From positions 887,481 to 951,480 of the forward strand of contig CM041203.1 of the NCBI GenBank assembly GCA_023078555.1: a stretch of 64,000 nucleotides of DNA. The letters are read 5' to 3'. How positions within the stretch are numbered: position 1 is the first letter of the stretch; every line of letters starts with the position of its first letter. This document shows positions 1 to 64,000 of this stretch, piece after piece. Position numbers and translations under genes: made by a program. The notes beneath the pieces were generated by a model that had not been told where the DNA came from, made no database searches, and saw only the letters and a program-made list of their open reading frames with translations. The DNA comes from Ulva prolifera (taxonomy: Eukaryota; Chlorophyta; Ulvophyceae; Ulvales; Ulvaceae).

Positions 1-465
1 GATCCATTGAACTCGGACACGCTGTCATCTACAATTTGTCAGCTAATGATCCGGACCAGCAATGCGCCCGGGTATGTCATGTTGTTCAGATTATGTTCAG
101 ATTATGAGGTGCTGCATTGGCTCTGCTGCTTAGCAGATAGGACGTGCACAATCACAAAACCCGAAAAATTATGACAAGCTGAAGCTATGCAGGACCTCTT
201 GCTTCAGAAGTTGAAGGCACAGGATTCCCAAGGCAGCCTGTGTTTTGGTTTGGTTGCCAGGTCAAGTGCTGGAGACTATGTTGCCATCACATCGGAAGTT
301 TCTCTGCAGGACTTGCGTCTGTCGAGTGAGGCCGCATGGCAAGAGGTCAAGCTCCCCATGTACTCCATGGCTGAGGACCGCCATGTTGCTGATGTCATTG
401 TGACTATCAGAGCACATGCGGCACTCTCCGACGTGTGGGCACGTCAGCATCAGGCATCAACCTAG
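1..465 (+). CDS. 3' end of an unknown gene (partial)
   Basis: Two open stretches look coding. The first lies at about 3-74 and contains IELGHAVIYNLSAN. The second runs from about 193 to a TAG at 463-465 and contains LCFGLVARSS and VADVIVTIRAHA. Joining them in frame needs a weak donor (GTCATG at 75) and the acceptor TGCAG ending at 192. The better-looking donor GTATGT at 71 breaks this frame. The alternating hydrophobic pattern is like a C2-type beta sandwich, but that is only an impression and I do not recognise the family. An exon at 646-755 could be the true 3' end, through a donor at 443. The gene starts outside the window. Confidence 0.4.
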
Positions 466-645
466 CTGTGTTGGATATCGGGCGAGCTAGTCAGAGTCTG
501 TAGATTATGACAAACTTGTACAGTCACACATCATCAATGGTGTGCATAAGCCCACATAGATCACGTTCATCGTGGCCTAAAATTGCATAAGTGGTAGAGC
601 GTCCCTGACAGTGCGCCACTGGTACAGCATTGGGAGCCTTTGCAG

Positions 646-755
646 GTGTTGCTGGCTTCGGTTCGGGTGACTTCTTCTTCCCGCAGTTCCAGCATCCTCG
701 GATAAAACCAGATCACCCTCGCACAAACTCTAGCGAGGGCATGTTGCAATTATAA
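646..755 (+). CDS. possible terminal exon
   Basis: After the acceptor TTTGCAG (ending at 645) an open frame reads VAGFGSGDFFFPQF and then HPRIKPDHPRTNSSEGML before a TAA at 753-755. The residue mix looks coding. It could be the last exon of the gene that precedes it (donor at 443, matching phase), or of a transcript I have not resolved. The rest of 466-1086 shows nothing else and should hold the 3' region of that gene and the promoter of the membrane-protein gene. Confidence 0.3.
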
Positions 756-1086
756 GCTTCACATCTGGTCGCTGGACCCTCTACACTGCGCGGAGTATAG
801 CCAGTGAAGCTGTGGCGTGTTGAGATCCAGCCTAGGACCACTCCTAGTCACGCGTGAACACGCATGTCGAAGCTTTGCGAAGGGGTCACAAGCATTGCCA
901 GACTTAGAGTTGCAAACGCTCTAAGATGCATCAAAATAAGGAAATGAAGATTCTACACGTTATCCCCTGTCCCGGTTTACAGCTCAGCCTGCGCCCACGT
1001 TCCAGCTCTTGCCCGGCACACACACGCTCCTGCGACGCCTGTCATCCCGTTGAAATCACGATCGCCTTTGGAGTCTAAGTGAAAAT

Positions 1087-2428
1087 ATGGCTGCAATTTG
1101 TCTGAAGTGCTGCAAATTGCCCTGCGACGGTGTGATCCCACCTCGCATGCTGTTCGGTTACGTGCATGGTCTTGCGTGCACGATGGCGACGACCTGTTGC
1201 GGTTGGGGGCCAGCGAGTCCATATGTTGACCTTGAAATCGCTGTTAGCAAGATGATTCAAGCTGTCTATGAACCACCGGGCTAGGCCTGCGTGATTCGCA
1301 GCGTGCTGCCGACCTTGTCTTCATGTGGTCCTGTGCGCAGCTCTGGGACACTGCTGCTCCGGGTTGGAAAAGGGCTGCTCCAAGGGGTGCTCATGCCTTT
1401 GTGGCCTGAAGTGCTGTCCAGAGAATCACCCATCACCGATTTTCTTGACGTACACTATGTTGTTCAATGTGCCCATTCTAGTTGCGGCCGTGGTGGTTGC
1501 GATCATGGCCTTTGGGGATGACTGCCATGGTGACAGGTTTGTCGACCCTGCTGTATGGAATCTTGTCGCGGCAGGAGCTGCGTTCTTCTTCATTCTGTTC
1601 AGTATACGGGTCTACATGATGCTCAGCAAGCCATACCATCAAGATGGCACAGCTGACATGGAAGCAGGAACAAGCCAGCAGCAGCCTCAGTCGTGCGCAC
1701 TTCATCCCGAGTGTCCTTCCACCTCTGCAAATTGACTCTGCAGCTTCTTGCCGAGCTGATGCACGACTATGGCACGAATTCACTGATGCTGCGCGCCTGC
1801 AGAGTATCCAAGTCATTCCGCGAGCGAGTGTGGTACACAACGTGCCATGATCCATTGACGTTTATCTACATGTTCATGTACCCATTTGCTCTGGGCTGGT
1901 CTATTGCGGGGCTGACTGACGAGTCTGACAAAGAAGATTGCGATGACATTGACAGCGGCATCTCGGGGATTGCTGCAGCGCTACTCGTGTACCTCCTGTG
2001 CACTGTGTTTGTTGCCATGATCAGCTGCTGCTGGGAGGTCAGCCGCTTGGGCAGAGCTCGCTACGAAGGCAGCACCGACCAAAGCAGTATCCCACCAGCA
2101 CAGATGGCTACGCACATGTTTGTGCCCTCCTTTTCTGGCAAGCCTGGTATGTCACCTCCACCCCACAGCACAAGTGTGTATGCGGCTTCTGCTTCTGTTG
2201 TGTGTCTGTGAAGACAGCTGCGCTCATAGGACCTGTACATATGCAGGATATCCTGCAGTCCCACCCCCTGGCGCCCAGCAGGCTCCCCAAGGGCAGTACA
2301 TGCAAGCACCGGATGCTGTTCCGGTTGGGACCGCAGCCCATGCGTACTCTGCTCCCCAGGCACCTGCTGCACAGCAGGCACCTCCGCACAGTATCGTCGA
2401 GAAGATGCAGCATGCCTTCCATCGTTAA
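1087..2428 (+). CDS. Cys-rich multi-pass membrane protein
   Basis: Likely exons are 1087-1129, 1302 to about 1689, about 1744 (or 1803) to 2146, and 2247-2428. The junctions at 1129/1302 and 2146/2247 keep frame; the middle one is uncertain. The first 50 residues are very rich in Cys (KCCKLPC, GHCCSGLEKGCSKGCSC), suited to palmitoylation or metal binding. They are followed by about four hydrophobic helices (MLFNVPILVAAVVVAIMAFG; LVAAGAAFFFILFSI; FIYMFMYPFALGWSIAGL; IAAALLVYLLCTVFVAMISC). The C-terminal tail is rich in Pro, Gln and Ala. Proteins of this plan (Cys-rich head, four helices, disordered tail) occur in many protists without an assigned role. No function is claimed. Confidence 0.65.
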
Positions 2429-3192
2429 TTATTGTAGGTGCCGATCCGTAGGAAGACATCTGCGTGTGGCGTGTTCTACTGCACTGTATGTGTGGCTCTC
2501 CTGTATGTCAACTCTGCAGCTCGTCGCCCACTACAGTATGCAGGCCCTGTTTTGAGAGTGTCTGAGTAAAAGTTGAGGTATCAAGCATCTATGTGGCGCC
2601 CATGCACACACAAAGTCATGAACTTTTGTCAGTACATCACCCACGTTGTTAGGACAAGCTGGCTGAAGGGTTACAATATGAGTCAGACCAGGCAGATTTC
2701 ATCATGCAAAAGACCGCTGTGAGCTGTTGAGTTCCTGTTACAATGTAAAGCAACGACATTATGTTGGCCGCGGCGTGTCCTAGAGCACATGCATAACAAG
2801 GCATGCTATCCCGTATTGTTACTGGCCGCCCACAGCTATGGGAGGTGTGTCTTGATGCGATACGCCCCAGAATTGTAAGTATCATGACATGGGACGTTCT
2901 TAAAAAAAAGTCAACATGCCATGAATCCGGTCAGCACACAGATCAAGTAGGTCAGCTCCCTTTGGGCATGCTGAAAGCATGTCCGGCATCCAGTTGCTCC
3001 GGACTCTACGGCATGGACCCAAAGTCCCCCTCCACAGATGCGAATTGCACAAACAAGAATTGCTACAGGTAAGATGTGCCCATGAGACGACAGTTGGTCT
3101 ATTTACTGAGCAATACCTGACAGACGAACCTGATGCTTGCAGTCAATGTATGCACATGGTAAAGCAGAGCACAGCGCTTTCTTAGCAAAGCT
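2429..3192. other. intergenic, no gene seen
   Basis: This lies between a plus-strand stop and a minus-strand stop, so it should hold two converging 3' regions. Open frames are short and without recognisable content. TGTAA occurs at about 2744, but too far from the stop at 2428 to call it a signal. Confidence 0.5.
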
Positions 3193-4920
3193 TCAAGGTC
3201 TCGAGACATCATGCCCACCTGCCTCATCTGGGTCAGTCCCCACCCTTGTGAGGCCCTGCCGGGGCACAGGTGCATACAGCTTTTTACGGCTAGCATAAAA
3301 TGATCCACCGACTCCAGGATTTGATTGCGGTCCTTCCGACTGCAGGTGGTCCGATGACCCACCGACTTGAGCCGGATTTGCCATCTGAAGTGGCTGTGAC
3401 GTGGTAGGGCTGCCCAGTGCTGCTCGAGCACAATCTCGAGTGCTGCTGCAGCGGCTACAAGGAGACTCTGAGATCATGTCTGGGCACCACGACAGGATAG
3501 TGCTTGATACCTCCAGGCCCAGAGACATGGCATCAGATGTCACATGGGACGATTGGCGATAGAGGCCGGCTGATGGAGTTTGTGCGTGAGGTAGATTGTC
3601 ATTATGGCTGCTCAGCGTTGGGAGTATGCCGGCTATGCTCGGCAGACCAACGGTGCCCGGGCAACTAACGTATTGACTGTCCGCCTCCGTACAGGATGAT
3701 TCCTTGCCAGGTTTTCCTGGCGGCTTGCAGGAGTAGGTGGCCTGGGCATCTGGCTGGTCAATGCGACATGGCGTCCTGTTTGGGGGTGCTATGAGCAATC
3801 TTGCGCCCACAGTGCAGCCTGCACAAGAACGAAACCCCTATTCTCAAGCCGAAGGATGTGATCGTGGCCCAAATGCAAAACCAAATTCTGCTAGCAGCGC
3901 TCGTGTTGGAACCACATGGTACAATGCCCTCGTTGAGAGGGTGTAGTGACAGTCAGTGTCGACATACCCGCATCCCATCCCTGCCATGACACGCTATTTT
4001 TAATCTTGCGGCCTTTGCCCCTGGTTGTGCGCCTATGCGGCCTTGGCGCGGCTGGCGCAGGCAGCCATCCCGAATGAGGAACAAGCATGGCAGCCACGTC
4101 AGGGGGGCAGCTCGTTAGCAGGTTGGACTCCAGAACCGCAGCCAGGAGTGCAGGCCAGTCCCGATCACCCAATGCAGTGACTGGAGGCACCTCCGAGGTA
4201 AAGGACCTCAAGAAGGTGCCTTCAGATGCCTGCCTGAGCCATCTGAACAGATCATCAGCCGGTGGCTTCAGATGTCTGCGCTGCTCAGTAGCACCCCACA
4301 GCGCCAAGCCTATAAATGGTGCTCTTTGTTGCAATACCAATTTCCGGGTACACTGCACCGCCGCAGCAGGGCTGCTATGTACCAGCACCGCATTGTCGTA
4401 CCAGCCACGGCCATGACCCGGTGGGCATCTGACGCAACTTCTACAGACTCCAAAGCTGTGGAAGCAGTCCTGGGGTCCTGCAGGTCTGCCATAGTGATGA
4501 TTGATTGTCCAAGGCAGAGTCTGAGAGGTGCCGGCACCACTGCCATTCCGATCTCAACAACTCGGTCCAAAATGGCTGAGCTCTGATGGAGGTCCAGGGT
4601 TGACCACCAGGCATGAAGCTGACGCTGCGCCGAGAGCATTGAACCATGGAGCGCCAGATCGGGCGCATGAAACCCAAGTGGTGGCAGCGGTCTGTGCAGG
4701 TGTGGAGGGTTGGCAGGAGACCAGAATGCACTGCTGGCTTCACATCGACGGCGATTAGCTTGAGATACATATTCCGTTTTGCATACACAGCACAGAGGTC
4801 TTGGCCGCTGAAACTTGGGAAGAAAGCCGTCATCAGCACACTGTTCTGCCATCTTACCCAGAGACCAGGGCCTTTACTGTGGGAGTATGCGCATTCGCAC
4901 GCTTCGCAACCAAATGCCAT
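3193..4920 (-). CDS. GATA-like zinc-finger protein
   Basis: Exons in reading order are 4920-4858, 4807-4402, 4309-3968 and 3818-3193. All phases agree, giving about 478 residues. Near the N-terminus is a single Cys4 motif, C-x2-C-x18-C-x2-C (CEAC ... LCCVC), with SKGPGLWRPRP between the pairs. This is the plant-type GATA finger spacing and resembles the usual TPLWR-GP stretch. The second knuckle reads LCCVCK rather than the canonical LCNACG, so DNA contacts may differ. A helical region follows (AQRQLHAWW, HRVMAVAG, DDLFRWLRQASEGTFLRSF), then a basic patch RTTRGKGRKIKN (possible nuclear signal) and a long Ser/Pro-rich tail. Intron 1 is only 50 nt. The family call rests on one motif, so a divergent non-GATA Cys4 finger is possible. 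Confidence 0.6.
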
Positions 4921-5583
4921 CCTTCGTGGCGTGCCATTGCTCTGAGTCGGCGATATGCTAGATTTTATACCATATTTGTCAGTGGAACCTATCAGGCCTG
5001 TGCGTGGATCCCACGACACGCTTAAAGCTGAGGCTCCCAGAATTGAGAACGCATCTCCCGTCAGTGATCACACATATCGTACGCATAAGTACAGCAACAT
5101 AAGACTCGCCACGGTAGCGATACAAGCATTTCCAGTGTGGCCGAGCAAAACGTACGAAAAGAAAGAAATGCCTTCGGGCCTGGTATGCAGCTGTAAATTT
5201 CAAGACAGCAACGGCGTCACATATGTTGGACGCTTTACATATGTTAGACACCACTGAACACCACGCCGAAGATTGAAGCACACATTCAGGAATCACCGGC
5301 GTCAATACGCAGCTTTGTCAAGCCGCTCGTCGCCACTTGAGCCGAGAGGCAGTCTGTGGAAATCTGCGGAACACCACTATCGGCTCCTGCATCGTGCCCA
5401 TTTTGCACACACTGCATGGCCACATCTGCCATATGTCGTTATCATGGGGCAGCCCGTCGAGACATTGAGCCCGAGAGCCGGTGTACACCTCACGTTAACA
5501 GTGTTTGAGATCTCATGACAATATGTGGCGAGTGCACACGTCAAAGGATGAAGAACCTACGCTGATGTATTGAACAAGGTCTG
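4921..5583. other. divergent intergenic region
   Basis: This separates the minus-strand GATA-like gene from the plus-strand small membrane protein, so it should contain both promoters. I see no TATA box or conserved site that I would defend. A short repeated ACATATGTT motif (5219-5244) is the only local structure noticed. Confidence 0.4.
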
Positions 5584-5946
5584 ATGTCAGATGATCAACA
5601 GAAACAGTCTGGGTCAATGTCCCCCAAGTCCCTGCCGCGTCGGCAGTCTGAAGTGAAACCGGTACTGCTGTTTCTAGGCGCATGGGCAGTGGCAGTGTTT
5701 GCAACGATTGGTGTCGTCGCTCTTGTAGTGCCGTGGTGGAGCGAGTCAAGCAACTGGCCGACTGGGGACGAGCCGCTGTCCCAGACGCAAGTGCTGCTCA
5801 ATCCATGGTTCTGGGGGCCAGCAGACAACGAACCCGCTAGTGTTTTCTTGTGGCCTGATTATCGCCAAGATGTCCGGAGGTGGACATGCTTTGCCCTGTT
5901 TGTAGTGTTTTTGTTGTGCTGGGCAGCTTGGATCCAACGAACGTGA
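5584..5946 (+). CDS. small two-helix membrane protein
   Basis: This is an intronless frame of 120 residues from ATG 5584 to TGA 5944-5946. A polar, basic N-terminus (SPKSLPRRQSEVKP) leads into one strong transmembrane helix (VLLFLGAWAVAVFATIGVVA). A Trp-rich loop of about 45 residues follows (VVPWWSESSNWP, NPWFWGPADNEP), then a second helix near the C-terminus (WTCFALFVVFLLCWAAW). The positive-inside rule suggests both ends face the same side. The family is not recognised. TGTAA occurs at 5955-5959 and again at 5986-5990, soon after the stop, which supports this as a real 3' end. Confidence 0.6.
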   Translation: MSDDQQKQSGSMSPKSLPRRQSEVKPVLLFLGAWAVAVFATIGVVALVVPWWSESSNWPTGDEPLSQTQVLLNPWFWGPADNEPASVFLWPDYRQDVRRWTCFALFVVFLLCWAAWIQRT

Positions 5947-5985
5947 GACAAACATGTAAGATATGGCATGGAGCGCAACTCCAGC

Positions 5986-5990
5986 TGTAA
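5986..5990 (+). terminator. TGTAA polyadenylation signal candidate
   Basis: TGTAA lies about 40 bp after the stop at 5946, with another copy at 5955. TGTAA is the known poly(A) signal of green algae. Five bases alone are weak evidence. Confidence 0.35.
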
Positions 5991-6549
5991 ATCTTGAACT
6001 TTTGTGTTCCAATTTTATGCATTGGTCGCCCTGCCGTGCCGGGCACACTCAGAAGCAGCCCAGTGTCCGGTCTTCGCACGGCCTGGTGCCCATCACCCCG
6101 ACACGAGCATGCGTGTGTCCAGTGCAAGTGAATTGCACGCAACAGAGGAAATTGTTCACGTTCAGTCGTTGCTCTCGCATTTCGTAATCCTCATGTTGAA
6201 GTGTCGATTGACTTGCTGCTCACTTCTGTGGCCGATGTGCAATGTAGCGCTTGCGCTGTGCTACATTGGTCAGCTTTGAAAGTATGTGTGTAGAGTACTT
6301 CTGAAGACGCACACGGAGCGTCGTCAAGGCATGCTGAGGTTGCGGTGTGCAGGCCCGCAGGGCGCCACATACAGTACGCGGTGTCGAATTCTGGGACCAT
6401 GTCTACCTGTCACGCCACTTCACGTTGCAGCGTCGCGAGTATAGTTGCGCACGACCACCGCTGCATGAACATCCCGTTTTATTCGGTGACGGCGATCAAA
6501 CCAGAAGTTGTCAGTTCGCAGGAGAGAAGTGGCTCCACTTCTTACCGCC

Positions 6550-8149
6550 ATGGGTGACACCAGCAAAAGCGCCCTGGATGGGCATGCGAGGTATCGCAAA
6601 GTTAAAGATCTGGGCTCTGGTACCTTTGGAAGTGTCGTTCTTTGCGACGATCTCCGCAATCCTCCCAGTCAGGTCGCTGTCAAGCTGATTCCCCGCGGCC
6701 CATCGTCGGTCACTGAATATGTTGTGTCGGAGATCCGTAACTTCCGGTTCGCACCCTTGTCTGGTCATTTTGGGTCCCTCAGACCTGCATGTACTGCGTG
6801 CTGCAATGGAAGTAAGTACGGAAGTGCACGCCGAGCACGGCGATCAAGCTCCATATGTGATCTCACCGTTCTCACAGTGGATGCTGAAATGTTTCATGAT
6901 AGTGGCAATGTGATTGCTGTATGGAGGCGATCACAGCTGTGGAGCTTCGCAGCGGGGTACTTACACGACATCTTTCAATGACGCAGCGGTTGCTGTAGGC
7001 TGTTGTTGCACCCACACATCGTGCAGCTTCAAGAAGTGTTTCTCACAGATCAGTACTTGGGGATCGCCATGGAGTATGCAAATGGCGGTGACACCTTCGA
7101 CTACGTCGTCCAGCAGAAGGGTATTCACGAACCACAGGCTCGCTGGCTTTTCCAACAACTTATAATCGCGATAGACTACTGCCATAGAAAAGGCATTGTC
7201 AATCGTGACTTGAAGTTAGAGAACACCTTGCTGCATTGGCATCCAGGACGCTCTTGGCCCACACTGAAGCTTTGTGACTTTGGGTACTCCAAGAACGAAG
7301 AAACACAGGTCCGTGCTTTGTTCTTTTGCAATGGACTTGTTGCTCAGAATCTAATGCTTTCATGTAGCAGGTGTGCAGTATATGCTGTCATGCAGAGTCT
7401 GGCGAAAAGTCGAGTGGGGACCCCCGGATACATGGCCCCAGAAATTGTTGCAAACAAACCCAAGGAGGGCCAGACTTATGATGGCAAGCCAGCTGACCTC
7501 TGGAGCGCTGGCGTGATCCTCTACGTCATGCTCTGTGCAAGGTTCCCTTTCGAACGCCCTGACGATTCGCAGCTGGCCTACCAAGAAAAGCTGAAGAAAG
7601 TTCTGCAGCGCATCGTGAATGTCCAGTACTCCTTCCCCCGTGGTACGTTTCATTGCCCCGCCGCCACTCCTGCCCCGACTCCCTCAACTCGCGCCAGCAT
7701 CTCCCGCATAGCTTGAGCTTTCAACATGGCGCACCATGCGCAGTGTATCACTGCAGCGTACGGCGGGCTGAGCACCGACACGCCCACTTGTCAGTCATGC
7801 ATGGCAGCCCTGTCTCCATCACCATTGCTACCACAGCCAGCCCCTCGTGCACGAGCAGTAGACTCACATCCATCATACGGCGCCTGCCTCTGCTGCAGCG
7901 TGCAACATCTCGGAGAACTGCCGGGACCTCATCCAGAAGCTCCTCGTCGCTGACCCAGCCCAGCGGCTCACCATCCCAGGCATCTTCCAGCATCCCTGGT
8001 TCCTGCACGACCTGCCGCAGGGCGCCATCACCATGAACGACCGCTTCGTGCAAGCGAAGCCAGTCGGACCAGGCTTCCAGCCGCTCGAGTCCATCGAGCA
8101 GAATCTATCGCAAGCCACCATGGAGGTCTCGGCGGACAGCGGCCACTGA
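6550..8149 (+). CDS. SNRK2: SnRK2-like serine/threonine kinase
   Basis: Exons are 6550-6746, 6999-7308, 7396-7642 and 7899-8149, all in phase, giving 334 residues (SnRK2 proteins are usually 330-360). Order of parts: Gly loop LGSGTFGSV, VAVK lysine, HPHIVQLQEV, MEYANGGDTFDYV, catalytic loop NRDLKLEN, DFGYSK metal-binding loop, VGTPGYMAPEI, then YDGKPADLWSAGV and HPWFL at the end of the kinase domain. GYSK after DF and the HPWFL/DLP ending are typical of SnRK2, the plant kinases of osmotic and abscisic-acid signalling. The tail after the kinase domain is about 40 residues and moderately acidic. Two points are odd. The catalytic HRD reads NRD, and the first donor (GTTCGC) is weak. The kinase fold is certain; the SnRK2 subclass is likely. 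Confidence 0.85.
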
Positions 8150-8525
8150 TGCTCACGCTCCATCTGTGATGTCAGTGCTCCACGCAGGCGCCTCTGTCGC
8201 CACGCTGCCACCGCGCTGCATGCAGCCGGCGCCGTCAGGCGATGCCGTCCAGCACACCGCGTTCTGGCCGATTTGCGGTAGGGCCCATGATGTAGGATTG
8301 GATTGAGGCAGGCGAGCGCTCCATCGCGCCGCCGGTGTATTTCCAGCGTGTGGCGCCCGGCCAGGACGTGTGGCGGCTGGCCGTGGCGGAACACATACAC
8401 CGCCCCACACACAGCAGGGGCACCTGGTTACAGTTCCTATCGGCTTGACAACATCCACGGGTGTATGCACTCGCGGCGCAGCAGACAACAGCAACGCTCT
8501 GATGTTGCCCGTGCAACAGGGCAAG
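8150..8525. other. intergenic between converging genes
   Basis: This lies between the stop of the SnRK2-like gene and the stop of the minus-strand TFIIS-domain gene. No convincing frame or RNA was seen. Confidence 0.4.
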
Positions 8526-10773
8526 CTACTGCCGATGTGGAAGCAGGTGGGCTAGTGCCTCCTGCACCAGAGTCTCTGTCCTGAGAGCCTGTTCCCGCCA
8601 CCTCGCGATCAGCTCGGACGCCCTCTGCGAAATGTCCCGGCGTGGATGGCTCATGTAAGGTAGCACACTGAACACCACTCGGCTCATGTCCAGCGCCTGC
8701 ATCCCCACCTGCATAGCAACAGGCTTCCTCTGACGATGCAGTACAGCCATCTGTGTGTGTCTGGCCGCGCTGGCGCACCACGCGAGTACTGTCAGGGGCC
8801 AAACATTCATCCGTTCTGGTGCGTGTCGTCAGTGCACTGGGCAAAACGGCACCCGTAGCCCCACACCGAGTGAGTCCCGTTGACTTGGACTGGCAACTCC
8901 CCCCGGGCCGCGACGGTTGCAAGTCACAGTACCCATGCAGATGACTGGGACCACATCCCCCCAGTCTATCCACCCGGTAATCCCTGAGCTATGCACGCCC
9001 GATCCCCAGCGCCTCATCTTCTTCTGAACAAAGTGGTCACGCGCGATTGTGTGCGTTCCATGACAGGGCACGCAGCGTGAAACATAGGATCTGCTGCACC
9101 AGGGATCACCTCCTGCCCAACGGAAAAATGCGAAAGTATCTACTGTCTGATCGACCGAAGAAAACACCAAGTCCACTGGCGGGGTGGCCAGGAGACCTGA
9201 CAGGGCAGCCGCAACACACCCGGGGAGCAGAGAGGTCATCCAGGATGTGCAGCACGTGTGCGGCGGCGGCCCCGCCTCCGCTCGGCCCTGCAGCACCCGC
9301 CGCACACACGCTCCCACCCCGCAGCTCGTCGAGCTGCGATGCGGACCGGGACAGCTCCTTCAGCAGGCTGCCGTCGGGGTCGGACAGCGCCCACTGCGCG
9401 AGGCCTCCATCCCGGAAGACTCTCGATACCTCAACCGCGGCGCCTGGCGGCGCACCAGCGCCGTGCGGGGGCGCCTCCGCAGGGGCGCGGACAAAGCGGA
9501 AGCGGGAGTGGATCCAGTCCAGGGCCTGCTGTCTGCTATGCAGGACCGCGCCCCCGAGCTCCGGCACGATTCGGTACGTGTACCGCCTACACACGCGTGC
9601 ATGTGTGGACAGCACAGCTGCCGGCGACATGCATGTGCCATGCTCGCCGCCGCCTGCATCGGGGCAAGCGTGCCACAAGAGTGCTTGCCGTGACTGTGCG
9701 CGTGCTCGGCGCCGAGGAGTTGCGCTTGGCGAGTTGCGCTCTTGGTTCCGTGCACTGGCTGCTCGCTTCCCGCCTTAACAGTCGTGTAACGGCGTATCTA
9801 AGCTGCGCAGTCACAAAGCAGTGGTAGAGCAGGGGCAAGCGCGTGTGGGCGGACCTGCTGTTGGCCCGCCTCTCGCAGCCGTGCACCACTGCCGCCTCGC
9901 GGCCCCCGATGCTGTCCCGCAGCACCAACTTGATGACTTTCCTGCCGGCGCTGTCCTTGCAGCAGCACTCAAACAGCCCTGTCCAGCCGTCATGGCGCAC
10001 CGCCTGCGCTCCCGGCTCGCCGTCCACAGGCGCCGCAGCAGCTGTTTCCGCAACTGCATGCATACGTTGTGACCTCTGGAGAGACCGCTCTTCGGGCCGA
10101 ACAATGCCTGCGCTGCCAGAACTGCTTGTGAGCTGCATGCTGTGAGCTGCATGCTGTGAGCTGCATGCTGTGGTGCGCTGCGCACAGTTGTGGCGGCGAT
10201 TGCTGTTGCGCACAAGCAGGGCTGAATCGATCGCTGCGCTGTCTGCGGTCAGCGGCGTGGTGTGGCCGCCACTGCCGCAGCTGCCAGCAGCGGGGCAGGG
10301 ACGGAAGCAAGCACCGGGGCGAAATGGTCCCGGCTCGGATGCACCAACACGCCTGCGAGAACTACTTCAGGCACAGCCGCATCCAGGCGGAGTAATTTTG
10401 CACAGCTAGGCAGCCCATGCGCCGCCGAGGCGCCGCCGCCGGCACGGCCGTGTGCGTGTGTGGCGTGCTGTGAAACAAGCGGAGGGGGATGCAGGGGCGC
10501 ACCAGGCTGCTCAAGGCCGTGGTGCAGCTTCTGCGCGAGCGCCGCAGGCAGCTTGCCGTGGGCGTGCTTGAGCAGCAGGGCGCACACCTGCGCCTCCCCG
10601 GGCTCGGCGATGCGGGCAATCACTCCGCGGTCCGCCTCCGCAGCGGCGCCCTTCCGCTGCTGCAGCCACCGCCGCACGGCGGTCTTGTTCTTGACGTGCA
10701 GCTGCGCCTCCGCGGCCGCGGAGGGGTCGACGGAGAAGTATTCGTAGTGGCCACTCCTCCTCATGTCGACGCC
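8526..10773 (-). CDS. nuclear protein with C-terminal TFIIS N-domain
   Basis: The best-supported part is the last exon, 8708-8526, entered by TATGCAG and ending in TAG. It reads GMQALDMSRVVFSVLPYMSH, then DISQRASELIARWRE. This is the LW/TFIIS N-terminal fold (a four-helix bundle in TFIIS, MED26, IWS1 and elongins) ending in the conserved A-xx-L-xx-R/KW. A second clear exon is 10773-10503 (HYEYFSVDP, VKNKTAVRRWLQQRKG). Other coding-like pieces lie between: about 10075-9855 (DGWTGLFECCCKDSAGRKVI) and about 9585-9260 (YTYRIVPELGGAVLHSRQQA, then LAQWALSDPDGSLLKEL). DGW ... YRIVP ... LHSRQQAL is loosely like a split methyl-CpG-binding domain, but I would not insist. Internal junctions are not resolved. 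It is probably a transcription-elongation or chromatin factor. More 5' exons are likely upstream. Confidence 0.5.
10127..10168. repeat. 14-bp tandem repeat, three copies
   Basis: TGTGAGCTGCATGC is repeated three times head to tail without a mismatch. On the minus strand each unit reads GCATGCAG followed by CTCACA, so each unit carries a possible 3' splice site for the TFIIS-domain gene. Confidence 0.8.
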
Positions 10774-12183
10774 CTGCATGGGCGCGCTGGTAGGGCGCTA
10801 TGTCGTTACGGAATCCAAGCAGGACATCAAACCGACACGGTGACGAAGGATTGGCAGTCGCTTCGATCACACGCCGGCGCCAGCCTCTGCGCCCCGGGGG
10901 ATGCACAGGTAGCAGATGCACAGGTAGCAGATGTGAATGTCGATGCAGATGCATGGATATAGGACCAGCGGACGCCCTACGGGACATGCTGAGGCTTGAC
11001 CGGGAGGTGAGGTCGATGTGAACGTGGCACATTGTGGTTTGCCGCTGCAGAATCGAGGTCCCAGGCGCCTGCGCGAGCAGATTGTGACAAGTGTGAGGGA
11101 GATCCACGTGTACCCCGGCGCGCTCCTGTTTTCTGAGGCATGCAGAGGAGGAGGTGGAGCAGAGGAGCGCACCACAGCCACGAGCTGCGCCGTTGAGGGG
11201 GCGTTCTGCTCCATCACATAATACTGCACAGCAGGGACACCTGTGACAACCAGCCAGCAGCATCGGCGGAAGGCTCGTGCGTGCAGCCAGCCAGCACGGC
11301 GTGTGGATGCAAGTACAACTTGAACACAAAACAGAAATGGGCTGAGCATACCAGGCGGAAGGTGGCCTTGAGCCCGTGGATCAGCTGGGCTCCATATTCC
11401 ATCATTGTTCCGGATCTCGGAGCCTGCATGGACAGAGATGTTGCTGGCTCGGTCGATGGGTGCACTGTGTGCGGTGGTCAACAGGTGGCGATCAGCTGTG
11501 TCTCTCTGAGCAGCCATGGCACGCGGATGTGATCACTGAGGCGCCAGTGCACACGCACTGCACGCAAGGCCAGGGACAGGCGTTCTGAAGACGGAGAACG
11601 TCCACACGGGCAGTAGCACCGCCATGGAGGCGTGCCCTCCACTGACCCCAGGCTAGCAGTCCTCCAATGCACAAGCAGAGGTGATTGCAGCAGCACATGC
11701 AGCCACACCTCAGAGAACCCCGCAGAGTGCATGTCACCAAGGCAGCCAATCTGTAACAAACAAATCTCACCCCAGGTCGAGCACGGACATACACAGCCAC
11801 GCCCGAGGTGAGCTTTGAACACATGCTACATGCACTTGTGGGTGGGTGTGGTCTCGCAGAGGGAGGGGCCCCGGGGGTGCCTAGGCTGTACATTCACTGG
11901 CGCAAGGTGGTGACAAGCATGCCTTGTGCGTGTGCGTGCTGATAATGAAGCCCGCAGTGCTTGCGGAACGCGTTACTGTGATGGGTGGGGTGGACTGAGC
12001 ACAGTTCGGCAGCTTCACCGTGTCTGAATTGAGTTCAGATGGGCCATTGGCTACTCCCCTCGTGCCGCTGTCGCGATTGAATCTACACACTGCAATGCTA
12101 TGAGACCTCAGCACTCCATCGTCCATAAGGGGCCACTGTTGAAGCCGCTTCGCTGCACTCACGGCACCGCAAGTGTTGTCCAT
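10774..12183 (-). CDS. probable 5' exons of the TFIIS-domain gene
   Basis: Coding-like minus-strand pieces occur in order. About 12183-11950 starts with ATG and reads MDNTCGAVSAAKRLQQWPL. About 11760-11600 contains FSEVWLHVLLQSPLLVHW. About 11575-11490 contains SDHIRVPWLLRETQLI. About 11430-11350 contains TMMEYGAQLIHGLKATFRL. About 11230-11120 contains VPAVQYYVMEQNAP. About 11080-10985 contains TTMCHVHIDLTSR. I could not join them with consistent phases, so they may be one gene with the TFIIS-domain protein or a separate one. No domain is recognised. Confidence 0.3.
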
Positions 12184-13562
12184 CGAAGCGAACCGCCCCG
12201 AAAGGGAACGTCCAACCTCATCAAGGGGAATGACACCGAGCTCTTATGCCTGGTGCGCCTGTGTAGATTGGATGTGGATTTTGAGCTGCGTGCTGCGTCA
12301 TCTCCGTACGTTTGTGTTATCTATGGCCGTGGCAGGGACCACTACAGCACAACACCAGCCGGGCGTGCACAAGCCCATAACCAAGGCACATCATGTACAC
12401 TGAAAGTAACCAAATTTGCTGAATGCATCATCGTATTGACGCCTGGCGTCCTCACTCATCCCACTACGGAACTGAATGTGTAGGTCCTCGTGCACATCAT
12501 CTGCGCGGATCTGTGCGCATGCAAGCGCCATCGGAGATGAGCAAGCAGGTGATTATATCAACATACATGACTCTTAAGTGTGTGATACCTTACCTGACGG
12601 TGTGTGCTTTCCGTTCTTACGTTGGAAGCCCTGGCCGTTGCGATATTCAAACAGGCTGTTCGCCACACTCGCCACTGCGCTGCAACTTAGTTCACCCAAT
12701 GCTGAAGTGGTAATTTTCTAATTTTGTACTGTTGACTGCCCCCTTCGCTTGTTCACTGACATCTTGATTGACGTGCTCAAGATGGCGCTATGTTTCATTC
12801 AAACGTTTGGTGGCCTAGGCCTGGATGAGAAATATAGGAGCACTGATCGACTGCGCAGCGAGCCTTCGTGAATCTCGAAAGCCAGTAACGCGAGAGCATT
12901 GTCGCAACACGTTGTAGCCGAGTCAAGGGCGAGAGCTCCTGGCAGTCCCAGATCTTTGTCGCACCGATCGTGCTGCATCGCAACGCATCACGTGCACAAC
13001 GCTGCGTATGCCGCTGTTCTCAAGCTTGGAACAGCATGTATGCGTGTGTATCGCATAGCTACGCAGCACATAAGATGCGCCTGAAGATCTGCCACCCGTG
13101 TTGTGACAGGTGTGCAGCGGGTACCGGTGCGACTGGTGCCATCATTGCACCGCGATCCCTAAGCGACTACCGCCTGCCTCCGTGCACGGTCTCTCCACTT
13201 GAGTCGTCATGGTCATGCTAGCGGCTTTCGACTCTGCCGTGCTCGAAATGTACCGCATGCGATGTTGCGACTGCACCGCATGCGATGTTGCTAGCCCATT
13301 CAACCGTCCTCGTCACCCGAGGCCGATGCGCGCGGGTGCTGTCGCTGCAAGCACACCCCAGCGTCAATATCGGTTCTTGATCGTGAAAGACCGCACCAAT
13401 CACAGTGATAATGTAATCGAGACATCAGTGCCATATGAAACGTAACGTTTTCCGACTTCGAGCTCGTTTGCGGACGGACGTCATCAAGCAGTGCTGCGCC
13501 TAGCCTGCCTGCACGTGCCCTTGTGATGAGTTCAATTGAGCGATCAGACAGAAGATTATGGC
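12184..13562. other. no gene seen
   Basis: Frames here are short and overlap on both strands without recognisable content. A direct repeat, ACCGCATGCGATGTTGC, occurs near 13251 and 13276. The region should hold the promoter of the CCCH-methyltransferase gene. Confidence 0.4.
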
Positions 13563-15588
13563 ATGTCGACTGAGCAGCGCCCAGACTTTCCAAATGTATC
13601 GAATTTTTGCAAGGAGTTTGTGAACGGTGGGACATGCCCCCGCGGGCAAGAATGCAAGTACGCCCGTAATTTCACCTTCTGTGTATTGGAATCGAGCTTT
13701 TGCTTGCTTGCTGGGGATGGAGCCAAGTCATAGGCATTGTTGGGCACTGTCTGGCACCGTCCCTGCACACCATTGTTATTCTCTTTGACACATGCACGTG
13801 CATTTTCGCTCCTCCTTCACAAACAATACTACCCCTTACAGATTTATGCATCCTGCTCCAGCGGATCTTCCATCTGCAAGGGCACACTGGCTAGCCACCC
13901 GAAAGCAGACCAAGCAGATGGCAAGACATGAGCTGGGAGATCCACACGCGTTTGATGCCTACAAGAAATCAGACCGCGCTGTGATTCTGGCCAAATGGCT
14001 GGTCCAGACGTATGGCCATCAGCAACTGAACAGTGGGTCAGGTGTGAGCGCGGAACCTCACTGTACAAGGTATTTTGTCCAGGCAGGCATACGGCGCCAA
14101 GTAGCATTGACCAGATGGCTGTCTATATATGGAAGTCTGTCGCTGCTGCTATTCAAAGCTGGTGGCTGTGAGACAGCGCTGGTCTGGGGTGGACGGCAGC
14201 AGGCAAGGATAGCAAACACACCCCCCATGTACCGCCACATACAGGCTGGCAACTCTACAATTCAACCACGTGACTGTGAAAGTCCCTGTGAGGGAGCCGG
14301 CATAATAACATCATCGTTGCATTGTTGTAAATCATTACGAATGAGAGCGCCACTTCTCCACTGAGTTGTATCAGGCCTTACTTCCTAACGCAGCCAGCAT
14401 ACGCATAAGCTTGAGAAGTATGCACGAGATTGCGCAGATGCGCTTGGGGAAAGCGACAGTGGTGACCCCCAATGCTGAAGTCATCCATGGGCAAAAGCAT
14501 GGCACCACAGTCCGTTAGATCAGGCGGTCGCGTCAATATTACAGTTGATGATATCAACACCGCATTGCAAGGCACTCCACTCACATGTACATGTGAGTGG
14601 AGTGCACACACATGTGCATGCGCTGCCTGATCCCCGCTGCGAGCTGCCCCGGAACAGCCAGTATAGCACCCTGGCCCCAGCATGTCTTCCTACAGAATCC
14701 CAGTCCTAGGGTCCAGATTCACCAGTGCCTCAGTCGGTCCACATGGCTGCATGATCATGCATATATGCACACAGATGTTGGGCCGCTGGTGCAGGTGTCC
14801 TAGATGTTGCAGGGGGCCGAGGCGAGCTGTCGTTTGAGCTGCACCATGTGCACAAGGTCCGCGTCACTCTGGTGGAGCCCCGACCGTGGGCACCGTGGAA
14901 ACTGAGTAAGCGGCAGCGTGGGATTCTCAAAGCCTCAGGCTTCCCCTGGAAGGCATTCTCTATCACACAGCTGCAGTCGCACTTCACAGATGAGCTGTCT
15001 CCCAGCCTGGCACAGGTGTGCTCTCCATGCAGCAAGCGTACGCTGTAGAGCTGCTGCACACATACACAAAAGGAACCACCGAGTACTCAGCATGCATGGC
15101 GCGTGAAGCCTCCGCTAACTGCGTGGCTGATCAGAGCTGTCATTGCCGCATGCACACGGGCCGTGGCCATCCTGGCAAATACTCTCCTCGTACCACGCCA
15201 GCAATTGTGACGCCGAAAGCAAGCCGATGTGAAGGATCCAGATGTGCAGGTTGTCCAGGACTGCTCGATGCTGGTGGGGCTGCACCCAGACCAAGCAACC
15301 GAACCCATTCTTCGGCATGCAAACAGCATGGGCAAGCCATTCTGCATACTGCCATGCTGTGTCTTCCCGCTGCACCATCCTGATCGGAGGATCATCCGAG
15401 CAGACGGGTCAGACGCTCCAGTGTTGAGCCACTCTGACCTGGTGCAGTACCTGGTACAGGCGGGGCAGGCAAGAACAGCAGCCCTGCCCTTCGCTGGGAG
15501 GAACGTCGCAGTGTACCGCACTGCGGCCCGTGCATCAGGTCGCTTGTCGATGCTGCCCACCAACGATGACACACCGGGCACTGCATGA
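13563..15588 (+). CDS. CCCH zinc finger plus SAM methyltransferase
   Basis: Exons are 13563-13657, 13842-14041, 14795-15015 and 15220-15588, all in phase, giving 294 residues. The first intron splits the finger exactly. After joining, it reads CKEFVNGGTC and PRGQECKFMH, a perfect C-x8-C-x5-C-x3-H. A linker (RAVILAKWLVQTYG) leads to the SAM-binding motif I, VLDVAGGRGELSFEL, then VRVTLVEPRP (motif II) and SMLVGLHPDQATEPIL. The C-terminal strands LPCCVFPLHH and LPFAGRNVAVY complete the Rossmann methyltransferase fold. CCCH fingers bind RNA, so an RNA substrate is the natural inference; no substrate is known to me. Intron 2 is long (753 bp) and holds a 34-bp palindrome. Confidence 0.8.
14572..14605. 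repeat. 34-bp perfect palindrome
   Basis: GCACTCCACTCACATGT is followed directly by its exact reverse complement, so the arms are 17 bp with no spacer. It lies in intron 2 of the CCCH-methyltransferase gene. Confidence 0.85.
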
Positions 15589-15870
15589 GCCTGGAGTGAA
15601 TCACGATGCTGGTGCAGCACCAGGTACTCATGGCATGTATAGCGAGCAGGAATTGCTGGGACGTTGCGCAGGTCCAGAGATGTGCAGATGAGGTTCTGGC
15701 AAGGTGGCTATTTGCTGTCCTGCAGCCGTTCAAAATGTAGCACATTTCGCGGTGCTTACTGCGCCAGTGAGATAGAGTTTCATTGTTGCGTGTAACCGGA
15801 GTTCACATACATGGCCTGCAATGTGACAATGCTCCTTCGACGTTGGCGTCACGGATAACTACATAGAACA

Positions 15871-15902
15871 GGGACCCATGGCAGCTGGGACCCATGGCAG
15901 CT
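15871..15902. repeat. 16-bp tandem duplication
   Basis: GGGACCCATGGCAGCT occurs twice head to tail, about 60 bp before the start codon of the gene at 15964. It may be a promoter or 5' leader duplication; no function is claimed. Confidence 0.75.
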
Positions 15903-15963
15903 TGAGGTGTCATCGTGAGTGCCGAGTATGGAAAGGTGCACGGCCCGACTTGTCACCAGAGCC

Positions 15964-16732
15964 ATGGACATGGGTAGCTACACAGATGTTCAGGTCAGGA
16001 ACGGACTCTTCAGCGGTCAGTACTACAAGCTGTGCTTGTGTCTGTCGCGTTCAGCATTCAGTGGTGCCATTGGATGTCTGATGTATTGCTGGTGAGTTGT
16101 GTGCACCCATGGGTGTGAAGTTATTGGCAAAAGCCACCGCCCATTGGAATCACATTGTGCTGCAGGGACCCAGCATCTGGCTGCCCCTGTTGCGGCCCTT
16201 TTAGATGGTGTAGATGTGGCCCGCCTACAGGGCCTTGCTCATGTATCACCAGCAGGAGCCCCCAGCCCGCACTTTGCCCGGAGAAAAGGCGGATGCCGAT
16301 AATGCACCCGCTGTGACATCCCAGGCATTCACTGTCCGACTGAACTGCCGCAGAAATCAGCACCACGCAGCCTGTTGGTCGGCCGTACTTCTGAGCCTGG
16401 TGGTGTGCCGCCAGGGCAATGGTTGCACAGCACAGAGGACCATGGTCTGCAGCCACGGGAAGCCGTGTCCGCTTCCACGCCACTTCGCATGTACCCGCTA
16501 TGGCGCGCTCCAAAGCCATTAGACCACGGGATCACAGCATCACGTATTTGCTTTCAGGCGGGCGTACGTGCTGATGTACAAGGCGCATGGTACGGTCGTG
16601 TTCGAATCAAGAGCTTCAACTCCAGGCGCATCTGCTGCGGGTCTTCGAGACGTGCAACTACAGGTCGACGCCAGTCTTAACGTTCGTAAGCAACAGTTCC
16701 CAGACGCCCCCTGCCCTGATCTACATACTTGA
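15964..16732 (+). CDS. unknown protein, three exons
   Basis: Exon 1 (15964-16091) starts MDMGSYTDVQVRNGLFSGQY and ends at a GTGAGT donor. Exon 2 starts at 16231 in matching phase (ALLMYHQQEPPARTLP, then TSQAFTVRLNC). Exon 3 starts at 16558 after CTTTCAG and most likely reads AYVLMYKAHGTVVFESRAS to a TGA at 16730-16732. The end of exon 2 is uncertain, with several donors between 16334 and 16405. Exon 1 contains a moderately hydrophobic stretch (LCLCLSRSAFSGAIGCLMYC). The repeated L-MY motif at exon edges (CLMYCW, LLMYHQ, VLMYKA) is curious and may reflect internal duplication. The family is not recognised. Confidence 0.5.
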
Positions 16733-17039
16733 CGATCCTGCGTGCTGTGATCGACCGACACGAAGGTGGCATCGTGCTGCAAGTCTACACGCAGCTCGCC
16801 GATGGTTCGTGAAAGGTACGGGAAAGTGCGGTCGATCTGCGCACGTCTGACTTGATCATGTCTATGTGAGAGGACCGAGGATGCCTACATAGAGTTCAAG
16901 GTTCATCGGGACGTGGTCAAAACCAGGAGGAGATCGTGCTAGTGCATCATCGTAAAAGTATGACCAGTTGCAGCGATCCAGACGTGAGGAGGCTCAAGGG
17001 GAAGATGATTCAGAGCATGATGCTTCGGGATAAAAGGTT

Positions 17040-17133
17040 TGCTAGTTACAGGGTTCGAACCTGTGCGGCCGAAGCCACAGCAATGCACAAGATGTCTTGA
17101 GTGCTGCCCCTTAGACCACTCGGGCAAACTAGC
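17040..17133 (-). tRNA. trnL-CAA: tRNA-Leu(CAA) with a short intron
   Basis: The minus strand folds as a tRNA. The acceptor stem is GCTAGTT/AACTAGC, and the D arm contains GAGTGGTCTAAGG. The anticodon loop has CAA at 17099-17097. The long variable arm (GGC TTCG GCC) is typical of Leu, and the T arm is ACAGG TTCGAAC CCTGT. The anticodon stem closes (CAGCA/TGCTG) only if about 12 nt after the base 3' of the anticodon are removed, the standard intron position. Mature length is then about 82 nt. A-box and B-box promoters are internal. Upstream of its 5' end, about 70 bp away, begins a large inverted repeat. Confidence 0.93.
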
Positions 17134-17202
17134 TATCCGATGAATCAACGGAAGACATGCTATGAACACTTGGCGACAAACGTTGAGTATATTTTTATTT
17201 AT

Positions 17203-17615
17203 TGGCATTTTCTAACTAGTACAATTTGTATCTGTCTTGCGTAATGGGTGGTCTGCTTCTTCCTGTGCCTCGTGCAGTCAGCTGTTGCAAGCCATACATG
17301 CAGATGGGGTAGCTAGCGGAGTAAGCAGGGTGGGGCCCACTACAATTTTATCTGAGTGGCACTGTCCTAAAGGCTCATGGGTTTGCCCCAACTCGTCAAG
17401 CCAATAATCCACAAGCTGTAATTGTATCGGGGCAAACCCATGAGCCTTTAGGACAGTGCCACTCAGATAAAATTGTAGTGGGCCCCACCCTGCTTACTCC
17501 GCTAGCTACCCCATCTGCATGCATGGCTTGCAACAGCTGATTGCACGAGGCACAGGAAGAAGCAGACCACCCATTACGCAAGACAGATACAAATTGCACT
17601 AGTTAGAAAATGCCA
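17203..17615. repeat. 187-bp near-perfect inverted repeat
   Basis: The left arm is 17203-17389, the loop 17390-17428 (39 bp) and the right arm 17429-17615. I aligned the arms by eye along their whole length. They differ at only three places (left positions 17221, 17277 and 17296), all A/G transitions, so identity is about 98%. The outer ends are TGGCATTTTCTAAC and its complement. No convincing target-site duplication flanks it, and no frame inside looks coding. A transcript through it would form a hairpin of about 187 base pairs. It could be a long-hairpin small-RNA (miRNA-like) locus, a foldback or MITE-type DNA element, or a recent inverted duplication. Confidence 0.95.
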
Positions 17616-17904
17616 TACATGTACACAAGCACATTAGGCAATGGTGCTTGTCAATTGGCTGGGAGGCTTGTGCACAGGGGGTCAGGAGCCGCATGCCACC
17701 GTGTGCATATGACGGCAGGACACGCTATAACATTGTTAACAAAGAGAAAGTGCATCGCCCATTTCACTGGTGAGTTCGCAGGACAACTGGATGGAACACG
17801 CGTATGGGGTATCATGCCTGATTGCGTTCAGCCGAATTAGAAGCGGCCTGTTTGCATTCGAATGAGCTGTTCTTTTTCAATCTTCCTCATTGCGGCAGCA
17901 CGTA

Positions 17905-18656
17905 TCATCTGTCATGCTGAAGGATGTTTAAAAAGGTGCTCTCATCTAGCAATATACCAAATGGTTTCCCATGACAAGCAGTCAAGGTGACCGGCTCCGT
18001 TGCGACATCACCTGACATGTCCATGTACATGGGAAGGGTGTTGACAGCGGTGTCCGTTGATATGCAGTTGTATGGAGGCGGCGCTGACGACCATTGCAGC
18101 TGCACTTCGCCACCCTCTTGGATTTTCTTGACCATGTGCGAGCGATCAGACGCAAAGTGGCTGAGGAACGATCCGGCCTCCACGCATCTCCATCTGCGTC
18201 TCAGTCTCTCTATTTGACAAGCTTCAGATTGTGGCAGCAGAGCCTGTTCAATCCAGAGACCAACAGGGCATGGGAACGGCAGTGAGGAGTCTAGATCGAA
18301 GATAACTGCTCCTCCCATCGGGCTGAGGCCAACAGCAAGAACATGGTAATCCCAGATCACAGGGCCATTGGATCGTGCGTTGCACCAGATAGGTACCTGA
18401 AGGCGTGCAGTGGTTACAAGCGTGTCAAAATATGGTAGCAAAGCTCGGCAGGAAAAATACGGGAGCGTGCGCACCGTCCGGTTGACGTTTGACATGAACA
18501 CAGCATACAGATCACCTTCCCAGGATTCGCACAGCCGTCCAAGCATCCAGTAAACCTGCAGCCACGATCTGCAGGATTGTGCGCCACCGAGTGATAGCAT
18601 GTGGGCACGTACGGTGTCAGTAGCTCAGAACTCCTGTTCACGCGCGATTCGAGCAT
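17905..18656 (-). CDS. NTAQ1: protein N-terminal glutamine amidohydrolase
   Basis: Exons are 18656-18588, 18555-18475 and 18396-17905, phase 0 throughout, giving 213 residues (the family is about 205-210). NTAQ1 converts N-terminal Gln of proteins to Glu, the first step of the Gln/N-degron pathway. Landmarks are YAVFMSNVN, VPIWCNARS, GPVIWDYHV (catalytic His), AVIFDLDSSLPFPC (catalytic Asp), FLSHFASDRSHM and PPPYNC. The catalytic Cys should be the one in YVPTCYHS near residue 20. In relatives this is CYCEEN followed by an aromatic residue. Here the joined sequence reads CYHS then VYWML, so the Glu pair is missing. The donor of exon 1 decides this. The gene is otherwise clear. Confidence 0.88.
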
Positions 18657-20293
18657 CGGCTAAACAACCAGCGCGATGAGCATCTGTTGTCAATAACTGA
18701 AGATCTGACAGCGCTTTACATTCATGGGATTGTCCGGGCGCACGTTCTCTTCGCAATAACATTGCGTGTACTGGAAGTCGCGTTTGTCCATCCGTTTGCA
18801 TTCACGAAATGTATGGGCGAACAAAATCACAGATTAATCTCCAAGTACGATGCGCAAGGTATTACGGCACGTGCAGCCGTAGACTTGGGTGATGATCTGG
18901 TCGCGGCTCGCTTCCGGTGTGCACGACGGGATCTCCATCCCATACATCCCTGCCTTGTGTCTCGAGGGGCTCATGTCAGCGATCGACAATTTTCAAATTC
19001 AAACGCACGGATCCGGCTTCAGATCTTCAGATTCGATGGTGTGCACAGCATGATCATGGCGCACGTGCACTGCTTCTCGAAAGTAACAGTCCTCTGGAGG
19101 GTGGTGTTGGCGTGGCTGCAGTTCACTTGACGCACGCCGAAGCCATGCTGAAGATGTACGCTGGTCTGAGCCTGAGACGTTCATGAGCATGTGCCTGCGA
19201 CGGTGGCCCCAGTGGGTCTGTGTAGATGACTGTGTAGGCGTCAATCAGGAGCCAGAAGAAAATGAAGGTGGCACTGGCTAGCTTGGGATCAGATTCACTA
19301 CAAGGCTAGTTTCATGACACATTTCCAACCATGCTACCTGAGTTCTCTGACGAGGCTTTCCATGAACTTACGGTAACCAGCTATCATAGCCAGACTCATC
19401 GCCAATGCATGCAGGTAACCATTGCCAGATCGCGCAGAACATACATGAGGCAGCATAGACAATAGTTTACAGATGATCCTCACGGTGGTCACACATAACC
19501 GCTGGGCACTCCTGAGTCAAAGTCACAGATCTCCATGAGGAGTGATCCTCGTGGACTTCAGTGCAAAAACTTCACCAGCTTGACTTCAGAGCTTGAAATA
19601 TGCTCAGCTACACTTTCGCGATGCCAGTGCTACATATGCCGTCCGTCTGACCACGAATGATATAGAGCTAGTAACCGGGAAAAATGGGTTCAGTGCCACA
19701 CTATTTCAGGGTGCTGGAGTAGCACCTATGCCTGTTAACCTGGATAGGGCCGAAAATTTCCAGCTACAACAACCTGACATGATGACCGCTTGCAAGGCAT
19801 TTTTTCAAATACATTCGTGCTACCCGGGGGCCAAGTCTCTGTGGTCTCACAGCTGCAACCAGACCTGTCCAGGGCCGACTGGCGGCACATTGGCCTCAGC
19901 CAAGCACACTCACCTCTGCTGCCACACATGACATGATACAGTTCACCAATGACGCACGAGCAGCCTCCGGGCAGTGCTCGCGCCTTATCAGATGCATCTG
20001 GTGATCGCTAGCGAAGCAGTGCGCTCACCATTCAAGCAAACGTGCTCTGTCGCAAGCCTGCGGAGAGACAACATGGTCTGTAGGTGTTGCCCCATCGCCA
20101 CCGCTCGGAGGACAGCTCTGGAGCTGCAGTCGCATGCAGCCAGAGCTGACCGCTTGCCTTCCAGATCTATGGTGCATGTGCTGTCTGTACATCTGGGGAA
20201 AGTGGCACACAGGCAACCAGAGCTCCTCAGTGTCTGATGCTGGCATTGTCATCGCCGGGCATCTAGCTGTACTCTGCAGCACGATGCAGCGCA
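18657..20293. other. no gene that can be defended
   Basis: A plus-strand open frame at 18687-19130 (about 147 codons) and another at 19593-19931 (containing RLTTNDIELVTG) are longer than average, but I see no domain, splice framework or clear start. The region spans two promoters or 3' ends, since NTAQ1 (-) starts at 18656 and GPAT9 (-) ends at 20294. Confidence 0.35.
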
Positions 20294-23228
20294 TCAAGTC
20301 ATCGCCTCCGAGCTGATGCAGGCATACATCCCCTTCGCAATCGTGCGGCGCCTCGTCTCCACCAGCTGCGGCCTCTGCAGCACACGTGCCGGCAAGTCAA
20401 GCTCTGCAACATGGTTGATGCCTCCCCTGAACACTCCTGCGCGCCAGCACGGCCCGAGACCCAATGCAAAGCACACCCGGACCAACCCAGGGCTTCAGTC
20501 CTGAGCGCCACATACTCACACGGTCGTGCACGGGATGCTCGTTTCTCAGTGCATTCCACATGGAGCGCAGGGGCTGCAGCACCTTTGAGGCCAGATTGTA
20601 GTACTTCAGGTACCCGTCCCACGGCACGATCCGTAGCCGCGCGACATCCGCAATCATCTTCTGCACGCGCTGCGCAAAGTCCACGGCGGACTCCCCCTCC
20701 TGGAGGCTCTGCGGCGGCAGGAAGTACACGTCCGCGACGAGCGCCCATGATGTCAGCAGCTTGAACTGCACGCACACGCCCGCGCCTGCCCTCACCCACT
20801 CCAGCGCCTCCCAGGCAGGTAGGGCGCCTCCCCTCCATGCACACAGAAAACGATGCCACTGGACGCGGCGGCTGCCACGCGCCCCAGCTAGAGGCAAGGA
20901 TGAGCCGGAACCGCCACAGGGTGGCCGCGGAACGTAGCGCAAGACCAGAGTAACGGGCCCTCCCAAGAGGAATGCCAATCGAATTGGATGCCGGACGCGA
21001 CTGCATGCGGCATGGCCTGGCTGCAGCAGCCGACTCTGCCGTGGCGCCCGGGCCGTTACCAACTGCTTGCATACCCGCACTACCTTGCAGGTCAGATGAC
21101 GCGGCCGCAGTGGACGGCTTCGAGCGGGAGGGGGCTCACCATGTACCAAGAGAACGGCTGGCGGCGGCTATTCCAGAAGGCGTCGACAAAGATCTTGTTG
21201 TACCTGATCGCGATCGGGCACACTGTGGCGCCGAGGTCAAACGCGCCGCGCTTGAACATCACCGTGTACTCGTTGTTCACGCAGGTGCCCTCCGGGAAGA
21301 CGAGCAGAGGCGTGGCTTCCGGGTCCCGGATGTGCTCATGCATGCGCTTGGCCACGATCTGCCGGTCCTTCACCTGTACCGCCACCAGGCACCACTGACA
21401 GCTGAGGCGCGGACGGGGCACTCTCAAGCACGCTGTGCGGGTGTAGCAACTGCCGCAACATGCATCTTCAGGGAGGCTAGCAACAGGCCACCAGGAATGC
21501 TGGCAGCCGGCTGCCTGGGGCGCTGGCGGAACATGCACGGAGCTGTTGCGGACGGCGCACGCAAGGAGTGCTGTAAGGCGCACGGGCCATAGGCTGACCA
21601 TGGCGGTGAGCCAGGAGGCACCGATGGTGTGCACACCTCGGTGCGATGGAACCAGAGGCAGCCAAGGCAGCTGAGGACATGCTTCTGCAGCAATCCGACC
21701 CAGCCGGGCTGGAGCTGCATGATTGCTGCAAACGGCATGTAGGCTGTGAGGATGGTGTAGTCAATCATGGAGGAGTGGTTCGCGACCCAGATGCAGCCGG
21801 GCCGGGGCATTGGCCTCGGGCCGTGATACTTGATGACTCCGCTCCATGCTGCGACCCAGCCGATGGCAACGTACTGCACCAGCGCCCGCTCCCAGTGGCG
21901 CCTACGCGGAGTATCCTGCATGCTTGGCCGCTTGCAGCCATCATGCAGTAGACAGCCACGGGTGGATGCCTGGGGGCTTGTGGATGAGGGCGTTGCTAGT
22001 CGGCTAGTCACCAGCCGCCTGATGCTTGAGCATTACAGCTGCCCTGAGGGCCGGTTGGTGCTGTGGCAGAGGAATGTGTTGAGTTCATGCTGTGCCACCA
22101 TGTGAGCCTGTGCATAGGGCACAGGGTGACGGTGCGTATAGTGTATGCATGCATCAAAGCGCAACAGGAACTTGTGTGATCAGTCAGGCATGCATACATG
22201 TGTGCACCTGGGTGCCTGCATTGAACATAGCTAGTGCATGCTGCTGCTCCATGCCTGGTCGGAGGCATCATGACTGTGTTCACAGAGGCATGGATGAGTG
22301 CTGCAGCATGGCATGCCGTCTTCAGGAAACCTGTAAACGCTGATTGGGACGTCCTGGCCACGTACAGGTGACCTCACGCAGCTGCATTTTCTACAACCGA
22401 ATTGCAACAGGAGCAACAAAGTGCTTTATAGAATCCGGTGTGCAGTGGCAGCGACTGGTTTGATTGCACGCGCCTCGCCAGGCAACAGGGCAAGTAGCGA
22501 GGGAGAGTAGCTCACCTTTAGGAGCGTGTGAATTGGGAAGAACACCGCACAGAAGGAGGTCATGACAAGGAAGATGAGGAGTACTCGCAGCGGGAATAAG
22601 ACGAGATGTCGCAGAACGAAGCCGATGCACCATGCGGGGAAGAGGTACCTGCACACCGGCTCCAGGGCTCGTGAATGGACCCTGCATGATACATATGATC
22701 GATCCTAGCGCCTAGACTAAGAATAATGGCTATTGAATTGACCCTCAGCAGCCTCGTTACAGCAACCGCCGATCGACTGCTAGATGGCGGTCGGTGGCCT
22801 GGGAGGCCCTTGAGGGAGTTGGCTTCAGAGAACGCTTCACCAGTCGCAGTTTCAGCTGCGCTGGATATCTGGTGGAACACAGGCAGCATGTAGGTCGCAC
22901 ATGCCATGCTGAAGCCCGACCGGGGCGCACCAGTTCCAATTCCAGTTGTCTGGGGGTGCTGATGTGAAACAGCGGAAGAATGAATCATCGATCAACGCGT
23001 TGGCGGCATCACACATCAAGTCTGATGTATTGAAGATCTGAGCTCTGCAGGCACGAGATCGGCAGTCAATGCTGTTGGGATTGATACGGGGTGAGCATTG
23101 CCACATGGTTTTGATAGCAGGAGCCGGTGGCATGGCAAGGGTGGGGCATACAGGGCTTTTTGATCAGCTCCTTCACGGCGTGTCATCTCTCCCTCTTCAT
23201 ACAGAGTCTGAAATTCATCAAATGCCAT
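20294..23228 (-). CDS. GPAT9: glycerol-3-phosphate acyltransferase GPAT9
   Basis: Exons are 23228-23088, 23037-22931, 22648-22516, 21915-21637, 21373-21140, 20765-20522 and 20403-20294. Every phase agrees, giving 415 residues. It acylates glycerol-3-phosphate at sn-1 in the ER, the first step of membrane lipid and oil synthesis. Order of parts: DDSFFRCF and NWNWYLFPAW before a transmembrane region (FPLRVLLIFLVMTSF), then KYHGPRP, ANHSSMID (catalytic HxxxxD block I), GWVGLLQKHVL, LVFPEGTCVNNEY (block III), FKRGAFDLG, CPIAIRYNKIFVDAFWNSR, and the C-terminal PWDGYLKYYN. These blocks are diagnostic for GPAT9 in plants and algae and GPAT3/4 in animals. Intron 3 is the longest (600 bp). The extreme N-terminus (47 residues, exon 1) is not conserved, so the start is less sure. 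Confidence 0.93.
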
Positions 23229-24230
23229 TTTATAGCAGAGACAGCATAATCAACATGACCTTGCTGTCCGATCGAGGCTAGCAAGCACACCTCTATCCCC
23301 GGGTCCACCTGCTCCTCAAAGTCCACATCCGGGAGCTGTTTTGGAGCCGTGGTCTGGGCTCTCCTGCACTTTGCAGAAAAGAGCAGTTGCTGATTGTTGA
23401 TAAAATTGCCAAGCAGATCCGAAACTGACGGTGTGCTCGTTGCAGGCATGTGACACAATCCGTTCGCGTTCCATGGCCTCTGCCACAAAGCACATTGCAT
23501 ACCTGAGGCCAGGGAGCACAGCCTGCGACGCCATTCCCAGCAGTGATCTGCTACGAGTTTACCCGTTTTCGAATAGTCTCTGAGAAGATGGTTTACCTTG
23601 CAGGACCTGTTGCGAACAAACGTGCGCGGGTTCGTTACATGGCTTGCGGTACTGCCTTTGTGTCCACCAGACATCCCCTCAGAAACTCTCACCATAAACA
23701 ATATATAAATACTGTGAAGCGATCGAGGTCCTAGCCTGCACGGTGCTACAGCCAGCTGAGCTAACCTGTCGGGGAGGGACAAATGACGGGGCCCGGGGTG
23801 CCGTTCATGAGGTCCATGCACTTCGTTCAGCAGCTCACCGGTGTGCTTGGAGGCAACGCTTCCGTCTGCCCGAAGTGTTGTTACAAGAAACTCCGATGTG
23901 ATGTTTGGCATATAGTGGGTTCGTAGAGGTGGAATCACATCGACCCAACATCGGCTGACGTGTCGCACCTGGACTTGCATCTCGGATGCGCTCGGGGCAA
24001 GACCGCGCAGAGCTAGGACCAGGCACAAAGCAAACCATGACCACTACCTCCGTCTCTAGTATGCAAGTATGCAAGAAACACTGGGACCGGACAGCAATGT
24101 ACCTACTCGTTGTGATGTGTCTGCCCGTTGGCGTGCTGAGGCCATTGTTGCCCTTGTGGATATGGCGAGATGCCCGTTCAATTTTGTCTTTCCGACACGT
24201 CCACGTCCTCGCCTCGTCACTCGCCATAAT
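23229..24230 (-). other. possible minus-strand gene, unresolved
   Basis: Three coding-like minus-strand pieces occur. About 24227-24110 starts MASDEARTWTCRKDKIERAS. About 24010-23815 includes PNITSEFLVTTLRADG. About 23534-23370 includes YAMCFVAEAMERERIVSHAC. They lie in different frames and I could not join them with matching phases. They could be 5' exons of GPAT9 or a separate small gene. No domain is recognised. Confidence 0.3.
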
Positions 24231-25329
24231 TACCTCTCATTACTCAACTGCTGTTTCAGGATCAGCCCACTGCCACGCTTGCTCCGCCGAGACTCTCGTA
24301 AGGGTCCTCACATGACAGGGTACAGGGTGCTCTTCTGCAGCCATTCTTCCACACACAACAAGATGAACGCAATCACACACACAAGTACGGGTCATATGCA
24401 GCTGCCACACACATGAACTGGATTGCTGCATTTCATCAATGCATTTTGCCAGCAAATGAGCTCTAAGCGGCATGCCAGCTATGCAGATGGGTCAGGATCG
24501 CTTGGATTGCAGGTACGCCTGCGCAATCACACAAACAAGAATTCATACGCAAATACATCGCCAGTGTGATAGCGATTGACGTTCTTCTGTCTGTATTTTC
24601 AAAAGTACTCTACGCACCTATGCTTGTTTTGACAGCACAACATGGGTCGAAAGGCCAGCACCACAAGGAGAGACAAGGTGCATGTATGCTGAATCAGATG
24701 CATGCTTGCAATGCGCTGCCCATCACAATCAGCAGACATGCACACAATCACAATGGGATCATTGCAGCGGGAAGGCATGTAGCGTTCAAACCAAGGGGTC
24801 ACTGTTACAGCCGTATACAGCAAACCATTTAAAGATGGCTCCCAAACACATACGAGCAAACTTGTGCTTGAGATGCAGGCTCTTGATCATTTCTTGGGAG
24901 AACACATTGAGTGGGCATGACCCGACCGAACGTTGTACGAACACACAGTGGCTCAACACATGCAAGGCAGCCACTTCTGCACAAATAAGCATGTTACAAA
25001 GTCAACCCCTCCTCATGACAACTTCACCAATAGGAGGTAAAAGAAACCAATGCAACACTCCATCACCTCGAGATCACCTCAAGATGGTATTATCTGTCTA
25101 AAGCCTCACCTGATACACCAACAATTCTGCACTTGCATTATTTACATTTAGATAAATGTACACTCAGCTTGAATAATTGCATTAATAGACCAAGAAGAGA
25201 ATCTGCTCTTTATAAAAACATATGGGCATCTTGAACATCAAGATCATAAGCCAGCCGCTGAGCCAGCTCAACAAAATTCCAAATTAGCTCAAATCGCCTC
25301 ATTATGTCACCTCTATAGGTGCAATGCAA
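24231..25329. other. AT-richer stretch, no gene seen
   Basis: It follows the stop of the minus-strand RR-TZF gene, so part should be its 3' UTR. On the minus strand TGTAA (plus strand TTACA, about 25141) is roughly 190 bp after that stop. A plus-strand frame at 24682-25101 has a composition (rich in His, Gln, Thr, Cys) that does not look coding. Confidence 0.4.
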
Positions 25330-27754
25330 TTAAGGATTTGCAGAAATTCTGCCTGCCATCTCGGCAACCTTGAAGTCTCCAGTCAGGTCACGTGGCAAGG
25401 CATCCAAAAGGGGGTCCATATTTTTCAGACCAACCCCACTTTGCTGTGATGGCGGGCGAGGCTGCAAGTACCCGGCCCCACAGTACTCCCTGCGATCAAT
25501 GGATGGACCAATCCACTCATCACAGCCCCAAAACCCATACTCACCCTCACTCTGACCCTTCTCAGTGCAGGTTGTCAGATCTGACGCACCAGAACCGGCC
25601 TCCATACGAAGTCTGTGTCCATTAGACATATCTACATTTCCGTTGTCATATGTTGCCCAGTCCACTGGAACGTCACGGCCGTGCAGACTGTGCATGGCAG
25701 GTGGACCGAGCCCTGATGCCTGCATCTGGGGCTGAACAGATGTGCCAGATGACATCATCATACTACCAGATGTACTGCCTGTATTGTGGCGTGTGAAAGG
25801 GCCTGAATAAGCATGCATAGACATGCTGCTCTCATAGCTGGCCAGAGGACCTGAATTGTCCACTGAGCACATGCTCTGCAAAGGTGGATTGCTGGACCAG
25901 CTAGGGTGGCGAATGCAGTCCGCGTTCATGGATCCCTGCATGCACCACATCCTTGATCGACGCGGTGGCTGCGTTCCAAACGGCCGCATTGACACCCACA
26001 TAACACTGCAAATGATGAGAGCCTTCGTGCGCATACCTGAGGTGGTGGAGGCGGTATGGAACATTGCCCGCTCATCTGCATCTGTGCCTGAGACAGCATA
26101 GACTTGATGTCGGGCTGTTGTGAACCAAAGCTGCCATGAACGCCTCCATGGCATCCACCCATGTTCACATCAGAATTCATCATTGAAGGCTGGGACCCAC
26201 TAACAGCTTGCAGAAGCTGCATCATGTTGACACCCGGGAGTGCATTCTGCAGTTGCGCAACCGAGGACAAGAACGTAGAAATGGGATTGTGACCAGCAGG
26301 AGCACCATTGCCAGCATTCAGAGAACCTGGAGGGCCAGGAACACCGGCCTTTTGACCAATCAGCTTTTCGACCTCAGCTGCGATTGCCTCCACGTTGACA
26401 GATGAAGACAGCTGCTTCAGCGGAGGTGGCTCATGCTGCATATGTGAATTGCTTGAAGTTTTCTTGCTGGGAGCTAGGCAGATCACAGCACATCACGGTT
26501 GCGTGGCATTGACATCTTAACGAAGAGAATCGCACCCGCTGACCGCCTTTCACGCCGTTGTGAGGCAAGTTTTTCTGCGCGCCTGCAATCATGTCGAATT
26601 TGGGCCGTTGTAACCACAAACAAATCTCACATTTACAACATATGAGAATCCGTCAGGAGATGCATACGGTAACAGGATCGCGGCTCCTCACCATTCATCG
26701 CCGGAGTTCTGAGCTCCTGGGGCGAGTGCGCAAAGAAGCAGACTGGGCGCTTACAGCTCTTGACGTCAGAGCACATCTGCAGATCATTCAGGTTTATCAC
26801 CTCACAACCGCGCTCGCTAAGGACCGGTGCGCGTTAGCTGTGGTTGACACCCCGATGAGCTACCTCAACGGCGCTTCACAAATGCTCTGCCAGAGCACAA
26901 AGTCTACTCCGTTAATTTTGATGACCAACAATATCTAGCAAGCAGCCACTCACAATAAACAAGCTGGGCCAGATGATCTTCATAATCGGCGGCAGCAGCC
27001 GGGTCAAGTGGGGCTGACCCGATGTCAACAACGGGTGTTCGCGATCACAGACGGTCGAAACCAACATACGAATTGACACCAGGTCTTGCCACCAGCCTCA
27101 TCACAGACTAAATGTGCGAAGAGCAAGAGTAGCGGTGGAGCACCTGTGTTTTGTACTTGCTGGGATGGAGCCAACACTCGAATACTCCATGTGCATAAGG
27201 GCAAAGATCGCCACGTGAGCACGTCCCATTCTGCACAGAATTGAACCATCTGATGTCCTGTGGGTTTGAGTGTTTAGCTGACCTTGCCGTGGCGCGGACT
27301 GCCGCATCGTGCCGGCACACCGCTCGTACGGAAACGAAAGTGTGCCATTGTGCAGCTACGCCTTACGAACTAGATGTACAAGACTTCAAAAAGGAAATAA
27401 ACATTAATTTCGCACCCTTCGGAACTCTGCGCAGGCTGCACCAGAGTAGCTGAACAGCCTGGGGTCACGCCGTGTGGCGCGCTCACCACAGTGTGCAAAT
27501 GGGCACTGCGTCCAATCATGGGGCTTCTGTTTGGGACAACGACGAACCTTCAATAGTGCTGGGCAGTAAGAACGAGTCTTGTACGATCGAGTGAGTGAGC
27601 GGTTACCTCGAGAAAATTAACACACCTTGAAATCGAACATGCGGAACTCGTCTGTAGAAAACTCTTCGCTAGCAATATCAAATATAACAGAATCATCATC
27701 AGCGTAAGCATCTTCAGAAGGGAGATGGACGTGCATTGGCAAGTTCGATCCCAT
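25330..27754 (-). CDS. plant-type tandem CCCH (RR-TZF) protein
   Basis: Exons are 27754-27626, 27547-27416, 27230-27144, 26776-26692, 26582-26544, 26473-26037 and 25935-25330, all in phase, giving 504 residues. The N-terminal block [13 protein letters not shown] and [11 protein letters not shown] form the arginine-rich region. [13 protein letters not shown] with [14 protein letters not shown], and [19 protein letters not shown], form the fingers. RR-TZF proteins of plants bind AU-rich mRNA and act in P-bodies and stress granules in mRNA turnover and stress or hormone responses. The C-terminal 350 residues are low-complexity (Met, Gln, Gly, Ser; [15 protein letters not shown]). The exon 5 donor (GTCAGC at 26543) is chosen for phase and is the least certain junction. 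Confidence 0.88.
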
Positions 27755-29055
27755 TGCACAGGACATCCAGTCAACGACTGAATGATACTAGGGAACAGGG
27801 TGACGAAGCTGCCGAGCCGTGCAGGTATTATAATCGACATGAGCGATTGTGCATGTTTATGTGTGCACCTGGTGGACCATGGCTGAGGCGTTATTATTGG
27901 TGTTGGACGTTGGACGACTCGGGATGCATTGCATATGCATGGCGCATCAACACAACCTTCGGGCGCCAACGACATCCAAACCGGCACGTCAATGCATGTA
28001 GCTCAGCATGCAACAATTGTTCAACGTTTCGTTCTCCGAGGTGTTCGATGTTGACTTCCATGAGCGCGCTGTCAAAGCATGGCAGCCTTCAACTGAATTC
28101 GGTGTACGCCGATAGTCACCCTTCTGTATGTGCAATGTATACAGCTTTGTCACAGTTCTGCCTCTTCGTGTTCATGAAGTTGTCGAACAGACCTTTTGGC
28201 TTTGCACTGGCAAGACGAAGGCTTGCCAGAAGTCTGCACGCACTTGATTTTGGCCAGCGTGTTCACGCAACATAAGTGAGGAGACAGTGCACATAGAGCA
28301 CTGACACGTCAAACAGCTGTGCACCACACATGATGAGCATGATCCGGTCTACAGACGTGATACAGTTCATTTGTCAGTGTTGGTCCCATGGCCTGCTGTG
28401 TGCTCCCACCCAGCAATGTGCAGCCATGCCGTGACCCGGACATGATTTGGATTCATAATAAGCTCTTCATAAGAAATAGCCTGACACGTACAATTGAGAA
28501 GCTTCACCAAGGTAGCCACATCATTTTACATACTTTCTCGACACAGAGAGCACATGATCGGCTATAGTCGCATTCGTTGCTTTGCAGGCGATCCACTGCA
28601 GCATCGCATTGCATGGAGACCGCTCTCAAGCATGTGGCGGAGCACTGCGACCAGCCAAGTTCTAATACTTTGCTTCGCATGGCTACAGAGCAGTGACTGG
28701 AATCCAAGTGCGGGAGCACCCTAGGCAACCAGCACTGCCACACCATGACACCACCTACAGAAGACATGCAACTCAACGTCGGATGCATGGATTGGAGGCA
28801 TTACACGCACGAATTATGCAGGAGGGTGCACTTTGAGCACATCTGAGTCACGTTTTTCGGTACAATGTTGCTCAGTGTGTGCAGGGACGCAGCAGCCACG
28901 CTGTTCCACCCTCCCCATGTACAGCAACAGCACAGCAGATGTAGTGCAAGCCGGCGACGAAAGTGAGGCTATGATCACCCATGCTGCATGGGCCATGCAA
29001 CATTGCTGAGGTTGGCAAGCGCCTTTGCAAGCATCAAAATCGGTGCCTTTTCCCC
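27755..29055. other. intergenic, no gene seen
   Basis: It lies upstream of the RR-TZF start and downstream of the SDE2 stop, both on the minus strand. A plus-strand frame at 27736-28275 overlaps the RR-TZF first exon in antisense and shows no domain. Minus-strand frames near 28500-29060 look random. It likely holds the RR-TZF 5' leader and promoter. Confidence 0.4.
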
Positions 29056-30036
29056 TCACGCATCATCACTGTCTGACGAGTCGCTGTCAGACTCAGAGTG
29101 TATGTCATGTGCAACTTTTCGAATAGGTCGGCTACTGCCCCCTTGAGAATGCATCATCTGGTTCCGAAGGCCTTGTGCGACCACGTCTTCGGCTACTGAT
29201 TGGTCACGCCTGCTTGCTTTCAGCGCTTGTATGATATCCTGCAGGAGGGACGATGCCTCAACAACATGCGGTGCCGCAACGACGTGTCTTCCTGGCTGTA
29301 CCAAAATCAAGCAAAGCACACTTATGATCGACAGAACGCTGCTAATCATTCAGAAAAACATTCTAAGATCCATCTGGTCAGTATTGGAATCTGCAGGCAG
29401 TAGCGTGCTGCTTGACCGGGCACATAACCAATGTGAAGTCCACTGTCACCAAGTTGTGATGCTCTGGTCATAGCAATAATGTGCCGCTGTAAGACTGTCA
29501 CACCTCTTTTTCCTCATTCTTTGCATCCACAGCAGCCATTTTGCGCTGTTCACGCTCTACCTGCTCTTCTGCATCTCGTTTCCTTTTATCAGCTGCCCAA
29601 GTAGAAGCCCGCTCTGCTGCTTGCACATCTCGAAGTCTGTGACCAGATAGATCACGGCAGTCGCTGACATTGTTAGTGTTGCCTCCCTTTCTCCCCAGTG
29701 CACGCAGCGTGTTCCCGTATCCACCCTTCCCACCACTGATGCGAAGCACAAGCCGAACTGACGAGCCTGCCTCCACTACATCGTCGAGGTGCAACAGACG
29801 TGTACCCCATGTGATGTAACCATCGTGAGGCAACAGCCTGTGGCTCTGCATGAACATCCACTTGAATGGCACCAGTCTGCATGGATCGGGCACCGTCACG
29901 CCAGCTTCAACAGTCTACTTCCGTGAAGAGTACGTACCATGATTGTCCGAAGAATGCATCCCGCAGAGACACGCGTGCCGCTGATCGGTACATGCGTTAC
30001 GCTCCCAGTAGGCAGCCTCACTTCGACTTGGTGCAT
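29056..30036 (-). CDS. SDE2: SDE2-like splicing/genome-stability factor
   Basis: Exons are 30036-29938, 29845-29504 and 29295-29056, phase 0, giving 226 residues. The N-terminal 80 residues form a ubiquitin-like domain (MHQVEVRLPTGSVTHVPISG, then GYITWGTRLLHLDDVVEAGS). It ends in SGG, followed by KGGYGNTLRALGRKGG. Deubiquitinases cut SDE2 between GG and KGG, so that the Lys-headed C-terminal part enters the spliceosome; both halves of that site are present. The SDE2 signature NNVSDCRDLSGHRLRDV and a charged helix follow. The last exon ends in an acidic Ser/Asp tail (SESDSDSSDSDDA). The human protein is longer, with extra C-terminal domains, so this is a compact form like that of fission yeast. 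Confidence 0.9.
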
Positions 30037-30661
30037 AATTCACACAGCCCCAGGCCTAGCTACACAAGAACACAGGAAGATCAGAAGGAGAAGTGGACTG
30101 CAATCTGGTATAGTCGGGGAATCAGGGCAGCGAGCAGAACGCGTTGTCGATCGCAAGAGGGCGCCAATGCCTTCGAGTTCGCATTTGTTTGTGTCACCAT
30201 GGTCATCTGCACGGCTTTATGGCCACATGCTCGAAAGACTGAAAGAGGTGACGCGACGAACATGTGGCTGTGCACACGTGTAGCCACATCTTGTTGCCGG
30301 CTATCACTTGCTCACAGAGGGTGTGATCATGATCCCGCGTGCGTCTCATCGCATAGCACGAATGTGCGCTCCCCAAAAAAGTGTCAGCTTGCAAGACGAA
30401 TCATGTCAGATGCGTGCGATGCGCATGTGCATTGGCCATCGTGTGGCAGAATTTGTCCCAAGCATCATGATGATCAAAGTTGTTTCTGAAGACCCAAGCC
30501 CAAAACGGACCGAACAAGCAAGCGACAGCTGTGTCAGCTGCTTGCCCGTGCAATAGGCTTGATACGACCGACTGACCTGGACCTGTTCAGGAGCTGCTCG
30601 AGATGCGCTGGGGCCTGCATGCACCTTCTGCAGTTGCTTCGCCTCTGGCCCGCCGCACAAC
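30037..30661. other. no gene seen
   Basis: It lies upstream of SDE2 (-) and upstream of a weak plus-strand candidate. Open frames overlap on both strands without recognisable content. It should include the SDE2 promoter. Confidence 0.35.
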
Positions 30662-31057
30662 ATGTTCGCATGGCGTACCACAGATCTGGCTACAATACTC
30701 AGCGAAAGTTCACCAGGAGGTGGATCAGAGCATGCATTGCTTCAACCCGGTGCATTTCATGTGACCTCCACACTTGTGCTGTACCAGTCGTCCAGCCAGT
30801 GTGGAGGAGGTAGATGCTGCAGCTTATGGAGCAGGTTTAAGAAGGCACATTTCAGGTGGAGTTCCAGGCCAGAAGTGAAGCAAATACAGGCGATCTTATG
30901 GCCCAGCCCATCTCGAGCACCGCCGCAAGGACAGGCGTCAGGGGCAGTGACAGCGCTGCCTGCAGATGGCCATGCCAGGATCTCGACAGAACAACTATCC
31001 TTCCTACAAGGCATGATGCGCACGAGCTGCTATCCATGGCGGCGCAGTCGTGCTTGA
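30662..31057 (+). CDS. weak candidate coding region
   Basis: An uninterrupted frame starts at ATG 30665 or an upstream splice junction and ends at TGA 31055-31057. It contains GAFHVTSTLVLYQSSS and HARISTEQLSFLQGMM, which look protein-like. A different frame over 30590-30740 (LLEMRWGLHAPSAVAS) also looks coding, so a spliced structure starting upstream is possible. No family is recognised. Confidence 0.3.
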   Translation: MFAWRTTDLATILSESSPGGGSEHALLQPGAFHVTSTLVLYQSSSQCGGGRCCSLWSRFKKAHFRWSSRPEVKQIQAILWPSPSRAPPQGQASGAVTALPADGHARISTEQLSFLQGMMRTSCYPWRRSRA

Positions 31058-32586
31058 GCCTCCTCGCAGCATTGTTTGCGCACGTGGGCGTCTGTTGGCG
31101 GCGGACACAAACCAAGCACAGCGCTCCATATGCCAGTACTGCAGCTGGACCCAGAATCAACCAACTGCGCAGACGCAAATGCGGGCAGTGCGCGATTGGA
31201 ACACGCTTTGCAGTCGGCGTACACTTGAGAGGGGCCAGGGGCCAAGTGCACTGGGCGGAGAGGCTGTGCAGCCTTGGCCGCCGGCCTAGAGACCTAAACC
31301 TCACACTGACTCTGTCTATCTGAAGCAGATGTACATACATCCACGTGAGCTGAATGTGCGTTGATCTGCTGAGCCGGGTAGATGAGTGAGATTTTGTGTA
31401 AATGAGGTCCAGATGCTGGCATCGGGTGACTCATGCAGCGTGTGGCACACACAACGCACGTTGCACCCGAATGTGGGTGTGATGTCACCGCGGCGAGGGT
31501 GCTCATCCCCTGCAATGGTCAGCGCGCTGGCTGCTGCAGGGGGTTGGCTGCTGAGCCAAGGGTAGGCATGCTCAGATGTGTGTCTGTCGGCACAGCATTT
31601 TGGTGGTGGATGCCTGGCGCGTGAATCTAGAAAAAGACCAACATGTTTGCAAAATGGGGAAGGTTTTAGGAGGGCCCTGTGCCCCTGGTGTATGCCCAGG
31701 GCATGACCTGCGCCCATGATACCTTGTTATGTTGTCCGCAACATTTCAGGCCGGAATCGCCGCGAGTAGCAGCTCCCGGGCGACTATGAAGATAAATGCC
31801 GGTCGTCGGTGAGCCTGTTTGACTGTGGGCTGAATGTGAAAAGGTCAAGAAGATGTCACTATGGCAAAGCAGCAGGTGCGACAGGTGAGTGAACGGGTGC
31901 AGACATGTACAGCAGAAGAATCTCTTCCTTGACAACAGTCACACACACACAGCAACACAAAAGCAGCAGTTGTAGGCGGTACCGCAGGCGCTTTGAATGC
32001 GATTGCGGTGTTCTGCGTTGCTGTGGGCTGTGTGATGTCAGTGTGTGAATGAGCGAGAAGCGAGCGGGCTCGGGCCTGAAGGTGTCGTGGAGCCGTAGTT
32101 CAGAGCCTGGCGGCAGCATGTGCGATCGCCATGCCATGTTGCCACTGCAGACTTCTGCGTGGACTCAACGTTGCTGCGGCTGGGGGTGACTGAAATGTGG
32201 CTCTGGAGTGATGCAAAAGAATTCCAGGTACGGAGGCTAATGAACTGTGCTGTGCAGCGCCTGTTTACCGGAAATCCAGGTACTCTTCATAAAACACAAA
32301 TGTGAGGTGCCCACGCCCTCATCTTTGCAATGGCGAGGGTGAGGAGGCACGTCGCACCGCAGGAACCGCACATAGCACACGAGCAGGAGCACAGCGCACA
32401 GAAGCCATGGCCACCATCCCATGCACACAGAAAAGCCAATCAACGTTGACGCTAACATCACCCCCCGCAAAACAGTACCGCACCCCGCACATGTACACAC
32501 CTTCGCCCGCCCATGCAAACACTCACGCACGCACACCCGCTCGCCCCGCAAAAGAATCCACACATACCCACCCTGTGGGTGCATGG

Positions 32587-32702
<116 letters not shown>

Positions 32703-33466
32703 ATGCGCGCGCTGGCGTGGGTGTGGGGCTGTCTTGCTAAACTCGTAAGCCGTGGTCGGGCTCGGCGTGGGTAGGCGTCCGCTGTGATCGGTGGCTTTGG
32801 TGTGCTCGCGCGTCGCCCTGGCGGTGCTCTTGGCCTCTCCGACTTTGTCCTTGTGACACATACCCACCCACACACCCTCACCCTCACACATATGTCCCCA
32901 CACCCCGAAAACTGTACCGCAGCCGCACCCAAGGCGGCCATACGCAAGACCGCCTGGCCGCTGCCGCGCCTCCTCACTGCATGGGAATGCAGCACCCACA
33001 CCCCCTGCTACTCAAACACATGCGCAATGCATGCATGCAGCTGAGGCACCACCGCGAAGCGCTCCCCACACAAGACTGTGCACCGCGCCTCATCACGGCA
33101 GGGCCACCTGGGTATCGTACAACGCGAGACAGGCCGTGCAGTCACCGGAACTGCGCGCTGGGCAGGGCTGAAGGGCCGGATGGTGGGGGCTAATGGGAGA
33201 TGACACCTCATGCACGAAAGGCGGCGGTTTGGCCTGAGATCAGGCCAGATCGCCGGCGAGCGGCGACGCGACAAGCGGCTGTGTGCCACCCCTACAACTG
33301 AGTCCAGCGGCCGCCCTATGTGCGAAAGAAAGTCCGCATGCAAGACGCGACATGCTCCGGCTGCGTCCACCTTGTTGCGGGCAGTGTGGTTGGCATTGCC
33401 GATGTGCCGACAACATCGCCCCTCACAAGAGGGACGCGCCAGGCGCATGCCGCATCGGTGCAAACG

Positions 33467-33491
33467 CCCCCCCCCCCCCCCCCCCCCCCCC
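33467..33491. repeat. C25 homopolymer followed by A7
   Basis: 25 consecutive C, then AAAAAAA, then GGGG. Long poly-C can form i-motif or G-quadruplex structures, and its exact length in an assembly is unreliable. Confidence 0.9.
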
Positions 33492-34135
33492 AAAAAAAGG
33501 GGCGGCACCAACAGAAACAGCGAGCAGCTCACGAACAGAACCATCAACTCATGAGCAGCGCGACAGACTGCAGCGCGACACACCCGAGTCACAGCGTGCG
33601 CTGCAGCACACACGCCCGCCCACCCACAGCACACATGCCCGCCCAGCACCGGCACCAAGGGCAGCACTCCTGTAGCCCTCAGCAGGAGTATAACTCGATG
33701 CCCCCAGGTCGATGCACACCGACACCAACACCCCCATGGTGTGGTTGTTCGTGTTGGTGTGCGCATCTTCCCAAAGAGGCCCTGTGCAGACTGTGTGGCA
33801 ATCAGCCGACAGCGTCACTTTATCCATCAGTCCCAAAGATGCTTGGGTCGCCTGACCGGAAGGCGACCCCAACCGGCGCCAACCCATGCACTGCGATGCG
33901 TAGTCACCTGTGCACCCTGCTGGTAAGCTGACCTGTTCAGCTGACTTCAGCCTCATCTCGGGCTCCAGCGATCACCATTGCATGTGACGGGGTTTGCTGC
34001 AGTGGTCTGCGAAAGTTTTCCTACGTGCGTTCGTAAGCACTCTGCCGTGGCGCGCATATGTTTGCACCACGTAGAAGGTCGCAGCTTCTTCATGGATAGC
34101 TCACGTGGCAAGTCCTCGGCTAAGGTGTTTGACGC

Positions 34136-35340
34136 ATGATGATGAACGCAGCTGAGGACAGGCCTCTGCGTAAACTCCCATCATATGCTAGAGAAACGGC
34201 AGCCAGTGCAAGGAAGTGCAGTCCGTCCCCGAAACGCAAAGCTCGAGCGAATCATCCTCTGTGGAGAATCGCATCCACTAAATCAGCATGGGTGTGGAGC
34301 TGCTTTGCGTCAGATAGAACGTAAGCGATGGCCTTATGGTCGTGCGATGCTGTGGCAGAATGTCAGTGCAGCAAAAAACAGCTCTCCCGTGAACCTGCAG
34401 CACCAGCCACGTGGAGACCCCACCGCTCACGCACATCCTGGCTCTGAGTTCTCTCGGCAGCTCCATAAGAATGTGTCCAAAAGCAGCAGGGCAAAATCTC
34501 GGGAGGTGCTACGTGTCTCTTCTCAGAAGTGGAGCAACGCCACCAACAGCTGCCGCGAACCCATCAGCTGGAAATCTTTGAATACATCAGGTGAACTTAT
34601 GCAAGTCAGGTCTGTGGCGTCCCTGGAAGACTTCAGTCTCCCATTGCCACCAAAGGTACATCGAAGCCAACATCAATGACTTCAACTAACACACTATAAT
34701 AGTTGCATCTATGGGCTTCCTGCAACTGAATATCTCATGTTACAGGCCAGGTCATTCAGTAACGCCTCTCCAGCAAGTCTGAGTCCTGATTATGACAGCA
34801 CGGTATTTGGTCCTGCTAACTGTATTCCGGCTCGGCCAAGGTCTGCTGGTGACAGCTTTTTACACTTGACTTGGTCGCAGAGCTATATGCGAGGCAGCGA
34901 TGTTGCACACAGCTCGTCGTTGCATATCCCAGAGCCCATGCTGAATTCGGGGAAAGTTGTGGGTGGCATCCAGTCATCTGATGTTTCAGGAGAAGCAATG
35001 CGCAGCAGCTCAGTGGATGGAAGAAGTCAGCAGATGGCATGCCTCCTCCATCAGCCAAAAAGGCGACCACGGGAAAGCTGGTGCTGTGCTGGTTCACCAA
35101 CGCCTCACAGGGACCTATGATTACGATCGTTGCTTCCAGGATCATCTGCCTGGACCAAGGGCGCCGTCAGATCTTGCTCCAAGTCCTGGGTCACAGATAC
35201 CAGATGTCCACGATGGCCAGTGTGAGTACCCAAGGTCTCCTGGCTTGTCTGATTGGTGCATGGCTCCTGAGCAGACCTTGCATGGTGGGGTGCGCACCAG
35301 TCATCAATTCGGTGCCCGTCATGAAATCACAGCTGTTTGA
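34136..35340 (+). CDS. unknown Ser-rich basic protein, four exons
   Basis: Exons are 34136-34320, 34367-34655, 34746-35025 and 35111-35340, in phase, giving 327 residues. The N-terminus is basic (KCSPSPKRKARANH, a possible nuclear signal). The middle is rich in Ser, Asn, Lys and Arg (SKSSRAKSREVLRVSSQKW). The last exon is richer in Pro, Asp and His (DHLPGPRAPSDLAPSPGS). Intron 1 is 46 nt. An alternative first exon starting at ATG 34185 in another frame also fits with a different acceptor; it would read CGESHPLNQHGCGAALRQIE. The sequence looks largely disordered. The family is not recognised. Confidence 0.5.
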
Positions 35341-35554
35341 TAGCATCATATGTTGTGTCAATAAGAAATCCTGATCAGGTGTTGCTTCTGCTCTCTGGTT
35401 CTGTCAACGGTGCATTGCTCGTGCTCTCATTTACAAGGCGCACCTTTCACAGCCACCGGAAACGGCTTCACTGTGGATCACTCGCAGAACGTGCGACAGG
35501 TGACATTGAGTGTGACCTGTGCTTTGTCATTCTTACCGCTCTGTGGCATGATGG

Positions 35555-36126
35555 TCAACCAGCTATGCATTCACGTACTTGAGCATTTGTCATGTTGTTT
35601 GCCAATGCCTGCCTGCCCGCTTCACCAATATGGTGGCCAGTCAAAGTGATGCGCACCTTGGCATGCAAGCTGGCGGAGGTCAATCGCTCCAGCCGATCTA
35701 GATCAGATTGGCTTGTGCACTCTGGGTCCCTTCTGCAGGCTGCAGCCTCCAACAAAGCACCAGCTGTATTGCCCTCCACCACCTGCGAGTGCTCGGCATC
35801 ACAGAGCAGCATGGAAGCGGGTACCAGAGCTGAAGCATCAGCGCTATGCCAGGTCCCAGAAACAACGTCACAGGTGTGCTCTTGCATGGTGACCCGGTGC
35901 AGAGATCGCATACATTCATACTCTGCTGCTGCCGCTTCTTGTGTGTCAGTTTCATAGCTGCATCCTCAGTCCAGCTTGCAACGGCCGAAGCTTTTGTTGT
36001 TGATGTGACAACCTCACGCATGTGTCTCGCCAGGGCGCGTAGATGGTCACAGAGCAGGCCAAAATGTAACTGCTTCCTGGAAGGTTCTACCGTGCTCTGA
36101 AGGTTTAGCCGCTGTAGTTTTGTCAT
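35555..36126 (-). CDS. unknown helical protein, two exons
   Basis: Exons are 36126-35914 and 35878-35555, phase 0, giving 178 residues. Exon 1 reads MTKLQRLNLQSTVEPSRKQL, then HFGLLCDHLRALARHMREVV, and is strongly helical. Exon 2 includes AGALLEAAACRRDPE and SDLDRLERLTSASLHAKVRI. Composition and length suit a small subunit of a larger complex, but I recognise no family. The start is only 72 bp from the start of the plus-strand gene at 36199, so the two share a promoter region. Confidence 0.5.
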
Positions 36127-36168
36127 GTCATGGGGCTTGACATACTGCATTGTCATGGGGCTTGACAT
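36126..36168. promoter_or_regulatory. duplicated 18-bp element in a divergent promoter
   Basis: TGTCATGGGGCTTGACAT occurs at 36126-36143 and again at 36151-36168, 25 bp apart, in the gap between two head-to-head start codons (36126 minus, 36199 plus). The element itself has partial dyad symmetry (TGTCA...TTGACA), as expected for a dimeric regulator site. Regulatory function is an inference. Confidence 0.45.
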
Positions 36169-36198
36169 GCTGGACCTTGCCCTGCAACCAACGTTGCC

Positions 36199-36823
36199 AT
36201 GCAGAGGGATTGCGATGGGGGGGTCACAAGCCAGGAAGGCCAATCTGTTAAGCCCACGTCGGAACCAAGTGTCCCAGGCACAGATTCGGGGGCACCTGTG
36301 GAGTCTCTGCAGCATCCAGTGCCTACTGTGGGTGAAGCCTCTCAGGCCACAGGCGCAGCACCTTATGACCCTGTGCATGTGCTCAGCACGCATCGCATAC
36401 AGAGCCTTGAAAAGCATGTGGATATGCTGTCCAACCTGGAGCTAGCTGAGGCAGCCACGGGACAAGCACCAGGGCTCCGGCTTGTGTGTTGCACCGCCGT
36501 GGACACGACTGTCGGAAAGACTTTGGAAGCTGCCTTGGGAAGCTTGGACATTTCTGGGAGACCACAGCCTTCATCAATTCCAAGGCTCCAGGCTGTTTCA
36601 GAGGAGTCTGCACCTGAGGTCCCGGTGTTCAAGGTGCTCCCTGGATCTTGGATCAACCTCGCCTCCTGGTCTTCTTAAGTGGCCTGAGTGCAGTGGCTAT
36701 GAGAGCAGTGATATAGGCGGTCTTGCGCAGGGCTACAAGATCAGCAACAGTGGCAGATTCTCGATTGAACGTGTCAGCACAGGCGAAAGCAGTTGTGGTG
36801 CAGGCATGTCATTCCACGCATGA
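36199..36823 (+). CDS. unknown protein, two exons
   Basis: Exons are 36199-36633 and 36689-36823, phase 0, giving 189 residues. Exon 1 is Ser/Pro-rich and then helical (HRIQSLEKHVDMLSNLELAE, a possible short coiled coil). Exon 2 reads SGYESSDIGGLAQGYKISNS and ends SFHA. A stop at 36676 would end an unspliced form instead. The gene could also continue into the frame starting at 36830. Not recognised. Confidence 0.45.
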
Positions 36824-36829
36824 AATGGC

Positions 36830-37386
36830 ATGAGCCTAACACATCCAACTGCCACTTGTTCCAAATCATCTCGAAGTGTTCTGCACACACTCTTAATGCA
36901 TGCAGTCAGTTCGAGTGATGAAGCTTGTGGTGCTTTGGCTGGTGCAGATGCCGGAGTTCCTTCCAACTCTATAAAAATGGTGTCCATTTTCGGCCGCTCA
37001 TCCCACTTTCGTGCCCCCCCAACATCGACGACAACATTGGAAGATGAACAAATGGTGGCAGACGTCCAACTGCATCTGGGAGGGCCTGCGAAGGCAGCGA
37101 TTCCCATGCACATTGGCCCAGATTCAGTGCATATGCATGGCGCACGCACCAGTGCTACTCCAGAAGTGCATGACCAGAAACTTCTACATGCTCAGCAGGC
37201 AGGTAAAGCCGCTTCAAAGCGAACAGGTGGGTCTGCATGACTGAGTGATATTCAGCTTGGCTGCACGACAGCACTGACATCTGCTTTCCCATTGCAGGTC
37301 TTTGGAAGCGGGCAGGCAAACTTGGAGCCTGCAGCTGCATCTCAGGAGTGGCCAGCACAAGAAAACGAAAATCGAAGCGTGTGTGA
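36830..37386 (+). CDS. weak candidate gene, two exons
   Basis: Exons are 36830-37202 (ending at a strong donor, CAG/GTAAAG) and 37298-37386, in phase, giving 153 residues ending in the basic tail TRKRKSKRV. The exon 1 middle reads EDEQMVADVQLHLGGPAKAA. A minus-strand frame at 36733-37149 overlaps and looks equally protein-like (CIKSVCRTLRDDLEQVAVGC), so strand is not settled. It may be the 3' part of the gene that starts at 36199. Confidence 0.35.
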
Positions 37387-38127
37387 AGAAGCTTGATGGC
37401 AGGCACTGCGCAGGAACTCGCACCAGGCAGGCAGAGCGGAAGATCCTAAATGGGAGTGTTCCTGCACACCTTTCACTGTGAAGTTGTTGGGAATTTGGAC
37501 CTCGTAACGCCGCAAGAAGTGTCTCCGAATGATACATGCAAAAATTTGGATGAATGTTGCTCCATGGAGTTAGTACTAAACGCCCATGCGCACAACATCG
37601 TCCATGGACATTGAGTCTAGAATGAAGCAGCTTCGCCAGATGCCAGCACTGGGGGCAGGCAGATGCCTGGTGATACGGAATGGACACGACAATGCACCAT
37701 GGCGGTGTACCTACAGCCACCTTACAGAGCACTCTGATCAGCAAACTGCTACTTGTGCTCTGAAGCTCACGTTGATGACCCAGCAGAATGTTGACGTGGC
37801 AGGGACGAACAATGTGTAACATCATAATGAGGATCTGCATGATCTATGCCAGGCATTCAGGTCTCTGCACTTCGACAGAATGGATGTCACATCGACACAG
37901 CTGTCAGCCGGTCACATTGGGGCCACTACCCACTGATCAATTACATAGAGCATGCTGATGTGATCACGGAGTGTGTTTCTGGAGAGCTTGGATAGGAGCT
38001 ACCTTGATCTGCTGATGTAGTGTCACTCATCCGACTGGAGGCAGTATGGCTCTCCCTTTTGCCACAGCGATGTTTGCAAAACAAAATTAAACGGATTAAT
38101 TCATCAAAGTCACGATGTACGGTATTA
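37387..38127. other. intergenic, no gene seen
   Basis: No frame on either strand has a start, splice framework and composition that I would defend. It should hold the 3' UTR of the minus-strand p25-alpha gene. Confidence 0.4.
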
Positions 38128-40663
38128 TTAGCGAGGTTGATCTCTCCTGGGCCTAGATATGGCGGCACCGACCTGCCTATGGATCTGTCGATGACTCCAC
38201 CCTGTTTCTGCCGTGATCCCCAGCAACGCTTGCAGAAAATGTGCATAAGGCAGCTTCCTTCCCGAACAAGCTCTTGCAAGATATATCATGTCTGCTGAGG
38301 TCCTGCTCATTGGGCCTGTGGGCTCAATGAGGGCCATCTCTTCCATCAGCTTCAGCCACTGTGTATTGCTCATGGTCATCTGCTCATACTCAGAGTCTTT
38401 GAGGAGGTTGCGATGCCGCCCAAAGTTGCAGTACTTGGCAAAGACCTTTGGCATGGCCTGAGAGGTGCTCCACTCCTTTGGCACTTTCTGCGGCCCATGA
38501 CTCGCCGCAATCCTGCAGTCCCGGAGGTACCTGTGCAGGCCCCGCTCCACTCTATTGTATACTGCGAGAAAGTCCTGTAGTGACATTGACGTATCCTCTG
38601 CTTTGTGCAGGACCTTGGCCTCCAGATGAAAGGCCTCCACAACCTGCACAGTGATGTATCCATTCGGTTCAGTCAACACATTGTGTTGTTCAGATTGTCT
38701 GACGCATGCTTACTTGATGAGTGTATTCGGCTGCTGCAGGAAGTGTGACCGTCGCCAATCGCACAGGGACATGGCGTCTGTACAAGCTGTGGTACCTTTT
38801 TACTGCTGAAGCCATCAACCTTGAACGCCTTCAGTGCTTTCGCCAGGTCCTTCAGCTTGGCAGAGCCAACGCCTCTGCGGTCCGCTTTCATGAAGACCTG
38901 TGCCCCTCGCTGTGCTGCCCCCCCAGCGCTGCTGCCCTTGAACAGCCCGCCTGACTGCTTGAACGACTGGCGGGACTGCTTGCAGCATTTCAGGGATGCC
39001 TTCGCCACGGAGGAGCATGCACGGCGGGCCTTCCTCTCACGGGCAGTCACATCGCTGTTCTGGGGCAATTGCACGAGTGCAAGCTGCTCTCCATGCCCAG
39101 CGTTGCCAGCGCTCTCTGACAAATCTGGGCTGCAGGTTCTGGTGGAAGCACCAGTGGCCAGTGCATTCTCAGATGAATCGTCCGTGCCGGGAGTGGTGAC
39201 GATCAATAGGCATCGTGACTTCACCCCGCTAGCTGCTCTGAGAATCAGGGACTTGTCCTGTTGACACTTGGCTGATATGCGGAGCTCCCGTAGCGTGGCG
39301 CACTTTGCCAACAGGGCTGCAAGGCTGTCAGCTGCACAGGCATCAAACACAGCCCCCCGAACGTCGAGGCATGTGAGGCGCCTGCTTTTGGAGGCGGCCT
39401 GCATGAAGCTGCCCAAACCACCCTGCACCGACGCAGCACCTGTCAGATGGCAGGGAAGGAGATACTGCAGTATACATGTTGTGCCAGCGCGTGTGCAACC
39501 GCAGTGCAGACAGGTGTGTGGTGTAGAGTCGGAAGAGTTGACAGTGGTATCGGTGGCGCACTGACGGTCACTCAGCTGCACATTTGGGCTAATGGCGTGT
39601 GGCCACTGAGCTGCATGCATGTGTGAACGGCAGCTTACTTCCATGCTACCGACACGGAGCAGATTCAACATGGGATTGTGCGGGCGCTAGCGCACTCTTG
39701 GGAAAATGAAACCTGCTGTGCACTCGTTTCACCTGCTACTCAGGAATCATCCACGACAGCTGTGTATGAAGTAGCTACAGGGGCCGGAAAGGAAATTCAT
39801 GGAGTATCACTTACCAAAGAGTGCATACCTGAGCTGGCTCCGGGAAGTGCTGAGCAATTTCCAACGTCTTCAGCCTCCCCGAAACAAAAGCTGCTTCCCA
39901 CATCAATCCTGCCAGGCGTGCAGCGTCTCCGGTGTTATGAGACAGGTGCAAGGACGAGATCCGGGACTGGGCAGTCGCCCGGGCTAGCTTCTTGATGCCG
40001 TCGACAGAGAGCATGTTGCCTTCGACATCCAGCGCTTCCATGGACGCACAAGCGGCGATAAGTGTAGCCAGATCGCTTGCACTGGCATCTGTCAGGCAAT
40101 TATACGCTAGTGACAGCTGGCTGAGGACCGGCTGCGGCATTGTGTAGAACGACTGACAGAGCTGCCTAGCTGCTTCATCCCCGATGGAGTTGTTGGCTAG
40201 GGTGATCGTGTGGCAGTGCTTCCATCCGCAGAGCATGTTGCTCACCATGGTGCTCGTGATTTTCGAGTTGGATAGATCTGCAACCAGGGCGGCATCTCGC
40301 ACCGGGGGTACTGGACAAGCGCAGAGCACAACTGCCCCCCCCCGGCCTACGATGTGCATGCAACCGAGGGAGGATCAGACGCACCAAGGCAGAAACATTG
40401 GCGTGTGGTGATGCGGCGGTGTGTTGCAAATCAATTGCATAGACATCTCGTCTCGAGTCTGAGGTGATGCGCATGGAACCCAGGCATAAGCGACGTGCAT
40501 GAACGGGATCAGCCAGCAGGCCAGCTCGTAGGGCATCATTGATACATTGAGGTAGTCTCACACCTAATTGGAAAGCAGCGATGTCCACAAAGTTTCTGTC
40601 CGCATTTGAATCACTGCCGAACGTTTCCGACTCCGGCAACTCGTCGCGTAGACGCTTCAACAT
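38128..40663 (-). CDS. LRR, EF-hand-like and TPPP/p25-alpha protein
   Basis: Exons are 40663-40351, 40310-39829, 39422-38796 and 38643-38128, all in phase, giving 645 residues. The N-terminal half holds RNH-type leucine-rich repeats (CHTITLANNSIGDEAARQL, LSQLSLAYNCLTDASASDL, MEALDVEGNMLSVDGIKKL, then RRLTCLDVRGAV). A basic Ser/Lys linker leads to an EF-hand-like unit (FMKADRRGVGSAKLKDLAKA). The C-terminal region is a p25-alpha domain (VFAKYCNFGRH, MSNTQWLKLMEEMALIEP, MSRTSADMIYLA, LPYAHFLQALLGI). p25-alpha/TPPP proteins bundle microtubules and are conserved in ciliated organisms. The LRR plus p25-alpha combination is unusual to me. The exon 1/2 junction (a 40-nt intron) is the weakest. Likely cytoskeletal or axonemal. 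Confidence 0.82.
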
Positions 40664-42500
40664 GGTAAGAAGCGATAATAACTTGAGACGTTTAGTGGGC
40701 TTATGATACAAGTCACACTAATGCTCACAGGAAGCAGAATGCTACAAGCCAGTTTCAAACAGTTCCAAATTCGCCAAACAAGCCACAGACAAGAGGCTGC
40801 ACATGCCAGCGTACCGAATCCATCAGACTACGTCTAGAATTTCAGGATGGCTGGTTCTGTTGCGATAGCTTTTGGAGACCAAAGCGCACCTGTGGAGCAT
40901 CCCGGCCCTCAATCGCAGAGAAACACGTGGCTATGGGTGCACTGCTGCAGCGCGAAAGCGTGCACAGCAGTGCTGTGACAGCACACCTCACTGCACCACA
41001 ACAATATCTCGTGCATGCTGGACCTATATGCAGAGGAGCAACCGTCGTCATGCATTGCTCGCAACGTTCTGTTGTTGGGTACAAATTGATGTTTCAAGAT
41101 CCGGGGCAATGCATTGCAATGATTCCACGTGTGTATTGGAGCGTACGTCTGTCAGAATATGGAAACTGCTCTGCAGCTTCTGGCCGAGCTCCAGCATAAC
41201 AGAGTGGTATGGAGTTGATCCTGCAGACGACCAATCTTGAGCGATCAGCTTCTCTTTGATTGACTGGTCCCAATCCACCAAAGACAGCTGGGGGCTGTTC
41301 ACAACTCGGATTGCTGTCAACGATATCTGGTTCCTCACAAGGTCGACCTCTGATCATGATGTGGGCAGACGCTGGTCCACCGCCTGACTAGGCAAGGGCA
41401 ATCTCTTTGCACAGCCTCCATGTTGCTGCTTCCAGATATCTCGTTTGGAAGCAGGACATGGCCAGGCTGATCCCCAACAGATCAACGCCGAGCAATTACA
41501 CATCCAGAGGGTGTTCAGGCTTCATGTGTCTTGTTGAGGCCAAAAATCTGGATGAGCTGTCTAGGGGCACATGCATATGTCTAGGTGTGGCTCTTTTGAC
41601 CGTGGTGGTTGACGAGTTCAACATGTGTGGTCCCTGGACATAGTGGCTGGCATAGTGACTGGGCGTACCTCGTTGTTGTGCCTGCATAGAGTCTTTCAAC
41701 AATGCATGCATTGCACATGTTGCAATGGCGGATCGATCCGGGGGTTGTCGGGGTGTGACGGCCACTGTATAAAATTACTTCCTTCATACAGAGAATCCAG
41801 ACCCATGATGCATAGCGTTCACTCAGTGTAGGTGATCCTGCCCAGCCGACCCAACAATCACATTGGTCCACTTGAAGCTTTAAAGCTGCTTGGAGGTCAC
41901 GTGGCAGATTCGTGAGTGTGTGCTTTGGCTAATCGACCGCATGAGCAACTTCGAAATTTGACGTGACCTCCAAACAGACAGGTTGCATTCCAGGTCCACA
42001 TTATCATATGGTCCATTCCAGCCTTCTCACATCCCACCTCCAAGTTGTATGTGTACACACTCCTCCTCAACCGTAAATGCCAGAATTGCATGCTGATCAA
42101 ATCAAACTGATGTGCCTTTGCTATTCCACATGCATACTATTTTCGTCATGTCGCAGCTGCAGTCCTTTGAAAGCAGCAGCGAAACATCGTGAGCAGGCGA
42201 TGTCTATGCAGTTACAAATCATGAGGAGTCCACGCATGTACCCCCAACACCACTGGACCATTCGACGGCACTCATATCGTGCTGCATTCAATCAGCATGT
42301 ATCTATGTCTTGACTACGCTTGAATGTCCTGCCTACGCAGATTTGCATTGACAGGTTTCATTGCAGTTGACATGTTGCGTCTGTGGTATGCTGTTGCATA
42401 TATATTTCTTGCAGCTACCTTTTGAAACTTACTGAAAGAACAGACTGTCACTGACCCCAAATCTCACATGCGGGCTGTAGCGGTGTACCGCACACAAAAA
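40664..42500. other. no resolved gene; one possible minus-strand exon
   Basis: A minus-strand stretch at about 41350-41090 reads SPQLSLVDWDQSIKEKLIAQ, then YHSVMLELGQKLQSSFHILT, and looks coding. Another frame over the same bases (CEEPDIVDSNPSCEQPPAVF) is also open. No neighbours join it. A plus-strand frame at 41407-41640 contains SGFMCLVEAKNLDELS. None of these could be assembled, so a gene with several small exons may be hidden here. Confidence 0.3.
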
Positions 42501-44813
42501 TCAAAGCCACGCTGCACTGTCAATGCATGCGTTGTCAGGGAATATGGCAGATTGTCCTTGTGGGCATGTAACAGCCCCAACATCGACTGTTTCCCAGGGC
42601 TTCTCAAAACTGGAATCTTCTGAGCAGAGCATTGCTTTGACAATTCCAAAGATGCTCCACGCTTCTCCGTCGGATGTTGTTGTCTGGCACCAATTGTCTG
42701 CAAGCATTATGAGAATGACAATTCTGATGGCAAGCGCATTATGCAGTGTATGGCAGTTGCTGCATGTTAACGTATTTGCAAATATCCGTCACCCGGATGC
42801 GATGGGCATTTGTGTGCTGCTTCACAACAAAGAGACGCACTATCCGTTGCCGGTGGGCTCACAGGGACTGGTTCAGGAGTCGGTGGAACCGGCATGGGCG
42901 CAGGCTTTGGAACAGGGATGGGATTGAGGTTTGTTCCTTCTGCAGATGCAGCTGGGCCAGCAGTGCATGTGGCATAGGCGACCATGTGGACATTGAGCTT
43001 TTCGGGAAGGTACTTGGCAGATTGAAGGGCCCTAACGCACATGCCGCTTCTTGTGTTGACCATACCTGCCCCAACTTTTCCATCATCTGGCTTGAGCAGA
43101 AACCACCCTGTGAGCAGGAGAGATATCACGTTTTTGTCTCCGAATCCCCACAATACAGGAGCATCTGAAGCAACAACCGTATGCAGTGCACCAGCTACCC
43201 ACCAGACTCTTCATCAGAATCTATCAATGTCACGCCGCTCAAGTTCGGTTCACCCTTGTTTATGAGCAGCCCCCCCCACTCTGGCCGAACGTTGAGTTCT
43301 ATTTCAAAGTCATCACATGGGACAGCAGCTCTATTCTCAATGTCGATGCCCCCACAACCACCGCCAACGAAAGCCTTCTCAAAGCTGATGCTTGCAAGCA
43401 GAGTTGTTGGTTTATCCAGATCCGTCTTCATGTTTGGCCAGACTGGCACTGGATATGTAACTTCTTGCACAAAGGGCTCGTCCATCGGCGGACAATTTCC
43501 CTCCCAAATTTGAAAATCGTCAAAGTCAATTGTCTGCAAGTGCAAAATGTGCATAAAAGCGGAGAGTGGTCACTCGCTGCAAAGGAATCATCAAAGGATG
43601 GACAGCACACTTCATCTTTCTTGGCCCGGAACGATGGGCTGGACCCACCAAAGAATACCGAGAAGTAGAGCGTGTCAATGGATACATTGTTGTAGCGGCG
43701 CCAGCTCATGTCTTGCCTGTCCACTACAAGCAGTGGTGCCATGCCAGGAGCTTCCAGCCAAGTCTGTAGCACGCCATCTTTTTCAAATTGCTCTGGCGCA
43801 TCAGGTGCACCTGCATGCGGACATCAGTATCGGTAATCTGCAATGTTGGCGGGTAGTCCGTCTGTGTGTGACACAGCTGAGCAGTCTGACCTGCAGAGTT
43901 CATCTTCACATGGCTCCATATTGTGTACCACTCATCAGGCTTTGGTTGGAAAAAGTCTTTAGGAATCACTGGCTCGCGATTGGTACTGTACTCACGGGCG
44001 AATAGTTCATTGGAATACTCAAAGTCATCTCCACACCAATGCTGTTTGAACATGTGATACACATAAGCCACCAATTTTCCTCCTTCACAGTTGATTGAGT
44101 TGTCTTCATGCTCCGGAGGCCAGACACAGGGCCGCCACATCTGTCGAGAGCTCCAACCATCCAGTCCGGTGACCTCTTTGCAACCAGTCAGGCAGCGCCC
44201 TCCACAGAGACCCGGCAGCTTTCCGCCTCGCACCCAATCAAAGTTCGGCCCAAATCGCATCCTGTAGAAGGCCACAAACAATGCGTGATCTTGAGTTGTG
44301 CACACACAAACAAGCAGTGTCCAACAGCACGGCTGACGTCATGCGATGAAAGCCGCACTTAAACTTGAGGGTTGCAGAGTCTATGGGCAGAAGCAAATGA
44401 CTCTTTGCTTGCATAGCACACATCGAAGTGACACATCCTTCTGGCAGTTTCACTTCCAAATATCTTGAGTCACCATTAGAGACTGCCACAGCACGATCAT
44501 TGACGTTTCCACGGGTACTTTGGTCACCATGAAACCCGTCGAGGTAAGAGTACGGAGCCCAGTCTTGATATGCCAAAGTCTCCACATATGGAACCCTCTC
44601 TCCATAGCGCGTTGCCCTGGACGATTGTTACACGATACATGAAACGCGACGTCTCAAATCAGAATGGCGCACACCACCACATCACCATGCCTTTGCGCAC
44701 CCTTCAAAAGTTACAGCCTTGATCAACTTGCCACATGTTTGCTCGGATCGCACAATTAGGGCAGATTGACAGCTGAACAACAACGTCGAATACAGCCCCA
44801 ATCGACTAAACAT
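42501..44813 (-). CDS. secreted PL14-like polysaccharide lyase
   Basis: Exons are 44813-44701, 44595-44359, 44261-43811, 43763-43611, 43533-43203, 43164-42841 and 42697-42501, all in phase, giving 601 residues. A signal peptide is likely (MFSRLGLYSTLLFSCQSALI). The catalytic region has the marks of polysaccharide lyase family 14: LKFKMRFGPNFDWVRGGKLP, GLCGG, GWSSRQMWRP, KLVAYVYHMF, DTLYFSVFFGGSSPSF and FDDFQIWEG. PL14 enzymes cut uronic-acid polymers such as glucuronan and alginate. After the lyase domain come a second region, a Pro/Val spacer (PVPKPAPMPVPPTPEPVPV) of the kind found in algal wall proteins, and a Cys-containing C-terminal module (NWCQTTTSDGEAWSIFGIVK). The role is probably cell-wall remodelling at the surface. 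Confidence 0.85.
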
Positions 44814-45640
44814 TGCTGCGCGGAAGTGCGGTTGAGACAAAGGAACTGAAGACCTGACGAGCCTGCGCGTTGTCAGAAGATTCAGGTTCAGGCTGCTTCA
44901 CTGGCAGTAAACAGGCCAGTGGGTGGTGTTTAACAGCTGTATGAGTGCAGGTCAACAAGGTCAATGCGGCTGCGATGTCCGTTGTGAACAGGCAGATCAC
45001 TCGGTCGCACTCGTGCAGCCTCAACACACTGCATCGTACCAATGGACGACCTCCTTCAGGCGCCAGCGTACTGCAAACTTAAGAAGCCGTAGTTCTGAAC
45101 AAAATCCTCGTGAATAACAGGCAAACTGATGGCCTAGCCAAACAACGTTATCAGAATTGTATACGCTATGATCGACCTGACACGCCTTACAAAAGAACAG
45201 TGCTACATGATGTAGTGTTGCGCGGAGACTTGCTTACACTGCAACCTGTGAACGAGGGTTCGACCGCGTTCAGCCGACCTGTAGCCGAGATAGCGAATGA
45301 AAGCACCTCCAAACCACCAAAGCCACACCAGGGCAGCTGGAGATTTCTCTCTCGATGTGAAAGCTTCTGACTATGTCAGCATCATCGATCACTCGTGATT
45401 CAAAACAGAGGCACGGGCGCATGGATGTCGGGCTGCTTTACACATTGATCTCTCCCAAGGGTGACAGCACGGGCTGTGGCTGCAGAAATCCCATCGTATT
45501 CATCCGTTGCATCGCTCACTGGTGCGCCTCAGCGGCCAATGCAGTATCTGGAACAAATCGCTCGGCATGCATAGTGAATCATGTGGTGAATGCAATCAAT
45601 GACATCCAGCTTCGTCGTGGACCAATGAAGCGCTGTCTTC
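44814..45640. other. intergenic, no gene seen
   Basis: It is upstream of the lyase gene (-) and downstream of the next minus-strand gene. Two plus-strand frames (45110-45370 and 45373-45690) are open, but have no domain and no matching splice sites. Confidence 0.35.
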
Positions 45641-46067
45641 TTACGAATCCATGGCAACAAAACTTTGCACGACCATATGACAAGATTTGAATCCCTGGAG
45701 CAGTGCAAGCAAAGAATCAATGGCATATTTCTGCCTTTGCTTGTGTTGTAACAGATCTGGTCCAGGGCTAGGCTTAACTTGACAGTACAATCTTGTAGCC
45801 TCTAGCTCATCGCTTGGACAGTTGCCAGCTAAATCTTGCACCACCACCCTTCCGAAGTCCTACGCCTCATGCCTTTATGCCCCAGCGTACTGCCGAAATC
45901 CGATCGATTTCGAAAACGTGGCGACCTGTGCTGAATGCGGCATCGAAGCAAAAAACAGCTGACCTCAGCATTGAACCACTCCGTGATTGCTTGAGCAAGC
46001 ACAGCCACTCGATCGGACTAAAACTACCCGTGGTCACCACGCGCATAGGCAGGGGTCTTGCAGCCAT
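45641..46067 (-). CDS. small unknown protein, probably two exons
   Basis: The 3' part (about 45859-45641) reads GNCPSDELEATRLYCQVKP, then YAIDSLLALLQGFKSCHMVV, to a TAA, and looks clearly coding. The 5' part (ATG 46067) reads MAARPLPMRVVTTGSFSPIE. An intron must remove a stop between them, with acceptor GCGTAG near 45860, but I could not match the donor phase. Not recognised. Confidence 0.4.
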
Positions 46068-46224
46068 ACATGATTCGAAAGTACAAGGCCATTGCATGAT
46101 GCTGAAACGCAAGGCAAGTAGAATTGTTCACTATAGGTGCAATCAATCGGCCTCCGCTGTAGGGTGGGCCCTGAACAGACCCGAGCATTGTCCCTGATCA
46201 CACAACAGTCCACAAGTAGTTACT

Positions 46225-47559
46225 TCATTGCTGGCCAAGTTGATAGTCAAGGTTGTGCACTTCAGAAAATAGATGAAGAATCTGTTTGTGCACCAGCAGC
46301 AGACTTTGAAGAGCACTGACTGCAACATGCCGTTCCCGTCCTTCAGCACCAAGTTCAGACCCGGTGGACAGAGTAGCATTTATGTCTGTCCTTGGTATTG
46401 CTCGTTGACCAAGGTCACCAATGCTTAGAGACATCATGGTCTTGATATGGTCTGTTGCCAAGTTTGCCACAGCCTGCACAGTGTTTGCCATCCTATGCTC
46501 ATACGGTTATAACAGTTGCTTTCATGACAATGCCTGTTTCACAGCCCCAGCGACAAACCTTCCAATCTGCTGTACATTGAGTAAGGACGCAGTTGGCCGA
46601 TTTCAGCATGCGTGTCCCACGCAGCTCCAACTCCATGTTGGCACCAATCTCTGTGACAGTGGTTGCTACTGTCTGCTGACGCCGCAGGAGGGTCTGGAAT
46701 TGCTCACCATCCTGAGAAATCTATAGCAGTGCTGCCAGAACTTCACAGGTCGATGCACAGATGGTACAGTCTGCTCATGCCCACGCTCGGCGGCGCATGC
46801 CCTGTGTATACAGGCACGCAGCACCCACAAGCATCTGATCAACTGCTTCGGGCCTCACATGTCATGTGACCTGACGTGGTGCACATCCTCGAAAGAGAGT
46901 TTTTAGCTTGCAATCTTTTGCCAGACAAGACAAACATGCGCTTGCTTGTCATCCTGTGATGCATACCTGCTCATGTAAATATGTCATGTTGCCTTTCAAC
47001 TGTGCGTTCACATGCAGTTGCTCGTCCACACGCCGCTGAAGCCCGGCCGCCTGCTCTTGTAGGATGGCCTGCTGCAGATTCCCTCGCATTTGGCCATCCC
47101 CGTCAGGATGTGTCCTTCCAAGCTCGTGGGTACATCCCGGGTCTCTCGCATAAGCTTTGTGACTGTCATGCGCCAAAGCCTTTTCTTCGTTAATCTCATG
47201 GATCACTCTAATCTCTTTCCTAATTTTGAAGATGAAAGTTGTCAGTTGGCGGAGCAGGTTGGTGTACCCGTCAATAGAAGTGGTACCCGCTTGCATCTAC
47301 ACAAGCCAAACATAACTCACGGTACAGTGCAATGTCCCACGTCTCTTGATCGCAATCGGCTGGAATTCACATCCTGATTGTGCCCGCACGTGGTGCAACA
47401 TCGCCACAGTGCAGAATACCTACGCATGTGGCAAAGCATGTCTGTATGGAGCTGGACAACGAGCACCCCTTCAGAAAAAATCTGACTCAACAGAAGATCA
47501 GTCGCGTCACATCGTCTTGCATCAGCACCCTCTGGCTGGATACGTCTTCCGGCGTCCAT
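46225..47559 (-). CDS. coiled-coil protein, several exons
   Basis: Coding pieces in order are as follows. From ATG 47559: MDAGRRIQPEGADARRCDAT, then LLSQIFSEGVLVVQLHTDML. About 47275-46955: YTNLLRQLTTFIFKIRKEIR, then QQAILQEQAAGLQRRVDEQL. About 46709-46575: EQFQTLLRRQQTVATTVTEI. About 46490-46225: VQAVANLATDHIKTMMSLSI, then ALQSLLLVHKQILHLFSEVH to a TGA. Heptad-like spacing of Leu, Ile and Val with many Gln and Glu suggests a long coiled coil. Exact junctions are not resolved and no family is recognised. A centrosomal, augmin-like or axonemal protein would fit, but that is a guess. Confidence 0.45.
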
Positions 47560-48160
47560 TAAAGCTTGTTTATCAGCGTCTATAACCGTACGAGAGAACC
47601 ACGATTACACGTTGATCCCGCGAGTCAAGGTTTGCTCGATACGCATGATCTCATAAGCAGCAGGATTCACGTGCATACAAACGAAGAAGATCGACACTTG
47701 CGTTGCGCAATGGAGCATGTCATGTAGCCACCAAACGCATACAGGAAACCAGCTCACACATGTCGACGGATTGCATTCACAAGTATGCTGCTGGGTCGTC
47801 CGTGGCGTCGAAGGTGACAAATCACCGCAGGCCTCAGGTGAGGCATGCGCCGTTGTTGATTCTTGGCCTTGGCAATGCATCCGAACGGTCGGCCACCAGC
47901 GCACCGCAGCGCAGTTCAACGCAAACGCGGCAGATGGCGAAACGCAGCGTGGTTTACACGTGCCAAGCTTGTCATAAGGATGTGCAAGGCACATACGTAG
48001 AAGCTGGTGAAATGTGATTGTCATCATGTCCCTGCGACTCGTGCATTTTCCGTACTTTCAGTATACCTGGATACAAACATACCTTGTTGGGCTGATGAAA
48101 ACATAGACAGTTTTTCCGAGCCTCTGCTGGCATCTTGCGTCGTTTGCAAATCAATACATC
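47560..48160. other. divergent promoter region
   Basis: It lies between head-to-head starts (47559 minus, 48161 plus). A plus-strand frame at 47761-48017 starts with ATG (MSTDCIHKYAAGSSVASKVT) and is basic and Ser/Thr-rich. It could be a short gene or an upstream frame of the CDK7 transcript, but nothing supports it beyond being open. Confidence 0.35.
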
Positions 48161-49736
48161 ATGGAGAAATACACCAAGGGAAAGGTGAAACATCCGTGTC
48201 ACACCAGACGTCGTGATCATTCCGTCCTGCAGCCGATTCCTTGTACTCCCCGCTAAACCAACACGAATGTTGTTTTGAGCAGGTCCTCGGAATCGGACAA
48301 TTCGGAAGTGTGGTCAAAGCTACGGTTAAGGAGGTGATCATCAGAGCTTGCCCTGACGCAGTCGAGCGGACATCAATAATTCAATTCACAGTGTTTGACG
48401 TGATGTGATCGTGCAGACGGGTCAAGAAGTTGCCATCAAAAAGGTCAGGCTGGTTCAGGCCAAGGAGGTGTGCTTGGTTCACTCGCATGTTCGTGCGATT
48501 GTTTGCGGCACCGCGGCTCTATTTCAGGCGATTGGACGTGGTCGATCACTCAGTACAGACTCTCTGAAAGCTGTAATGTTTATAGGGCATCCATGTGACT
48601 GCTCTAAGGGAGATCAAGGTGCTGAAAGAGTTGCATCATCCGCATGTGATTGAATTAGTGGACGTCTTCATATCTTCTAGCCAAAACTTGTCGATAGTCT
48701 TGGAACTGATGGAGTCAGATTTGGAAGCTGTTATCAGGGACTCGTCGCTGGTTCTTTCGCCGGCGGACATCAAGTCATACATGCAAATGGCTCTGAAGGG
48801 TCTGGAGGCATGCCATGCACATCATGTTGTGCATCGGGATATCAAGCCAAATAATCTACTGACCGCAAAATCAGGTGCAGCAGGAATCCACACATGCTGC
48901 TATGCACTGCGTTGGCAGCGTTCATGATGTTGCGATTTGTTACGTGCATTGCAGGACTGTTGAAGCTTGCGGATTTTGGACTTGCGAAGGTCTATGGCAG
49001 TCCTCCCGGCTGCCGAACGTCGCAGGTGTTTGCAAGATGGTACCGGGCTCCAGAGTTGCTGTGGGGTTCAACCAGCTATGGTCCAGCGGTTGATGTGTGG
49101 GCGATGGGCTGCGTCTTCGCCGAGCTCATGCTCCGCAGACCGTGGTTTGTAGCAGAGTCAGACATCAAGCAGCTACAGACCATTTTCTCAACTCTGGGGA
49201 CGCCTAGTGCAGATCAATGGAAGGGAATGTCAGACTTGCCGTCATTTGTTCAATTCTCCCCTAGCCCAGCAATCCCCTTGCGATCTATCTTCCCTCAAGT
49301 ACGCCGCTTGACGGTAGCAGTGTGAATTTTTGTCCAATGCATGGCAGTAGTCTGTGATGTGCGTGAGGCACTCGAGCAGAAGCGCCCCAGAAGCTGCGTA
49401 TGCCCACTTCAGCGCTCCTAGGCTGGCTGCAGCTCACATCAGGTTGTGCAGGCGCATGACGATGCTTTAGATCTACTGTCTGCAATGATGCGGTTCAACC
49501 CCTCGGAAAGAATCAGCACCAAGCAAGCACTCAAGCACCGTTTCTTCACCAGTGGAGTGCAGCCAACGCCTCCAGAGAGGCTACCAAAGCCAAAAAGCCG
49601 GGCTGATGCACCGCTGGGCGCACCCCAAGACGGGCAGCATTCTCCAGGTGCGAAACACCTCCTCCACACAGATCCTCTCTATCGTCTTTGCAAGAGCCAG
49701 AGCTATCTCCACTTAGATTGTGTCCCCATGTTCTGA
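48161..49736 (+). CDS. CDKD: CDK-activating kinase CDK7/CDKD
   Basis: Exons are 48161-48184, 48283-48333, 48417-48467, 48586-48874, 48955-49298 and 49452-49736, all in phase, giving 347 residues, the usual CDK7 length. Marks are [12 protein letters not shown] (Gly loop), [27 protein letters not shown] (the NVTALREIK helix of CDK7), [51 protein letters not shown] (plant T-loop form), VDVWAMGC and [13 protein letters not shown]. It phosphorylates cell-cycle CDKs and, within TFIIH, the RNA polymerase II tail, together with cyclin H. A donor at 49649 could replace the last 30 residues, so the C-terminus is less certain. Confidence 0.93.
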
Positions 49737-50071
49737 GCCCGGTGCCTTCTGCGCAGGCGGAGGCTAGAAGCAGAGTTTCAAGCACCATAGCTAGTATTGT
49801 TGCGAGTGGTGCTGAATTATTTGAATATTTATGTGGCAGCAGATTTTTTCGTGCCGATCACCTTCAATCGGCCTTTGCCTGTTTTGTAATTTTCTCTTGG
49901 AAAGTGCTCGAACAGCGACCGGCGGAGTCGTTCGTGAATGCCATTTCACACCTGCTGCCAACACGGTGGTTCCCGCCGCTCCATGCGAAGACTTGTTCAG
50001 TCTCCCTGCTGCTCAAGTGTACTGCTGGATCGGCAGCGGTCCGGTCAGATGGTTAGGTCACATAGCATTTC
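49737..50071. other. short intergenic region
   Basis: It contains a TGTAA about 150 bp after the CDK7 stop. An open frame (RSRVSSTIASIVASGAELFE) follows a possible acceptor at 49759 and could be an alternative CDK7 3' exon or 5' part of the next gene. Confidence 0.3.
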
Positions 50072-51281
50072 ATGAGCAAAGTGTGGGTTGGATTTGCAGG
50101 CATGTATCCGGCAGTGATGGATGCTGAGCGCGATGTGGCTTACCAAGCGCCAAGCAAGGTCCCGTCTATGGCTGTAGACCCAAGCACTGCTGTTGTGCAA
50201 AGCATACACACGGAGCACGGTGGCCGAGTCTGTGTGATGGCGTCACCGCCTCGGTGTATCTCATCACCGTGGGTCAGCTCTCCATGGCAGCACCCGTCGC
50301 CATCGCCGGAGAGTTCTGGTGGCAGTGAAGGCGGGCGAGCAGTCAAGCGGTGCAGGTCTGGCAACATCAGTGGCCGCATGCAAAGCCACCTGCTACAGCC
50401 TTTGGTAACGATCTGATGCTTTGTACACGTGCTGTTGAACTGCATTCTGGGGCCTTCCAGTTTCACGCATGTGCTCTTCATGCCGAGCCCGAGAGTATCG
50501 AGGCCGTGTCGTTCACGTTAACATTGCTTATCTACAGGCACTGGGATCTGCAATTTCTCGTAACTAGCACGATGTCAACGCAATGCCCCTGATATTGCAG
50601 GTGCAACCTCAAGAATCTGTGTGCATGTCGGCAGAACCTGTGGAGCCGTATCCCCACACCACTTGCCGGATCATGGGCAGCCCACTGGACGCGTTGACCC
50701 CCTTGCAGAGTAGTCATCCATGCATGAGATCAGTGGTGCGCTCACTCACTGCTTCCCTCATGCCATCCATACCGCTGTGAAGGGTATGCTGACTGGCCAT
50801 ACCAGGCCTGGCTGCCGTGTTTCAGCAGACTGTGTTTGAGCAGGAAGGGGCAGGCAGAGATGGCACAGCTAATGATGCCCAGCCTCAGTTGCAGAATGGG
50901 TGCAGCCCCAGCGGGACAGGCAGCCGGCGTCTGAGCACAGATGCATCAGGCATGCAGACCGGCCCTCCAGATCTGTTTGGCCGCCTCCAGGCCACCCAGG
51001 GCACACCATCGCTGTGGGCAGTACATCGTGGATCCGCGATGCAGTCGCGCTTGCCTCTGGCCATACGCAGTCCTAACACCATCTCAGGCCGTGAGCAACG
51101 GGCAGGGACTGGTCAGATGCCTTCGGGCTGCTGGGACGGCAGGGGTGTGTGTCCGGGCGCACTCGACACAGTGGGATTTTCACACCCGTTGTACACAATG
51201 TCTAGGGAACAGGCCCGAGACAAGTCGCCTGTTCCGACACCTGTGAAAGACACTGTGCGGAAGAACTTGTTTGGCGCTTGA
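50072..51281 (+). CDS. low-complexity protein with CDK-type sites
   Basis: Exons are 50072-50404, 50601-50735 and 50826-51281, phase 0, giving 307 residues. The start may instead be an acceptor at 50101 that joins an upstream exon. The sequence is rich in Ser, Pro, Gly and Gln and looks disordered. It has several Ser/Thr-Pro sites (SSPWVSSPWQHPSPSPES) and a conserved-looking C-terminus, KSPVPTPVKDTVRKNLFGA, which contains CDK-consensus phosphorylation motifs. Such tails occur in cell-cycle and nuclear proteins. I do not recognise the family. A TGTAA at 51362-51366 lies 81 bp after the stop. Confidence 0.6.
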
Positions 51282-51361
51282 TGGTAATCTGGCGTATCAT
51301 TCAGGATCAAATCTATGGTGCCTTTACCAGGCAGAACGGGCTGCTGCATTTACAGCTGCTG

Positions 51362-51366
51362 TGTAA
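51362..51366 (+). terminator. TGTAA polyadenylation signal candidate
   Basis: TGTAA lies 81 bp after the stop codon at 51281, at the distance typical of green-algal poly(A) signals. Confidence 0.35.
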
Positions 51367-51736
51367 CCAAGACGTGTGCTTGTGGCATATCGGAGAGATC
51401 TATACGGTTTGGAGTGTGTCATATTGGCGCCAATACAGCCATAGAATGCCGCCCGTTATACATTTTCAATGGACAAGTTCACACCAGGTGTCGGCACTGA
51501 CACGCGTGCTTCGGGATCAATCCTGCTGGCAGGCACTGGCTTCTTGGTGCATTTCAGTTCCAAACGCGAGTTGAAATGCATTGCACAAGGTGCATTGCGC
51601 TCCCTGCGCGATGCTCTTCTTTGCACAAACTGCTCAGCGTTGCACAGTACTATGGCTCAGGCATCCTCTGCAGTCCTGTTTCCGTCAACAAGCACAGGTA
51701 CGAATCAAACAAGCAACATCTAATTCAGCATCAGAG

Positions 51737-53230
51737 TTACGAAGCGCCAGCTCCACGCAAAGCCGGCGTCCTGCCCTCAAACCCAGCCCCCAGGAAACGA
51801 GCCTCTCGCTTTGCCTTCTTCTTGGCCTGTTTTTTGTCGACCCGCTGCTGCAGATTCGCCGTCCGTCTGCAAACAGACCGGCATTGTGACCTCCAGGGAG
51901 CAGGACCTCACAAACAACCCACCAGAGGCCTGAAATGCAAAGTGAAGCGTTGGGAGCGTACTTCTCTTGTCTTTGCACCTTCTTTTTCTGCACTGCATCG
52001 TTCCGTTCCTGCCACTCCTTTGCCTTCTTCTGCTTGTCCTTGGCCTCTTTCTTGATCGATCGGCGCAGCCTGTTTGGATCGTCCAGAATCTTCTCTCCCT
52101 TTGCCAGATGCATGACCTTCTTCCATGACTGCTCAGACACCTGCAGCACGACGCTTCTCAGATAGTTGCACTTCTGGCAGCGACGCATGTGTGTTGTGCC
52201 AGTAAGCACCTTCTCACTCGGAGCCTCTCCGTCCCCTGTCGCAGCTTGAGCCTCTGCCTGTTTCAAAAGCGCAGTCCTGCTGACCTTGCGCTTCTTCGAG
52301 GTGTGCAGGCCATCCTGAACTTGCAGCCGGTTGAACATGATGTCTCCCAGAGCGGGTTCCTTGGCCTCTGAAGCATTGGTGTTGGTCGTCTGCGTAGCAG
52401 ATGGAGCTTTGGAATCTGGGGCTTTTCTGCAGAACAGCAAGGGAGTTATGACAGTTTGACGTAGGGTATCAGCGAAGCGTAGCGCGGGCCAGATGCATAG
52501 CTCAGGAGCTGCAGGTAGCGTTATTGACAGAGTGAGGCTGCGAATTTGTTGCAGGCCGTGTGATAAGTCCCGCTTTTGGAGCAGTGTCTTGTGGAGGGAC
52601 CTGCATCAGCAGTGACAGGCGGGACGAAACGCAAGGAGCTGCGCACCGTTTTTGCTTCTTGTTTGCAAGAACACCCGCTTCATGCTGCTTTTGCTTCCAG
52701 GCTCGAGCTTTTGCTGCCATCTCTTTCCGTTCTTCAGCTTTTCGTTGCTCTCGCATCGTCTTGATCTTTGAGTTCAAGCGTTCCTTCAGGTCACCATGAT
52801 CTGCACAGCACGACCACGCAACATGCAGCCACTTGCCAAGGATTTTCACGTACTGAGGGGCATGTTTGCAGGGGCGCTTCCTGCAGCTGCCAAAAAGTGC
52901 AACATGCTTCAACCGGCTGTAAAACGCACCAGCTCCGTTGGCTGGGGCGAGCCACGGCGCCAGTGGGGCTGCGCCGTTTTGTCCCCGATCACTGTTGACG
53001 TCTCGTTGTGCGCTGGTCGTGGATATCTCCGCGTCTGGGTCCAGCTTCGCGCGCTTAGCGACCTTGTGCTGTTGTTTGAAAGCTGCCTTCACTTGGAAGC
53101 GTTCCTTCTGCTTCATGCTGCGAACATCAACATAGTCATCCGTATCAACATAGTGCTTAAATGGCACTAGATTGGCCAACGCATCAAAGTACTCGGAGAG
53201 CTGCGCAATTCTTGCTGTGCAAACGTCCAT
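51737..53230 (-). CDS. SURF6: SURF6/Rrp14 ribosome-biogenesis factor
   Basis: Exons are 53230-52930, 52800-52647, 52426-51962 and 51866-51737, all in phase, giving 349 residues. SURF6 (yeast Rrp14) is a nucleolar, RNA-binding protein of pre-60S and pre-40S assembly. The N-terminal block (IAQLSEYFDALANLVPFKHY, then VAKRAKLDPD), the middle DLKERLNSKIKTMREQRKAE, the conserved GDIMFNRLQV, and the lysine-rich C-terminus (SWKKVMHLAKGEKILDDPNR, QEKRTANLQQRVDKKQAKKK) all match the family. The closing motif GAGFEG corresponds to the usual RPGFEG. Confidence 0.92.
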
Positions 53231-53653
53231 TCTGAAGCTGGTTCTGCACGTGCCGGGCCACAATCGATGAGCTCACGGCTACATTCCACGCTCCCTGTTG
53301 TGTGACACACCATGCCAAGACCGTCCATGATGTCGTAGGACGTAGCCGTCGTCCATAGCAACTTGTAGACGCACATTGGCGCCCGCCGGCCTCCATGCAC
53401 GCCACACATGCACTGCCTTGATGTCGCCTGGCACAGCCCAGTGCTGCTGAAAAAGCTACCGCAACTTGACACCATCACCTTGTGCATCCAGCAGCTGGGC
53501 GGCCTGCCGCAAACCTTGTTGCATTGGCATGGCTTGAATGCAGTGTTTGCGGAGCGGAAGTAAGTCCATGTGTGCGTGCCAGAGCCGATCAGGCAAAGGG
53601 GATCAGCGTGTGATTTTAGCATATATGTGATCTTGTGTCTCGGTGTGCACAGC

Positions 53654-55689
53654 ATGCGAGGGAGCGTCTGGCAAGCGCTGGGGAGCGTCTGTCATTCATC
53701 GTCCATGCGCTGGGCCCAACACTCGTGGACGATCACACTTAAGGGATCACCAACTCCTCAAGCGTCAAACAGACTAGATGATGGTGACTGCGTCTACAGA
53801 AGACGCATGGCAACGTCACTGGGCTCACGACATCCTCACAAGCTGGACGAGCGTATGTTTTCCCCGACCTGTTGCAAATCTCAACAAACTGACCCCCAGG
53901 CTGCTCATACAGAATGAATCTGCTTCATGTTAACATGTAGTCCCTTACTACAGGATTTCATTGGTTGGGTGAAGCGTTGAGGCTGCTACGTGAATCCTCA
54001 TCAGGTGATCGACCACTTGTCCGGGAGCAGCTGTGGGAAATTTGCGGCAGTAAGGACTGGTGCAGCATTCCTTCGAAAAACGCTTTAGGAGAAACTCTGA
54101 ATTGGCTTAAAAAGCAGAGAGTTGTCAAAACAACAAGATCCGGTCCGAGCCAGCCTTGCCCACACCGCACCACCCAAGCACACACTGCTCGCGCACGACC
54201 ACAATCTTTCACGTCGTAAATTTTGTGCAGAAGAAGTGGGCTCGAAGAAGTACCCCAGGTTTGGGTATTACATGCCAGAACCCCAGTCTGGAGTGCATAC
54301 GCTCAAACCAACACATGAGATCCTTGAGAAATGGGCTAGAGCTTGCCATCAGCAGCATGACGGCCATCGACGTGCCTTGATGCTGTCGACGCAAGCCACG
54401 TCTCTTGCCAAGCTCTCGTGTGACACCATGCCAGAGACACATCCAAGCATGAAGGACCCGTGGTTGGCCGAGCAAGGTGGCCCATCTCAGTCAGCTTCGC
54501 CTACACTACCCGATCAGCGGGAGCAGATCATACGGCGGTTGAAGAAGCTGGTATACATTTCGGGGCTGGCACGAATGAAGCACGAATACCGGGTCAGGCT
54601 GGCAGATACGGCATTGGAGATGATGAACCGAATGGAGGTTGGGGCTGCAAAGGGGCTCAAGGGCCAGCTGTTCCGAGACTACAACAACCATGTACGATCC
54701 ACTGCTTGTATTTGTGCTGCATCCTCCAACAACCTCTGTTCGGACCGCCTCGTCTCTGTCCTGGGGTTGAAACCACCTCGAAATTTCCGTCCAGCACAAC
54801 CACCCCGGTGTTTCTGATCTCTGCAGTCACGGACTGTCAGGGGCTGTGTGCTTGCATTTGTGTGCAATCTCTGTCACTCGACCGCAACGGTGCGGTGCCC
54901 TCCGTGCAAGCACGAGCCGTAGCGGCCATGTGGAGGAGCGGGGCGGTGCAGGTGAAGAAGCTCCGACATGACATGACCACGCGACAGAAGCAGGACGAAG
55001 CATCCCTGAAGCAGCAGCGCGCCGCCGAGGAGAAGTACCAGGGCTGGCTGTCTCAAGTGCAGGCCGCCGAGGCCAATGCGCTCAGCAACCTCGAGCCCGG
55101 CGGCCGCCCCTGGTGGCAGCATGTCTTTGCAGAGACCGCCCGCGAGGCGCCGGCCCACGCAGCCCGCCCCGAAGCAGACATGGTGCAGGTAGAGCGCATG
55201 CTGCAGGCAGAGGAGAAGGTGGCGCAGGCGGCGTGGGAGGGGTCCAAGTCCGAGAAGCGCGCGGAGTACATGCGCAAAGTCGCCAAGTCTGACGCCGAGC
55301 GGGCGTACGCGGAGCGGATGATATCCCGTGCGCAGGACAACACGGCGCAGGCGGGGCGCCTGGCGCGCGAGGAGGTCGCGCATGCGGGCGGCGGGGCCGC
55401 GGCGCGGGCGCAGCAGGCGCAGAAGCGGCTGCGCATGGAGGGGAAGGCGTGGTATCACCAGGAGGTGGCGCAGGGGGAGCTGAGGGCGCTGCAGCGGCTC
55501 GAGCGTGAGAACGCGCAGACCCGGACGACGAAGAAGAACCGGGTGAGCGAGGCGGCGGCCAGGCGGGAGGCGCTGCAAGGCACCGGAGGCCGGAAGGAGC
55601 AGCTGTTCAGGGCAAAGAAGCGGTGGCAGCGGACCGGACTCGCAGTTGAGGCGACCAGGAGGCCGCACAGGCCAGCTAGATCGCCATAG
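53654..55689 (+). CDS. probable mitochondrial protein, winged helix plus coiled coil
   Basis: Exons are 53654-53852, 53954-54142, 54231-54691 and about 54841-55689, in phase, giving about 565 residues. The N-terminus lacks acidic residues for about 40 positions and is rich in Arg, Ser, Trp and His (MRGSVWQALGSVCHSSSMRW), like a mitochondrial presequence. Next comes a compact unit with the helix pattern of a winged helix (LVREQLWEICGSKDWCSIPS, then LGETLNWLKKQRVVKTTRSE), ending in FGYYMPE. The last 280 residues are a long charged helix rich in Ala, Arg, Gln and Glu (RHDMTTRQKQDEASLKQQRA). The plan suits a mitochondrial ribosome or RNA-binding protein, but I do not recognise a named family. The start of exon 4 is uncertain. 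Confidence 0.65.
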
Positions 55690-55742
55690 ATCGGTCGTGA
55701 TAGTGTAAAACAATGCGCAGTGCCTGTGGCTCAGGCGAGGTG

Positions 55743-55747
55743 TTACA
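55743..55747 (-). terminator. TGTAA signal for ZNF598 (minus strand)
   Basis: Plus-strand TTACA reads TGTAA on the minus strand, 72 bp after the ZNF598 stop at 55819. The convergent plus-strand gene has its own TGTAA at 55769-55773, 80 bp after its stop at 55689, so the two 3' ends overlap. Confidence 0.4.
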
Positions 55748-55768
55748 TCGGCTCCAGACGAGCACGAC

Positions 55769-55773
55769 TGTAA
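55769..55773 (+). terminator. TGTAA polyadenylation signal candidate
   Basis: TGTAA lies 80 bp after the stop of the plus-strand mitochondrial-type gene, facing the minus-strand signal of ZNF598. Confidence 0.4.
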
Positions 55774-55818
55774 AGTGATGACTGCAAGCATGCATGCACA
55801 GGCTGTGCTGGAGCACTG

Positions 55819-58800
55819 TCACGGCTGCTGTGGCCTCCAGGCACTTGACGAGGCACTGCTGCGGTTGATGTCCTGGAACGTCATTGGCTTGGCTCGCGCC
55901 TTCTTCTTCTTGCCGCCCTGCACATTAGCCCGCGCCTGCGACGCCTTGTCTGCGGCCGCTCGCCTCTCCGCCTCCTGGGCGTCACTCACGGCCTTGACCG
56001 TGCCGCAGTGGCCGCACTTCTCCACCCCCACCTCGTTCACCTGTTCACAGACGTAGCACTGCCACACCTCCCGGCCGCCGCCGGCCCTCGCCGCAGCCAT
56101 CACCGCCTCGGGTGGCGCCCACGACGAGCCTTCACCCGGCATACCTACACCCACGCGCCACCACCGTCTGCCCGGGCCATGCACTGCCAGAGTCCACGAG
56201 CTACCGCACAACCTCTTGAGAGAGCGCCGCAGGGTTGCACAGGCGGCGGCTCGGACCATGCAGGGGCGCACCGTTGTTGATATAGTCCGCATGCACCGTG
56301 AGGACGGCGTCCCGCGCTGCGGCGGCAGGGCACGTGGACATCAGCTGCACGACGTCCGCCGCCAGCCCGAGGCAGACGACCCTGTCGTGGTACTCCTGTG
56401 CGGTCGTCCAGCCGCCCTCGAGGCTGCGTGTGATCGACTTGAGCGCCGCAAAGTCCGTTGGCGACAGCTTGGCCTGCGCAGCAACAGCGCACGTATGCTC
56501 CCTGCGGCGGGTGCCGAGCACTGCTACGCGGGACACATCAACGCGTTGTCTGGGAGCGCAGGACACACCTGCATCCGCTTGAACAAGGCATTTCCGGCTT
56601 GTGCTAAGCCCTGCGGCTTGCCTGGCGCCCCGCCAGGCTTGCCCTGCAGGGCGGGGAAGGAACTCTTCGAGTTGAGCGCCGGCGGCTTGGGCGCCACCGG
56701 CTGCGGCGGCGCCTTTTTATCTCCCACACTGACCCAGCCTCCAATCGCCGCGCCTGCCCGAGCAGACGGCCCACCCCCCGCTAGAGCTGGGAAGTCCGGC
56801 TGTGCCCGCCCCACCGCCGCTGCCCGCGCGGGCGCGGCAGCCGCCGCTGGCGCCACCCCTGGAGCCGGCTCGTCCACGGCGAGCCCCTCGAAAGCGTTCT
56901 GCAGCGGCGGCTCTGCGCGGCTGGACCCGCCGTTGCTCACGGTAAGCCCGGGCGGAGGGTCAGCTGGTGCGGGCGCCGGCGACGGCGCCCTGCTGGGTCT
57001 GGCCGCGGCCGCGGGCGTACGGCGCGGGGGGACGCTGCTAGGCCCGGCAGCCTCCCGCGGCGCTGCATCCTCCACCCCCATCGCCATCACCTCGGCCGGG
57101 GGCAGGTCCTCCGTGCTGCCAAACGTCCCGGGCGTGGCGCGGCGCGCCTTCGCCTTCAGCTTCTTCTTCTGCCCGCGGCTCACCGTCGCCTCGCCGAGCG
57201 TTGGGAAGCTCGCGTTCATCACCTGCCGCGAGGCCGCCCCGCCGACCCATCCGCGGTGCATCAGCGCCGCCGGCGCCGCGTTCGGGCCGAGGCCGGGGAA
57301 CTGCGCCTCGGCGGAGAGGTCGAGGTTGGGGGCCGGGCGGGGCGCTGCTGCCGCGGCCGCCGCGCGCATCTGCTCCTCCTCCTCGGCGCGGGCGCGGGTG
57401 CGCATGTCGGTGGAGATCGCGCCCGCGCCGCCGCCGCCAATGACCGTGGGCGGCCGCATCACCCTCTGGAACTCGGGCTCGTGGCTGTGGCTGTGGTCGT
57501 GGCCGTGCCGCTGCGCATCACAGCACGGCAGTCGCGCACAGCGTACAAGCGCACTACGACATGCACAATTCCAGCACTGCCCGCAGCGACAGAGCGCCTG
57601 GTCAGCAAGTCGCGCCATCTGGGCAGCACCCAAACCATGCACTGCCCTCGACGCAACGGCACCGAGTTGGGTGGCAGGGGCTTAGCCGAGGCTCCAGCAG
57701 CAGCGCCGCCGGGTGATGTACAACGTCCAAGAGCAGCAGGCGGAAGAGCGCGCACCCGTGGCGCAGTCATGAAGCCCGTCTCGAGTGTGAGAGCGGCGCG
57801 GCGCTCGTGGCGTTTCATGTTGTTGTTCTCTGCGGCGTGCTCCGCCATCATGTGCCTTCTGAGCTCCGCCTCAGTGCTGAACACCACAAACTTCAGCTGG
57901 CGGCACTCCTCGAAGGGGCACAGGAAGTGCTTCTGCTCGAAGTGCTCCTCCAGGTGCCGATAGTCCTTGAAGTAGATGTAATTGTCGGGGTTCTCCCGAC
58001 GGCAGAGATGGCAGTGGTAGTGGTGCTGCTCCATGTGCTTGAACATGGCCGTTTGGTCGTAGAAGTGCTGCTTGCAGAAGCTGCACAAAAGCGTGCGGTC
58101 GGCAAACGCAGCCGTTGTATACAAATCGAGCTGACGATGGGCTGGTTCAGCACGGTGGTTGTTCGGCGGGCAACAGTGCCGATGGGAGGCTGCTGCTACC
58201 TGCGACTGGGCCAAAGGAGCCACAAGACCAGCGTAGAGGTCGAACGGGAGGCGTACCTACACTTGGGATGGCCTTTGAAGTTGGCATCTTTGAGGGGCCC
58301 ATCGGGGTCTCCCTTGTTCTTGTGCGCGTGCAGTCCTTCCTTGGTGTACAGGAGTTGCTCAGATGTGAATACAGGGCGGTTCTTCAGACAGAGATCACAG
58401 AAGCTCAAGTTCAGTTTCGTTTCAATGATGCGTCTTAGATCCTTGATTCCCTTGATTGTCAGCTTGCTCACGTCGGTCACTTCCTCCAGCTTTGGATGCG
58501 ACATCCCGATCATGCGATCCAGGAAGTCAAAATGATCTGGGTCATCAAATAGTGCATCTATTTTCTTCATGTACAGCGGGCTGCGCGCTGCAGCTGACTT
58601 GCCCTGCTTCTGCACTGATACACAGTCAGGGCCATGCAAGGCTGGGAGTCACGCAGCAGGCACCTCCCAGAGCCGTAACGACGCCCACCTCGATCTCCTT
58701 CCACTGGTCTTCTGGAATTCGCCTGGTATAATTGTTGTCAAGATGCCGGGTGATGAATACTGTAGGACATTCATGCCGGCATATAGGACAGTTTTTGTCA

Positions 58801-58913
58801 CCCCGCAAGAACCGAAGCCGCGCCATGCAGAAGCTACAAACTTCCTGGTGATGGCAATGACCAAATGCACAGAACTGCAAGGGCTCCGCACAGATTGCAC
58901 AACATGATTCCAT
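55819..58913 (-). CDS. ZNF598: ZNF598/Hel2 ribosome-collision E3 ligase
   Basis: Exons are 58913-58689, 58609-58257, 58080-57756, 57510-56569, 56473-56272 and 56144-55819, all in phase, giving 790 residues. ZNF598 (yeast Hel2) ubiquitinates 40S proteins at collided ribosomes and starts ribosome-associated quality control. It opens with a C3HC4 RING (CCAICAEPLQF, GHCHHQEVCSFC, CPICRHECPTV). The family's zinc-finger array follows (NLSFCDLCLKNRPVF, FKGHPKCSFCKQHFYDQ, MFKHMEQHHYHCHLC, LEEHFEQKHFLC, FSTEAELRRHMMAEH). A long Ala/Pro-rich region then carries family motifs (AQFPGLG, ASFPTLG, DFPALAGG, SSFPALQG). The C-terminus has a helical domain (LSPTDFAALKSITRSLEGG) and a Cys4 finger (WQCYVCEQVNEVGVEKCGHC). 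GC content is very high in exon 4. Confidence 0.94.
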
Positions 58914-59305
58914 TGCGAGCGCGGTAGCCGGGCTCTGTGAGCAGAGGGAGACAATGAGACGATACTGTGGCTGTCTGAGCGATCCGGCGACGATCTAGAC
59001 CTGATTTGACATCAAATACTATAGCAAGATGTGGTGGCCATCGACTGACAGCCTCCTTCTCGGCTGAGCCCGGGAGAAGTCAGAGTGGCAGAATGGCCAG
59101 CACGTGCGCGGCGCCCCCGTGTGGCGATGGGACTGCCTTCGCATTTGTGCCAGCAGCGAGTGCAGGTGGCACGTCACTAGACACAAAGGTCACGTGTGGT
59201 CGCATCACACATTGATGCAAGATGGCGCCTTGCTGCTGCTCTGGCCAGCGGGGTGTACGTCCAGCATGGCCAGAATGGTGTCGTGAGCTCGATTGACGAC
59301 TAGGG
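58914..59305. other. divergent promoter region, ZNF598 and MFI
   Basis: 392 bp lie between head-to-head start codons. A short plus-strand frame from ATG 59092 (MASTCAAPPCGDGTAFAFVP) exists; it could be a 5' exon of MFI or chance. Confidence 0.35.
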
Positions 59306-60728
59306 ATGCAAAAAGCGGGCGCAAGGACCAGCGGCATGACTCAACCCGAACGAGCCAGCAGCTTCTACACGGGCTCAGATGTGGCTGGGGTTCTTCGCTC
59401 GGATTTTTTGGATTTCGCTGCGACATTGATCCAAAGCGCTTTCAGAGGCTACGTACAAAGAAAATCCTACAAAGCCCTGGTCTGCTTCCAAAACATACGC
59501 TACTGTTATGCGAGTATCAGTGGTGTGTGTGTCGGCATGTGTTCCACCCGCCTGCTATCTTGGAAAGCTACCTGCTTGGGTGGGAGTTGATGGCTAACTC
59601 CATCGACGCTGATGTCCTTGGATCCGCTGCGAATGGTCAGGACTTGCAGAAACGCCAGAGTCAGGCACTTGAGCTTGCATGGCTTTCACGAGATAGGACT
59701 CGGATCGCCAGGTCCCTTGCAGCAACCATTCTGCAGCGCTCCTGGAGGTCTTACTCTGGGAGGAAGACACTGGCCTATTACAAAGCCTTGATAGCCCTCC
59801 ATGAGCGTAGTGATCCCAGGGAGATCCTGAAGATGGTCAATCCCAGGGAAGCAGACATGATGGATGCTGCGGCAGGTACAACAAACTAGTGTGTATCTGG
59901 TCACACTGTATGTGATGTGTGGCCATCGCAAGTGCAAGAGGCAGATTCCCTTGCAGGCCTTCACGTCCGGTTCAGGTTGGACGGCTCAGTCTATCCACCA
60001 CGCCTGATGTATAAAATCTTCACCCATCGGCCGGTCACCGACATCTGTGCATTCTGTCCTCGAGACTATGCCGGGGCAGCGCTAGCAGCTGCACCAACAA
60101 CGAGTGCGGGTGTGCACCGCGCACAGCATGTTGTGCTCAGTGCGTTCCCTGTAGAAGAGAAGGGCACACGTGCTCCGCATGGTTGGTATCAAAGGCATGA
60201 AAACAACTCATGGCGACCTGTGGACTCGAGCTGTACTGCCGAGAATAGCGGTGACTGTTCGATCAGAAAGAGGAGTCAGCCTGTGTTCCACTATTCATCT
60301 AAGATGCGTGCTGCTCAACGTCTACACAGACAGAAGATCCGGAAACGGGAATGGCTTGTTGCACTGTACAGGTACGGACCTGGAAGAGACCATACTTGGT
60401 TCCCCTCGGCGGGATGGCTTGTCCCTGCACACATGCTTTGTTGACAGCTTTGGAAGCTTCTCACAATTGGGAACTTTCTGTGGTGTGCAGCAAACAGGTA
60501 CCCGAGGATCAGGAAGGCATGCATGGCAATGAACCGGAGGACCTTGACTTGATGCAGTGGTGCGAAGGCCTGGACTTTGACGAGTACATGCATGATTGGA
60601 GATGCATTGCGACGACCATGGCAAGCGAAGCCTTCATTCCAGTACAAGAACACCTTTCAGAGTTGCCAGCATGGTCTGTGGCTGCATCGATTCCACAACC
60701 ACATTTGCAGCATAGTGTGCATGCGTGA
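59306..60728 (+). CDS. MFI: MFI/C11orf65-like IQ-motif protein
   Basis: Exons are 59306-59479, 59521-59875, 59957-60371 and 60491-60728, all in phase, giving 393 residues. Two IQ-type calmodulin-binding motifs are present (ATLIQSAFRGYVQRKSYKAL; ATILQRSWRSYSGRK). The family core follows: DPREILKMVNPREADMMDAA, LHVRFRLDGSVYPPRLMYKI, FTHRPVTDICAFCPRDYA and WYQRHENNSWRPV, then KIRKREWLVALY and the C-terminal WCEGLDFDEYMHDW. Human C11orf65 (MFI) inhibits mitochondrial fission and is found mostly in organisms with cilia. A role in the alga is unknown. The exon 1 donor (CTG/GTCTGC) is weak, so residues around 58 are uncertain. Confidence 0.87.
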
Positions 60729-60906
60729 GGTATACATCAGCAGGGGAGCTTGTGCCACATCATGTGCATAGGCAACAATCTGCCGTCGGGACAGACTGGG
60801 AGGTATTGTTAAATTCAAAAATGTTGCACATGCTTGAGCTAAGCCTTTCAGTCGACACTGTGCATCAACACGACCGTTTTGGGCAGGATGCGCCAGTGCT
60901 TTGTAG

Positions 60907-63600
60907 CTATGCAGTCGTGCCTGCAATAAGAATCTCATTCAAAGCAGAGTTTGAAGCCGCCTGATCCTGTAGCTTGGCTTTCAAACTTTCTAGTTGCTCT
61001 TCAACAGCGCTTTGTTCCATCTGGTCAATCGGCAATTCTGAAAAGCTCTTGAGAAACTCTTTGATGGCATTCACGGCATCCTGCTGTCCATCCTGCTCGA
61101 GGTCATCTCTCGATCGTTTGTCGCCAATCTGCAGATGAAAATGTGGTGAGGTCTCTTCAGTCGCCTCCCCAGCAAGACAGCCCACTGAGAGTACATTCGC
61201 ACCTGTAGATGATTGCTCTGCAGCCCCCCTGCCTCAAGCTTTGCGAGGCGATCTTTGGCATTGTCGATCACTTGTTGCGGGAAGCCGGCGAACTCAGCCA
61301 CATGGATACCAAAGGACTGGTCACATACACCGTCCACGACGTTGTACAGCATGGTCAGCTTGTTAGACTGCAAGTCCAGATTGGTTTGCATGTGGCTGTT
61401 CTTCACCCCGACGGGCCCAGTTATCGATGTGAGCTCATGGAAATGTGTTGCAAACAAAGTTGGAGCACCGATCACCTGCAACATGCCATACTGTCCGATA
61501 ATGATAACCCAGGACCACTTTCCTGCTGGCGCCACGTTAGCACAGGTGCCAGCAGAGTGGAATCCAATGTGCACGCTAGTGATACGCACCTTCATGATGT
61601 GCTCTGAGAGGGCCCAGGCCAGCCCAAAGCCATCGTATGTGGATGTTCCACGCCCCAGCTCATCGATTATCAGCAGGCTGCGATCCTTCGCACCCTTGAG
61701 AATTGCAGCAGTCTCCAGCATCTCTGCCATGAACGTCGAGATCCCCTTCTGTTGGCAGTCACCGGCACCGACTCGAGCGAAAATGCAGTCACGCACAGCG
61801 ATGCGGGCCTCATTGCATGGCACAAAGCTGCCGACTTGTGCCATGAGGACGCAGACACCCACCTACAGCCATGCACTGCATCACCATCCCAGCACACATC
61901 ATAGCTGCAACGACCGGTCTCCCCCCCGGACTCATACTAAGCCACAATGCAGTCAGCCTAGTCCACCACAGAAACATCAGCCTAGCCTAACACTGGGCTA
62001 GCAAATGTGATCGGCGTCACTCACTGCATCCATGGTTTCGTTGGGCGACCCAGGAACGCCACGATCCACACTATGCCAGGCCACACCTGCCGGATGAACG
62101 TAGACTTGCCGCCCATGTTGGGCCCGGTAATGATGTGGAACCAGCTCTCCCCGCGGCTCATGACGCAGTCGTTCGGGATGACGTCCATGCCCTCCTGCAG
62201 CTCGAGGCAGGGGTGCCGGCACTGTTTCAGCACGAGCTCGCCCGCCTCCCCTCCGAGCATCTCAGGCCGGCAGTACGGAGTCGGCGCTGATGTGGCAGCG
62301 TGCGCGAACGACGCCAGGACGTCGAGCTCGGCAATGAGGTCCCCGACGCGCTCCCAGATGTTCAGGAATGTGGCTGCCACATCCCGCACCTGCACCGGAG
62401 CACCCTCTGGTGCAGGTGGGCTGTGTATAAATGCGCGTGGACACATGGCAAGCATGCATGAATGTGCAGGGGGAAGCGCATGTCCAGTATCGAGGGATGC
62501 GCTGTGCATGTACGCAAGCCTGACAGGGGTAGATGCTGCGAGCATGCATGCGTGTGCAATGTGTCTGCACATGCACGAGGCAGCGGTGTGAACACACCTC
62601 ATTGAGGATGCTCTTCTGCGTGTCAGAATAGTCCGCTGTGTGTGCGTTGAGGGCGGCGGCGTGCTCCTTGAGGGCCTTGGATGTGAACTTGGTGCCGTCT
62701 TTGCGCGTCTCCAGCTCGATGAATCCCAGCGACTTGAATTTATTCCGAACCTTCTTCTCCTGCACAACAGGGACCCTGTCCTGACAGCTGCAGCAACGGC
62801 AGCAAGTGCATGATGTAGAGCACAGCGGCAGGGCTGCTCAGGCTGACTGTGACGCACCTCGGTCTTGGTGATGCGCATACACCGCACAGACACGTTGTTC
62901 GACTTGTGCCACTCCAGCTTGACAGACTTGTCGAGCTCCAGCCCAAGCTTGTCTGCGATCCGCTTGGCCTCATTCTCAATCTGGCGCGCAGCAGCATCAC
63001 GCTCCTGCTTTATCGCCTGCGCAGATACCACTCTACCCATCAGCCCAGCGCGCGGACAGCACAAGTTTATATTCCAGGGCAGCCACTCTGCCCTGCTGGA
63101 CCTCCAGCACCGCTTGTATCAGCTGCACCACGACGCTCAAGGCAGGGATTCGAAGCTGCTATGCATAACCAGATGAGCGCTGTCAGCTGCTGCCCGTCAG
63201 CCACTGAAACCGCCTCAAACCGGGTCACGCCCAAGCACAACACGATGCACTACAAGGGGTAGGCGGTGCTGCAGCATCCGCATGTTCTCCACTGCCGAGC
63301 ACTCGAGACAGCGCGCACGCCGCCGCAACGGCAGGCCAGCGGCGCCACACTCACTTGGCATCGCCCCACAGCCACGCAGCCCCACAGCCACGAAGGCAGC
63401 GCACCTTGAGAGCGGCGTCATAGTTGGCATCGATGAGGTACTCCTCCGGCACTGCATCGAGGTCCACTGCCTCCTCGACCAGCTGCTCAAACTTCACGAG
63501 CGCCTCTGCGCTGTGCGCCTCCGAGAGTTCCTCCACGAAGCGCTTCTTCAGCAGCTCCGCCGCGTCCCCTGCACCCGACCTCCTCTGCGCCGCAGCCTTG
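60907..63600 (-). CDS. MSH2: DNA mismatch repair protein MSH2 (3' part)
   Basis: Exons are about 63600-63405, 63016-62858, 62759-62598, 62389-62087, 61862-61590, 61475-61203 and 61128-60907, phase 0 throughout. About 460 C-terminal residues lie in the window, and the 5' exons lie beyond it or behind the GT tract. MSH2 pairs with MSH6 or MSH3 to detect mismatches. Seen here are the lever helices ([40 protein letters not shown]), a clamp ([14 protein letters not shown]), and the ATPase: [13 protein letters not shown] (Walker A), [20 protein letters not shown] (signature), [12 protein letters not shown] (Walker B) and ATHFHEL (switch His). [19 protein letters not shown] and a C-terminal dimerisation helix complete it. 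All catalytic motifs are intact. Confidence 0.95.
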
Positions 63601-63668
63601 CTGCTATATGCTCGCAGACCACATCGATCACTCAGTGCACCGATGCGTCAAGTAGACAGGTCGGAGTC

Positions 63669-64000
<332 letters not shown>

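Follow-up and report, generated by a model that had tools for sequence, protein, structure and literature searches.

A near-perfect hairpin of 413 nt lies between a tRNA gene and a protein-coding gene in a 64-kb stretch (64,000 nucleotides) of the Ulva prolifera genome, hereafter called the window. This raises the question of whether the hairpin is a source of small RNAs, a mobile element or an inverted duplication that does nothing. The reading that we favor, at a probability of roughly 40%, is that a long inverted repeat, present as a single copy, sits in or behind the 3' UTR of the neighboring NTAQ1 gene, where it would be transcribed and cut by Dicer into small RNAs, lowering NTAQ1 mRNA in cis. 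Hairpins in such positions are described from Chlamydomonas, where many miRNA hairpins sit in introns and UTRs, where 8 of 13 mRNAs with a UTR miRNA are reported to go up in dcl3 mutants, and where direct cutting by DCL3 has been put forward by the authors as possible for at least 43 mRNAs (PMC4817775).

The hairpin is near perfect and looks single copy

Inverted-repeat detection resolved the hairpin (17203-17615) into a left arm of 187 nt (17203-17389, plus strand), a loop of 39 nt (17390-17428, without strand) and a right arm (17429-17615, minus strand) whose reverse complement agrees with the left arm at 184 of the 187 positions. The three mismatches (at 17221, 17277 and 17296) are all A/G, which corresponds to a divergence of 1.6% between the arms. 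Arm coordinates, match count, loop length and the type of the three differences reproduce exactly what a first-pass annotation of this DNA had reported. The element thus bounded has terminal inverted repeats, and the predicted RNA fold of 17190-17630 has an energy of -389.6 kcal/mol, whereas shuffled sequences average -131.1 (z -46) and 0 of 100 are equally stable. The hairpin is real, far beyond chance, and its fold energy is that of a stable long hairpin of the kind found in Chlamydomonas-type UTR loci. No open frame runs through it in any frame, which agrees with the earlier statement that nothing inside is coding; a coding origin of the arms was rejected on this ground.

Copies were sought in the whole genome (88.9 Mb, 44 contigs) by a DNA search that passes over very common words and whose copy counts are lower bounds. 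One arm used as the query matched the two hairpin arms only, and the left arm plus loop, with E up to 10, again matched the hairpin only. Six patterns of 22-24 nt, which together span 142 of the 187 arm positions, were also run genome-wide with up to three mismatches: five matched nowhere but the hairpin, the remaining one matched the hairpin and one further place, on contig C6, and the backward controls of all six gave 0 matches. At the sensitivity of these searches, the hairpin looks single copy. An exact 24-nt pattern from the hairpin had 0 matches in viral_contigs.

Long inverted repeats also appear to be scarce around it. The window holds 44 further inverted pairs with arms at most 3 kb apart, and all 24 of those listed are 25-nt CA/TG simple-sequence pairs. 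Eighteen 10-kb stretches of the same genome, 180 kb in all, were scanned as well, of which 13 were spaced on a coarse grid, 3 surrounded the Argonaute and RNase III loci described below and 2 adjoined the window. The scan required an exact seed of 12 nt, 85% identity and no more than 3 kb between the arms, passed over low-complexity seeds and found no other inverted pair of at least 35 nt; one of these stretches (L017) contains three pairs of 30-34 nt. Two long TG arrays lie elsewhere in the window (32590-32699 and 63672-63999), the second of which continues past the window's end into L029.

Neighboring genes and a possible host transcript

To the right of the hairpin, the C-terminal frame of an NTAQ1-type protein (N-terminal glutamine amidase) occupies 17905-18624 on the minus strand (PF09764, 116.2 bits, cut-off 27). 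NTAQ1 acts in the N-degron pathway. Its TGA stop codon (17905-17907) is 289 nt upstream of the hairpin on the same strand, and we propose from this placement that the hairpin is part of the NTAQ1 3' UTR or follows it immediately. Reading along the minus strand from the stop codon to the hairpin's far end, there is no TGTAA or AATAAA before two overlapping AATAAA words (17194-17203), which start at 17203, the outermost base of the hairpin, and at 17199, and which may serve as a poly(A) signal. Neither word is enriched in 244 kb of sequence, where TGTAA occurs 279 times (266 expected) and the rare AATAAA 29 times on both strands (34 expected). Downstream of an Argonaute gene, the first 1,200 nt after the stop codon contain one TGTAA, at 295 nt, and no AATAAA.

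To the left, a tRNA gene with a long variable arm and a 12-nt intron occupies 17040-17133 on the minus strand (Rfam RF00005, 45.4 bits). ARAGORN returned nothing for this region in default mode and Val(cac) with a 12-nt intron when introns were allowed; contrary to that call, we read the gene from its letters as a tRNA-Leu(CAA), which bears out the minus-strand tRNA-Leu that the first-pass annotation had placed beside the hairpin. That annotation had also suggested that read-through from the tRNA could transcribe the hairpin, a suggestion that fails: tRNA transcription runs leftward, away from the hairpin, and therefore its read-through cannot yield hairpin RNA. NTAQ1 appears to be the better host transcript. 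The spacing of just 69 bp would also suit a tRNA-linked element, with the hairpin acting as an insulator or being co-transcribed with the tRNA by Pol III, but the direction of the tRNA and the internal Pol III promoters that tRNA genes carry make this very improbable. Farther left, none of six open frames between 13.8 and 16.9 kb (four plus, two minus) has a Pfam match. By eye, the plus-strand open frames at 14755-15588 resemble a methyltransferase-like gene that ends near 15588, likewise with no Pfam match.

Silencing genes and the small-RNA reading

A genome profile search, and a search of the frames, gave Piwi domain matches above the cut-off at two loci, on C6 and C3, and the C6 Argonaute locus additionally matches ArgoL2. 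The genome thus has, at two loci, the Argonaute gene that a Chlamydomonas-type UTR hairpin would need. Another region of C6 (C6:1668000-1677999) contains two matches to the RNase III domain, which lie on one strand some 3.5 kb from each other and score 48.4 bits and 25 bits; the second is below the cut-off of 27, and the genome-wide RNase III search reports only the first. Two such matches point to a probable Dicer-like gene. Because Argonaute and probable Dicer-like loci are present and a same-strand NTAQ1 stop codon lies within 289 nt, the small-RNA reading gains necessary conditions.

Under this reading, Pol II would read from NTAQ1 across 17615-17203 and terminate close to the far-end AATAAA words. 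The 187-bp double-stranded stem would then be cut by a Dicer-like enzyme, so that both arms would yield small RNAs of 20-22 nt and NTAQ1 mRNA would fall in cis. We infer here the Dicer identity of the RNase III locus, the transcription and cutting of the hairpin and whatever effect these would have on NTAQ1 or a target in trans. We counted in favor of this model the 187-bp near-perfect stem (z -46), the same-strand stop codon, AATAAA at the far end only, the two Piwi loci, the RNase III locus and the standing of the hairpin as the sole inverted repeat of at least 35 nt when set against the 180 kb sampled. Counted against it were the lack of enrichment of TGTAA and AATAAA in 244 kb and the strand of the best candidate-target pairing (below), which needs a plus-strand transcript and not the NTAQ1 strand.

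The hairpin does not belong to a known miRNA family of Rfam: in a regional scan the best match was MIR5387 at 43 bits (gathering score 69), no family reached its threshold, and family membership was rejected. The regional scan was taken as the test because a scan of the whole window with fast filters returned nothing and missed even the tRNA. In plants, MIRNA criteria call for a foldback precursor of about 300 nt or less and for one precisely cut miRNA/miRNA* duplex; at 413 nt this foldback is longer than that limit. In Chlamydomonas, many of the condition-prevalent miRNAs are described as seemingly derived from hairpins that are rather long and cut without precision (PMC5511227). The anatomy of the hairpin fits a Chlamydomonas-type hairpin locus; a small-RNA role is possible, and more plausible with NTAQ1 as the host.

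A candidate target beside an Argonaute gene

Comparison of the hairpin with the sampled loci gave one notable match, a 24-nt stretch on C6 (G000 C6, L025:7616-7639; C6:7877617-7877640) that is identical at 23 of 24 positions to the right arm (17529-17552, plus strand). It is the same stretch that the sixth pattern had matched on C6, shifted by two bases in the alignment, and that pattern found genome-wide only the hairpin and this place. The stretch follows the Argonaute stop codon at a distance of 1.7 kb and lies within an open frame; the frames at L025:7559-8155, 8077-8442 and 9234-9701 have no Pfam match. A right-arm small RNA from a plus-strand transcript is predicted to pair with it over 24 of 24 nt, with one G-U, while a small RNA from the NTAQ1 strand would have one mismatch more. 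Target sites of Chlamydomonas miRNAs are reported to lie primarily in coding sequence (PMC6668577).

Two controls bear on this match. In the first, windows of 187 nt were compared with 192 kb, and 5 of 342 scored as high as the candidate match; one of the five was the right-arm window itself and four were simple repeats (three TG arrays and one C run). In the second, 38 of 949 windows matched as well in another sampled locus, and 7 of these 38 matches were at most 30 nt long. Because the Argonaute locus had been sampled for another reason, the match is a post-hoc candidate, which we treat as a lead and not as a finding. That the hairpin gives rise to a small RNA, starting with 5'-U in the register proposed, which pairs over 24 nt (one G-U) with a coding exon of the gene directly downstream of the Argonaute gene, making the NTAQ1 3'-UTR hairpin the source of a lineage-specific silencing circuit, is a highly improbable extension of the favored reading.

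Mobile element or inert duplication

MITEs and foldback DNA elements have the same inverted-repeat anatomy, and the hairpin could be the last copy left of a foldback or MITE-like DNA transposon that inserted upstream of the tRNA gene in an AT-rich target. Its compact size, the AT-rich left flank beside the tRNA gene and the TA at both borders, matching one base out of register, are in keeping with such an origin. Such elements would be expected in multiple dispersed copies with target-site duplications. Here one copy was found, the only other match genome-wide being the 24-nt stretch on C6, and a comparison of the two borders, at offsets of up to 5 bases from either one, turned up no direct repeat above 2 bp, in line with the first-pass annotation, which had seen no clear duplication. 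The 22-nt end of the hairpin, with up to three mismatches, occurs at the hairpin alone. Its 14-nt end, with up to one mismatch, occurs at 13 places (6 for the backward control), of which 2 are the hairpin; we inspected six of the other 11, 3 of which sit in one unrelated repeat, and found no inverted repeat of at least 25 nt in the 2-kb stretches around any of the six. A DNA search with the tRNA and its 5' flank found no second copy that would reveal an empty site. The transposon origin is therefore unlikely. Because the hairpin looks single copy at the sensitivity of these searches and no target-site duplication above 2 bp was found, no MITE family is supported, and membership in one was rejected on these two grounds; the MITE alternative raised by the first-pass annotation does not survive the copy-number test that it had itself proposed, since neither the one-arm DNA search nor the patterns found a dispersed family.

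The main rival of the NTAQ1 small-RNA reading is an inverted duplication without function, in which a template switch during replication or repair produced a reversed second copy of a unique 187-bp stretch and left a palindrome that has no role. Single-copy arms (by the DNA searches and five of the six patterns), a target-site duplication that was not found, arms that differ at just 3 of 187 positions and the absence of an open frame are all as this explanation would have them. Long near-perfect hairpins look rare, with 0 others in 180 kb, which weighs against this rival, though rarity suits either reading; junction microhomology, too, was not seen by eye. We regard an inert duplication as quite possible, if still somewhat doubtful, and place it close to the NTAQ1 small-RNA reading; it accounts equally well for the single copy and the missing target duplication.

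Relation to known hairpin loci

The UTR and intron hairpins cut by DCL3 in Chlamydomonas reinhardtii (PMC4817775) share with this locus a stable hairpin just behind a coding frame, in a genome that has Argonaute genes and probable Dicer-like ones; the U. prolifera hairpin differs in being one 187-bp near-perfect duplex. Chlamydomonas miRNAs are reported not to be conserved (PMC5511227). If functional, the hairpin is a further example of this known type. Young MIRNA and hpRNA loci of plants arise by inverted duplication, and they resemble the hairpin in their near-identical arms and single copy; the difference is that DNA searches found no parent gene fragment here, the sole other match being 24 nt long.

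If transcribed and diced, the hairpin would be a clean single-locus case of an N-degron gene, NTAQ1, that bears its own Dicer substrate, and it would let the idea that hairpins in a 3' UTR destabilize their host mRNA be tested beyond Chlamydomonas. If not, it would be a unique long palindrome, its arms 1.6% diverged, that survives in a genome of the green lineage.

Two further observations concern other sequences. Three of the 2-kb stretches inspected for the 14-nt end (L032, L033 and L034, on G000 C2, C3 and C6) hold three copies of one repeat that contains the 14-mer TGGCATTTTCTAGC; the copies are 98-99% alike across 0.6-2 kb, and this dispersed repeat is young. A kinase encoded in the window points to the green lineage, its top-scoring solved relatives being SnRK2 proteins of plants (1e-45, compared with 6e-32 for SNF1/AMPK).
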